DNA from: Oscillatoria salina IIICB1
GTDB lineage: Bacteria; Cyanobacteriota; Cyanobacteriia; Cyanobacteriales; SIO1D9
Assembly (NCBI RefSeq): GCF_020144665.1
Contig: NZ_JAAHBQ010000048.1
Coordinates: 1 to 46,380 of the forward strand
Direction of reading: 5' to 3'
Length of the DNA stretch: 46,380 nucleotides
In this document: piece after piece, positions 1 through 46,380 of the stretch
How the letters are laid out: each line of letters starts with the position of its first letter
Numbering within the stretch: position 1 is the stretch's first letter
Translations under genes and position numbers: made by a program
The notes under the pieces: generated by a model
The model's database searches: none
Told to the model about the DNA's origin: nothing
What the model saw: only the letters and a program-made list of their open reading frames with translations

Positions 1-260
1 CCGAGGGAAGGGGGAGTAATTAGTAGCTTTAATATCTTACTAATTAACTAAATTCTTCCCTCTCTTGGTAGGAGATGGGTTGGGGGAGAGGTGATAATAA
101 TTTGAAGCAGTAACGTTGTCTAACCTAACCCCCCAGCACCCTTCCCTCCGAGGGAAGGGGGAGTAATTAGTAGCTTTAATATCTTACTAATTAACTAAAT
201 TCTTCCCTCTCTTGGTAGGAGATGGGTTGGGGGAGAGGTGATAATAATTTGAAGCAGTAA
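1..260. repeat. Long direct repeat, two copies, period 147 bp
   Basis: Positions 1-113 recur at 148-260, apparently base for base, separated by a 34-base spacer. The first copy touches the window edge and may begin earlier. The junction at 141-157 is a near-perfect palindrome (CTTCCCTC, one base, GAGGGAAG). Each copy holds purine-rich G runs followed by an AT-rich part. No reading frame is supported across it. It lies downstream of dnaJ, between its stop and the edge, and looks like a non-coding intergenic repeat of the kind common in cyanobacteria. No function can be assigned. Confidence 0.85.
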
Positions 261-347
261 TATAATTTTTTATACCTTGATATTTGCTAGCGATCCTGAT
301 TTTCTAGCGAGATTAACTAGAAAATTTTGCCAAAATTTGAAGCTAAT

Positions 348-1331
348 TTATGGCAACCAATCTTGACGGGGATTAAACTTTTCAATAGTACGAATTTTCT
401 CGTAAAGTTCCTTTTCTTCGGGGGTAATTTCTTCAGGAATAGCAAGTTGAATTTCTACTAATTGATCGCCGCGACTACCACCGCGAGGATAACCTTTATT
501 CGCTAGGCGCAATCTCTGACCTGATTTTACACCTGGGGGCAGTTTCATTTTCACTAAACCATCGAGGGTTGGGACTTCAATTGCTCCCCCTAAAACAGCT
601 TCGCTAGGTGTGAGCGGCACTTGACAATATACGTCGGCTCCTTGTAATTCAAAGATCGGATGGGGTTCAACGGTAATTTTCAGGTACAAGTCGCCACCAG
701 CCATACCTTGACCTTTTAGTCTAACTTGTTGCCCGTTGACCATGCCAGGAGGCATATCCACTTCCAGCGATCGCCCATCTTCGAGACGGATTCTTTCTCT
801 CCCTCCTTGGTAAGCTTTCTCTAAAGGTAAAGTTAATCTCGCTTCCACATCTTTCCGGGCAGGGCGAGGATTAATCGCCTTCTCAACCTTGATTTTTCCC
901 GGACGATAGCTCTCCCAATTCGTCGGACGAGTCCGGGGTCGTTCGACGGTTGTCGTGGCTCCACCGCCCTCTGCGCGGCGACTCAGGAGGTCTTCGACAA
1001 AGCGGTTAAAATCCCCGCCATACTGACTAAAATCGCCTTGGCTAGTGGTTTTGCCATTTCGATTGAAACTAAAGCCCTTACCAACTTTACGCTTACCAGC
1101 GCCCTGCTGCCAATAGCTACTAGCGCGATCGTAGAGCGATCGCTTACTTTCATCGGAAAGCACTTCATAAGCTTCACCGATCGCCTTAAACTTTTCCTCG
1201 GCAGCTTTATCACCCAAATTGCGATCGGGATGATAGCGCAACGCCAATTTCCGATACGCCTTTTTGATTTCCTGAACGTTTGCTTCTGGGGAAACGCCTA
1301 AAATTTCGTAGTAGTTCCGAAAGTTTTGCAT
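348..1331 (-). CDS. dnaJ: DnaJ-type co-chaperone (type II, DnaJ3-like)
   Basis: A 327-residue J-domain protein that stimulates the ATPase of an Hsp70 partner. The J domain occupies about residues 6-70, with the HPD motif at residues 34-36. A Gly/Phe/Arg-rich linker (about 75-150) follows, then the two beta-rich client-binding domains of DnaJ (about 160-320). The CxxCxGxG zinc-finger repeats of type I DnaJ are absent. The gene lies 144 bases downstream of a dnaK on the same strand, so the pair is probably one transcription unit. This arrangement and the lack of zinc fingers match the cyanobacterial dnaK3-dnaJ3 pair. Assignment to J-domain proteins is certain; the DnaJ3 subgroup is an inference from synteny. 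Confidence 0.93.
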
Positions 1332-1475
1332 AACAAGAGGTGCGATCTTATCAGTATCCGCATTGACAGTTTTGGCTAGAAGTCAGAATTTGCCCTTATT
1401 TCCCAACTACCAAGCAAATAACTGGCGGCTTGTCGAAGGCTAGGATAAACCGTCGAAAAATTTATTGGTGTATTT

Positions 1476-3677
1476 TTAGAACCAATCATCATCTTCTTCA
1501 TCCCAATCATTTTGATAAGGGATATCCGAACGACGACGGCGATCGGAACGCGGCGGAGAGTCCGAGCGCGTGGGATAATCCGAACGAGGTGGATAATCCG
1601 AGCGCGTGGGATAATCTGAGCGAGGTGGATAATCCGAGCGAGGTGGATAATCCGAGCGAGGGGGATAATCTGCCGGAGAGCGACGGGAATTATTGTTATA
1701 CCGAGGACTTTCTCTCTCACCATAGTAGTCATCATATCCCGAATAGCGGCGATCGCCTGGGCGATCGTAACCGCCTCTGGAGGGATAAGGAGGTTCTGGT
1801 TCTCTTTCACCCGTAAAGGTACGACGAATCGAACCAAAAAAGTCATCGTCTTCTTCTTCTTGATACTGCAACCGAACCTCTCGATTTAACTCATAAAGAG
1901 CATCTTCAAGATCCGATTGCGCGCGATCGATGCGGCGTTCGTCATCTAATTCCAGACTACTGCGTAACTCCTCAACCAAAGCCTCAATCCGACGGCGATA
2001 ATAGCTAGCAAACTGAGTCCCAAAATCAAGACTTACCTCTTTCAACCGCCGGAGAGCCTGATCTGCCAAAGCCCCAGCCCGATTGCGTTTTTCCACTCGT
2101 TCGCGGCGTTCCTTATCAGCACGACTAAATTGTGCCGCTTCGCGAATCATTTGCTCAACTTCACCCTGGCTCAAAGTCGAAGCACCTTGAACGATAATAC
2201 TTTGTTCGCGCCCAGTAGTCTTATCCTGAGCCGTAACTTGCAAAATCCCATTAGCATCGATATCAAAAGCCACCTGAATTTGAGGAAGTCCCCTCGGTGC
2301 TGGCGGAATTCCCGTAAGCTTAAACTTACCCAGAGACTTATTATCCGCCGCCATTTCCCGTTCCCCTTGCAGCACGTGAACCTCTACCAAGGTTTGATTA
2401 TTTTCCGCCGTCGAAAAGACATCCGAACGTCGCACAGGAATCGTCGTATTGCGCGGAATCAACTTTTTCGTTACCCCACCAATCGTCTCCAAACCTAGAG
2501 ACAAAGGCGTAACATCAAGCAAGAGAATATCTTTAACCTCACCACCAATAATTCCCGCTTGAATTGCTGCACCCACAGCAACCACCTCATCAGGATTCAC
2601 ATTTTGATTCGGTTCTTTATCGATAAAACTGCGAACGAGTTCTTGTACCATCGGGATACGAGTCGAACCGCCCACCAAAACCACCTCATCAATTTGTACC
2701 GGAGAAATCCCCGCATCCGAAAGCGCCCGTTTAATCGGACGACGCAAACGACTAACCAAATCTCCACACAAACTTTCAAATTGAGGGCGAGTTAGCTTCG
2801 TTTCAATGTGTTTCGGACCCTCTTCCGTAGCAGTAATAAAAGGCAGATTAATTTCCGTAACACTCACACCCGACAACTCAATTTTCGCCTTTTCCGCCGC
2901 CTCCATCAGACGTTGGAGAGCTTGGCGATCGCGTCGTAAATCTACTTTCTCAGTTTCCAGAAACTGCTCCGCTAACCAATCGACAATTTTCTTATCGAAA
3001 TCATTCCCACCCAACTGCGTATCGCCGCTAGTCGCCTTAACCTCAAAAACACTATCCCCTACATCCAAAATCGAAACATCAAACGTTCCGCCACCCAAAT
3101 CAAACACCAAAATCGTTTGCGAATCATAACGATCTAACCCATAAGCCAAAGACGCTGCTGTCGGCTCATTGATAATCCGCATCACCTCCAAACCAGCAAT
3201 TCGTCCCGCATCCCTCGTCGCCTGTCGTTGAGAATCATTAAAATAAGCAGGTACGGTAATTACTGCCCCCGTTACAGGTTCCCCCAAATAACGCTCCGCT
3301 TCCTCAGCCAACTTCCGCAACACCAGCGCCGAAATCTCTTCCGGCGCAAATTCCTTACGCAAGCGAGGGCATCTAACTTTAATATTGCCCACCTCATCAC
3401 GCCGAATCGTATAAGGAACGCGCTTTGATTCCGGGCTAAGTTCAGCATATTTACGACCAATAAAGCGCTTCACCGCATAAAAAGTATTCTGAGGATTGAG
3501 AACCGCCTGTCGTCGTGCCATTTGCCCAACTACCAGTTCTCCATCCTTATTAAAGCCCACTACCGAAGGCGTGGTCCGCATCCCTTCCGAGTTAGCGATT
3601 ACCACTGGTTTGCCGCCTTCCATGACAGCTACTACTGAATTGGTTGTCCCTAAGTCAATGCCGACTACTTTGCCCAT
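1476..3677 (-). CDS. dnaK: Hsp70 chaperone DnaK (DnaK3-like, repetitive tail)
   Basis: A 733-residue Hsp70: an ATP-driven chaperone that binds unfolded segments. The N-terminus has the phosphate-1 signature [17 protein letters not shown], followed by the second signature [15 protein letters not shown] and LVGGSTRIP in the ATPase domain (to about 385), then the substrate-binding beta domain and helical lid (to about 600). After the lid comes an unusually long charged tail rich in Arg, Asp, Tyr and Pro, with hexapeptide repeats, ending in an acidic DDDWF. DnaK2-type proteins are near 635 residues, so this is longer by about 100. Long tails and a neighbouring dnaJ are features of cyanobacterial DnaK3, reported as thylakoid-associated and essential in Synechococcus. 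I see no CIRCE operator upstream. Confidence 0.96.
1533..1658 (-). repeat. 18-bp tandem repeat encoding RSDYPP units in the DnaK tail
   Basis: Seven consecutive 18-base units encode hexapeptides of the form [18 protein letters not shown] or RSDRRR (about residues 674-715 of DnaK), with a degenerate unit on each side. The phase is exactly in frame, so copy number can change without breaking the gene. The opposite strand is also open here, which creates spurious reading frames. Confidence 0.9.
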
Positions 3678-3997
3678 GCGTTTGCTTTCTCCGCAACTTG
3701 CCCCGCTTACTTCAAAATAATAATTCGAGTCAGGATTTAAATTAGCAGCTACCGATAGAGAAATCGATCGCTCACTTACCTACTCATCTGCTTGTAGCTT
3801 TACAGTATATCTTTTGCTTAGTTAGCCTCAGCCCCGAAGTAGGGGAAACTCTATCTGCCAATTTTTAGAGTGAAACTCGATCTCGGTTGAGAGAGAAAGC
3901 TTCTAACTCCTTTTCTAGCTATATCTTATCGTGTTGAGACAACTCACTGCTGCTGCTAGTGATACGATAAAAATTTGCTGTAACTGGTGAGCAAAGG

Positions 3998-4981
3998 ATG
4001 GCAGAAACTCTTTTCTTCAACGCTCTGCGTGAAGCTACTGACGAAGAAATGGCGCGCGACGACACTGTTTTCGTTCTCGGTGAGGATGTTGGTCATTATG
4101 GTGGCTCTTATAAAGTAACCAAAGACCTGTACAAAAAATATGGCGAATTGCGACTTTTGGATACCCCGATCGCGGAAAATAGTTTTATGGGTTTGGCTGT
4201 CGGTGCGGCAATGACTGGTTTGCGTCCGATTGTCGAAGGCATGAATATGGGCTTTTTGCTGCTAGCTTTTAACCAAATTTCTAATAATGCTGGAATGCTG
4301 CGTTATACCTCTGGTGGTAATTTTAAGATCCCGATGGTGATTCGCGGTCCTGGAGGCGTAGGTCGTCAATTGGGGGCGGAACACTCCCAAAGACTCGAAG
4401 CTTATTTTCATGCGGTTCCTGGGCTAAAAATCGTTGCTTGTTCGACTGTTTATAATGCCAAGGGCTTATTGAAAGCGGCAATTCGTGACGATAACCCGGT
4501 ACTGTTTTTTGAACACGTTTTGCTTTATAACCTCAAGGAAGATTTACCTGAAGAGGAATATTTGTTACCTCTAGATCGAGCAGAAGTTGTCCGTTCTGGT
4601 AAAGATGTGACAATTCTGACTTACTCTAGAATGCGCCATCATGTCCTCCAAGCGCTGAAGCAATTGGAAAAGGAAGGCTACGATCCAGAAATTATCGATT
4701 TAATCTCGCTGAAACCTTTTGACATGAATGTTATTGGTGAGTCGATTCGCAAAACTCATCGAGTTATTATTGTCGAGGAGTGCATGAAAACTGGCGGAAT
4801 TGCTGCGGAACTGATTTCGCTAATCAATGAACAACTTTTTGATGAGTTAGATGCGCCACCCTTGCGCTTATCTTCTCAAGATATTCCCACACCATACAAC
4901 GGTACTCTGGAAAACTTGACAATTGTGCAACCGCAGCAAATTGTCGAAGCTGTCCAGAAAATGATGCAGTTACGAGTTTAG
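3998..4981 (+). CDS. pdhB: Pyruvate dehydrogenase E1 component, beta subunit
   Basis: A 327-residue transketolase-like subunit that pairs with E1 alpha to decarboxylate pyruvate with thiamine diphosphate and feed acetyl groups to E2. The pyrimidine-binding domain (1-180) has [23 protein letters not shown] and [17 protein letters not shown]; the C-terminal transketolase domain (190-325) has [15 protein letters not shown] and [15 protein letters not shown]. Length and sequence match cyanobacterial PdhB. The alpha subunit is not in the window, as is usual in cyanobacteria where pdh genes are dispersed. secD and secF follow on the same strand, an order conserved in many cyanobacteria. The start is supported by AAAGG just upstream of the ATG. 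Confidence 0.96.
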
Positions 4982-5010
4982 AGGATTGGGGATTGGGAGA
5001 TTTGGGGGAG

Positions 5011-5064
5011 GGAGACAAGGGAGACAAGGGGGACAAGGGGGACAAGGGGGACAAGGGGGACAAG
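5011..5064 (+). repeat. 9-bp tandem repeat, six units
   Basis: Units of GGAGACAAG (two) then GGGGACAAG (four) sit back to back in the pdhB-secD gap. Further imperfect units continue to about 5095. The repeat keeps frame on either strand because its unit is a multiple of three, giving misleading open frames on the minus strand. It is followed by a 13-mer TCACTGATAACTG at 5112-5124, a dispersed element seen elsewhere in the window. Likely a length-variable microsatellite. Confidence 0.9.
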
Positions 5065-5184
5065 GGAGAGGGGGAAGATGAGGGAGACAAGGAGGATAAA
5101 CTGATAACTGTTCACTGATAACTGAACCCAGTCCCCTCCTCCCCAGTCCCATGACGACGAATAACAAAGTAAAAATAGCAAATA

Positions 5185-6591
5185 ATGGAAAAACAGCGTT
5201 CTTTAATTGCCCTAATTATAGTCTTGGTGGTAGGGGCGATCGCGCTCTTAACTCAGCTACCAATTCCCCAAGGGCTGGATTTACGGGGAGGGTCACAGCT
5301 TACAATTCAGGTGAAGCCTGTTGAAGGTAAGGAAATTAATCAGGAAAATCTGGTTGCTGTTAAACGAGTCTTGGAAAATCGGGTTAACGGTTTAGGCGTA
5401 TCGGAACCACTGATTCAAACCGCAGGTGAAGATAAAATCTTGGTACAATTACCAGGAGTAAGTAACCCGGAACAGGCAGAAAGAGTCCTTGGGGGAACAG
5501 CGCAGCTTGAGTTTCGCCAACAAATACCTAATACGGAAGGGGATTTTCAAGCTTTATTTACTATTCAACAGCAATTACAAGCTCAACTGGCTCAATTGCG
5601 ATCGGGTGAAGAAGACAATTTAGAGGAAATTGAAGAAACTACCGCATCTCTGGATACAATCAATCAGCAGTTGGCTGAACTTTTTCAACCTGTGGGTTTG
5701 ACTGGTCAAAATCTGGAAAATGCTCGCGCTGAACCAACTCAAAGTGGTAATAGTTGGGAAGTTGCTCTCCGTTTCGATGCTGAAGGTGGAGATAAGTTTG
5801 CTGAATTAACGAAAAATGTCGCTGGTACTGGTCGCCGTTTGGGTATTTTTCTCGATAATGATTTGATTAGCGCTCCGAATGTGGGTCCCGAATTTGCGGA
5901 AACGGGAATTACTGGTGGTGCGGCAGTAATTACTGGTAATTTTACTCTCGAAACTGCTAACGATCTGGCTGTGCAGTTGCGTGGTGGTGCGTTACCTTTC
6001 CCGGTGGAAGTAGTGGAAAACCGCACTGTCGGTGCTACTCTCGGACGAGATAGCGTGCGGCGCAGTATCTATGCTGCTGTGGCTGGTTTGGTGTTAGTCT
6101 TAATTTTTATGGGGGTTTATTATCGACTGCCTGGGTTGATTGCTGATGTGTCTTTGGCGATCTATACTTTGCTAACATTAGCTTGTTTTGCTTTGATTGG
6201 CGTAACTTTGACGTTACCAGGAATTGCCGGGTTTATCCTCAGTATTGGTATGGCAGTTGATGCAAATGTGCTGATTTTTGAGCGTACTCGTGAAGAATTA
6301 CGTTCGGGTAAGACTTTATATCGCTCGGTTGAGTCGGGTTTTTATCGAGCTTTTTCGAGTATCTTAGACAGTAACGTGACGACGTTGATTGCTTGTGCTG
6401 CTTTGTTTTGGTTGGGATCGGGTTTGGTTAAGGGTTTTGCTTTGACTTTGGCAATTGGTGTCATAGTAAGTATGTTTACTGCTCTCACTTGCAGTCGTAC
6501 TTTGCTACTCTTGACTGTTTTAACTTTACCTGGAGTGCGCCAAAAACCAGAACTTTTCTGTCCTAATCTCGATCGGAGTGCAAAATCATAG
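5185..6591 (+). CDS. secD: Protein translocase subunit SecD
   Basis: A 468-residue inner/thylakoid membrane protein that works with SecF and SecYEG to drive late steps of preprotein export using the proton gradient. An N-terminal membrane segment (about 7-25) is followed by the conserved [11 protein letters not shown] motif (about 29-39), a large periplasmic/lumenal domain (to about 290), then five membrane helices to the C-terminus. [22 protein letters not shown] is interrupted by no gap and is the classic SecD/SecF permease signature. secF begins 13 bases downstream, so the two are surely co-transcribed. It is shorter than E. coli SecD (615) but typical for cyanobacteria. Confidence 0.96.
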
Positions 6592-6604
6592 TCAGAGGGA
6601 AATT

Positions 6605-7567
6605 ATGAAGTTAAATATTATTAAGCAGCAACGACTGTGGTGGACAGTTTCGGCGATCGCTGTTTTAATTAGCGCGATCGCAATGACGATTTCTTGGTTC
6701 ACTTTTAATGCACCTTTACGTCCTGGGCTGGATTTTGTTGGCGGAACTCGGTTACAGTTAGAACGAGATTGTTCGGTTGCTGGTAACTGCGATGAACCGA
6801 TTAATTCTGGACAAGTTCGCGATATTTTAGCCGCACAAGATTTGGCAAATAGCAGCATTCAAGTTATTGGTGAAGATAAGCAAACTCTTTCAATTCGTAC
6901 GAAAACTTTAAATGTTGACGAACGCACTCAGTTAAGAGCAGCTTTAAGCGAAGAAATCGGCACATTTGACCCCGAAACAACTCAGATCGAAACAGTCGGT
7001 CCCACGATCGGTCAAGAACTTTTTACTGCTGGTATTCTAGCTTTGATTGTTTCGTTTTTCGGTATTATTGTATACCTCAGCTTCCGCTTTCAGTTTGACT
7101 ACGCTCTGTTTGCAATTATTGCTTTATTTCACGACGCTTTTATTACTGCGGGGATCTTCTCTATTTTTGGTTTGGTTTTTGGGGTCGAAGTTGATAGTTT
7201 GTTCTTAGTTGCTATCTTGACAATTATCGGTTTTTCTGTTAACGATACTGTGATAATTTACGATCGCATTCGCGAAACAATTGCTGAAAACCCCAAAGAT
7301 TCTATTACTGATATTGTCGATAACGCTGTCAATCAAACCTTAAGCCGCTCAATTAATACTACTCTGACAACTTTATTACCATTGATAGCTATTGCTTTAT
7401 TTGGCGGCGAAACTTTGAAATTCTTTGCTTTAACCTTAATTATCGGCTTTATTCTCGGTGCTTATTCCAGTATCTTTGTTGGTAGCACTTTGTTGGCTTG
7501 GTGGAGAGTACGTCAGGGTAAAGAAAGAGTAGCTTTTGCTGATAGTCAACCTCATGAGGAAACTTAG
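6605..7567 (+). CDS. secF: Protein translocase subunit SecF
   Basis: A 320-residue partner of SecD. The first membrane helix (about 10-33) is followed by [13 protein letters not shown], a short periplasmic domain, and five helices. The permease signature reads [15 protein letters not shown]. The frame is open further upstream with an ATG at 6578, but that start would overlap secD by 14 bases. I chose the ATG at 6605 because AGAGGGA lies at ribosome-binding distance and the protein then begins [10 protein letters not shown], the usual SecF start. Pair with secD as one operon. Confidence 0.95.
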
Positions 7568-7612
7568 TTGCGATCGGCATTGAAAAATTTTATTGCTTAG
7601 TAATCGCAGTAT

Positions 7613-7693
7613 AGAGGTAGAACGTAAGTCTAAACAAAGACTATTACAATAGTAGGTAAATTCATCCTCATAGTAACTTATAATTCTACCTCT
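7613..7693. other. Inverted repeat after secF
   Basis: AGAGGTAGAA at 7613-7622 is the exact reverse complement of TTCTACCTCT at 7684-7693. The arms are 61 bases apart in the 163-base gap between secF and the next gene. It could be a transcript end or an operator; there is no T run after the second arm, so a classical terminator is not supported. Confidence 0.4.
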
Positions 7694-7730
7694 TAGCTAT
7701 TACTAATTATCTCTTACCTCTGGACTACCG

Positions 7731-8135
7731 ATGACAAACCTTCAACACCAACCTCAAAATATAGATCCTGACTTGAATAGAAAAGTCGAAAGATTACATC
7801 GACTGACAGTTTATGGTAGGTGGTTAGTGGTTGGTTTATCCTGGTTGATTTTTGCTCCTTTGGGTATTTGGGGACTGCGGGAAGAAATTTCCCTGTGGCT
7901 GGAACATTTTACTTGGGCAGCCGTGCGTTATGGTTTGGCTTACAATCGACTTGCGGCGGTTTCTCTTGCTTTTTGTTTCGGGATCACTACTGCTGTCTTG
8001 GTTTGGCAAAGTCGTAACATTCTTTTTGGACTTCCTCCTCAAGAAAGACGACAATTAGAAAAAAAAGTCAGGCAAATTCAAGCTAAAGGTCCAACTCATC
8101 CTTTGTGGAAATGGGTTTGTCAGTCGCGGCTATGA
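7731..8135 (+). CDS. Two-helix membrane protein, unknown function
   Basis: A 134-residue protein with a short polar N-terminus, a hydrophobic segment at about 31-47 (WLVVGLSWLIFAPLGIWGL), an amphipathic stretch, a second hydrophobic segment at about 76-95 (AAVSLAFCFGITTAVLVW), and a basic C-terminus (PPQERRQLEKKVRQIQAKG). I recognise no family beyond a general resemblance to conserved cyanobacterial hypothetical membrane proteins. It follows secDF on the same strand after 163 bases. Nothing in the sequence indicates a reaction. Confidence 0.75.
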   Translation: MTNLQHQPQNIDPDLNRKVERLHRLTVYGRWLVVGLSWLIFAPLGIWGLREEISLWLEHFTWAAVRYGLAYNRLAAVSLAFCFGITTAVLVWQSRNILFGLPPQERRQLEKKVRQIQAKGPTHPLWKWVCQSRL

Positions 8136-8166
8136 TTGGGGGCTGGGGTTTTCAGCGAACAGTAAT

Positions 8167-8305
8167 CAGTTATCAGTGACTAGTTATGAGTTATGAATAG
8201 GGAAGAGGGGGATTTAGAGGACTTGGGGGAACTAGGAGATAAACTGGTACGTGCTCACTGTTAACTGGTAATTTGTAGATGCGGGTACCTGCTCACTGAT
8301 AACTG
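8167..8305. repeat. Dispersed 13-mer in inverted orientation
   Basis: CAGTTATCAGTGA at 8167-8179 and its exact complement TCACTGATAACTG at 8293-8305 flank a segment with degenerate relatives (CTCACTGTTAACTGG). The same 13-mer occurs at 5112-5124 and 35884-35896. These are non-coding repeats of the cyanobacterial ACTGATAACTG type, placed just before a small reading frame. Confidence 0.8.
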
Positions 8306-8309
8306 AAAT

Positions 8310-8489
8310 ATGAATATTCCCGATACTATAGTCGCAGAAATTAAAGCTTATCTTCATAAACAAGCCGATCGAGGCGATCTTGAAGCGCAAACTTTATTAG
8401 CTCAACTCGAACAAGTTGATAATTTTTCTCAAGAAACTGCTACTAGAGAAATGTTATCTCCTCCACCAGAAAAAGCTTTGGGCTGCTAA
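8310..8489 (+). CDS. Small hypothetical protein (59 aa)
   Basis: An ATG at 8310 opens a 59-codon frame. It reads MNIPDTIVAEIKAYLHKQAD, then an acidic helical stretch with RGDLEAQTLLAQLEQ, and ends PPPEKALGC. The composition (amphipathic helix, leucine every three to four residues, no long hydrophobic run) looks like a real small soluble protein. The predicted start immediately follows the dispersed 13-mer and has no good ribosome binding site. I do not recognise the family. Confidence 0.5.
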   Translation: MNIPDTIVAEIKAYLHKQADRGDLEAQTLLAQLEQVDNFSQETATREMLSPPPEKALGC

Positions 8490-8645
8490 TAGTCCAATTT
8501 TTGAAAAAATAGAAGCTAAGGGGCAATTTCCATGGTTGTACCTTAGTTTTTGGCGGTTTTAGGTGGTTTTTGGTAGCTCCTTCCTGAACAAATTATGCTC
8601 AGTGAAAATTTTGTGACCAGATAGTTGCCATTTTCGCAAATTTTA

Positions 8646-8676
8646 GTTACATTTATTTACAGAGCAACTTTACAAA
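8646..8676 (+). promoter_or_regulatory. HLR1-like RpaB site upstream of hli
   Basis: GTTACATT (8646-8653), two bases, TTTACAGA (8656-8663) form the two direct repeats of the cyanobacterial HLR1 element, consensus (G/T)TTACA(T/A)(T/A) with 2-base spacing; one position of the second repeat departs. A third match, TTTACAAA, lies at 8669-8676. HLR1 is the binding site of the response regulator RpaB at high-light genes. Its place 25-55 bases before the hli start codon fits this. Confidence 0.72.
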
Positions 8677-8700
8677 ACTTAATTAACTGGAGAGCAAACG

Positions 8701-8850
8701 ATGGAAGATAACCGCAACGATGTTAAATTTGGCTTCACCCCTCAAGCCGAAAATTGGAATGGTCGTTTAGCAATGATTGGCTTTGCGGCTGCATTGATCG
8801 TCGAGTTAATCTCTGGTCAAGGCGTACTCCATTTTTGGGGTTTGATGTAA
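8701..8850 (+). CDS. hli: High-light-inducible protein (HLIP/SCP, one-helix)
   Basis: A 49-residue one-helix relative of plant light-harvesting proteins. These bind chlorophyll and carotenoid in the thylakoid membrane and protect photosystem II assembly under excess light. The signature is complete: [20 protein letters not shown], with the Glu and Asn/Arg that ligate chlorophyll, in a single membrane helix at about 21-40. The N-terminus [17 protein letters not shown] is typical. GGAG lies 8 bases before the ATG. An HLR1-like element is upstream and a strong hairpin terminator follows the stop, so it is a monocistronic light-regulated unit. Confidence 0.95.
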
Positions 8851-8900
8851 TTTATTTAACAATCTCTCTCGTTTCTAGATCTTGTCAATCTCGCATTTTT

Positions 8901-8936
8901 AAGCTGGATTTCGTTAAAGAAAGCCAGCTTTTTTTT
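8901..8936 (+). terminator. Rho-independent terminator of hli
   Basis: AAGCTGG (8901-8907) pairs with CCAGCTT (8924-8930), extended inward by TTTC/GAAA across one mismatch around the loop GTTAAA. An eight-T run (8929-8936) follows. It lies 50 bases after the hli stop. Confidence 0.9.
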
Positions 8937-8946
8937 GGAAATAAAA

Positions 8947-8986
8947 TAGTAAATAGTAGGGAGAAAAAAATACCTACTATTTACTA
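8947..8986 (-). terminator. Hairpin downstream of sigA
   Basis: A 14-base perfect inverted repeat (8947-8960 with 8973-8986) and a 12-base loop. Read on the minus strand it comes 22 bases after the sigA stop and is followed by TTTTAT, as expected for the sigA terminator. The AT-rich stem makes it weaker than its neighbour. Confidence 0.7.
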
Positions 8987-9008
8987 ACATTCTTACTCAG
9001 GATTTCTG

Positions 9009-10148
9009 CTAACGAATGTACTCTTTGAGGATGCTATTACGATTTGGGTGGCGAAGTTTGCGTAAAGCTTTAGCTTCAATTTGGCGGATGCGTTCGCGAG
9101 TGACATTAAAAATTTGACCGATTTCTTCCAAAGTTTTCATCCGTCCGTCATCTAAGCCATAACGCAAGCGCAAAACATCTCGTTCGCGGGGGCTAAGAGT
9201 ATCGAGGACATTTTCGAGGTCTTCGCGAAGAAGATTTTTGGAAACTTGGTCTTCTGGGGTTTCGCCATCAGCTTCGATAAAGTCTCCGAGTCGAGAATCT
9301 TCTTCTTTCCCGATGGGGGTTTCCAGAGAAATAGGAAGTTGAGCCGATTTAGCGATAAATCGCAGTTTTTCGATGGTCATTTCCATACGAGTAGCGATTT
9401 CTTCCTCTGTGGGTTTACGCCCCATTTCTTGAGAGAGAATTTTCGTAGTTTTCTTAATTCGGGAAATAGTTTCGTACAGATGAACTGGAAGACGAATAGT
9501 GCGAGACTGATCGGCGATCGCGCGAGTTATTGCTTGACGAATCCACCAAGTAGCGTAGGTAGAGAACTTATATCCCTTTTCGTGATCGAACTTTTCAGCA
9601 GCGCGGATTAAACCTAGGGAACCCTCTTGAATCAAATCCTGAAAAGATAAACCGCGATTCATGTACTTTTTAGCAATGGAAACCACCAAACGGAGGTTGG
9701 ACTGAACCATTTTATCTTTAGCCCGTCTGCCGATGTGAAGACGACGGCGAAACTGATTTAAGTCCATTTCTACTTCTGAAGCCCATTCGCGATCGCTTGG
9801 TTCGCGATCTAAGCGATCGAAAAGTCTTTCACGAATGCGCTCTAATTCCAGTAAATCGGCTATTTTACGAGCGAGTTCAATTTCTTCATCTGCACGGAGA
9901 AGTCGAATGCGACCTATTTCTTGCAGATAAACGCGAATTGAGTCTTCAGTATAAGGTTTCTTTTTATTTTGCTCTCGACGACGATTATTAGCAAGTTTCC
10001 GTTTTCGATTCGTCGATGCTACCTCTGCGGCTACTGAGGCTTCGAGTAATTCCTCTCGATCCAGTCCATCTGTATCATCGTCAATTAAAATTTCTAACTC
10101 GTTCTGAGTATCTGTAATAGTTGCGAGTACGTTGTTGGCTTGCGTCAT
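9009..10148 (-). CDS. sigA: Principal RNA polymerase sigma factor (group 1, SigA/RpoD)
   Basis: The housekeeping sigma-70 that directs RNA polymerase to -10/-35 promoters. The order of regions is complete: 1.2 ([19 protein letters not shown]), 2.1-2.4 ([50 protein letters not shown]), 3 ([20 protein letters not shown]), 4.1-4.2 ([39 protein letters not shown]), ending [16 protein letters not shown]. The frame is open to an ATG at 10247 (412 aa), but I chose the ATG at 10148 (379 aa): GAGGAAAAAGG lies upstream and [11 protein letters not shown] matches the usual cyanobacterial SigA start. The region between start and region 1.2 is acidic, as usual in this group. Confidence 0.96.
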
Positions 10149-10967
10149 GCCTTTTTCCTCTTGCTCCTTCAGTTCAATACCAGAAGATTGTGTCGCTCGA
10201 TGCACCTCTACGAGCAGTTGTTTTTTTTGTCTTTGTTTACTAACCATTTAACACCAGACATTACTAGCAAATACTGACTAGATTGATTTATTTTTTTGCC
10301 TAGCTGTGAGTATGAATAAGATGCTAGCCATATGCGTGTTAAGGTGCCAGAAAATTTTTAGAAGACTTTTCCGATTGTAGCCTTTCTTACAAAAATTGGG
10401 GTGAGGCTCTTAGTTTAATTTTTTATGTAGGAGCCAAATTCAAGGGCATCTGCATGATTGATTGAGTTGACACACCCATAGCGATCGCTCTCCTCAAAAT
10501 AGGTTATAGCTAGACCCAACTACAATGTCGTTGTTACTTGGATTTTGGTTAATGTGTTTTTTGCCTTGCCGTTTATAGTTTCGATTGACCGCTCGATTAG
10601 AGCTTGAGGAGCTAAATTACTCTTCTAGCTCTTTGGTTCGCGCCAATAATTACTAGGTAAGTTTGTTGCCATTCTCTCATTAACCGCTTCCACTATAGTC
10701 TTAAAAACTAATCATCGTCAGATAATTAGTTTTGATAGCTTCAGCCATTTTAATTAATTTCACCACAAACGACAGCCTCCAGTAACAATTTTTTTGTTAA
10801 ACTTAGTTGTTTAACTCAGGTAAGAGAACATTTGTACGATTGTGATTTCTCTACCCGACCACTACGTTAGCAAAATATTTTGGTTGCGGGTTGATTTTTG
10901 AGAGAATAAGTTAAAAAAGCTTCAGTCCTTGGGTAGAAAAAAAACTCCTTACTCTCAAAACCAAGGA
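10149..10967. other. Long gap, possibly holding a decayed coding remnant
   Basis: About 720-820 bases without an intact gene. On the minus strand, from about 10693 down to 10540, one frame reads coding-like peptides broken by a single stop: ERMATNLPSNYWREPKS, then ALIERSIETINGKAKNTL. Farther up (about 10800) another short frame reads LLLEAVVCGEIN. These could be the end of a dead transposase, but I cannot name a family and chance is possible. The rest holds one HIP1 site and AT-rich DNA, including the sigA upstream region. No RNA gene seen. Confidence 0.3.
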
Positions 10968-11651
10968 TTAATGCTGGTGACAGAACTTTTGGAGAGTAAC
11001 AAAGCGATAGCCTTCTTGCAATAGTTGTGGAATCAACTCAGCAGTAGTAGCAGCAACATCTTGTCCTCCATAATAACCATCATGGAGAACAATGAGCGCT
11101 CCAGAATGTACTTGTCGCATTACTCGTTTGACAACTAGAGGTATTCCAGGAGATACCCAATCTTCGGGAACTACACTCCACATCACCGGACGATAGTTCC
11201 AGGAATGTAGTAATTTCAAGGTTTGAGGAGTAAAAAAACCGTTAGGAGGTCGGACATGGCGAATTTGGTTAGGATCGAGAGGAGTAGCTTTGGCGATCGC
11301 GTTTTGAGTTTGGCGGAGACTTTGCTTTAATTCTTCAGCACTGAGTAAGGGAAATGAGCGATGGTGATAGCCGTGGAGTCCGATCCAATGACCGAGATCG
11401 TAAACTTGATTGGCGATCGCCGGATACCTCTCGACACAAATTCCTAACCAGAAAAAACTGGCTTTGATTTGGTATTTATCCAGTACCTGCAAAAGCTGAG
11501 GTGTATACTCCGGATGAGGTCCGTCGTCAAAGGTAAGAGCGATTTCTGGGACATCAGGAGAACCCCTCCACAGACAATTAGGGAAAGTCGGTTTGAGAAT
11601 GCGATACAACAGAGGATAAAGGTTCGCAAACTGGATTTTTGATTTATTCAT
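10968..11651 (-). CDS. Polysaccharide deacetylase (NodB domain)
   Basis: A 227-residue carbohydrate esterase family 4 protein, which removes acetyl groups from N-acetylated sugars such as peptidoglycan or exopolysaccharide. The NodB domain fills nearly the whole length. Motif 1 is TFDDGP (residues 40-45, with base Asp42 and metal Asp43). Motif 2 is HGYHH (His93 and His97 as metal ligands). Motif 3 is RPPNGFF, motif 4 includes DWVSPG, and motif 5 is LIVLHDG. All catalytic residues expected for an active enzyme are visible. No signal peptide is evident, so location is uncertain. It stands alone, flanked by long gaps; the substrate is unknown. Confidence 0.9.
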   Translation of the reverse strand: MNKSKIQFANLYPLLYRILKPTFPNCLWRGSPDVPEIALTFDDGPHPEYTPQLLQVLDKYQIKASFFWLGICVERYPAIANQVYDLGHWIGLHGYHHRSFPLLSAEELKQSLRQTQNAIAKATPLDPNQIRHVRPPNGFFTPQTLKLLHSWNYRPVMWSVVPEDWVSPGIPLVVKRVMRQVHSGALIVLHDGYYGGQDVAATTAELIPQLLQEGYRFVTLQKFCHQH

Positions 11652-11837
11652 TGCGGAATTGAAGATTAATCTCGGACGCCAATGCTGATGCTAGCGATAA
11701 ATGACAATCTTGCTGACGAATTTTACCTTCTCCTGAGCCATTTTTAGTTATTAGTTCCTACTCTTTAGTCTTTTTTCCCAGAAAAGTCATTCACTGATTA
11801 CTGTCTCTGCTGTAATTGGTAACGCCAAATAAGCACT

Positions 11838-13274
11838 ATGCCACAATACCGCCTTTTCCGCCAAACTGCTTCCCTGAAAATCGGCGCAGCGATCGCGACA
11901 ATTATTTTAGCTGTTACTGCTGGTTTGACTCAGATTTTAGCGATCGCTCAAAAACCAGAAGCGAAACGCTCATCTTCCCCAACCGCAGACGCTTCCGAAT
12001 CAATCGCCCCATGCTCTTTCGGAGATAATTTCGAGCAAGCCAGACAAAAAGCTTTCCTTGCTGAAAATTTAGCGCGATCGGCACAAACTGCTCAAGATTG
12101 GAATTTAGTTATTTTGCGCTGGATTCAAGCAATTGAAGGAATGCAGGCTGTTTCTTTATCTAGTCCCAAACGAGCTTTTGCCGAGCAAAAAGTCAGCGAA
12201 TATCAACATAATTTAGCGATCGCTCAACTCAAAGCTGCACGAGTGCGTCAGCAACTGCCTTTTGAGAGTTTTAACAGTCAATTTTTCGACGAACAACTGT
12301 TATTGTATTTGTCGTACACCGCCGCGATGGGAGCGCCAGATATTTTAATTGTTGGTAGTTCTCGCGCTGTACAAGGGGTAGATCCTCATCAACTGGAGTA
12401 CGACTTAGCTACTCAGGGAAGGGAAGGTTTAAAAATCTTTAATTTTGGGATCAATGGTGCGACTACTCAAGTGGTGGACGCGATCTTGCGGCAAATAGTT
12501 CCCGAAGATCGGCAGCCCAAGTTAATTATTTGGGCGGATGGCTTGCGTTCGTTTAACAGTGGACGAAAAGACCTAACTTATCAGGGACTTGTTGCTTCTA
12601 GAGGCTATCAAGCTTTAAGCGCCGGAATTCGTCCTCAACTAGCAATTGAACCAGATTTAACTAACCCTGAGTGTGACTTAATTCCCTTCAACTCAATTTC
12701 GCGATCATCGCCCAATCGCTCCTATTCTCGCCAAAAGTCCTCTCAGCAGCTTATTTTTAGCCCTTCTTTGCGCGAAACTATCCTTTCAGCAACTTTTTTA
12801 CCTAAACCTAGCAAGATCGCCTTGGCTGCGGAAATAATCGGCACTAATGCCAATGGATTTTTACCGATCGAGACTCGTTTCGATCCTGCCACTTACTACC
12901 AAGAGAATTCTCGCGTACCTGGTAATTATGACGCAGATTATCTCAATTTCAATTTAAATGGCGAACAAACTGCGGCTCTTAACCGAATCGTCGCTCATAG
13001 CAAAAAGCACAACATTCCTTTAGTTTTCGTCAATATTCCTTTATCTAACGAATATCTCGACGAAATACGTTTAGCTTACGAAGAAGAATTTAGCCAGTGG
13101 ATGCAGCAACAAGCTGATACCCAAGGCTTTACTTTTATCGATTTGCTGAGCAAGTGGGGTGACGAAAACAGCTATTTTCAAGATCCTAGTCATCTCAATC
13201 GCTACGGAGCAATTGCGGTTGCTCGCGAATTGGCTACTCATCCGGAAATTCAGTTTCCAATCACCAATCCCTAA
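11838..13274 (+). CDS. Membrane-anchored SGNH-hydrolase-like protein (DUF1574-like)
   Basis: A 478-residue protein with an N-terminal membrane segment (about 14-36), a helical region, then an SGNH-type domain. Block I is ILIVGSSRAVQG (probable nucleophile Ser175), block II is FNFGINGATTQ (Gly204, Asn206), and block V is DPSHLNRYG (Asp449 and His452). This is the pattern of cyanobacterial and Leptospira DUF1574 proteins, thought to be extracytoplasmic and perhaps involved in polysaccharide O-acyl modification. No partner O-acyltransferase (MBOAT) is adjacent. It converges on the next gene with a 4-base overlap of stop codons. The fold call is good; the substrate is unknown. Confidence 0.72.
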   Translation: MPQYRLFRQTASLKIGAAIATIILAVTAGLTQILAIAQKPEAKRSSSPTADASESIAPCSFGDNFEQARQKAFLAENLARSAQTAQDWNLVILRWIQAIEGMQAVSLSSPKRAFAEQKVSEYQHNLAIAQLKAARVRQQLPFESFNSQFFDEQLLLYLSYTAAMGAPDILIVGSSRAVQGVDPHQLEYDLATQGREGLKIFNFGINGATTQVVDAILRQIVPEDRQPKLIIWADGLRSFNSGRKDLTYQGLVASRGYQALSAGIRPQLAIEPDLTNPECDLIPFNSISRSSPNRSYSRQKSSQQLIFSPSLRETILSATFLPKPSKIALAAEIIGTNANGFLPIETRFDPATYYQENSRVPGNYDADYLNFNLNGEQTAALNRIVAHSKKHNIPLVFVNIPLSNEYLDEIRLAYEEEFSQWMQQQADTQGFTFIDLLSKWGDENSYFQDPSHLNRYGAIAVARELATHPEIQFPITNP

Positions 13275-14290
13275 TCAACAATCTCCAACTCCTGATGGTG
13301 GAAACGATGCTTGAGATTAACTGGAATCTGAAGTGGTTGAGAATCTTTGGGGATCGAACCAGTTTTGTTTAACGCTTGAAGTCCTTCTAAAATTGCATCT
13401 TGAATGAAAATTTCTTGCTCTTGGGAGAGCATCAGGCGAAAATATTCAGCGACAGAAGTGCGATCGCGATCGCTAGTTTTGATATTGGTAACGAAATGAG
13501 TTAGCTGACGTACGGCAATCAGGCGTTTGAGGGGATCGGGTTGGGTTAAGTTTTGTAGTAGTTGCTCGAAGTTTCTTTCAGTTCGATAAATTTGACGAGC
13601 GATAATTTGCCAAATAAGTAGGGCTAGGGTAATTAAAGTGCCAAAACCTTGCAAAATTGCGCCTGTAGCTAACCAACGGTTTTCTATTTGTATCCACAGA
13701 CAAGTCGCGGTGTAAGTAGTTATTGTTGCTAATCCACCACTTCCGACGGCTAGGGTTAGTTTTCCGTGGGAACTACGCAAAAATTGCTGTAAATCTGACC
13801 AAGAAATGCGCCAGTTTGAATTTTGCAGTGAGTAAACCAGTAACATGATTGCGATCCCCACCACAGTCGCGATCGCTAATTTCCAGTTACAAACTAGCAT
13901 CGCAACAAAGGCGAGCGGACAAATTAGCCAAATAGTCAAACTACGAAGTTGATTTAAAGAGTTTCGTTTCCAGGGCTTGGTTAGATTTACTCTTCGCCGA
14001 CGAACAGATTTAGATGCTCGTCCTTTACGCCCGTATTTCGGGGAACAAAGCCGAGAAAAAGTTTTCAATGCTCTACTTTTGAATTTTAACTGTGGGGAAG
14101 AGCTATAACTGAGGTTGAGAATTTGCTTCCACCAAAATAACGCCTGTGCCACGGGGATTTCCTTGCTCGATCGCGATCTGATTATTTTCCCAGTCAGTAA
14201 TGGTCTGCTACTAGGATACAGGCTTGGTGTCACAAAATCATAACTGTTAAAAAGCAAAGCTGAGGTCATCAATAGTAAGTTGACCGTCAA
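13271..14290 (-). CDS. Membrane protein with C-terminal helical (armadillo-type) region
   Basis: A 339-residue protein of unknown function. A basic N-terminal third (rich in Arg, Lys and Ser) is followed by hydrophobic helices at about 116-160 and 175-235, then a soluble helical tail whose pattern (DPLKRLIAVRQLTHFV, SVAEYFRLMLSQEQEIFIQD) resembles armadillo/HEAT-like repeats in cyanobacterial hypotheticals. The start overlaps the upstream gene by 44 bases; a second ATG at 14269 would shorten this to 23. Such overlap implies translational coupling with that gene. No catalytic motif is visible. Confidence 0.65.
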   Translation of the reverse strand: MTVNLLLMTSALLFNSYDFVTPSLYPSSRPLLTGKIIRSRSSKEIPVAQALFWWKQILNLSYSSSPQLKFKSRALKTFSRLCSPKYGRKGRASKSVRRRRVNLTKPWKRNSLNQLRSLTIWLICPLAFVAMLVCNWKLAIATVVGIAIMLLVYSLQNSNWRISWSDLQQFLRSSHGKLTLAVGSGGLATITTYTATCLWIQIENRWLATGAILQGFGTLITLALLIWQIIARQIYRTERNFEQLLQNLTQPDPLKRLIAVRQLTHFVTNIKTSDRDRTSVAEYFRLMLSQEQEIFIQDAILEGLQALNKTGSIPKDSQPLQIPVNLKHRFHHQELEIVD

Positions 14291-14810
14291 AGGCGTAGAT
14301 CGTGACGCGAGTGATTTTATTTGCAGTTACCTCTAGTGGAGCGTTAGGAGCGATTTGAGAATCGGAGCCTGCTAAATTTTGTCCGGGGATTTCTGCCCGG
14401 GCGACAACTCGATCTTCGCGATCGTAAGCTGAGAGAACGGTACGCTGGGAACAAGTGACATAACACTTGAAATAACGAATTGGCGTTGAAAAACTTGCTT
14501 CAATCCAACCGCTTTTTGGAGCGCCCATTAAAACTATCGTTCCAGTATGGGGAGGATAAGCTTGGTTGGAAGGTTGAAGGGCGATCGCGTTACTGAAACT
14601 GATTCCCCAAGGTCTAAACTGATTGTCGATCGCTTCAAAGCATCTCAAGTCTTCCAAATTCAACTTGAGCTGACTGGGTTTGATCGTTGGTAGACTGGCT
14701 TCGTTTTCAGTTGTGTCTCGCCAAGGGTTGACCAATACTGCTTTTTCTTCATCCCAACTCGCTCGCTCGGATGAGGATTCACTGGCTGAAAAACTACTTC
14801 TAGTTACCAT
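14247..14810 (-). CDS. Hypothetical beta-rich protein
   Basis: A 187-residue protein. After a Ser/Glu-rich low-complexity N-terminus (1-40), residues 45-187 form alternating hydrophobic strands, with IVLMGAPKSGWIEASFSTPI and a closing ITRVTIYAFDGQLTIDDLSF. That closing motif resembles jelly-roll domains seen in cyanobacterial exported PEP-CTERM proteins, but I see neither a signal peptide nor a sorting anchor. It is the first gene of an apparent two-gene operon with the following membrane protein. Function unknown. Confidence 0.65.
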   Translation of the reverse strand: MVTRSSFSASESSSERASWDEEKAVLVNPWRDTTENEASLPTIKPSQLKLNLEDLRCFEAIDNQFRPWGISFSNAIALQPSNQAYPPHTGTIVLMGAPKSGWIEASFSTPIRYFKCYVTCSQRTVLSAYDREDRVVARAEIPGQNLAGSDSQIAPNAPLEVTANKITRVTIYAFDGQLTIDDLSFAF

Positions 14811-15386
14811 AACTTTGCCCTGGCATTACTCTTTAGTGTGGATGCTGTCAATCTTCTTCAGATTAACAGTTCCTCTTACCCGATTTTTTTGACATACTTT
14901 TTCACGATCGTGCAACTCTTGTTAATTATAATAGTCTCTGCTGATTAAGGTTAAGCTGTGATTATTTTAAGATTAGTCATTACAGTTGTTGCTGATAAAT
15001 TATCTGCCCTGATTGCGATCGTTTTTATTTTTTACATAACTTCAGCTTAACTTTAACCGCGTTCAGTGTAATTATCGCTAATTTCACAGTTGACTACTAG
15101 GGGATTACTCTGAGGTTAAAATTGGTAGGTTGAAGCTTAATCATCTTCTAGCTGGTCTTTTGTAGCTTTTGTCGCTATTTGAGTCGAGGCAAAAATTCAT
15201 CAAACCTTTAAATCAAGGGAAAATTTATTTATCAAATCTTTTTATTCAAAGTCATTAAGCTGCGGTATTAAAAATCAATCTCTAGTGAGAAGTTTTTTTC
15301 CCGCTTTCTAGAGATGATAGCTGAGGCGATCGCTGATGAAAAGTTCGTCGGTTTATTTTTTTTCAACAAAGGAAAAATTAAGAACT
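14811..15386. other. Long AT-rich gap between divergent genes
   Basis: About 575 bases between two divergently transcribed genes. It must hold both promoters but I see no convincing -10/-35 pair, hairpin or repeat. The frame of the downstream hydrolase is open from 15336, so the last 51 bases could be coding if the earlier ATG is used. Confidence 0.5.
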
Positions 15387-16286
15387 ATGAAATTACCACT
15401 TGGTGTAGAAAGCCACTCTGTAATGACTTCTTTGGGAACGATGGTGTATTACACGCCAACTAAAATGCCTTGGCGAGATAGTGCGAATGTTGAGAGTGAA
15501 GCATACCCAGATTTATTGTTCCTGCACGGTTTTGGTGGCGGTTCTTCGGCTTATGAATGGTCAAAGGTTTATCCAGCTTTTGCGAGTGAGTATCGCGTTT
15601 TAGCACCCGATTTGATTGGTTGGGGGCGATCGGCGCATCCGGAGCGCAATTACCAAATTGATGATTATCTTACGACTATTTCGGAGTTTATGGAACAAAC
15701 TTGTCGTACTCCTCTGCCTGTAGTAGCATCTTCGCTAACGGCAGCTTTTGCGATTAGGGTAGCTATTTCACGTCCCGATTTATTCAAGTGTTTGATTTTG
15801 ACTACACCCGCAGGTTTGTCTGATTTCGGGGAAGATTACACCCGCAGCTTTTTTGCTCAATTAGTAAGTACGCCTTTTCTCGACCAGGTTCTTTACTATA
15901 CTGGGGTAGCTACGGCTGGTGGAATTCGCTCTTTTTTGGAAAATCGTCAGTTTGCTCGCCCGGAAAGAGTTTATCCTGAAATTGTTGAGGCTTATTTGGA
16001 GTCGGCAACCCAACCTAATGCTCAGTATGCGGCTCTTTCTTTCGTGCGGGGCGATTTGTGTTTCGATTTGGCAAATTATGTTACTCAGTTAACTACTCCG
16101 ACAGCGATTATTTGGGGGCAAAAATCCCAGTTTACCGGACCAGAAATTGGGAAGCGGTTGGCAGCGCTTAATCCCGAAGCGATTAAGATTTTCCAACAGC
16201 TTGATGATGTAGGTTTGACTCCTCAACTTGAGTCACCTGCGGTGACGATTGGTTTAATTCGTCGTTATTTGAACTTACTTTCGTAA
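15387..16286 (+). CDS. Alpha/beta-fold hydrolase-like protein with altered triad
   Basis: A 299-residue alpha/beta-hydrolase fold protein. The oxyanion motif LLFLHGFGGGSSAYEW and VLAPDLIGWGRS are clear. The nucleophile elbow reads A-S-S-L-T (Ser116) instead of G-x-S-x-G. Where the acid normally follows a WG motif it reads WGQKSQF (Ser247), and where the family has Gly-His the sequence is VGLTPQLESP (Leu277 in place of His). So serine is present, but the usual Asp and His are not at their expected places. It may be non-hydrolytic or use other residues. I chose the ATG at 15387; an earlier ATG at 15336 adds 17 residues. Monocistronic. Confidence 0.82.
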   Translation: MKLPLGVESHSVMTSLGTMVYYTPTKMPWRDSANVESEAYPDLLFLHGFGGGSSAYEWSKVYPAFASEYRVLAPDLIGWGRSAHPERNYQIDDYLTTISEFMEQTCRTPLPVVASSLTAAFAIRVAISRPDLFKCLILTTPAGLSDFGEDYTRSFFAQLVSTPFLDQVLYYTGVATAGGIRSFLENRQFARPERVYPEIVEAYLESATQPNAQYAALSFVRGDLCFDLANYVTQLTTPTAIIWGQKSQFTGPEIGKRLAALNPEAIKIFQQLDDVGLTPQLESPAVTIGLIRRYLNLLS

Positions 16287-16352
16287 ATTTTTACAATGAT
16301 TTTTACGATAATCTTCAATCCCCAAGCGATCGCATCTATTTTACCAACGTTT

Positions 16353-16880
16353 TTAATAGCGCACGTCAATAACACTAGAGTTGAAATTGTAAGTCGAACC
16401 TTCTAACTCAATCGTCGTGCCAATTTTAACTTTATTATTGCCCAAAACTGCCCCATCGGGAGTGATTTGAGCTTGACCGCCGAGAGTCATAAGCATATTG
16501 GTGCTATAGGAATCTTCCGAGGTTCGAGGGTCAGGTAAAGCTTTGACAGAACCATCCGGTTGAGGCACAATAACTTGTTTTTGTAGTGGTTGAACCGCAA
16601 GAACATCAACTTCCCCATAACGTTGATTGCGGATGATAATTTTAGTCTTTTTTTCTTCTTGAAACTGACTGATTAACTGTTTTGGGTTGCGAACACTTAA
16701 ACCTCGAACAATCACATCTACTTCAATAGGTTTGGTACTGGTAACTTGAGCTACCGAAGTGACAGGAGTACCCGGAAAGACAAAAATCCCGATGATGACT
16801 AAAAAGATTACGGCAGCAGCACCAAGATCGAGAAGACTTACTTTGCCGAATAGCCGTCCTTGAGAATCTAAAAGCTTCAT
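16353..16880 (-). CDS. DUF4330 family membrane-anchored protein
   Basis: A 175-residue protein. Residues 1-17 (MKLLDSQGRLFGKVSLLD) are the usual start of this family, followed by a single membrane helix (about 18-36, AAAVIFLVIIGIFVF) and an extracytoplasmic beta-rich domain ending VIDVRY. DUF4330 proteins are widespread in cyanobacteria with no established role. Convergent with the upstream hydrolase and divergent from the protease. No catalytic residues are evident. Confidence 0.85.
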   Translation of the reverse strand: MKLLDSQGRLFGKVSLLDLGAAAVIFLVIIGIFVFPGTPVTSVAQVTSTKPIEVDVIVRGLSVRNPKQLISQFQEEKKTKIIIRNQRYGEVDVLAVQPLQKQVIVPQPDGSVKALPDPRTSEDSYSTNMLMTLGGQAQITPDGAVLGNNKVKIGTTIELEGSTYNFNSSVIDVRY

Positions 16881-17118
16881 TGTTCCTGATTTTGGGTTGA
16901 GTTGTTGAGCAAGAAAAGTAATTTATCGATCGCGATCGCGTATCAACTTTGTTAAGTTACCACAACTTTTACTCTGGATCGGCAAAATTTTTGGGGGAGG
17001 TAATAAGCGATCGCGCAAAATAGATCTAGATTCAGTTGGCATGGCAACATCCAACTTAAAAATTGCGTCTGTGGTTCTGAGATTAATCAACGACAAAAGT
17101 TTTTTACTTAAAAAATCT

Positions 17119-17976
17119 ATGTTAAAACAATTTTCTGCTTTTGTGTGGCGAAGACAACAACGACGCTGGCTTTACGGACTCCTGTCAGTGGTAACAGCCT
17201 TAAGCTTGTGGCTGGGAACTCCTCAGCCTTCTCAAGCAATCTCGTGGATTGAATTACTTTTACGGGGAGTGCAAATATATCAAATTTCTAATCTTTCTCC
17301 CCGTCAAGAAGTTCAGCTAGGGAAGCAAATCAATCAGCAACTGATTGAAAGCGGTAGAGTAGAACTGGTAAGCGATCGCCAAATTAACGAATATATTAAC
17401 CAAATCGGTCAACGACTCGCCCAATATAGCGATCGCCCGGAACTTCCTTACACTTTTCAAGTGGTTAAAGATGACAGTATTAATGCTTTTGCAACAATGG
17501 GTGGCTTTGTTTACATCCATACTGGTTTAATTAAAGCCGCAGATAACGAAGCCGAATTAGCCAGTGTAGTTGCTCACGAAATTGCTCATATCTCCAGACG
17601 GCATTCAGTAGAACAACTGCGTCAACGGGCGTTGGCTGAAGGCGTACTTTCGGCGGCGGGACTCGAACAAAGTCGGGCGGTACAAATTGGGGTTGAACTG
17701 GCTTATAGTCGTCCTAACAGTCGTCAAGATGAGCTAGAAGCTGACCAAAGCGGACTAGAAATGTTGCGGCAAGCGGGTTATGCGCCTTCAGCTACGATCG
17801 CCTTTCTGGAAAAACTCCAAAGACAAGGTGGTTCTCCACCAGCTTTTTTGAGTACCCACCCAGCTACATCCGATCGCATTCGAGCTTTAGAAAGAGAAAT
17901 TGACCCCGCTATGGCTAACCAAGGTGAAGGTTTAAATAATCAAGCTTATCAAGCTAAAATCCGTTCGCTTTTATAA
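17119..17976 (+). CDS. M48-family zinc metalloprotease (BepA/YfgC-like), exported
   Basis: A zinc peptidase. VVAHEIAHISRRHS contains the HExxH site (His153, Glu154 and His157 counted from this start), and DELEADQSG supplies the third ligand Glu. A signal sequence with a basic region (RRQQRRW) and hydrophobic core ends at about SQA, so the enzyme is exported or lumenal, where BepA relatives act in outer membrane protein quality control. The frame is open from an ATG at 17041 (311 aa), which would put 66 residues before the cleavage site; the ATG at 17119 gives a more normal signal peptide, though neither has a good ribosome binding site. It overlaps the convergent phosphatase stop by 6 bases. 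Confidence 0.88.
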   Translation: MLKQFSAFVWRRQQRRWLYGLLSVVTALSLWLGTPQPSQAISWIELLLRGVQIYQISNLSPRQEVQLGKQINQQLIESGRVELVSDRQINEYINQIGQRLAQYSDRPELPYTFQVVKDDSINAFATMGGFVYIHTGLIKAADNEAELASVVAHEIAHISRRHSVEQLRQRALAEGVLSAAGLEQSRAVQIGVELAYSRPNSRQDELEADQSGLEMLRQAGYAPSATIAFLEKLQRQGGSPPAFLSTHPATSDRIRALEREIDPAMANQGEGLNNQAYQAKIRSLL

Positions 17977-18714
17977 TCCTAGAAGTAAACGTCGAGGCAA
18001 AATTTTCTGGGGCTTGACTTTAGTTATTGCTTCTGAGAGAGGCATTTTCCGCGATCGCAACTGCTTGACATTGATTTGATAAACTACGCCGTTAGTGTAA
18101 TCTAAACCCGTTAACCAACCGCTAGTTTGATGATAGGCTCCTGTATCAATGTCAAGCCAGCCTTCGCCTTGGGCGAGTTTTCCTGGGATTACACCTGGTA
18201 AGGTAAAGGTAATTGTATGTCCGGTAATAATCAGTTTGTCCGGAAAATAAGGTTTTTTACTACTGTGAAATTCATCTCTAATCCAACAAAATTGGTCGGA
18301 GGTTTGTTTTTCCAGAGGTAAATTGGGGTTTACACCCGCATGAACTAACCAGACATCTCCTAAATCGAGATAGATTGGTAGGTTTTTCATCCACTCGATA
18401 TGTTCTTCAGGAATGCCTCTTTGACCATAACTTTTCATCGTACTGTTACCACCGCTATAAAGCCATGCTTGCAGCGTCGCATTACTAGGGTCTTCTTTAG
18501 CTAGGAGTAACATTTCTTCGTGGTTTCCCAAAAGACATTGGTATTTATTCTCAATGACAAAGGAGACGACTTGAGCGCTTTTCGGACCACGATCGATTAA
18601 GTCTCCTAAAAAATATACTCGATCGTTTTTACCGGGAGCGATCGCTTCCAGTAAGCTCATCAGAGCATCATAGTGACCATGTACGTCTCCAATAAAAATT
18701 TTGCGGTCGGTCAT
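17971..18714 (-). CDS. Metallophosphoesterase, PPP Ser/Thr phosphatase type
   Basis: A 247-residue calcineurin-like phosphoesterase of the bacterial PPP group, which dephosphorylate phosphoproteins or small phosphates with a dinuclear metal centre. All motifs are present near the N-terminus: IFIGDVHGHYDAL, FLGDLIDRGPKS, LLGNHEEM, then LVHAGV and ITGHT. I chose the ATG at 18714, placing GDVHG at residues 9-13; an upstream ATG at 18744 is also open. The basic C-terminus is RRLLLGL. Its target is unknown; there is no kinase next door. Confidence 0.88.
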   Translation of the reverse strand: MTDRKIFIGDVHGHYDALMSLLEAIAPGKNDRVYFLGDLIDRGPKSAQVVSFVIENKYQCLLGNHEEMLLLAKEDPSNATLQAWLYSGGNSTMKSYGQRGIPEEHIEWMKNLPIYLDLGDVWLVHAGVNPNLPLEKQTSDQFCWIRDEFHSSKKPYFPDKLIITGHTITFTLPGVIPGKLAQGEGWLDIDTGAYHQTSGWLTGLDYTNGVVYQINVKQLRSRKMPLSEAITKVKPQKILPRRLLLGL

Positions 18715-18838
18715 TGTTTCTTTACTCACACTTGGTTGCACCAAAAACTGGCTTGTTTCAGCTTTAGGGTTGCTAAAAAGCCTTTACTGCGGAAAAAGCC
18801 GATCTTATTCCCAGTATTACCGAATATTTTTCCATTCC

Positions 18839-19122
18839 AATGTTCATTTGATAGATTTATTGATTGTAAACAAGCTCGGTTGACTCAATTTCGGTTTTCT
18901 CGGAATTCATTTCTCGGAATTCAGGTGGCGAGCTAGGTAAAATTTTTGAGTTGGCTGGATCGGTATTTTCTAGCTAGAAACACTTTATAATGTTCATTTG
19001 AGTGGCTTTATTGCTTAGAAACAAGTTCAGTTGACTCAATTCCGGTTTGTGGGGAATTCAGGTGGCAAGCTAGGTAAAATCTTCGAGTTGTCTGGATCGA
19101 TATTTTCTGGCTAAAAACATTT
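18839..19122 (+). repeat. Tandem duplication of about 150 bp before miaE
   Basis: Copy 1 starts AATGTTCATTTG at 18839 and copy 2 starts with the same words at 18989, offset exactly 150. Both continue in parallel (for example GAGCTAGGTAAAAT against CAAGCTAGGTAAAAT, then TTTTCTAGCTAGAAACA against TTTTCTGGCTAAAAACA) and copy 2 ends at the miaE start codon. Copy 1 also has an internal 14-base duplication around TTCTCGGAATTCA. The copies have diverged by roughly a sixth. This 380-base gap holds no other gene. Confidence 0.85.
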
Positions 19123-19716
19123 ATGAAACAAGTAACTAAGATTAATGTTCTCAAAAAGTTTACCGGTATTGCTTGGGTGGAGCAGGCGATCGCTAATCTC
19201 GATCTGATTTTACTAGATCACTCGCACTGCGAGTTAAAAGCAGCTTCGACGGCACTCAATTTTATGTTTCGCTATCCTGCTCATACTCGTTTGGTGCGAG
19301 AATTGACTCGTTTGGCGCAGGAAGAACTGGAACATTACGAATTGGTTAATCAATGGCTCGAACGTCGGGGTATTCCTTTAGCTCCTTTGAATGCTCCTCC
19401 TTATGGTGCTACTCTTAAAGCCCAAATGCGTCGCCAAGAACCAGATCGTTTGCTTGATTCGCTTTTGATTGCTAGTTTAATTGAAGCTCGCTCTCACGAA
19501 CGTCTCGGTTTACTTGCTGCTCATTGTCCCGATCCAGAGTTGGCTAAATTTTATCATGGTTTAATGGCATCAGAGGCTCGTCATTATGGCGTTTATTGGT
19601 TACTGGCGGATAGTTATTTTGACCGCGATGTGCTCGAAAAACGTTTGGATGAATTAGCGATCGTTGAAAGCGAAATCCTCGTTAATCTTTATCCTGAACC
19701 AAGAGTTCACAGTTAG
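19123..19716 (+). CDS. miaE: tRNA-(ms2io6A)-hydroxylase MiaE
   Basis: A 197-residue ferritin-like di-iron monooxygenase. MiaE hydroxylates the isopentenyl chain of 2-methylthio-N6-isopentenyladenosine at tRNA position 37, using oxygen. The helical bundle has the expected Glu and His ligands: LLDHSHCELKAASTAL, LAQEELEHYELVNQWLERRG, SLIEARSHERLGLLA, MASEARHYGVYW. Length and motifs match the family. Its partners MiaA and MiaB are not in the window. The first copy of a tandem duplication lies upstream and the second abuts the start codon. Confidence 0.92.
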   Translation: MKQVTKINVLKKFTGIAWVEQAIANLDLILLDHSHCELKAASTALNFMFRYPAHTRLVRELTRLAQEELEHYELVNQWLERRGIPLAPLNAPPYGATLKAQMRRQEPDRLLDSLLIASLIEARSHERLGLLAAHCPDPELAKFYHGLMASEARHYGVYWLLADSYFDRDVLEKRLDELAIVESEILVNLYPEPRVHS

Positions 19717-19814
19717 TTTTTTTAGCTTGCCCTTAAGTTGCTTTGTGAAGAGCTTAATCTAAGCAAACATTTTTTTATCTTGTGACGCTTGCTCTTTTAA
19801 ATAGCGATCTAGTG

Positions 19815-19871
19815 GTTCGACATCGCAACAAAAAGCCGCTCTATGACTTTTGTGTCGAGAACTAAGCGGCT
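19815..19871 (+). other. Possible pseudoknotted RNA element
   Basis: GTTCGACA (19815-19822) can pair with TGTCGAGAAC (19853-19862, two-base bulge), continued inward by ACAAAAAG (19828-19835) with CTTTTGT (19847-19853). The hairpin loop carries GCCGCT, which is complementary to AGCGGC just after the stem (19865-19870, or a 7-base AGCCGCT/AGCGGCT pairing). This is the layout of an H-type pseudoknot. It lies 100 bases after miaE in a gap between convergent genes. It might be a 3' UTR structure or a small RNA; no family recognised. Confidence 0.4.
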
Positions 19872-19942
19872 CTATAGTATAATTAATTGAATCAGGTGAC
19901 GGCACTTTAATCTATTAATAGTAATACCCTAAATCGATTGTG

Positions 19943-19966
19943 AAAGCCATTAATCTTTTTGGCTTT
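19943..19966. terminator. Hairpin between convergent miaE and DUF1778 gene
   Basis: AAAGCCA (19943-19949) pairs with TGGCTTT (19960-19966), with a 10-base loop. It is followed by TTGTTATTTG on the plus strand; the arms are A/T-flanked on both sides, so it could serve both strands. The surrounding 310-base gap holds only this and the structured element before it. Confidence 0.5.
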
Positions 19967-20026
19967 TGTTATTTGAAGTACAAAGAAGAGGATCGCAAAG
20001 CTTTTATTACTTAACAACTAAGATCG

Positions 20027-20236
20027 CTATCTACCCATCCGCTTTTTATAGCGTTGAGCAGAAGAACGCAGTTTTTCACTAGGAACTGGTGGATTAAGTA
20101 ATGCTTCTGCAAAAAATTCTTGGTCTCGTCGGCTTAAATTAATAAGCTCTTTTTGTTCTGGAGTAATTCGGGCTTCCAAACGAGCGCTCTTTGCAATTTG
20201 TTGGGCAGATTTCTTAAAGTAAACCTTATTAGACAT
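20027..20236 (-). CDS. DUF1778-like antitoxin, internally shortened
   Basis: A 69-residue protein. Its start (SARLEARITPEQKELI) and its end (RRDQEFFAEALLNPPVPSEK, LRSSAQRYKKRMG) match the two ends of DUF1778 (TacA-type) antitoxins. In intact members about 30 residues lie between them, containing the conserved SLTDFV-type segment of the ribbon-helix-helix region. Here LI is followed directly by NLSRRDQEFF, so the middle appears lost in frame. No GNAT toxin lies downstream on this strand. Probably a decaying orphan antitoxin, though expression is possible. Confidence 0.65.
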   Translation of the reverse strand: MSNKVYFKKSAQQIAKSARLEARITPEQKELINLSRRDQEFFAEALLNPPVPSEKLRSSAQRYKKRMGR

Positions 20237-20398
20237 AGTCTAAATATACTCCCATCTATTGTATAACAATTGTAATACAAATAACAAACTGTGCAAGTTA
20301 GGGAATCAAAGTTGCGGAATTTAGACAAAAAATTTCTGAATCTCAATTAGGAGAAGAGGTGAGATAATCGCGATCGCCTTTTTTGGAGAAAGCTAAAA

Positions 20399-20887
20399 AT
20401 GAATAAATATTATCAAGATTTTTTAATTAGAACTTGGCAAAAAGGGGATCGCGATGCAGCCGCAGCAGTTATCGCTGAGGTATTAGCTGAATATAATTTA
20501 AGTTGGGAACCATTAGGTGCAGATCGAGATGTATTAGCAGTAGAAGAAAGTTATTTTCAGCGTGATGGTGAATTTTGGGTAGTCGAACAAAATGGCAAAA
20601 TTGTCGGGACTGGGGCATATTATCCGGTGAATCGGGGCAAAAATGGTGTAGAAATTCGTAAAATGTATTTACTACCGACAGTTAGAGGTAAAGGACTGGG
20701 TAGATATTTATTGCAAGAGTTGGAAGCGGCGATCGCTACTCGTGGCTACAAAGAAATTTGGTTGGAAACTGCTTCAGTGCTAAAAGAAGCTGTAAAGTTA
20801 TACGAAAGTAGCGGTTATCAACCAGCAACCGGAGTAGAAACCAAGCGCTGCGATCGCGTTTATCTCAAAACTTTATTGAATGAATAA
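20399..20887 (+). CDS. GNAT-family N-acetyltransferase
   Basis: A 162-residue acetyltransferase that uses acetyl-CoA. The core is visible: KIVGTGAYYPV (strand 4), VEIRKMYLLPTVRGKGLGRYLL (motif A, with RGKGLG binding the CoA pyrophosphate), then LETASVLKEAVKLYESSGYQP (motif B with the KLYESSGY turn). The amino-acid-like acceptor is unknown. GGAG lies at binding distance before the ATG. The next gene, a GTP cyclohydrolase II-like protein, starts 10 bases after the stop, so the two are probably co-transcribed and this enzyme may belong to the pyrimidine cluster. It is not arranged like a TacT toxin relative to the upstream DUF1778 gene, which is divergent. Confidence 0.88.
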   Translation: MNKYYQDFLIRTWQKGDRDAAAAVIAEVLAEYNLSWEPLGADRDVLAVEESYFQRDGEFWVVEQNGKIVGTGAYYPVNRGKNGVEIRKMYLLPTVRGKGLGRYLLQELEAAIATRGYKEIWLETASVLKEAVKLYESSGYQPATGVETKRCDRVYLKTLLNE

Positions 20888-20897
20888 TTAACAACCT

Positions 20898-22166
20898 ATG
20901 ACAAATGACAACAAGCCTTCTCAACCACGACACATTGTTTTAACTTCTCACCCAGGTAAAACTGGATCGAAATCTCCCGCAGTTAACTGGGGAAAAATAA
21001 ACCCGATTGAACGAGGTGCAATTATTGGTAGTTTAGTCAATCCTGCACATCGAAATGTTATTGGTACTCACTCTGGTTCTTATGGAGTATATCGTGCTTT
21101 AGCAGTTGCTAGTGGTGCATTGCAACCCGATCATCGGGCGGATTTAACTAATACTTCGCCGATAGTTCATATTGGTCCTTTTCCTAGTTGGGGAGATCCA
21201 GATAAAATTGTTTCTCTCGATCCTTTTGGTGCTGTTGTTGGTGAAGTTTATCAAGACTTGTACGCTCAAGGTTATGATATTCGCCCGACAATTGCTGTTA
21301 CTAAAGCCCAAATTAATTTACCAGAAATTAAGTATGCTGTCGCCCACAAAAATATTCAAATTGATGGCGTAATTGTGAAAGCAGGTGGTAGTTTAGCGGT
21401 GACAAAAGTGGCGATCGATCCGGTGTGGTATTTACCGGGAATTGCCCAGCGTTTACAAGTAGAAGAAAGTGTTTTGCGTCGGAATCTTTTTCAACAAACT
21501 GGGGGAATGTTTCCCGAATTAGTAACTCGTCCTGATTTGCACGTTTTTCTTCCTCCCATTGGCGGAACTACGGTTTATATTATTGGTGATGTAGCGGCAA
21601 TTACCGATCGAAGTAAACCTTTAGCCGTTAGAGTACATGATGAGTGTAATGGTTCCGATGTTTTTGGTTCTGATATTTGCACTTGTCGTCCTTATTTAAT
21701 CCACGGAATTGAAGTTTGTACGGAAACTGCACAAGCGGGAGGGGCTGGGGTAATTGTTTATTCTCGTAAAGAAGGACGAGCTTTAGGTGAAGTAACCAAG
21801 TTTTTGGTTTATAATGCTCGGAAGCGACAAGCAGGTGGCGATCGCGCGAATGCTTATTTTACTCGCACGGAATGTGTGGCTGGGGTGCAAGATATGCGCT
21901 TTCAAGAATTGATGCCTGATGTGTTACATTGGTTGGGAATTACCAAGATCGATCGCTTTGTTTCCATGAGTGACATGAAGTATCAGGCGATCGTGCAATC
22001 GGGAATTGAAATTAGCCAAAGAGTGCCAATTCCTCCCCATTATATTCCTGAAGATGCTCAAGTAGAAATTGCTGCGAAAACTGCCGCCGGATATTACACT
22101 GAGGAAACGGTTCCTGATGAATTTACCCTGACGCAAATTTATGGGCGAGATTTGCTTGATTATTAG
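20898..22166 (+). CDS. GTP cyclohydrolase II-like protein, URC1 type
   Basis: A 422-residue protein. Residues about 235-410 form a RibA-like GTP cyclohydrolase II domain with the zinc site Cys250, Cys261, Cys263 (HDECNGSDVFGSDICTC; the Cys spacing equals that of E. coli RibA) and SRKEGRALGEVTKFL in place of the RibA QEGRGIGL helix. The N-terminal 230 residues are not part of RibA (PIVHIGPFPSWGDPDKIVSL, HVFLPPIGGTTVYIIG). This is the longer URC1 form, which in the yeast/bacterial URC pathway is needed for uracil breakdown. The neighbours urc4 and upp support that reading over riboflavin synthesis. Exact chemistry is not settled from sequence. Confidence 0.85.
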   Translation: MTNDNKPSQPRHIVLTSHPGKTGSKSPAVNWGKINPIERGAIIGSLVNPAHRNVIGTHSGSYGVYRALAVASGALQPDHRADLTNTSPIVHIGPFPSWGDPDKIVSLDPFGAVVGEVYQDLYAQGYDIRPTIAVTKAQINLPEIKYAVAHKNIQIDGVIVKAGGSLAVTKVAIDPVWYLPGIAQRLQVEESVLRRNLFQQTGGMFPELVTRPDLHVFLPPIGGTTVYIIGDVAAITDRSKPLAVRVHDECNGSDVFGSDICTCRPYLIHGIEVCTETAQAGGAGVIVYSRKEGRALGEVTKFLVYNARKRQAGGDRANAYFTRTECVAGVQDMRFQELMPDVLHWLGITKIDRFVSMSDMKYQAIVQSGIEISQRVPIPPHYIPEDAQVEIAAKTAAGYYTEETVPDEFTLTQIYGRDLLDY

Positions 22167-22265
22167 CAACTAGAAGGCATTTTAACGATGATTTTTAACT
22201 GCCAAACTTGCTCTTTATTTATAGGTTGAATTAATTATCGACTTAGTTTATAATTTAAATGAGAA

Positions 22266-22325
22266 TTTTTTATAATGGAAATAGCGATATCTATTTAAAA
22301 CGAGTCATATTCCCATTATAAAAAA
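22266..22325. promoter_or_regulatory. 13-bp inverted repeat and TATAAT before urc4
   Basis: TTTTTTATAATGG (22266-22278) is the exact complement of CCATTATAAAAAA (22313-22325), with 34 bases between. The left arm includes TATAAT at 22271-22276, a candidate -10. The gap between the URC1 and URC4 genes is 223 bases, so a separate promoter here is reasonable; the arms may be an operator pair or fold in RNA. Confidence 0.5.
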
Positions 22326-22389
22326 TATCATGTCAACCCTTAGAAAAAAAGTATAACTTGCTACATTTTAGCAAAATCGCGTAAAAGCC

Positions 22390-23610
22390 TTGAACGAAAA
22401 CCAAGAGAAACTAATTGCCTATTTAAGAACCCCAGCAGCGATCCGAGAACAATGCGATCGCCTGTTTCAGTTATCCTGTGAAGATCGACTGAAATACTTT
22501 CGCGTGCAACTAGATCGACTTGACAAAGTAGTAGATTACGTTATCGAAGTAACCCAAGAAAACTACCCCGATCTAAAAATACCTTTTCACAGTCGTTGGC
22601 GACACTTTCAAGTCGGTGGAGTCAGACGTTTAGAGGAACTGAATAAAAAATTATCCAGGTTGACACCAGTAGAGAAAGCCAAGGTAAAATTCGACTTAGC
22701 GATCGTCAGCGTCTTACTAGACGCTGGGGCTGGTTCCCGATGGAGTTACCAAGAAGCAGAAACAGGTAAAACCTTTCGTCGTTCCGAAGGATTAGCAGTA
22801 AGCAGCTTTTGGATGTTTTGTCAAGGCTTATTTTCCAGTAGCCGCGATCGCCGCGCCAACGCCACAGGCTTACAAGAATTAAGCAAAGAAACCCTCACTC
22901 AAGGATTACAAATTAGCAAAAAAAATCCTCTAGTTGGCTTAGAAGGAAGACTGCAATTACTCCAGCATTTAGGAGAAGTTTTAAGCAAAAATCCGCAATA
23001 TTTTGGCGAAGATAATCCTCGTCCCGGAAACTTAGTTAACTACCTCTTAGAAAAGAAAGAAAATAACTCAGCTATCAGTGCAGTTGAAGTCTTAACTACC
23101 GTCTTAGAAAGCCTAGGAGAGATTTGGACAGGAAGAGTTACAATCGGGGGCGTAACATTAGGCGACGTTTGGCAACATTCCGCCTTAACAGGAAATAATT
23201 ACGTTCCCTTTCATAAACTTTCTCAATGGTTAACCTACTCACTCCTCGAACCTTTACAAGAGTTAGGATTAATTATTACCGACTTAGACAAATTAACCGG
23301 ACTCGCCGAATATAGAAACGGCGGTTTATGTCTCGACTTAGGATTAGTAGAAGCTAAACAAGAGAGTATTTTTAGTAAAGCACATCCACCCAGTTCAGAT
23401 ATAATAGTTGAATGGCGTGCTTTAACAATAATTTTACTCGATAAAATTGCTGCCAGAATGCGCGAAAAATTAGCTATGAGTCCAGCAGAATTACCTTTAG
23501 TCAAAGTCTTGCAAGGAGGTACGTGGAGTGCAGGAAGACGTATTGCTAACCAATTAAGAGAAAATGGCATTTCTCCCCTAGAAATTAAAAGCGACGGTAC
23601 TGTATTTTAA
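22390..23610 (+). CDS. URC4/urg3 family protein (DUF1688)
   Basis: A 406-residue protein of the DUF1688/URC4 family, required with URC1 for uracil catabolism in Lachancea kluyveri. Recognisable stretches are RVQLDRLDKVVDYV, IPFHSRWRHFQVGG, VSVLLDAGAGSRWSYQE, SEGLAVSSFWMFCQGLFSS, YVPFHKLSQWLTYSLLEPL and EWRALTIILLDKIAARMRE. The start appears to be TTG at 22390, since the next in-frame ATG would remove the conserved N-terminus. It sits 223 bases after the URC1-like gene on the same strand, with upp and an AllA-like gene beyond a short toxin/antitoxin insertion. Family call firm; enzymatic step not established here. Confidence 0.9.
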   Translation: MNENQEKLIAYLRTPAAIREQCDRLFQLSCEDRLKYFRVQLDRLDKVVDYVIEVTQENYPDLKIPFHSRWRHFQVGGVRRLEELNKKLSRLTPVEKAKVKFDLAIVSVLLDAGAGSRWSYQEAETGKTFRRSEGLAVSSFWMFCQGLFSSSRDRRANATGLQELSKETLTQGLQISKKNPLVGLEGRLQLLQHLGEVLSKNPQYFGEDNPRPGNLVNYLLEKKENNSAISAVEVLTTVLESLGEIWTGRVTIGGVTLGDVWQHSALTGNNYVPFHKLSQWLTYSLLEPLQELGLIITDLDKLTGLAEYRNGGLCLDLGLVEAKQESIFSKAHPPSSDIIVEWRALTIILLDKIAARMREKLAMSPAELPLVKVLQGGTWSAGRRIANQLRENGISPLEIKSDGTVF

Positions 23611-23671
23611 AGAGGAAAATTGGTAGAGATATTGCCGACAAAGTCTCTACACCAGACCTAGTATTAACTAA

Positions 23672-24124
23672 CTATAAATATTTAGCTACAAAATCCTCTG
23701 GAGTAAAGCAGTCAAAGTCTCCTGTTTCAGTAGCTAAAGCCCTAATTAACTTATGGTTAGCAGATACAAAACATTCGGCTTTTCCTTCTTTAGCAGTTAA
23801 ATAAACACCAATATCTTCACGAGGAATCTTTCCCAACTTTTCCAGTCGAACAAATTCTTCTGGATTTAGCAAAACATAGCAAATGTTAAGATTCTGCCAA
23901 ATTAGTCCGATTAATTTACTACCCCAATCTTTATTTTGTAAACGTTTAGCTACCCGCAAGATTTGCTCAATTAATTCTTCAGAAATAACTACTTTAACTG
24001 AGTTTTTCTCTTTACCTTCAAACCCAAGCCAATTAAGAATTTCACGTTCATAACTGTTCGGTTTTGCTGCACCAATAATATAAATATTGGTGTCCAAAAA
24101 TACACAATCAAGAGAGGATTTCAT
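23672..24124 (-). CDS. PIN-domain protein, probable toxin
   Basis: A 150-residue PIN-domain RNase-like protein, the class of VapC toxins that cut tRNA or rRNA. The first acidic residue is in VFLDTNIYIIGAA (Asp11), and a further Asp lies in REDIGVYLTA. At the position where many VapC proteins have an acidic D.LVT.D motif, this one has ECFVSANHKLIR, with Glu then Asn, so one expected Asp is replaced. The C-terminus FTPEDFVAKYL is typical. It lies 6 bases after the antitoxin-like gene, as in toxin/antitoxin operons, on the strand opposite to the URC genes. Confidence 0.75.
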   Translation of the reverse strand: MKSSLDCVFLDTNIYIIGAAKPNSYEREILNWLGFEGKEKNSVKVVISEELIEQILRVAKRLQNKDWGSKLIGLIWQNLNICYVLLNPEEFVRLEKLGKIPREDIGVYLTAKEGKAECFVSANHKLIRALATETGDFDCFTPEDFVAKYL

Positions 24125-24130
24125 CGTTAG

Positions 24131-24454
24131 TCAATCTGTTAATTGTTTGCTCGTTTCGTCGGCAACTAAATTAGAGTGATTTTGGCGTTCAATTATCATT
24201 TCTCGCTTAACTTCCTGGACTAAATGAACAATTTTTTCTCTGGTATCATATCCAGCTTCTTTTAAAGCATCTTGAGTTTGCTGTTGCAACTCTTCTAATG
24301 TAAGTTTATCTTCTAACTGTTGAGAATCTGCTTCGGAATCTGGAGATGTTTCGCTGCGTCTGGATTTAGTAAATAAGACGAAATTGAGAACTTCTTCGAC
24401 GAAAGCATCGGAAGATTGGGCAATTTCTTTAAGTAGCTGTTCTCTGACTGTCAT
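24131..24454 (-). CDS. Probable antitoxin of the PIN-domain toxin
   Basis: A 107-residue helical acidic protein. The N-terminus TVREQLLKEIAQSSDAFVEE resembles the start of cyanobacterial antitoxin-like proteins that precede PIN genes. The rest is low-complexity and acidic (SETSPDSEADSQQLEDK), then a charged helix. No DNA-binding motif is certain. Order (antitoxin first), short spacing and the PIN partner support the role; the sequence alone would not. It is divergent from upp, with about 160 bases for both promoters. Confidence 0.65.
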   Translation of the reverse strand: MTVREQLLKEIAQSSDAFVEEVLNFVLFTKSRRSETSPDSEADSQQLEDKLTLEELQQQTQDALKEAGYDTREKIVHLVQEVKREMIIERQNHSNLVADETSKQLTD

Positions 24455-24616
24455 CTGGCAATTTGGTTGTAAAATATAAGAGCGATCGCTGTTGGCTCAA
24501 TTCCAACTCAACGCTTCTCAACTCATTTTATCGAAGGAAGATCGTGGTTTGTTTCGAGGTTGAGCGCCAAATCGAGAGCGTCTGTGCTAATATCCCGTAA
24601 AATAACGGCGATCGCT

Positions 24617-25252
24617 ATGTCATCACCAGTCACTGTTATCGATCATCCTCTCGTACAGCATAAGCTGTCTCTGATGCGTCATACTCAAACCAGTACCGCT
24701 AAGTTTCGTCAACTGTTGCGGGAAGTCTCGATGCTACTAGCATACGAGGTAACGCGGGATTTGCCGCTCAAATACGCAGAAATTCAAACACCCCTAGCAA
24801 CTATGCAAGCACCGATGTTAGCCTCGGATAAGAAAATGGCGATCGTGTCGATTATGCGAGCAGGTCAAGGGCTTTTAGATGGTATCCTCGAATTGATTCC
24901 CTCGGCACGAGTGGGACATATTGGTTTATACCGCGAACCCACAACTCATTTAGCTGTAGAGTATTATTTTAAACTTCCTCATGATGTGGAACATCGGGAT
25001 ATTCTCTTAGTCGATCCCATGTTAGCCACGGGAAACACCGCAGTTGCAGCAGTGGATAGAATTAAGGAATTTAACCCTCGAGACATTAAATTTCTTTGTT
25101 TGCTAGCTGCACCAGAGGGAATTGCACATTTTCACGAACATCATCCAGATGTGCCAATTTATACTGCGGCGATTGACGATAAATTGGACGAACATGGTTA
25201 TATTTTACCGGGACTGGGAGATGCAGGCGATCGCCTTTATGGAACTAAGTGA
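24617..25252 (+). CDS. upp: Uracil phosphoribosyltransferase
   Basis: A 211-residue type I PRTase that makes UMP from uracil and PRPP. The PRPP loop is [18 protein letters not shown], the GTP/tetramer region has [15 protein letters not shown], and the uracil-binding flap near the end has [20 protein letters not shown]. The frame extends upstream to a TTG at 24560, but the ATG at 24617 gives [11 protein letters not shown] and the usual length of 208-212, so I chose it. In the URC pathway UPRT is URC6, the entry step. The AllA-like gene starts 44 bases after the stop. Confidence 0.95.
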
Positions 25253-25296
25253 GACTTATCGCCGACTCTCCACTTCTCTACTATTTATCAGGAATT

Positions 25297-25788
25297 ATGA
25301 ATCAAGAATTTACCGTAAAAAAATTGCCAGCAAAATCAATTAATTCTGAAAACTTTCAACCTTTCGGACAGTTAATTACTCCGGCGGAAGATGGGAAAGA
25401 ATTTGACCAAACTGACGCGCAACTAAACTTAAAAAATGGTATACCGCGATTTTATATTATGCGACTAAAAAATCGCGGTCGTCAATTTAGTAAACTCACC
25501 CGCCATAGTCAGTGTAGCCAATGTTTGGGTTCCTTAGAAGGTAAAGAATGGTTGATTGCCGTGGCACCACCAACTCTGGGAAAAGAACCAGAATTCAAGA
25601 AAATTACAGCTTTTCAGATTCCTGGTAATTGCTTCATTAAACTAGAAACTGGAACTTGGCACGCGGGTCCTTATTTCGATGAAGATACTGTAAATTTTTA
25701 TAATTTAGAATTAAGCGATACTAATCTAGTCGATTATTTTACTCATGACTTTCGCAAAAGTCATCACCTAGTTTGGGAAATTGTTTAG
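25297..25788 (+). CDS. Ureidoglycolate lyase-like protein (AllA family)
   Basis: A 163-residue cupin-fold protein related to AllA, which cleaves ureidoglycolate to glyoxylate and urea. The signature is FQPFGQLITP near the start and IKLETGTWHAGPYFDEDTVNF, with LSDTNLVDYFTHDF at the end. Length equals AllA. I chose the ATG at 25297, with AGGA before it; a GTG overlapping the upp stop is a possible alternative. Position at the end of the URC-type cluster suggests a ureide intermediate as substrate rather than allantoin metabolism, since no other allantoin genes are visible. That assignment is inference. Confidence 0.78.
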   Translation: MNQEFTVKKLPAKSINSENFQPFGQLITPAEDGKEFDQTDAQLNLKNGIPRFYIMRLKNRGRQFSKLTRHSQCSQCLGSLEGKEWLIAVAPPTLGKEPEFKKITAFQIPGNCFIKLETGTWHAGPYFDEDTVNFYNLELSDTNLVDYFTHDFRKSHHLVWEIV

Positions 25789-25945
25789 CTGACTAGATTT
25801 TTACTGATTTGCGAACTTAGCTTTGACTTCCAGTGAAACTAACTAAAATTGATGAATTCTCGCTTAATCTAGATTAATGTTAAATGATTATAAACTTTTA
25901 TAATAAATTTAGCTCAAATAGCTCTGGCAATCAAAATAAATCTGC

Positions 25946-26087
25946 TATAATCGCGTTGTGTGATGAGAATAGGTTCGGTTGCAGTGTTTGTTTGTGGTAT
26001 CGATAAGGTGTTTTCCTTGAGGTTCGCGGGTACAGGCTTCTCTCCGAAGATTCTATCTCCTCACGGAAATAAAACAGGAGAGAAATA
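25946..26087 (+). promoter_or_regulatory. Candidate promoter and long leader of the RRM gene
   Basis: TATAAT at 25946-25951 is a good -10 element; a -35 is not clear. A start near 25958 would give a leader of about 130 bases, unusually long, with a GAGAAGCC-type complementary segment around CAGGCTTCTCTCCGAAG and a strong AGGAGAGAAATA before the ATG. Cyanobacterial rbp genes are known for cold-responsive leaders. The gap from 25789 otherwise holds no gene. Confidence 0.55.
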
Positions 26088-26393
26088 ATGTCGATTTACG
26101 TGGGAAATTTGTCATACGAGGTTACTCAAGAAGACCTCATGCAAGTTTTTGCAGAGTATGGAGAAGTAAAACGAGTACATTTACCTACAGACCGCGAGAC
26201 AGGTCGTCTGCGTGGTTTTGGTTTTGTGGAAATGTCCAGTGACGATGAAGAAGAAAAAGCAATTGAGACTTTAGACGGTGCATCTTGGATGGGTCGCAAC
26301 ATGAAAGTTAATAAAGCAAGACCTCGCGAAAATCGCGGTTCTGGTTCTTTTGGTGGTCGCAACAAAAGCTTTTCTCGTTCCTCTCGCTACTAA
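26088..26393 (+). CDS. RRM-type RNA-binding protein, Gly/Ser-rich tail
   Basis: A 101-residue single-RRM protein of the cyanobacterial Rbp group, which bind RNA and are often cold-induced. RNP2 is IYVGNLSY (residues 3-10), RNP1 is RGFGFVEM (about 43-50), and the domain ends near residue 80. The tail RENRGSGSFGGRNKSFSRSS is the short Gly/Arg/Ser type. A strong AGGAGAGAAATA precedes the start. Monocistronic, with a hairpin about 70 bases after the stop. Confidence 0.93.
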   Translation: MSIYVGNLSYEVTQEDLMQVFAEYGEVKRVHLPTDRETGRLRGFGFVEMSSDDEEEKAIETLDGASWMGRNMKVNKARPRENRGSGSFGGRNKSFSRSSRY

Positions 26394-26465
26394 AAATTAG
26401 CGTCAATCAAGACAGAAGTTTTTTGCTGTACGCGCTTGCATAAACTTAGATAAGATTTTGTGTTA

Positions 26466-26488
26466 GGGTGCGTTAAGAGCGCGCACCC
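26466..26488 (+). terminator. Hairpin after the RRM gene
   Basis: GGGTGCG (26466-26472) pairs with CGCACCC (26482-26488). No T run follows, so it may be a dispersed palindrome used as a terminator by position rather than a classical one. The convergent epimerase gene ends at 26516. Confidence 0.5.
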
Positions 26489-26515
26489 AATTACTTAATT
26501 AGACACCACAGCCAG

Positions 26516-27340
26516 CTAAAATTCAGTTTGGGGATGGATTAACTGAAAACCAGCATCTTTCAACTTTTGATTCGACACTCTCGCATTATAAGGTCGAAGG
26601 CTTTTTTGGTTTACATCCCAGTTGACTGGGGGAAAATTATGTTTGGCTAAAACAGAGTTAATTAGTTCTCCTGTAGTTAATTTATCATCATCAACAAGAT
26701 GATAAATACCTTCAAGTTGATGGAGACGCGCAAATTCAATTGCAGCGACGATATCATCTAAATGTATCCAATTAGTTGCATCATCCCCTGAACCAGGACG
26801 AGTAGTACCAGCAACGCGACTAAAAATTTTTACCACTTCTCTTTGAGGTCCATAAATTCCTCCCAGACGAAAAAGACAAACTTTCAACTTCTCCGTGGCT
26901 GCTGAAAGTAAAACTCGTTCAGTCTCAGCGAGAATTCGACCATTTTCATTTGCAGGTTTAACAGGGGAACTTTCATCAACTACAGCCCCATTGCGATCGC
27001 CAAAAACCGAATAAGAACTAGTATAAATTAATTGTCGCACAGTGGGAGTTTCTGGCAAAACAGAAACAAGAGTTTTCGCAGTACCGAGATAAGTTTCTTC
27101 GTAACTAGCAGCATTCTTAGCCCCAACGCATAAAAGAACCAAATCTTGTCCTGCAACTACAGATTTTAACCCTTCTCGGTCATTACCGCAAACAACCACC
27201 ACCTGACTAGCAAAATTTGACAAACTAGCAACGCGAGAGTTAGTCGTTGTCGTCACAGTTACTTCTAAATTTTTTTCTTGACTCCAGTAACGCGCAACTT
27301 CCGTACCTACATAACCACAACCAATAATTGCAACTTTCAT
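26516..27340 (-). CDS. NAD(P)-binding SDR-type epimerase/reductase
   Basis: A 274-residue extended short-chain dehydrogenase-like protein. The Rossmann motif MKVAIIGCGYVGTEVARYW opens the protein, QLIYTSSYSVFGDR holds the catalytic Ser/Tyr-type region, and ATNWIHLDDIVAAIEFA is the typical downstream helix of nucleoside-diphosphate-sugar epimerases and YeeZ-like proteins. The canonical YxxxK is not evident at TSSYSVFGD, so chemistry is uncertain. Stand-alone; convergent with the RRM gene. Confidence 0.85.
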   Translation of the reverse strand: MKVAIIGCGYVGTEVARYWSQEKNLEVTVTTTTNSRVASLSNFASQVVVVCGNDREGLKSVVAGQDLVLLCVGAKNAASYEETYLGTAKTLVSVLPETPTVRQLIYTSSYSVFGDRNGAVVDESSPVKPANENGRILAETERVLLSAATEKLKVCLFRLGGIYGPQREVVKIFSRVAGTTRPGSGDDATNWIHLDDIVAAIEFARLHQLEGIYHLVDDDKLTTGELINSVLAKHNFPPVNWDVNQKSLRPYNARVSNQKLKDAGFQLIHPQTEF

Positions 27341-27517
27341 TTTCGACAGTCAGAACGAGGATAGCAAAGCAATATTAACCCAAGCAAACATTGCCAAGAT
27401 TAGTTTAGCTTGAATCCAACAGCAAGATTAAAAAATATCGGCAAAAAACCTCATTTAGGTAACGTCCGAGCGAGCTAAAATTGAATAGTGAGATCGAAAT
27501 CAATAACTTAGGAATTA

Positions 27518-29338
27518 ATGAGGAGAAAGAAACCTAAAAACAATTTTAAACAAATTTGGCGTAAATTTGGGGACTCATTCAGTGTATTTCGCTACAGCAA
27601 AAAAGCAGTAAAATTAGTTTGGCAAACCAGTCCTCTGCTAACCATTTTACTTGCCATACTTACGTTAGCAGGAGGTGTTTTACCAGCCGCAATCGCCTAT
27701 GTAGGAAAATTAATTGTTGATGCAGTAGTCAGCCAATCTAGCATTCTTGCCTTACAATATGTAGCACTAGAAGGATTACTCGTCATCTCCCTAGCTTTTA
27801 CTCAACGAAGCAAAGTAGTTTGTCAATCTTTATTGCGAGTCTTACTAGCGCAAAAAGTCAACGTTTTAATCTTAGAAAAAGCCCTACAACTAGACTTAGT
27901 TCACTTTGAAGATTCAGAATTTTATGACAAAATGACTAGGGCGAGAAGAGAAGCATCTCAACGTCCCCTTTCTCTGGTGACTCGTACTTTCAGCCTCGTC
28001 GAAGATAGCATCGCCTTAATTACTTATAGCGGGCTACTGCTGCAATTTTCAGTTTGGGCAGTTATAATTTTAGCGATCGCCGCCTTACCCTCCTTCATCG
28101 CCGAAACTCGGTTTGCCGGAGAAGCCTTTCGCTTATTTCGTTGGCGATCGCCAGAAACTAGAGAGCAAACTTACTTAGAAATTTTACTAGCAAGAGAAGA
28201 TTTTGCCAAGGAAGTCAAACTTTATCAACTCGGACAAACCCTACTCCAACGTTACCGAAACATCTTCCAACGACTTTACCACGAAGACCGCAATCTTACC
28301 TTACGCCGAGGTTTTTGGACATATCTGCTGAGTTTATTTAGTACCGCAACCTTCTACCTCGCCTATGCTTGGATTGTACTCGAAACTATTAGCGCTCAGA
28401 TCTCTATCGGCGATATGACCATGTATTTAGTCATCTTTCGTCAAGGACAGTCTACCTTTTCGGCGGCACTAACTTCAATTGGTGGAATGTACGAAGATAA
28501 TCTTTATCTGTCTAATTTATATGAATTTCTCGAACAAAAAGTGTCTCAGTCTCAAGGTAATGCTACCACCGGAATAATTCCCGGCGATGGAGTTCGTTTT
28601 GAAAACGTTTCCTTTACTTATCCTGGAAGAGAAGAACCCGCTTTAGAAAATATTTCCCTGCATTTGCAACCCGGAGAAAAACTCGCCCTCGTTGGCGAAA
28701 ATGGATCAGGGAAAACCACTTTAATTAAACTTTTAACGAGATTATACGTGCCGACAGCAGGTAAAATTTTCCTTGATGGTGTAGATTTACAAGCATGGGA
28801 TCTTCAGCATTTACACCAACGAATTAGCGTAATTTTCCAAGATTTTGTTCGCTATCAATTTACCATTGGTGAGAATGTCGGCGTTGGTGATGTCAGTCAC
28901 TTAGAAAATAGCGATCGCTGGAAACAAGCCGCCCAAAAAGGCATGGCAAAACCCTTTATTGATTCTCTGCCAGAAGGCTTTTTTACGCAACTAGGTCGCT
29001 GGTTTCGTAGCGGAGTTGAACTTTCCGGCGGACAATGGCAAAAAATTGCTTTATCGCGGGCATTTATGCGCAGCCAAGCTGATATTTTAGTCTTAGACGA
29101 ACCCACTTCAGCAATGGATGCAGAAGCAGAAGCACAAATTTTTGAACGGCTTTCCCAGCTAACCAAAAATCAAATTGTTATCCTGATTTCTCACCGTTTC
29201 TCAACAGTACGCATGGCGGATAAAATAGTCGTCTTATCTCAAGGGAAAGTTATTGAACAAGGAACCCATGAAGAATTATTAGCAGCTAATGGACGCTATG
29301 CAAGATTATTTACTTTACAAGCAGCCGGATATCAGTAA
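27518..29338 (+). CDS. ABC exporter, fused permease and ATPase
   Basis: A 606-residue half-transporter. A helical membrane domain (about 38-320) is followed by an ATPase domain with Walker A GENGSGKTTLIKLL, the Q-loop VIFQDFVRYQF, signature LSGGQWQKIALSRAF, Walker B DILVLDEPTSAMDAEAE and H-loop ISHRFST. It probably dimerises and exports a lipid, peptide or small molecule. The membrane part contains FEDSEFYDKMTRARREASQR, common in lantibiotic- and lipid-type exporters. AGGA precedes the ATG. No neighbour indicates the substrate. Confidence 0.93.
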   Translation: MRRKKPKNNFKQIWRKFGDSFSVFRYSKKAVKLVWQTSPLLTILLAILTLAGGVLPAAIAYVGKLIVDAVVSQSSILALQYVALEGLLVISLAFTQRSKVVCQSLLRVLLAQKVNVLILEKALQLDLVHFEDSEFYDKMTRARREASQRPLSLVTRTFSLVEDSIALITYSGLLLQFSVWAVIILAIAALPSFIAETRFAGEAFRLFRWRSPETREQTYLEILLAREDFAKEVKLYQLGQTLLQRYRNIFQRLYHEDRNLTLRRGFWTYLLSLFSTATFYLAYAWIVLETISAQISIGDMTMYLVIFRQGQSTFSAALTSIGGMYEDNLYLSNLYEFLEQKVSQSQGNATTGIIPGDGVRFENVSFTYPGREEPALENISLHLQPGEKLALVGENGSGKTTLIKLLTRLYVPTAGKIFLDGVDLQAWDLQHLHQRISVIFQDFVRYQFTIGENVGVGDVSHLENSDRWKQAAQKGMAKPFIDSLPEGFFTQLGRWFRSGVELSGGQWQKIALSRAFMRSQADILVLDEPTSAMDAEAEAQIFERLSQLTKNQIVILISHRFSTVRMADKIVVLSQGKVIEQGTHEELLAANGRYARLFTLQAAGYQ

Positions 29339-29548
29339 TAATTAGTTCGTAGTCACAAGGGCGAAGTAAATATTATCGCAGAGAACGAGTTAGTTAAGAC
29401 ATCTTAATTTTCGGAAAACCTTGCTAGAATAAGATCCGATCGTTATTTACTGTTCACTGCTATAGTGCTTGTGGCTTTTTTTAATCAGATCTAGTTTAGA
29501 CAAAATAGAAAGCAGTAGTCTGGAAAAAAATATGAGAATAGGTATAAA

Positions 29549-29791
29549 ATGGACGATCGGGTGAAACTAGCTCAAGCTCGTACTGATTTAGCCAATCAGA
29601 GAACTTTACTTGCTTATCTGCGTACGGGATTAGCCTTTTTTATTGCTGCTGCTGGCTTACCCAAACTTTATGGGGGTATTTTAGTAGTTATAATTTCTTT
29701 TCTACTAGGATTTATTGGCTTATTATTTATCGTTGTAGGAATTTATGTTTATCAACGTTACAAAGAAAAAAGAAGACGAGTTAGTCGATAA
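29549..29791 (+). CDS. DUF202 small membrane protein
   Basis: An 80-residue protein with LAQARTDLANQRTLLAYLRT, the family hallmark, followed by two hydrophobic helices (about 28-42 and 44-67) and a basic tail KEKRRRVSR. DUF202 (YidH-like) proteins are of unknown function and occur as short integral membrane proteins. Separate transcription unit after a 210-base gap. Confidence 0.88.
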   Translation: MDDRVKLAQARTDLANQRTLLAYLRTGLAFFIAAAGLPKLYGGILVVIISFLLGFIGLLFIVVGIYVYQRYKEKRRRVSR

Positions 29792-29920
29792 CTCAATTAG
29801 TAATTTTGCCAATTAATCTGAAAGGTCAAAAAAATGCTACAGATGTTATGTAAAGAAGATACTTCTAAAGTCTTTATAAGATTACGATGGTAAAATGATG
29901 ATGCGTAGAAAATTTTCTCT

Positions 29921-30682
29921 TTAATTCGATCTTAAAGATTTAGTTGAAATCTCACTCGTTTTTTCGCTCTTATAAAAGGAAGTAAATTCAGAAATTATAA
30001 TTTCTACCGCTTCTCGATGCTTGTCCCGAATTCGCCAACTCCAATTCTTCACCAAGGGAAAACCAGCTTGGAAATAAACTTTTAGTAAACAATCATTTTC
30101 ACCTTCCCATTGATAATCAGCAATTTGCTCCCATTTAATGGTATAAAATCCCGGACAAATACCTCGTTCTCTTAATTCTAAACGTGCCTGACTGACTGCG
30201 AAACAAAAAATAGCTAAAAAGCCCAAAAATATTGCTGGCGAAAGATGAAAAACTAACTGATAATAGTTGAAAGAAACCTCGCCAATCGATCGCACAATTA
30301 TCTCCCAAGTTAAACAAGCTGCAATTGCTACTTGAACCAGACTTGCAAGTAACAATAATTGGCGATTACCCAAACTTCCTAAAGTTAATAATAAATAACC
30401 TGCTTGCTTTTTTCGCCAACGCCAAGTAACGAGATAACCTAAAAATATGAATAAAGGCAAAAGAGAAAGGGCAAATCCATATTTAAGCAGAGACAAAAAT
30501 AATCCTAGATAGTGTATAATTAAATAATGTAGTGCCAAAGAAGAAACAAAACCCACAGCAAAAAAAGGAACCATCTCCCCCCCATCTTTACCCATCACCT
30601 TTTGTCCGAGGAAAGGTGCAGTAATTACATAGGCAAAGAAAAAAATAGGAAGAAAAATTATCAGCGAAAGCCATAAATTCAC
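29921..30682 (-). CDS. Membrane protein with C-terminal DUF5673-like domain
   Basis: A 253-residue protein with about six hydrophobic segments (about 4-22, 38-60, 65-85, 100-125, 137-160) and a cytoplasmic tail. The tail contains LELRERGICPGFYTIKWEQI and YQWEGENDCLLKVYFQ, which resembles the DUF5673 module found after membrane helices in cyanobacterial hypotheticals. No enzyme motif. Converges with DUF202. Function unknown. Confidence 0.7.
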   Translation of the reverse strand: MNLWLSLIIFLPIFFFAYVITAPFLGQKVMGKDGGEMVPFFAVGFVSSLALHYLIIHYLGLFLSLLKYGFALSLLPLFIFLGYLVTWRWRKKQAGYLLLTLGSLGNRQLLLLASLVQVAIAACLTWEIIVRSIGEVSFNYYQLVFHLSPAIFLGFLAIFCFAVSQARLELRERGICPGFYTIKWEQIADYQWEGENDCLLKVYFQAGFPLVKNWSWRIRDKHREAVEIIISEFTSFYKSEKTSEISTKSLRSN

Positions 30683-30790
30683 AGCTTACTTCCTTATTGA
30701 CGAACAGCGCCACCAAGAGGGTAATAACTGATGATAGCGAGATATTTCCAGGTTATTCTGTGTCCCTATACCCTCACATCATACAAATTG

Positions 30791-30808
30791 TTCGTCCTTT
30801 TGGGCGAA
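30791..30808. other. Hairpin in the gap before glgB end
   Basis: TTCGTCC (30791-30797) pairs with GGGCGAA (30802-30808) around a TTTT loop, with one G-U wobble. A second weak pairing, CACCTCC with GGAGG, follows. The 240-base gap separates two minus-strand genes; it may be a processed or attenuating structure, or the glgB terminator region. Confidence 0.35.
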
Positions 30809-30922
30809 GAAAAATCACCTCCTTGGTTCACCCATTTGGAGGAAGTAAGCTCGAATCCGATTAATTAGTCATCTAGGGAACAGCATAATCTAAATTAAGG
30901 CGGGCATTGCCCACCCGAAAAT

Positions 30923-33202
30923 TTATTCTGGAGATAAAGTAGTATCCTCGTTCTTTTGAGGATCTAACTTAAGGAAAAGTATACCAAGTGGAGGTAAAGT
31001 AAGAGCGATCGCGTAGGGCCAATTAGGATGAGACCAATCAAAAGCCCATTTACCACCCATATTACCTAAATTACTGCCACCATAAATTCCTGCATCGCTA
31101 TTCAAAATTTCCTCATAAAAACCTGGTTTCGGTACGCCAACCCAGTAATCATATAAAGGTTGGGGAGTGAAGTTACAAACCACGACAATAAACTCACCCG
31201 AATCTTTCGAGGTACGAATAAACGAGACGACACTATGTTCAGCATCGTTACACTCAATCCATTGGAAGCCTTGATGAGAAAAATCTTCCGTATAAAGAGC
31301 AGGTTGAGAGCTATAAACCTTATTCAAATCAGACATAAACCGCTTCAGCTTTTGATGCGGCTCATATTCCAACACACCCCATTCTAAATCCGACCAGACA
31401 TTCCACTCGCTGCGCTGTCCGAACTCCATCCCCATAAATAAAGTTTTCTTACCAGGATGTCCGTACATATAGCCAAACAAACAACGGAGATTAGCAAACT
31501 TTTGCCAATCATCGCCCGGCATTTTCTCTAGTAAATTACGCTTACCGTGTACCACCTCATCATGAGAAAGAGCAAGCATAAAATTCTCGCTAAAAGCATA
31601 CATAATGCTAAAAGTAACATTATTTTGGTGGTAGCGACGGTAGAGAGGGTCTTTACCGAAGTAAAGAAGCATATCGTGCATCCAGCCCATATTCCACTTC
31701 AGGTTAAAGCCCAAACCACCCAAATAAGTAGGACGGGATACCATCGGCCAAGCGGTAGACTCTTCAGCAATAGAGAGAATACCTGGATAGTAACCAAAAA
31801 TCAAGTAATTTAACTGTCTGAGGAAATCAGCAGCTTCGAGATTTTCGTGACCCCCATATTGATTAGGAACCCATTCTCCTGGTTTACGATTGTAGTCCAG
31901 GTAAAGCATCGAGGCGACTGCATCTACGCGAATACCGTCGATGTGATACTTATCGAACCAAAATAAAGCATTGGAGACTAAGAAATTGCGTACTTCGTTG
32001 CGAGCATAATTAAAAACGAGCGTCCCCCATTCCTTATGTTCGCCTTTACGAGGGTCAGCGTGTTCGTAAAGATGCGTACCATCAAAGAAAGCCAACCCGT
32101 GACTATCTTTCGGAAAGTGACCGGGAACCCAGTCTACAATTACGCCAATATTATTTTGATGACACTTATCGATGAAATACATCAAATCTTCTGGAGTACC
32201 ATAACGGGAAGTTGGCGCAAAATAACCCGCAACTTGATATCCCCAAGAACCATCAAAAGGATGTTCGGCGATGGGTAACAGTTCGATGTGAGTGTAACCG
32301 AGTTCCTTGATATAGGGAATTAATTTTTCTGCTAGTTCCCGATAGGTGAGAAAACGCGCCCAAGGTTTTTCGGAAACACGCACTACTTGTCCGTTTTCTG
32401 GCGGTGGATAATCGGCATTTTCATGCAGCCAAGAACCGAGGTGAAGTTCGTAAACAGCGATCGCTTGTTCGTGAGGGTCGCTATGACGACGGCGTTCTAA
32501 CCAATCTTCATCGTTCCAAGTATACTTGTCTAATTCTACGACAATCGAAGCAGTATCAGGTCTGATCTCTTGGTAAAAACCGTAGGGGTCAGATTTGAGA
32601 AAAATATGTCCGACGTGGTTCTTAATTTCGTATTTGTATAGTTCGCCAACACCAAGTTCGGGAATAAAAAGTTCCCAAATCCCGTTACCAATGAGACGCA
32701 TTTGGTGTTCTCTACCATCCCAATTATTGAAAGTACCCACAACCGAGACATTGCGCGCATTAGGCGCCCAAACCGCAAAGTGAACTCCTTTAACATTATT
32801 GACTTCAGTAAAATGAGCGCCTAATTTTTCGTAAATGCGGTGATGGTTGCCTTCAGCAAACAAGTGAATGTCAAAATCAGTTAAGCGAGGGGAACGAAAA
32901 GCGTAGGGGTCGTAAATAACTCGTTCGTGTTCTCCCTCTTTGACCTTAAATTGGTAATTAGCTAGTTCCTCAATTTCGATCTCGCATTCAAAAAAATTTG
33001 GGTGGTGGATGGGTTCCATCGGATATTCTTTCCGTTCTTCCGGAAGAAGTACCGAAGCCGCATTTGCTTTCGGGAGGTACGCCCGGACTACCCAAAATTT
33101 CTTACCATCTCTCTCAATCGGATGAGAGCCTAAAATTTCAAAAGGGTCATGGTGTCGATTGCTAACAATACGATCCACTTGTTCGGGTGCGATTACTGCC
33201 AT
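30923..33202 (-). CDS. glgB: 1,4-alpha-glucan branching enzyme
   Basis: A 759-residue GH13 enzyme that makes alpha-1,6 branches in glycogen by transferring chains cut from alpha-1,4 glucan. It has the N-terminal carbohydrate-binding modules (to about 230), the TIM-barrel with DWVPGHFP, GIRVDAVASM (nucleophile Asp427), IAEESTAWP (acid/base Glu480) and ALSHDEVVHGK, then a C-terminal beta domain. The 53-residue distance between Asp and Glu equals E. coli GlgB (405 and 458). Length 759 is typical of the long form. It is divergent from glgX with a 454-base spacer. A small GGGC-ATT-GCCC hairpin lies just past the stop. Confidence 0.97.
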   Translation of the reverse strand: MAVIAPEQVDRIVSNRHHDPFEILGSHPIERDGKKFWVVRAYLPKANAASVLLPEERKEYPMEPIHHPNFFECEIEIEELANYQFKVKEGEHERVIYDPYAFRSPRLTDFDIHLFAEGNHHRIYEKLGAHFTEVNNVKGVHFAVWAPNARNVSVVGTFNNWDGREHQMRLIGNGIWELFIPELGVGELYKYEIKNHVGHIFLKSDPYGFYQEIRPDTASIVVELDKYTWNDEDWLERRRHSDPHEQAIAVYELHLGSWLHENADYPPPENGQVVRVSEKPWARFLTYRELAEKLIPYIKELGYTHIELLPIAEHPFDGSWGYQVAGYFAPTSRYGTPEDLMYFIDKCHQNNIGVIVDWVPGHFPKDSHGLAFFDGTHLYEHADPRKGEHKEWGTLVFNYARNEVRNFLVSNALFWFDKYHIDGIRVDAVASMLYLDYNRKPGEWVPNQYGGHENLEAADFLRQLNYLIFGYYPGILSIAEESTAWPMVSRPTYLGGLGFNLKWNMGWMHDMLLYFGKDPLYRRYHQNNVTFSIMYAFSENFMLALSHDEVVHGKRNLLEKMPGDDWQKFANLRCLFGYMYGHPGKKTLFMGMEFGQRSEWNVWSDLEWGVLEYEPHQKLKRFMSDLNKVYSSQPALYTEDFSHQGFQWIECNDAEHSVVSFIRTSKDSGEFIVVVCNFTPQPLYDYWVGVPKPGFYEEILNSDAGIYGGSNLGNMGGKWAFDWSHPNWPYAIALTLPPLGILFLKLDPQKNEDTTLSPE

Positions 33203-33253
33203 AGGATTATTTACTTATTCTTTTCTCGATTAATGTTACCTAATCTTGTCACA

Positions 33254-33322
33254 TCAGTTGTCTTTCTCTAGATACGAACTGAGATTTTTCTCTCAGTTGT
33301 CGGTTTTTGCTTGTCAGTTGTC
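33254..33322. promoter_or_regulatory. Three direct copies of TCAGTTGTC upstream of glgB
   Basis: The 9-mer TCAGTTGTC occurs at 33254-33262, 33293-33301 and 33314-33322, spaced 39 and 21 bases, within 120 bases of the glgB start. Spacing near multiples of a helical turn would suit a regulator bound on one face, but the 39-base step is not exact. The glgB/glgX gap (33203-33656) otherwise shows no clear promoter. Confidence 0.4.
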
Positions 33323-33656
33323 AAGAGCGGTTAAATTTTGATTAACTATACAACCGAAAAATATCTTTCTTAAAGTTCTTGACAAATTTGGAGAAAAAAA
33401 ACTGTCACCGAAGCTCGCTTGAGAATAGTAAAATAACTGGTAAATTCCAGAAATAGCGCAGATAGCAATAGTCGAAAAAGTGAAGATCTGATTAAAGTGA
33501 AGGGAAAACAGTCTCTGGTGTTAGATACAATCTCAAGAAAGTTAACTTCTAATGTAATGAACAATCGATGTAGGAGAAACCTGAACTGAAAAAAAGACAA
33601 TTGACAAAGATAAAATAGGTTCTTCCTTAAGATCAGTACCGATCGGAGTAGATTTT

Positions 33657-35780
33657 ATGTATGTACCAGTTTGGCCAGGAAAAGCCTATCCTCTAGGAGC
33701 AAGTTGGGATGGTCAAGGCACAAACTTCGCTTTATTCAGCGAAAATGCAACAGGTGTAGAACTTTGTTTGTTCGATCAAAAGAAAAGAGAAACCAGGATC
33801 GAACTAACAGAAGTCAGTAATTTTGTCTGGCATTGTTATTTACCAGGGATAGGTCCGGGTCAGCGATATGGATATCGGGTTCACGGACCGTACGATCCCT
33901 TACAAGGTCATCGCTTCAATCCGAATAAACTGTTGATCGATCCTTATGCAAAGGCGATCGCGGGTGAAATTGGTTATGGCGAAGAAATTTTCGGTTATGC
34001 TTGGGATGACGAAGAGCAAGATTTAGCTTTTTCAGAGCTAGACGACGCTCACCTGATCCCTAAATCAGTAGTTGTAGACGAGTCTTTTGATTGGGAAGGA
34101 GACAAGTTACTGAGAATTCCTTTCCACGAATCGATTATTTACGAAACTCACGTCAAAGGCTTTACCAAACTGCATCCGGATATCCCCGAAAAATTGCGGG
34201 GGACTTATGCCGGGTTAGCACATCCTGCCGCGATCGCCTATCTCCAATCTCTCGGTATTACCGCCGTGGAATTGATGCCCGTACATCATTTTCTCAGCCA
34301 ACCGGGACATTTAATCGAAAAAGGACTGAGAAATTATTGGGGCTATGACTCGATTTGCTATATGGCTCCTTACTCAGGTTATAGTGCCAAAGGCAACCTC
34401 GGGCAACAAGTAACCGAATTTAAAAAAATGGTGAAAGCCCTACACGCAGGTGGGATTGAGGTAATCTTAGATGTAGTTTACAACCATACTGGAGAAGGCA
34501 ATCACCTCGGTCCGACCCTCTCTCTCAAAGGTATTGACAACGCTGCCTACTACCGCTTAGTAGAAGACGATCCCCGCTACTACATGGATTTTACGGGTTG
34601 CGGTAACTCGCTCAACGTTCGTCACCCCCAAGTCTTGAAGTTAATCATGGATAGCCTCAGATATTGGGTGCTAGAAATGCACGTTGACGGCTTCCGCTTT
34701 GACTTAGCCTCAGCACTAGCACGAGAATTATACGAAGTCGATAGTCTGGCAGCTTTCTTTGATATCGTTCACCAAGATCCGGTACTTGCTGACGTGAAAC
34801 TAATCGCCGAACCTTGGGACGTAGGTGAAGGTGGCTATCAAGTCGGTAACTTTCCTTTGCTTTGGTCAGAATGGAACGGTAAATATCGCGATACAGTCAG
34901 AGACTTTTGGCGTGGTGAAGACCGAACTTTAGCTGAATTTGCTTATCGTTTTACAGGCAGTTCAGATTTGTATCAATCCAACGGTCGCAGTCCCAATGCC
35001 AGTATTAACTTTATCACCGCTCACGACGGCTTTACGCTGAATGATTTAGTCAGCTACAACGAAAAACACAATCAAGCGAACGGAGAAGATAATAATGATG
35101 GCGAAAGTCATAACCGTTCTTGGAATTGTGGTGTCGAAGGACCGACAGAAGAGCCCAAAGTGCTACGCTTGCGTAACCGCCAAAGACGCAACTTCTTAAC
35201 CAGTTTAATGCTTTCTCAAGGCGTACCAATGTTGCTTTCGGGAGATGAAATTGGGCGGACGCAACAAGGCAATAATAATGCTTATTGTCAAGATAACGAA
35301 ATTTCCTGGTTGGACTGGGACTTACAAGACGAAAATGCTGCTTTGCTGGATTTTGCTCGTCAGTTAATTTATTTTCGCCGCCAACATCCTAATTTCCGAC
35401 GGCGCAAATGGTTCCAAGGTCGAGCAATTCACGGTTCTGGCGTTAATGATATCGGTTGGTTTAACCCCGATGGCGGTCAAATGACTGGCGAACAGTGGCA
35501 AGACGGATTTGCCAAAGCAGTGGGGATCTTTTTAAATGGAGAAGAAATTGCTACTCCTGGCGAGCGAGGAGAGCGGGTAATGGATGATAGTTTTTATCTG
35601 TTGTTCAATGCCCACTATGAAACAATTGAGTTTATCCTCCCTGAAGGATTGCAAAATCGAGAATGGGCAGTGGTAATTGATACGACTAAACCTCGTTTTG
35701 TTCAAGTAGGTAAACGTTACAAAGAAGACAAACCCATACCCGTGATGGGACGCGCGATCGTGGTTTTGCGCCGAATTTGA
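33657..35780 (+). CDS. glgX: Glycogen debranching enzyme GlgX (isoamylase type)
   Basis: A 707-residue GH13_11 enzyme that hydrolyses alpha-1,6 branches, releasing short malto-oligosaccharides. The N-terminal domain (CBM48) opens MYVPVWPGKAYPLGASW. The barrel has DVVYNHTGEG, GFRFDLASAL (Asp349), LIAEPWDVG (Glu385) and FITAHDGFTL (Asp457), and the C-terminal domain follows. Length and motifs match TreX/GlgX. GGAG precedes the ATG. It is the first of a run of three plus-strand glucan genes with glgE and the treS fusion; there are long gaps, so they may have separate promoters. Confidence 0.95.
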   Translation: MYVPVWPGKAYPLGASWDGQGTNFALFSENATGVELCLFDQKKRETRIELTEVSNFVWHCYLPGIGPGQRYGYRVHGPYDPLQGHRFNPNKLLIDPYAKAIAGEIGYGEEIFGYAWDDEEQDLAFSELDDAHLIPKSVVVDESFDWEGDKLLRIPFHESIIYETHVKGFTKLHPDIPEKLRGTYAGLAHPAAIAYLQSLGITAVELMPVHHFLSQPGHLIEKGLRNYWGYDSICYMAPYSGYSAKGNLGQQVTEFKKMVKALHAGGIEVILDVVYNHTGEGNHLGPTLSLKGIDNAAYYRLVEDDPRYYMDFTGCGNSLNVRHPQVLKLIMDSLRYWVLEMHVDGFRFDLASALARELYEVDSLAAFFDIVHQDPVLADVKLIAEPWDVGEGGYQVGNFPLLWSEWNGKYRDTVRDFWRGEDRTLAEFAYRFTGSSDLYQSNGRSPNASINFITAHDGFTLNDLVSYNEKHNQANGEDNNDGESHNRSWNCGVEGPTEEPKVLRLRNRQRRNFLTSLMLSQGVPMLLSGDEIGRTQQGNNNAYCQDNEISWLDWDLQDENAALLDFARQLIYFRRQHPNFRRRKWFQGRAIHGSGVNDIGWFNPDGGQMTGEQWQDGFAKAVGIFLNGEEIATPGERGERVMDDSFYLLFNAHYETIEFILPEGLQNREWAVVIDTTKPRFVQVGKRYKEDKPIPVMGRAIVVLRRI

Positions 35781-35859
35781 TTTTTCGGGATTTTTGAGGT
35801 GTTTGCTGGTGAGTGGTGAGGTGGGAGGAGGGGGAGGACTTGGAAGATAAACTGCTAAC

Positions 35860-35896
35860 TGTTTACTGTTTACTGTTTACTGTTCACTGATAACTG
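35860..35896 (+). repeat. Heptamer repeat and dispersed 13-mer
   Basis: TGTTTAC three times then TGTTCAC (35860-35887), running into TCACTGATAACTG (35884-35896). This is the tandem heptanucleotide type known from cyanobacterial genomes, joined to the same 13-mer as at 5112 and 8293. It sits between glgX and glgE; the rest of the 196-base gap is also repeat-like. Confidence 0.85.
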
Positions 35897-35976
35897 GTAA
35901 CTGAAATCCCCAGTTCCCAGTCCCCAATCCGCGATCGCTAATCCCTTATTGCAAAAGAGAAAGGAAAATATTACCA

Positions 35977-37938
35977 ATGCTGCCAATAGAAGGAAGACAA
36001 AGAGTACAAATTGAAAAAATTTACCCAGCGATCGACTGCGGACGTTTCCCAATTAAGCGCATCATTGGCGAAGAAGTCCAAGTAGAAGCTACAGTTTTTA
36101 CAGACAGTCACGATCTAATTACCAGCGAGATTGTTTATCGCCGAGAATCCGAAACCGAATGGCATCATGCGCCAATGTATTCTTTAATTAACGATCGCTG
36201 GCAAGGTGTATTTACAGTTGAGAATATTGGTAACTACTATTACTCGGTTCGCGCTTGGGTAGACCATTTCAAAACTTGGCGTCGAGATCTGCAAAAAAGG
36301 GTCGAAGCAGGTCAAAATGTGGCTGTAGACTTGCTCATCGGTGCGGAATTGGTCGAGAAAGGAGCTAATCGTGCTTCAGGAGAAGACCACGACAAGCTAC
36401 ACACTTGGGCGGCTGTATTGAAAGAAACTTCCGAAGACCAAAAAATTCTCGTCGAAAAAGCACTTTCTGAGGAATTGTTTTTCCTAATTAGTAAATACCC
36501 CGATCGCTCCCTGGCGACAACTTACGAACAAGAGTTGAAAATTATCGTCGATCGCGAAAAAGCTCGTTTTAGTACCTGGTACGAAATGTTCCCTCGTTCT
36601 TGCGGTACTCCCTTACGCAAACACGGAACGTTTAAAGATGGGTGGGAATTTCTCCCCTATATTGCCGGGATGGGTTTTGATGTCTTATATTTACCACCAA
36701 TTCATCCAATTGGACATCAGTTTCGCAAAGGCAAAAATAATCAACTTGTCGCCGAACCCGATGACGTAGGCGTTTGTTGGGGTATTGGTTCCCACGAAGG
36801 CGGACATAAATCCGTTCACCCCTTGCTAGGAACCCTGGAAGACTTCCGCGAATTTGTTGCCAAAGCAAAAGAACATAACCTAGAAATAGCTTTAGACATT
36901 GCTTTTCAGTGTAGTCCCGATCATCCCTACGTCAAAGACCATCCCCAATGGTTTAAACATCGACCCGACGGGACAATTCAGTACGCCGAAAACCCACCAA
37001 AAAAGTACCAAGATATCTATCCCATCGACTTTGAAACCCCCGATTGGCAGAATCTCTGGCAAGAACTCAAAAGCGTGATGGTATTCTGGATCGAGCAAGG
37101 AGTGCATATTTTCCGCGTCGATAATCCCCATACAAAGGCGTTTCCTTTTTGGGAATGGGCGATCGCTTCAATTAAACACGATTATCCCGATATTATTTTT
37201 CTTTCGGAATCTTTCACTCGTCCCAATGTCATGTATCGCCTTGCTAAACTCGGCTTTACCCAATCCTACACCTACTTTACTTGGCGCAATAACAAGTGGG
37301 ACTTAACTGAATACATGACCGAATTGACTCGCAGTGAAGTTAAAGAGTTCTTCCATCCTAACTTTTGGCCCAATACACCCGATATTCTCCACGAATATCT
37401 CCAACACGGAGGAAGACCCGCCTTTATGATTCGGTTAGCATTAGCAGCAACACTAACTGCTAATTACGGAATCTATGGACCAGCTTTTGAAGTCTGTGAA
37501 AATCGCGCGGTACGACCCGGAAGCGAAGAATACCTCGATTCAGAGAAATATCAACTTCGCGAATGGGATTTGGATAGCCCTTATTCGATCCAAGATTGGA
37601 TTACAAGGGCAAATCGCGCCCGTCGGGAACATCCAGCTTTACAAAGCGACTATAGTTTGCGCTTTCATTACATCAACAACGATCGCACGATCTGCTACAC
37701 CAAGCAGACTCCCGATAATAGTGATGTAATGTTGATGGTGGTCAACCTCGACCCTCATTGGACGCAATCAGGTTGGTTAGATTTACCCTTAGAGACATTG
37801 GGAATCGATCCCTATCGACCTTATCAACTGCATGACTTGTTTACTGATGCTCAGTACACTTGGTCTGGCGGACACAATTATGTAGAATTAAATCCCTACG
37901 ATGCTCCTGCCCATTTGTTCTGGATTAAACAGCAGTAG
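35977..37938 (+). CDS. glgE: Alpha-1,4-glucan:maltose-1-phosphate maltosyltransferase
   Basis: A 653-residue GH13_3 enzyme that extends alpha-1,4 glucan by two glucose units from maltose 1-phosphate. The barrel has YQDIYPIDFETPDWQ, IFRVDNPHTKAFPFWEW (nucleophile Asp382), IIFLSESFTRPNVMY (acid/base Glu411) and WPNTPDILHEYLQHGGR (Asp469). The 29-residue Asp-Glu distance matches Streptomyces GlgE (394 and 423). The N-terminal domain (MLPIEGRQRVQIEKIYPAID) and KPL helix region are typical. AGGAAAA precedes the start. With the treS-maltokinase fusion and glgB it completes the GlgE route. Confidence 0.94.
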   Translation: MLPIEGRQRVQIEKIYPAIDCGRFPIKRIIGEEVQVEATVFTDSHDLITSEIVYRRESETEWHHAPMYSLINDRWQGVFTVENIGNYYYSVRAWVDHFKTWRRDLQKRVEAGQNVAVDLLIGAELVEKGANRASGEDHDKLHTWAAVLKETSEDQKILVEKALSEELFFLISKYPDRSLATTYEQELKIIVDREKARFSTWYEMFPRSCGTPLRKHGTFKDGWEFLPYIAGMGFDVLYLPPIHPIGHQFRKGKNNQLVAEPDDVGVCWGIGSHEGGHKSVHPLLGTLEDFREFVAKAKEHNLEIALDIAFQCSPDHPYVKDHPQWFKHRPDGTIQYAENPPKKYQDIYPIDFETPDWQNLWQELKSVMVFWIEQGVHIFRVDNPHTKAFPFWEWAIASIKHDYPDIIFLSESFTRPNVMYRLAKLGFTQSYTYFTWRNNKWDLTEYMTELTRSEVKEFFHPNFWPNTPDILHEYLQHGGRPAFMIRLALAATLTANYGIYGPAFEVCENRAVRPGSEEYLDSEKYQLREWDLDSPYSIQDWITRANRARREHPALQSDYSLRFHYINNDRTICYTKQTPDNSDVMLMVVNLDPHWTQSGWLDLPLETLGIDPYRPYQLHDLFTDAQYTWSGGHNYVELNPYDAPAHLFWIKQQ

Positions 37939-38411
37939 TTGATTCTTTGAAAATAGAAAATAGATTGCTCGACAAATTACAGCAAATTTGAGCATTTTGC
38001 TCTTGCTTGTTAGGAAAAAAGGAAAAACTAAGGAGCGACAATTATCAGAAATAGCCAAAATAAAGCTACATTCTTTTCGCGGAAGTTTTTGGTTGAAAAT
38101 CAAGATTTAGTGATTTTCGATTAGCATTAGTGGCAAAATTTTTGTGTTTTAGTTAGCTGGTTATAGTTATCTAAAAACGAAGCAAAAAGTAATTAATGTA
38201 GCTAAAAATGGCTGAGTATTTCTTAGTTTTTCTGGATTTGTTGCTTTGATTTAGCCTGGAGAAATGAGTAAATTATTAATCGGAAAATTAATAATTTACA
38301 GTCGAAATAAATCGAAAGCAACAAAAATCTCGAACGAAAACTGCAAGTTTATTTGGTAGTTTCGAGCATAATTTTCAAACTTGTAGAAAAGAAGAAAAAT
38401 AACCACAAATC
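37939..38411. promoter_or_regulatory. Gap with 13-bp inverted repeat before treS-mak
   Basis: This 473-base AT-rich gap holds a perfect inverted repeat, GTAAATTATTAAT (38268-38280) with ATTAATAATTTAC (38287-38299), and a six-base loop CGGAAA, about 110 bases upstream of the treS-mak start. No T run follows, so an operator or mRNA leader hairpin is more likely than a terminator. No other feature seen. Confidence 0.5.
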
Positions 38412-41400
38412 ATGTCGAATTCTTACCCACTTTTGAAAGACGATCCCTTATGGTTTAAAGATGCCATTATCTACGAAGCACCAGTTCGTGCTTTTTATGA
38501 TAGTAATGGCGATGGTATTGGTGATTTTCGGGGGTTAACAGAAAAACTCGATTACTTAAAAGAATTAGGCGTAACGGCTGTTTGGGTGCTACCTTTTTTC
38601 CCTTCACCTTTGCGGGATGACGGCTATGATATCGCTGATTACAAAAGTGTTAACCCAATTTTTGGTAGTTTGTCAGACTTTCAAGAGTTATTAGATGCCG
38701 CCCACGATCGCGGTATTCGCGTAATTATTGAGTTAATTGTTAATCACACTTCCGATCAACATCCTTGGTTTCAACGCGCCCGGAGAGCGCCGAAAGGTAG
38801 CAAAGAACGGGATTTTTATGTTTGGAGTGATAGCCCGGATAAATATTCCGAAGTACGGATTATTTTCAAGGATTTTGAAACTTCTAACTGGACTTGGGAC
38901 CCGGTAGCTAAGGCTTATTATTGGCATCGCTTTTATTCTCACCAACCCGATTTAAATTATGATAATCCGGCGGTGCAGCAGGCGGTTTTTGATGTCGTTG
39001 ATTTTTGGTTGGGTAAAGGTGTAGACGGACTGCGTTTGGATGCTGTTCCTTATTTATACGAACGCGAAGGCACGATTTGCGAAAATTTGCCGGAAACTCA
39101 TGCTTTTTTGAAAAAGCTCCGCAAGCACATGGATGAGAAACATCCTAATCGAATGCTGTTAGCCGAAGCAAATCAGTGGCCCGAAGATGCGGCTGCTTAT
39201 TTTGGTGCTGGGGATGAGTGTCACATGAACTTTCATTTTCCCTTAATGCCGCGCTTATTTATGTCTTTGCGAATGGAAGATAGTTTTCCGATCGCTGATA
39301 TCCTCAATCAAACTCCCTCGATTCCAAATAATTGTCAATGGGCGCTGTTTTTGCGCAACCACGATGAGCTAACTTTAGAAATGGTTAGCGACGAAGACCG
39401 AGATTATATGTATCGGGTTTATGCCCAAGATCCTCAAGCAAGAATTAATTTGGGTATTCGGCGGCGTTTGTCAACATTGTTAGGTAACGATCGCCGTCAG
39501 ATCGAATTGATGACGAGTTTATTATTGTCTCTCCCAGGTACGCCAGTGTTGTACTACGGTGATGAAATTGGCATGGGAGATAATATTTATTTAGGCGATC
39601 GCAATGGCGTGCGTACCCCGATGCAGTGGAGTGGCGATCGCAATGCTGGTTTTAGTCGCGCTAATCCGCAAAAACTTTATGCACCAGTGATTGTCGATCC
39701 CGAACATCATTATGAAGCGCTCAATGTCGAAACTCAACAAGCAAATACTAACTCGCTTTGGTGGTGGACAAAACGCTTGATTGCTACCAGACAGCGCTTT
39801 CAAGCTTTTGGACGCGGAACTTTTGAACTCCTTCACCCAGAAAATCGTAAGGTTTTGGCATTTACTCGGACTTACGCAGGCGAACATATTTTAGTCGTCG
39901 CCAATTTATCTCGCTTCGTCCAAACCGTCGAGTTAGATTTATCTGCGTTTGAAGGGATGGTACCCGTAGAAATTTTCGGGCGATCGCAATTCCCGGAAAT
40001 TGAAGAATCTCCCTACTTTATTAGTCTCGCACCCTACGCGATTTATTGGTTTACGCTGCAAATGCAGCACAGTCTTGTGGAATTCACCAAACCTCGCAAA
40101 GAACAACCAACCTTGGTTGTCAGTGGCAAATGGCAGAATGTTTTTACCGTCCCTCAACTGAAAACCACATTAGAATCTACCCTGTCCAATTATCTCTATA
40201 GCTGTCGTTGGTTTGGTGCGAAAGGGCGCATCGTACAATCGTCAAGTATCGTCGAAGTTATTCCCATTTCCAGCAAAGAATCGGAAACAATGTTAATTAT
40301 GCTGCGTTTGGAATACACCGAAGGATCTCCCCAAACCTACATTTTGCCTTTAGCTTATGGTGAAACTAACGAACTAGGCAGTGACAAAGATAGCATTCAC
40401 ACAGACCAAGTAATTGCTTATCTTCAGTTCCAAGATAAAGAAGAAGTCGGGTTGATCTACGACGCAATCAAAGACAAAGACTTCTTGAATTTTGGACTCG
40501 ATGCGATCGCCCACAAACGACGCTATAAAGGTTCTAGTGGCACCCTACTCGCCACCCCAACGGAGATTCTGCCAAACTCGATCAAAGAAGCAGATCATCT
40601 CGAACCTCACTTACTCGGAGCAGAACAAAGTAACACTTCCTTAGTTTATGGCGATCGCTTAATCCTCAAATTTTTCCGCAAGCTCGAAGAAGGAATCAAC
40701 CCAGATTTGGAAATCGGGCGCTTCCTGACGGAGAAAAAAGTTCTGGAAAACATCGCTCCCGTTGCTGGTTCTCTCGAATATCGCCCGAAAAATGCCGCTC
40801 CCATTACTACCGGGATTTTACTCAAATTTATTCCCGATACCAGAGACGCTTGGGCTTACACTCTCGATAACTTACGCTCCTATTTCGAGCAAATTATGGT
40901 CAGACGAGAGGAACTGAGCGAAGTAACTTTTCCTTCGATATCTGTAGTGCAATCGATTGAAGAACCAATACCCGACTTTGCCGCCCTAACGATTGGTTCC
41001 TATGTCAACTCCGCCGAGTTATTAGGTCAGCGAACCGCCGAATTGCACCTAGCTTTAGCCTCAGACCCAGAAAATCCTGATTTTGCTCCCGAACCTTTCA
41101 CCTCTTTCTATCAGCGTTCTGTATATCAATACACGCGCAACCTAGCAGGTCAAGTCTTACTCAGTTTGAAAAAGCGGATCAAACAACTACCCGAAGATAC
41201 CCAACCCCTAGCGCAAGCCGTCCTCAACCGAGAAGACAGACTAATGGGACGCTTAGGCACGATTTTAAACCTGAAAATCACTGCCAATCGGATTCGCTGT
41301 CATGGAGACTACCACCTAGGACAGGTACTTTATACGGGTCGCGACTTTATTATCATCGACTTTGAAGGCGAACCCGCCCGTCCTCTCAGCGAACGACGCA

Positions 41401-41744
41401 TGAAGCGAAGCCCTCTGCGCGATGTTGCTGGAATGCTGCAATCTTTCCAATATGCCGCAGCCAAGGGATTGCGTAATGAAGTTGAAGGTGGAATGATTCG
41501 CCCTGAAGATTTGCCCAAAATGGAGCAATGGGCGCAATATTGGGCTAGTTGGGTCAGCGTCATTTTCTTCAATACATACGTCACCACCGCAGGTAAGGCA
41601 GATTTCTTACCTCAAGGCGAACAAGAACTGCAAGCACTACTCAATTGCTATCTCATGGAAAAGGCGATTTATGAGTTAGGTTATGAACTGAACAATCGTC
41701 CCGATTGGGTAGAAATTCCCCTGCAAAGATTGTTGCAAATTTAA
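38412..41744 (+). CDS. treS: Trehalose synthase fused to maltokinase
   Basis: A 1110-residue bifunctional protein. Residues 1-550 are TreS (GH13_16), which interconverts trehalose and maltose: YDSNGDGIGDFRGL, NHTSDQHPWF, GLRLDAVPYLYEREG (nucleophile Asp210), LLAEANQWPED (Glu252), FLRNHDEL (Asp318). Residues about 560-1110 are a maltokinase (Mak/Pep2) with the aminoglycoside-kinase-like site RCHGDYHLGQVLYTG and FIIIDFEGEPARPLSER near residues 962-988, which makes maltose 1-phosphate from maltose and ATP. Such fusions are known in bacteria. The product feeds GlgE, encoded just upstream. One point: the usual DLVxNHTS reads ELIVNHTS here. Confidence 0.95.
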   Translation: MSNSYPLLKDDPLWFKDAIIYEAPVRAFYDSNGDGIGDFRGLTEKLDYLKELGVTAVWVLPFFPSPLRDDGYDIADYKSVNPIFGSLSDFQELLDAAHDRGIRVIIELIVNHTSDQHPWFQRARRAPKGSKERDFYVWSDSPDKYSEVRIIFKDFETSNWTWDPVAKAYYWHRFYSHQPDLNYDNPAVQQAVFDVVDFWLGKGVDGLRLDAVPYLYEREGTICENLPETHAFLKKLRKHMDEKHPNRMLLAEANQWPEDAAAYFGAGDECHMNFHFPLMPRLFMSLRMEDSFPIADILNQTPSIPNNCQWALFLRNHDELTLEMVSDEDRDYMYRVYAQDPQARINLGIRRRLSTLLGNDRRQIELMTSLLLSLPGTPVLYYGDEIGMGDNIYLGDRNGVRTPMQWSGDRNAGFSRANPQKLYAPVIVDPEHHYEALNVETQQANTNSLWWWTKRLIATRQRFQAFGRGTFELLHPENRKVLAFTRTYAGEHILVVANLSRFVQTVELDLSAFEGMVPVEIFGRSQFPEIEESPYFISLAPYAIYWFTLQMQHSLVEFTKPRKEQPTLVVSGKWQNVFTVPQLKTTLESTLSNYLYSCRWFGAKGRIVQSSSIVEVIPISSKESETMLIMLRLEYTEGSPQTYILPLAYGETNELGSDKDSIHTDQVIAYLQFQDKEEVGLIYDAIKDKDFLNFGLDAIAHKRRYKGSSGTLLATPTEILPNSIKEADHLEPHLLGAEQSNTSLVYGDRLILKFFRKLEEGINPDLEIGRFLTEKKVLENIAPVAGSLEYRPKNAAPITTGILLKFIPDTRDAWAYTLDNLRSYFEQIMVRREELSEVTFPSISVVQSIEEPIPDFAALTIGSYVNSAELLGQRTAELHLALASDPENPDFAPEPFTSFYQRSVYQYTRNLAGQVLLSLKKRIKQLPEDTQPLAQAVLNREDRLMGRLGTILNLKITANRIRCHGDYHLGQVLYTGRDFIIIDFEGEPARPLSERRMKRSPLRDVAGMLQSFQYAAAKGLRNEVEGGMIRPEDLPKMEQWAQYWASWVSVIFFNTYVTTAGKADFLPQGEQELQALLNCYLMEKAIYELGYELNNRPDWVEIPLQRLLQI

Positions 41745-41757
41745 CCTATTAGCTAGG

Positions 41758-41773
41758 GTGGGCTACAGCCCAC
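41758..41773 (+). terminator. Hairpin after treS-mak
   Basis: GTGGGCT (41758-41764) pairs with AGCCCAC (41767-41773), a tight stem starting 14 bases after the stop, followed by TTTAGTTTTC. Reasonable terminator. The remaining gap to 42022 is AT-rich with nothing else. Confidence 0.65.
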
Positions 41774-42021
41774 TTTAGTTTTCTCTTAAATGAACTAATA
41801 GAAAATATATGAAATTGCTATCAAACTAAATAATAAAATTCTTCAGCCAAACCCGAAATATTGATTATTTTTAGTTATCAATTACCACTGCTGAGTCCAG
41901 ATTGTGATTGTAATTAAACAAATATCTAACTAAAGTCGCAAGCAATAATCTCAAAATTAACTTTATTCTCTAATTTAGTAACCAATCAATCAGCAAATTA
42001 CCAAAACAATCTTTAGTAACC

Positions 42022-42507
42022 ATGAGTGGCAATTTAATTAAAAAAACCGGACATCTACTACTAACTGGAATAGTTATTAGTGCAGGGTTTTGGCATACGC
42101 CAGGAAAAGCCCAAACCACCGCCAGCCCGAACCAACTTAATGCTTTCGTCGAAGCTTTACGGGTATCTGCACCTCCAAATCGCCCTAATGACGGAATGTA
42201 CAGCCAGTGGCAAGTCTTACCAGGGATTATTCCTAGTTGGACAAAACAATGTGTAGGACAACAAATGAGCGCTGCCCAATTTGAAGCTGATTCCGCAGCC
42301 GCCCGCCGCACCGTCTCCTGTATCATGGAGAGAGAATTAAATAAAAATCTCGCAGCTACAGGTAATAATGATACTGCCGCAGTTCGTCGTACCGCTTGTT
42401 GGTGGATGACTGGTACTGTTGACGGTTGTAGCAGTGGTGCAACTGCTACTTACGTCCAAAATGTTTTGAACGCTTACCAACAACAGTTATCTCGCAATCA
42501 AAGTTAA
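42022..42507 (+). CDS. Small secreted protein, unknown
   Basis: A 161-residue protein with a signal peptide: positive start (SGNLIKKTGH), hydrophobic core LLLTGIVISAGFW, cleavage likely at GKAQ. The mature part has four cysteines that could form two disulfides (TKQCVGQQ, VSCIMER, TACWWM, DGCSSG) and a Tyr/Gln-rich end. I recognise no family; similar short exported proteins are found in cyanobacteria. It stands alone. Confidence 0.7.
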   Translation: MSGNLIKKTGHLLLTGIVISAGFWHTPGKAQTTASPNQLNAFVEALRVSAPPNRPNDGMYSQWQVLPGIIPSWTKQCVGQQMSAAQFEADSAAARRTVSCIMERELNKNLAATGNNDTAAVRRTACWWMTGTVDGCSSGATATYVQNVLNAYQQQLSRNQS

Positions 42508-42534
42508 AAAAGCTCATCGCAACTCTGAAAAATG

Positions 42535-42561
42535 TAGAGGCGTAGCAATGCTACGTCTCTA
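42535..42561. repeat. Palindromic element, 12-bp stem
   Basis: TAGAGGCGTAGC (42535-42546) pairs with GCTACGTCTCTA (42550-42561), one G-U wobble, three-base loop. This looks like a dispersed cyanobacterial palindrome (GTAGC/GCTAC core). It could serve as the terminator of the secreted-protein gene, but lacks a T run. Confidence 0.55.
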
Positions 42562-42630
42562 GAGAAAAATTAGGGCAAAAAAATATTTTGTCTAATATAA
42601 CTTGAGTGACGAGAGGCGTAATTTTTTCTA

Positions 42631-42677
42631 GCTCTTTAATCGGCTTGAATTTGTGCCAAAATTTGCTCAAACTCTTG
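42631..42677 (-). pseudogene. Detached 3' end of an Rpn-like gene
   Basis: From 42632 to 42677 the sequence equals 44734-44779, the stop-codon side of the Rpn-like repeat copy, encoding on the minus strand QEFEQILAQIQAD and the stop. After this match the sequence departs. It is a fragment about 2 kb away from the main array, separated by the acyltransferase-like and EF-hand genes. Confidence 0.8.
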
Positions 42678-42785
42678 GATATTACGGGGTAAAAAGTGAC
42701 TCAAGCCCAAGACTGGTAGAGAGTTCGTACATTAATAACATTGATATTTTCACTCACTCTTATTTTTTAAACACTGGTCATAATC

Positions 42786-43526
42786 TCATCTTCTACTGCT
42801 AGTTATCATTTGATATTGTTTAGCATAGTGATTAATCGTTTGTTCGTGCCACTCCATGATTTTCCATTCAACAGGCTTATGGTTTAAGGCATAGAGAAAA
42901 GAAGGGAATACTATCAGCTCCGCAAATGTAGTTGAGTAAACGAATTTTGCCTCATGATAAATCCTCTGAACAACTTTATTTTTTCGTTCGACCAAACAAA
43001 AAGCCTTCTTAGCGCCCAAGTCGTGAATATACTTACCAAGAGATACTAATAATAATGGCATGGCTCGTCTGTAATGTCGGAGAATGAGGCTATATGTATT
43101 AATATCGACTGCCGAAATATTCTCCTGAAAAGTGTAAGATTCTCCATTCTGTCTTTGCCCCATTTCAAAAGGAAATCTGCTCGATTTGTTTCTATCGTTA
43201 ATTCGTGATGTAATTACGATTTCTTTGTCTTTCACAACAAAAAAATAAGTTCCTGCTAAATGATACTCATCATCTATCTGGTTGCTGAATCCCTCATATC
43301 CTGCCTTATTTAAATGAGTTTTATGCAGCTCTCTAACTTCTTCAGTCCAGCTTTTTGTTTCGTCATTAACGGGCATAACATACAAGCAGTATCCATCCTT
43401 TTCTATATCCAAATATGGAGCTAAAAGCTCTCGCTTGGAGTACCATTTATGACTATATTCTGATGTAAATATCTCCATAGCGATCGAGTTTATTGTGAAA
43501 AATAAATAACGTGGCAATTTTTGCAC
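42786..43526 (-). CDS. GNAT-fold acyltransferase-like protein (possibly FeeM-type)
   Basis: A 246-residue protein without clear close relatives that I recall. Its layout fits the GNAT/N-acyl amino acid synthase group: a central TYFFVVKDKEIVITSRINDR resembling the acceptor strand, FPFEMGQ, then INTYSLILRHYRRAMPLLL, followed by AKKAFCLVERKNKVVQRIYH, similar to the helix-strand end of autoinducer synthase-like folds. The frame begins at 43526; a second ATG at 43478 (MEIFTSEYSHKWYS) is as likely. No signal peptide. Position next to mobile-looking DNA suggests an accessory gene. Family assignment is tentative. Confidence 0.5.
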   Translation of the reverse strand: MQKLPRYLFFTINSIAMEIFTSEYSHKWYSKRELLAPYLDIEKDGYCLYVMPVNDETKSWTEEVRELHKTHLNKAGYEGFSNQIDDEYHLAGTYFFVVKDKEIVITSRINDRNKSSRFPFEMGQRQNGESYTFQENISAVDINTYSLILRHYRRAMPLLLVSLGKYIHDLGAKKAFCLVERKNKVVQRIYHEAKFVYSTTFAELIVFPSFLYALNHKPVEWKIMEWHEQTINHYAKQYQMITSSRR

Positions 43527-43557
43527 AATGAATCTTTGGATTTAAGGGAGCCTTTAG

Positions 43558-43721
43558 CAATACTCCGGACAGTTTTTTGACGCCAAAACGATCGCCGGAC
43601 AAAAGTTGCAGTCGAGAGAAACACTTTTTTTCTTAGTCCGTCTCAAAGCTAACAATCTCAGCTCGATCTAGCAAAGGTTTATGCTGTAAGCTTTTAAGCT
43701 ATGTTACCATCCGGAGTATTG
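43558..43721. mobile_element. Candidate MITE-like element with 12-bp terminal inverted repeats
   Basis: CAATACTCCGGA (43558-43569) and its exact complement TCCGGAGTATTG (43710-43721) bound a 164-base non-coding segment. TTTAG occurs directly before the left end (43553-43557) and again 1 base after the right end (43723-43727), which could be a target duplication. The interior has another inverted pair, AGCTT/AAGCT. No open frame of note inside. Mobility is inferred from structure only. Confidence 0.5.
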
Positions 43722-43757
43722 TTTTAGGTATCTAAAGCGCTCTGAAAGTTAGGCGGC

Positions 43758-44300
43758 TTAAAAAGAACCAAAAAGATAATTTCCAGGAGAATCTGGGTCA
43801 TCACTTTTGTGAAATTGTTCGAGCAATTGCTTAAATACATCCTTAGACAGGGTGTTATCCCCTTTAAGATTTAGTTTAGAGCAGGCAATCTCTAATCCTT
43901 CATCACTAACTCCCCATGCTTTCATCAATCCAGTATACTCTTCGCTGTTAATGACACCATCTCCATTTCGATCGAATAGAGCAAAAATAGCATCTGCTTC
44001 CTTTTTCACAGTCTCATACATATTTTCGCTGTTAATGCAAGTATAACCATGTTCGAGCCACTCATCTAAGGTAATTTGACCGTCTTGATTCTTGTCTACA
44101 TTTTGTTGTAGATTATTCCAGTCGGCCATAACTTGAGCGTACATCTCATCATAACCCGTTGAACCTGGACTAAGATTATGTAGCTTGGCAACTGCTTGGA
44201 CTTTGAGTTCGTAATCTTCTTTATTAACAACACCATTTTTATTGGTGTCATAAATATTAAACAAATGAGTCCATTTCTTAGTTTGAAGTTCAGTAAGCAT
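43758..44300 (-). CDS. EF-hand calcium-binding protein (calerythrin-like)
   Basis: A 180-residue protein with three clear EF-hand loops: DTNKNGVVNKED, DKNQDGQITLDE and DRNGDGVINSEE, and a fourth degenerate loop (NLKGDNTLSKDVF) lacking several ligands. This four-hand layout is that of calerythrin and sarcoplasmic calcium-binding proteins. I chose the ATG at 44300 (MLTELQTKKW); GGAGG lies upstream, though at 13 bases. The frame is open to 44375. No enzymatic domain. Calcium buffering or sensing is the likely role. A 10-bp inverted repeat lies upstream. Confidence 0.88.
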   Translation of the reverse strand: MLTELQTKKWTHLFNIYDTNKNGVVNKEDYELKVQAVAKLHNLSPGSTGYDEMYAQVMADWNNLQQNVDKNQDGQITLDEWLEHGYTCINSENMYETVKKEADAIFALFDRNGDGVINSEEYTGLMKAWGVSDEGLEIACSKLNLKGDNTLSKDVFKQLLEQFHKSDDPDSPGNYLFGSF

Positions 44301-44422
44301 AATGACTAATTTGCCTCCATGAAATATGTTAAGAAAGTAACTATCAACTGTGCACACTCTCAGAAGTGCTGTCACCTTAATAGATAACTTGCGTTCTTAA
44401 GTGCTTACCCGATACTCTCGCT

Positions 44423-44454
44423 AACTCGATCGGAATTTAGGATTCGATCGAGTT
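44423..44454. promoter_or_regulatory. 10-bp inverted repeat upstream of the EF-hand gene
   Basis: AACTCGATCG (44423-44432) and CGATCGAGTT (44445-44454) are perfect complements around a 12-base spacer, 120-150 bases before the EF-hand start. Operator or leader hairpin are both possible. The rest of the 44301-44673 gap is AT-rich with no gene seen. Confidence 0.4.
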
Positions 44455-44673
44455 TAGAATAAATTGAACATGACTTTTGCAGCGATGTCAATGTTTTATT
44501 AATTTTTCTTCAATTGAGGCAAATATCTCATTAGTAATAGTTCTCGGATACCTGTTATGGGTTTAATTTCTAATTTTTAACTTCTGGATCTTAGAGAATT
44601 TTTGTCTGTGTAGTTAATTTTTATTTATTTTTTCATTTCTTAACTCTATTTTAACCGTTCTTTAAAAAAGGAT

Positions 44674-44722
44674 AAAATTACGTTCCAATTCTTCTGGTAT
44701 AACCATCATCCATTCAATCGGA
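44674..44722 (-). pseudogene. Partial fourth copy of the Rpn-like repeat
   Basis: 44674-44722 matches the segment encoding IEWMMVLPEELERNF in the other copies (for example 45000-45047), but the sequence to its left is unrelated. It marks the far end of the tandem array, where a copy is truncated. Confidence 0.75.
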
Positions 44723-44737
44723 AAAAGTTTTAACTCT

Positions 44738-44962
44738 TTAATCGGCTTGAATTTGTGCCAAAATTTGCTCAAACTCTTGAAGAGACTCAACAGTAACCGC
44801 TTGTCTATGTAACTGTTTTAACTGTGGTAAATTTTCAATTGTGTTGAGAATGGCGATCGCGTTTTCTGGTACAACCTCAAATCGTATCTGTAAAACTTCT
44901 ATGACTGACTCGCGAGCATTTTGTACCATTCCATCTCGCTCAAATCCGGTAATATATGGCAT
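44738..44962 (-). CDS. Tandem copy 3: stand-alone 74-aa C-terminal Rpn-like protein
   Basis: Starts at the internal ATG (44962) behind GGGAGG, 8 bases before the ATG, and encodes 74 residues, MPYITGFERDGMVQNARESV to a C-terminal EQILAQIQAD. Compared with the main-gene copy it has 12 substitutions and no disruption. Upstream, the frame of the longer repeat continues in the same register to 45050 (KRYREENRMPY), and a start at 45115 is open but runs through the neighbouring copy in a wrong frame first. So a longer product is less likely than the 74-residue one. Related to the C-terminal part of the nuclease at 45392. Confidence 0.6.
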   Translation of the reverse strand: MPYITGFERDGMVQNARESVIEVLQIRFEVVPENAIAILNTIENLPQLKQLHRQAVTVESLQEFEQILAQIQAD

Positions 44963-45062
44963 TCGATTTTCCTCCCGGTAACGCTTGAGTTCAGTTCTAA
45001 AATTACGTTCTAATTCTTCTGGTAAAACCATCATCCATTCAATCGGAAAAAGTTTTAACTCT

Positions 45063-45287
45063 TTAATCGGTTTGAATTTGTGACAAAATTTGCTCAAACT
45101 TTTGTACAGAGTCAACAGTAACTGCTTGTCTATGTAATTGTTTCAACTGTGGTAAATTTTCAATTGTGTCGAGAATTTGGTTAATGTTTTCTGGTACAGT
45201 CTCAAACCGTATTTGTAAAACTTCTATGACTGACTCGCGAGCATTTTGTACCATTCCATCTCGCTCAAATCCGGTAATATATGGCAT
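45063..45287 (-). CDS. Tandem copy 2: stand-alone 74-aa C-terminal Rpn-like protein
   Basis: Same ORF as copy 3: MPYITGFERDGMVQNARESV to EQILSQIQTD, 74 residues, ATG at 45287 preceded by GGGAGGAAAATTGA. Here the codon just before the ATG is TGA where both other copies have CGA, so the upstream part of the repeat is closed and only the internal start can make this protein. First 20 residues equal copy 3; residues 21-60 equal the main gene, so it is a mosaic. No domain name beyond similarity to the nuclease tail. Confidence 0.65.
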   Translation of the reverse strand: MPYITGFERDGMVQNARESVIEVLQIRFETVPENINQILDTIENLPQLKQLHRQAVTVDSVQKFEQILSQIQTD

Positions 45288-45372
45288 TCAATTTTCCTCC
45301 CGATAACGCTTGAGTTCAGTTCTAAAATTACGTTCTAATTCTTCTGGTAAAACCATCATCCATTCAATCAAC
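45288..45372 (-). pseudogene. Upstream remnant of copy 2, ended by TGA
   Basis: Encodes MMVLPEELERNFRTELKRYREEN followed by a stop at 45288-45290, in the place where the other copies read Arg. It has no start of its own and no nuclease domain, so it is non-coding relic DNA that only carries the ribosome binding site of the 74-residue frame. Confidence 0.75.
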
Positions 45373-45391
45373 CGAGAAAAATTTTAACTCT

Positions 45392-45616
45392 TTAATCGGT
45401 TTGAATTTGTGCCAAAATTTGCTCAAACTCTTGAAGAGAGTCAACAGTAACCGCTTGTCTATGTAACTGTTTCAACTGTGGTAAATTTTCAATTGTGTCG
45501 AGAATTTGGTTAATGTTTTCTGGTACAGTCTCAAACCGTATTTGTAAAACTTCGATTGTTGACTCGCGAGTATTTTGTGCTATTGCGTCTCGCTCAAATC
45601 CGGTAATATATGGCAT
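45392..45616 (-). CDS. Intragenic 74-aa ORF within the Rpn-like gene
   Basis: ATG at 45616 in the frame of the full gene, preceded by GGGAGG with 8 bases of spacing (GGGAGGAAAATCGAATG). Encodes MPYITGFERDAIAQNTREST to EQILAQIQTD. In E. coli, Rpn genes make a short C-terminal product from an internal start that inhibits the full-length protein; this layout is the same. Expression here is inferred from the ribosome binding site and from the conservation of the frame in two tandem copies. Confidence 0.55.
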   Translation of the reverse strand: MPYITGFERDAIAQNTRESTIEVLQIRFETVPENINQILDTIENLPQLKQLHRQAVTVDSLQEFEQILAQIQTD

Positions 45617-46380
45617 TCGATTTTCCTCCCGATAACGCTTGAGTTCAGTTCTAAAATTACGTTCTAATTCTTCTGGTAAAACCATCATCCATTCAATCAA
45701 CCGGAAGAGTTGAAGAATCTCATTTCTACTATAACCGCGATCGCCCTGAAGGGCGCTGGCGCTACCGCGCCAATCGCCGAGTTCTCGGATTAAGCTTAAC
45801 TTTGACTGCAAGCGTTGCTGAAGATTCTCGCGGGTGGCTAGGGTTGTCAAATGAGCCATAACTATGACAGCAAAGGGATTGCGACTTTGCTCTAAAATTT
45901 GCCATTGCTGTCGATAGTCTAATAATTTCACCGTGGGAAACTGGAGAGTGGTTTGGAATCCCCAACGACTATAACTATAGCTTGTTGGTCGCCAAGAAAG
46001 GCGATCGTCTGCTAAAATTGCCAAACTAATGACTTCGCGATCGTATTTATCAAACAAACGGTGATTGTAGATATACATCCACTTGGCAAAATCAGATTGT
46101 GACTGACTTTGAACTTCAATGTGAATCAACACTACAGCTTCTTCACCATCAAGTAGCCATAGTTTAACCAGCTTATCTGCTAAACGCCTTCCTGTTTCAG
46201 AATCGCGAATAATTTCTTGCAATTCTGTATCCAAGGAGTCATAGCCTCTCAACCAATCAATATCTTGATGAGCCTGGGGAAAAAAGAATGCCATAAACGG
46301 CTCAAAATAGATATCGATTGCCTCTTTCCAAGGACTATCGTAATCGGACTGGGCTTGGTTGACGCTCCCCTGCCTAAAGG
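45392..46380 (-). CDS. Rpn-like PD-(D/E)XK nuclease/putative transposase, start beyond the edge
   Basis: A frame open from the window edge to a stop at 45392, at least 329 codons. It reads SDYDSPWKEAIDIYFEPFM, the usual N-terminus of this cyanobacterial family, so the ATG at 46294 is internal and the true start lies beyond 46380. ADKLVKLWLLDGEEAVVLIH with IEVQSQSQSDFAK is the nuclease core (acidic residues and ExQ replacing ExK). Rpn-related proteins cut DNA and some act in phage defence. An extra stretch GDWRGSASALQGD lies between KLSLIREL and RGYSRNEIL, from an inserted repeat. The C-terminal 74 codons can be translated from an internal ATG (45616) behind GGGAGG, and are repeated downstream. 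Confidence 0.8.
   Translation of the reverse strand, partial: FRQGSVNQAQSDYDSPWKEAIDIYFEPFMAFFFPQAHQDIDWLRGYDSLDTELQEIIRDSETGRRLADKLVKLWLLDGEEAVVLIHIEVQSQSQSDFAKWMYIYNHRLFDKYDREVISLAILADDRLSWRPTSYSYSRWGFQTTLQFPTVKLLDYRQQWQILEQSRNPFAVIVMAHLTTLATRENLQQRLQSKLSLIRELGDWRGSASALQGDRGYSRNEILQLFRLIEWMMVLPEELERNFRTELKRYREENRMPYITGFERDAIAQNTRESTIEVLQIRFETVPENINQILDTIENLPQLKQLHRQAVTVDSLQEFEQILAQIQTD
45737..45777. repeat. 41-base three-way-junction element inside the Rpn-like gene
   Basis: GCGAT (45737-45741) pairs with ATCGC (45773-45777) around two hairpins: GCCCT (45743-45747) with AGGGC (45750-45754), and TGGCGC (45757-45762) with GCGCCA (45767-45772, loop TACC). It overlaps a HIP1 site. In the protein it corresponds to about 13 extra residues where the family reads a continuous IREL(Y)ERGYSR, so it appears to be an in-frame insertion of a small dispersed repeat. 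Confidence 0.7.

Follow-up and report, generated by a model that had tools for sequence, protein, structure and literature searches.

An Rpn-like nuclease gene of the cyanobacterium Oscillatoria salina IIICB1 is followed by tandem copies of its own 3′ end, and the question is what these copies do: whether they supply more of one inhibitor, supply inhibitors of a related specificity, serve as recombination donors, or have no function. In E. coli, Rpn genes carry an internal start that yields a small C-terminal protein, RpnS, which blocks the long nuclease (Zhong et al. 2023, PMC10327210). Rpn genes are widespread, and one of them has been shown to act in phage defence (PMC10327210). Because the antitoxin lies inside the toxin gene, toxin and antitoxin must change together (PMC10327210). 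RpnS also occurs as a separate gene (ypaA behind rpnE, and a copy behind rpnC in some strains), with independent origins, and DUF4351 is the domain name for separate RpnS genes in some species (PMC10327210). Separate downstream rpnS genes have already been published, and the locus is thus an example of a known arrangement. What is most new is that a single genome has stand-alone copies at four loci and that such copies generally fail to match their neighbours; a repeat mismatch between neighbour and stand-alone copy was not found in the main text of PMC10327210, and no further paper on stand-alone RpnS was among the best-ranked literature matches listed for Rpn, DUF4351 and orphan antitoxins.

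The window, i.e., the whole stretch of DNA that was analysed, is an entire contig of 46,380 nt (NZ_JAAHBQ010000048.1), and because the contig end cuts the parent gene, its start codon is not seen. Features of the array are collected in Table 1. An earlier note, made from the sequence alone, had described a tandem repetition of the 3′ end of an Rpn-like gene, with stops at 45392, 45063 and 44738 and periods of 329 and 325, and repeat searches bore this out. Tandem Repeats Finder delimited an array at 44673-45698 with a period of 325, 3.1 copies and 92% matches; a repeat search found a 300-nt unit three times, the two others being 92% and 90% identical to the reference copy at spacings of 325 and 329, and a 47-nt linker four times, the fourth at 44673-44719. 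By direct reading, three 74-codon frames, all on the minus strand, open at ATGs at 45616, 45287 and 44962 and run from ATG to TAA without interruption, and GGGAGG lies 8 nt 5′ of the ATG in all three, just as had been noted. The frame of copy 2 has no possible earlier start because an in-frame TGA lies directly 5′ of its ATG; copy 3 has no such upstream stop. The array does not encode one long protein, because neither spacing is divisible by three and every frame has a stop of its own. The nuclease part is outside the repeat, as the note had it: the parent homology of both downstream copies begins 82 to 87 nt before the ATG. A search of the coding strand across the focal array gave neither a sigma-70-type promoter nor a terminator.

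Table 1. Features of the focal array in the window
Feature	Position	Strand	Remarks
Rpn-like nuclease gene (parent), 328 codons seen	45392..46378	−	5′ end cut by contig end; residues putatively equivalent to those of RpnA
Copy 1, internal RpnS-like frame, 74 codons, within parent gene	45392..45616	−	MPYITGFERDAIAQ...
GGGAGG, 8 nt 5′ of internal ATG 45616	45625..45630	−	Direct reading
Copy 2 linker, 87 nt of parent homology	45288..45374	−	99% identical; GGGAGG at 45296-45301
Copy 2, stand-alone RpnS-like frame, 74 codons	45063..45287	−	TGA abutting ATG
Copy 3 linker, 82 nt	44963..45044	−	99% identical to parent; GGGAGG at 44971-44976
Copy 3, stand-alone RpnS-like frame, 74 codons	44738..44962	−	Open upstream to TTG 45115
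Fourth repeat-unit remnant, linker only	44673..44719	−	No 74-codon frame behind it

Pairwise, the three copies differ at 15, 24 and 21 of 225 nt (7-11%), and they are therefore not one stretch assembled twice. We ruled out an assembly artefact or duplicate on the strength of these differences, of the same layout in other genomes and of three more loci in the same genome; simple assembly duplication, which the earlier note had kept as an alternative, was thus not upheld, as relatives show the stand-alone-copy layout.

The parent protein (P0001) itself matches neither of the Rpn models PF04754 and TIGR01784. Its membership in the family rests on relatives that are 41-61% identical to it and do match: with a cut-off of E≤0.01, PF04754 was matched by 14 of 41 aligned members (the parent protein plus 40 such relatives; best E, 3e-8) and TIGR01784 by 27 (best E, 3.5e-8). 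Residues D14, D68 and Q90 are invariant and E88 is nearly so across the 41 aligned sequences, and by order and spacing these four would be equivalent to D11, D63, E82 and Q84 of RpnA. The RpnA substitutions D11A, D63A, E82A and Q84K each abolished all three phenotypes tested (PMC5350276). The earlier note's reading of the gene as Rpn-like is supported.

In a structural model of the parent (mean pLDDT, 85), a low-confidence hinge at residues 255-259 coincides exactly with the internal Met, and past it lies a separate helical C-terminal domain. Modelled alone, copy 2 is all-helical (residues 6-28, 33-41, 45-57 and 61-73, with helix 1 being 6-28; pLDDT, 82). The whole-protein fold search was weak, its best match (E, 0.05) being EndoMS, a PD-(D/E)XK enzyme. 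Fold searches with the tail (Foldseek and VIA-align) returned nothing clear, and the RpnA-S structure 7TH0 was not among the matches listed. A PDB sequence search with A1 gave as its best match OR303 (2n2t; E, 0.051), which is not an Rpn protein, and the sole match in a PADLOC scan was a weak one to BrxA (E, 0.005). An inserted stretch of the parent gene was considered as a dispersed repeat, and this was ruled out by its having one genome match at ≤3 mismatches. Like the RpnL/RpnS intragenic system, the parent has PD-(D/E)XK-type residues by order and spacing and, in the model, a helical C-terminal domain behind a start codon and ribosome-binding site, with a low-confidence hinge at that point; unlike that system, it gives no match to the Rpn model of Pfam or to that of NCBIfam.

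The internal start proposed earlier is likely, given an ATG with GGGAGG 8 nt upstream. The internal Met is invariant in the 41 members, but this is circular, 40 of them having been retrieved by a pattern containing that Met; among loci found without the Met-containing pattern, one parent (L010) has GTG.

The search of relatives that the earlier note had called for, for Rpn genes followed by repeats of their own 3′ ends, showed that the layout recurs. Our screen of 203 fetched stretches, many of them overlapping and part of them fetched because the adjacency had already been seen, contained 23 stand-alone copies in 19 groups, counting the two at the focal locus. Among 80 loci not chosen for adjacency, 61 related genes had at least 600 nt of downstream sequence, and 9 of these were followed by a stand-alone copy. 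In Argonema antarcticum (L054), a full gene precedes two intact copies, as at the focal locus; elsewhere, two copies stand behind a gene with an interrupted nuclease part (L178, in G139), or one broken (first) and one intact copy occur together (L076). The parents at L039 and L178 (2 of 19) are themselves N-terminally incomplete.

The genome of O. salina IIICB1 holds three more Rpn-like loci with stand-alone copies, from other subfamilies: C25 with three copies, C7 with two and C20 with one. Assignment of these to Rpn is weak for C7 and C20, which fall below the cut-off against TIGR01784 (E, 2.5e-4 and 4e-5), and is likewise weak by model for C25, whose parent and copy carry DUF4351 (E, 2e-24 and 5e-23). 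Five further frames of 288-318 residues in the same genome (C12, C30, C117, C79 and C85; tail match E, 1e-8 to 1) showed no downstream homology, and C77, the tail of another subfamily at a contig start, had no copy within the 3 kb examined. The only other gene of the focal subfamily found in this genome, C63, is cut by a contig end after ~100 residues, with its tail unseen; we dropped the idea that it is a decayed fragment, since it has a start of its own and is truncated only by the end of the contig. In the C7 subfamily, downstream homology was found at 6 of 28 loci, its own locus included; the copy at L260 has an internal stop, L259 has a short relic, and L269 is probably a second full gene.

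The arrangement is like that of E. coli rpnE-ypaA and of rpnC with rpnC-S in that, behind the Rpn gene, its C-terminal small protein is encoded once more by a stand-alone gene, with an independent origin per locus and with four-residue repeats in helix 1. It differs from the E. coli cases in that two or three tandem copies occur at three loci and one at a fourth within a single genome, that different Rpn subfamilies are involved and that the focal copies are without four-residue repeats. Solitary or orphan type II antitoxins, which have been proposed as anti-addiction factors, are likewise stand-alone antitoxin genes related to that of a complete system; the copies here differ in lying directly behind their own parent and in being derived from the 3′ end of the toxin gene.

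Are the copies being maintained, or are they functionless debris left by a tandem duplication that the nuclease itself may have promoted? Zhong et al. suggested that RpnL itself may initiate such recombination and that rpn arrays arise via tandem duplication (PMC10327210), which would fit debris, as would the broken first copy at L076, the damaged copies at L260 and L259 in the other subfamily and the frameless fourth linker remnant at the focal locus. Against this, 22 of the 23 stand-alone copies in the main set are intact, the first one at L076 being the exception; if half of the substitutions were neutral on the copy, ~12.5 of 22 would be expected to be stop free (counting stops only). An SD-like sequence, defined by a loose pattern, precedes 22 of the 23 (the exception is at L010). 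Moreover, in 7 of the 19 groups (L006, L035, L039, L054, L055, L057 and L070), homology with the parent stops 13-27 nt before the ATG, i.e., at the binding site, and in the same seven the frame remains similar to the parent; the binding site was thus retained at several loci as the flanks were lost. Of the three further loci in the focal genome, homology ends 5 nt before the ATG at C7 and ~15 weakly matching nt before it at C20, both with a stop just upstream, and extends 59 nt upstream at C25, where the start is less clear; no SD-like sequence was evident before the copies at C25, C7 and C20.

Substitution patterns speak for constraint on the protein as well. Between the focal parent and its copies, dN/dS was 0.38 and 0.62, and pN/pS between focal copies 2 and 3 was 0.52, so the equal divergence at nonsynonymous and synonymous sites that the earlier note had named as contrary evidence was not seen. 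For 22 parent-copy pairs the pooled pN/pS was 0.38, compared with 0.23 among 54 attached pairs. The stand-alone copies are under purifying selection, with a pooled pN/pS of 0.33 for 5 stand-alone pairs (two sequences being used more than once). At C25, C7 and C20, parent-copy values ranged from 0.05 to 1.12, the highest value being one with few changes. Given this constraint and the recurrence at four loci of one genome, neutral debris is unlikely and is the least probable of the readings considered here.

A different possibility is that the copies, translated or not, act mainly as donors for recombination that alters the specificity domain at the C terminus of the nuclease. At the focal locus, the 32 variable sites fall into 8 runs, compared with a mean of 20.9 after shuffling, and none of 100000 shuffles gave so low a number. 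This pattern suggests block exchange or imported tracts, although clustered mutation would look alike. In an alignment from three related genomes, four stand-alone copies have a common upstream stretch and therefore probably descend from one copy, and the 3′ halves of these copies and of the attached genes are intermingled. In E. coli strain 146, rpnE consists of its internal 5′ part joined to a ypaA 3′ part, and there is no separate ypaA. All three observations would suit a store of cassettes. A pure donor, however, would have no need for homology that often starts at the binding site or start codon, or for the stop found just upstream at some loci, and mosaics can arise without selected switching. 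We consider a donor role improbable, though less so than neutral debris.

The remaining question is whether copies maintained as proteins provide more of the same inhibitor or a related one, and the evidence that bears on it lies in helix 1. The number of four-residue repeats in helix 1 varies in E. coli Rpn proteins (PMC10327210), and in the case of RpnC, inhibition is lost when a repeat is added to one partner only (PMC10327210, Fig. 4D legend). In 15 of 22 intact cyanobacterial copies, helix-1 length differs from that of the parent, always by multiples of 4 residues, and the length of the first 45 tail residues is constant across the cyanobacterial parent-copy comparisons. Helix-1 length is equal in the other 7 of 22, which include the focal two; these differ from their parents by substitutions. 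Relative to their parents, the six copies at C25, C7 and C20 differ by +4 (three copies), −8 (two copies) and −15 (one copy, at C7); the last is not a multiple of four. Because the published rule requires the same number of repeats (PMC10327210; tested for RpnC), length-mismatched copies should not block the neighbouring nuclease.

Mismatch was also found in E. coli. We examined 14 rpnE loci, those of MG1655 and 13 fetched from the 60 listed of 5371 genomes with a match. At 12 of 12 rpnE/ypaA loci, the repeat stretches of ypaA and of the internal copy were of unequal length, with 7 different length combinations among the loci; of the remaining two loci, one is fused (L217) and one is interrupted next to an IS2 element (L218). 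Where rpnC has a downstream copy, the repeat stretch differed in 7 of 7 fetched loci, two of them apparently identical; these downstream copies start with different residues, and the copy at L221 is without an annotated start. Selection for mismatch is unsupported by these data. By arithmetic from the repeat counts, the chance that independent drift of rpnE and ypaA leaves none of the 12 loci matched is ~0.35, and the E. coli result therefore fits such drift. In cyanobacteria, at ≥85% tail identity, a length mismatch was not clearly commoner in parent-copy pairs (13 of 16) than in attached pairs (25 of 43), and since the two rates are similar, the mismatch may reflect plain hypervariability rather than selection for difference. 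What the data show is an absence of matching.

The focal copies have no four-residue repeats and no length variation, and their differences are substitutions. Copies 2 and 3 share helix-1 substitutions relative to copy 1 at residues 11, 12, 13, 16 and 20, and of the 8 residues that changed between copy 1 and copy 2, 5 belong to helix 1. The P value for clustering of the focal changes in helix 1 is 0.056 by residue and 0.001 by 34-nt window; substitution rates in helix 1 (64/396) and the tail (141/990) are similar.

Plain dosage, in which redundant RpnS genes raise the antitoxin:nuclease ratio, must be weighed against this background. The three focal frames are of equal length, over the initial 45 residues of the tail the copies agree with the parent at 43/45 and 39/45 positions, and the linker and binding site are nearly unchanged, all of which would be expected of redundant copies. 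On the other hand, the focal copies differ from the parent at the five helix-1 residues, and where the repeat stretch is mismatched, as in 15 of 22 cyanobacterial copies and, in E. coli, at all 12 rpnE/ypaA loci and all 7 rpnC loci that were fetched with a copy, inhibition should fail (PMC10327210). Dosage could still apply at the focal locus, because helix-1 length is equal there and only substitutions differ. The earlier note had proposed that a restraining module was multiplied, perhaps for dosage or to counter different Rpn paralogs. Its first part stands, in that there are several separate antitoxin-like genes. Action against paralogs may apply, the one further gene of this subfamily in the genome, C63, ending before its tail. 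Extra dosage of the same inhibitor is not supported: elsewhere, most copies differ from their neighbours in four-residue repeat number, and only RpnS with the same number blocks (PMC10327210). We regard plain dosage as doubtful, if less improbable than a donor role, and diverged specificity as more likely.

Our preferred reading, to which we assign a probability of roughly 0.6, is that copies 2 and 3 are stand-alone RpnS-type antitoxin genes, duplicated in tandem, whose specificities are related without being identical, so that they do not simply supply more of one inhibitor. It draws on what we observed of the architecture, the intact frames, the placement of binding sites, the constraint on the protein, the clustered divergence and the recurrence. 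Copies 2 and 3 would have arisen when the 3′ end of the Rpn gene was duplicated in tandem along with the ribosome-binding site inside it, and each would encode a helical protein of 74 residues. If that protein behaves as RpnS does in E. coli, its helix 1 would mediate pairing with the C-terminal domain of the long nuclease and so keep the nuclease inactive. The copies would then have been retained as proteins while drifting or recombining, which would have left the block of differences in the specificity helix, and they may act as added antitoxins that cover nuclease variants, past or incoming. We infer translation, binding, inhibition and the purpose of a changed specificity. Because the copies are kept as proteins and a block of differences lies in the specificity helix, added related specificities are the most likely role.

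A broader and more tentative idea, which we think possible but well short of probable, is that stand-alone RpnS genes form a kept archive, mismatched to the neighbouring gene, that would neutralise former or foreign Rpn nucleases; recombination would swap the specificity of the attached gene while the old immunity is kept. E. coli ypaA, whose protein was detected by Zhong et al. (PMC10327210), may have a like role. In E. coli K-12, whose RpnE carries an annotation as inactive, ypaA differs by one repeat from its own rpnE, and the prediction is testable in that strain through this difference. For the family, the separate copies break the toxin-antitoxin coupling of Rpn genes, and if they are real antitoxins unlike the neighbour in specificity, they would show how the pairing surface can change without killing the cell.

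Stand-alone copies of the C-terminal tail of an adjoining Rpn-like gene were present at three further loci of Oscillatoria salina IIICB1, each belonging to another subfamily than the window's parent gene and each carrying copies of its own tail (see the table). At these loci, on contigs C25, C7 and C20, the helix-1 repeat stretch differed in length from that of the parent in all of the copies (6/6). In E. coli MG1655, the reading frame of ypaA, the separate tail gene downstream of rpnE, is intact despite its annotation as a pseudogene, and ypaA exceeds the tail inside the adjoining rpnE by one four-residue repeat.

Locations of Rpn-related loci and of other features
Feature	Location	Strand	Remark
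Rpn-like locus, other subfamily, 3 stand-alone copies of own tail	G000:C25, L243 1400-3301	-	
Rpn-like locus, other subfamily, 2 stand-alone copies of own tail	G000:C7, L244 1325-2892	-	
Rpn-like locus, other subfamily, 1 stand-alone copy of own tail	G000:C20, L245 1071-2351	-	
Rpn gene, same subfamily as window's parent gene	G000:C63:34655-34942		cut by contig end
ypaA, E. coli MG1655	L204 7817-8002		annotated as pseudogene
11-codon insertion in parent gene	window 45737-45775		
EF-hand protein gene	window 43758-44375	same as Rpn array	next downstream of array
Tandem array, 18-bp unit TCCGAGCGAGGGGGATAA and variants	window 1542-1672		about 6 copies
SnoaL-like domain/tail fusion, Symploca sp. 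SIO2E6	L106 4483-5184		

The second O. salina gene of the focal subfamily, on contig C63, was 54% identical to the window's parent gene over about 100 residues. Relative to aligned relatives, the parent gene contains an insertion (GDWRGSASALQ), which is adjoined by GCGATCGC; when up to three mismatches were allowed, this stretch matched at a single place in the genome, and confidence in the predicted structure of the parent protein was low at residues 206-212. Calcium is reported to stimulate the nuclease of E. coli RpnA (PMC5350276), and we draw no tie between that report and the EF-hand gene. Finally, in Symploca sp. SIO2E6, a SnoaL-like domain (Pfam match, E 5e-27) is joined in frame to a stand-alone tail copy.
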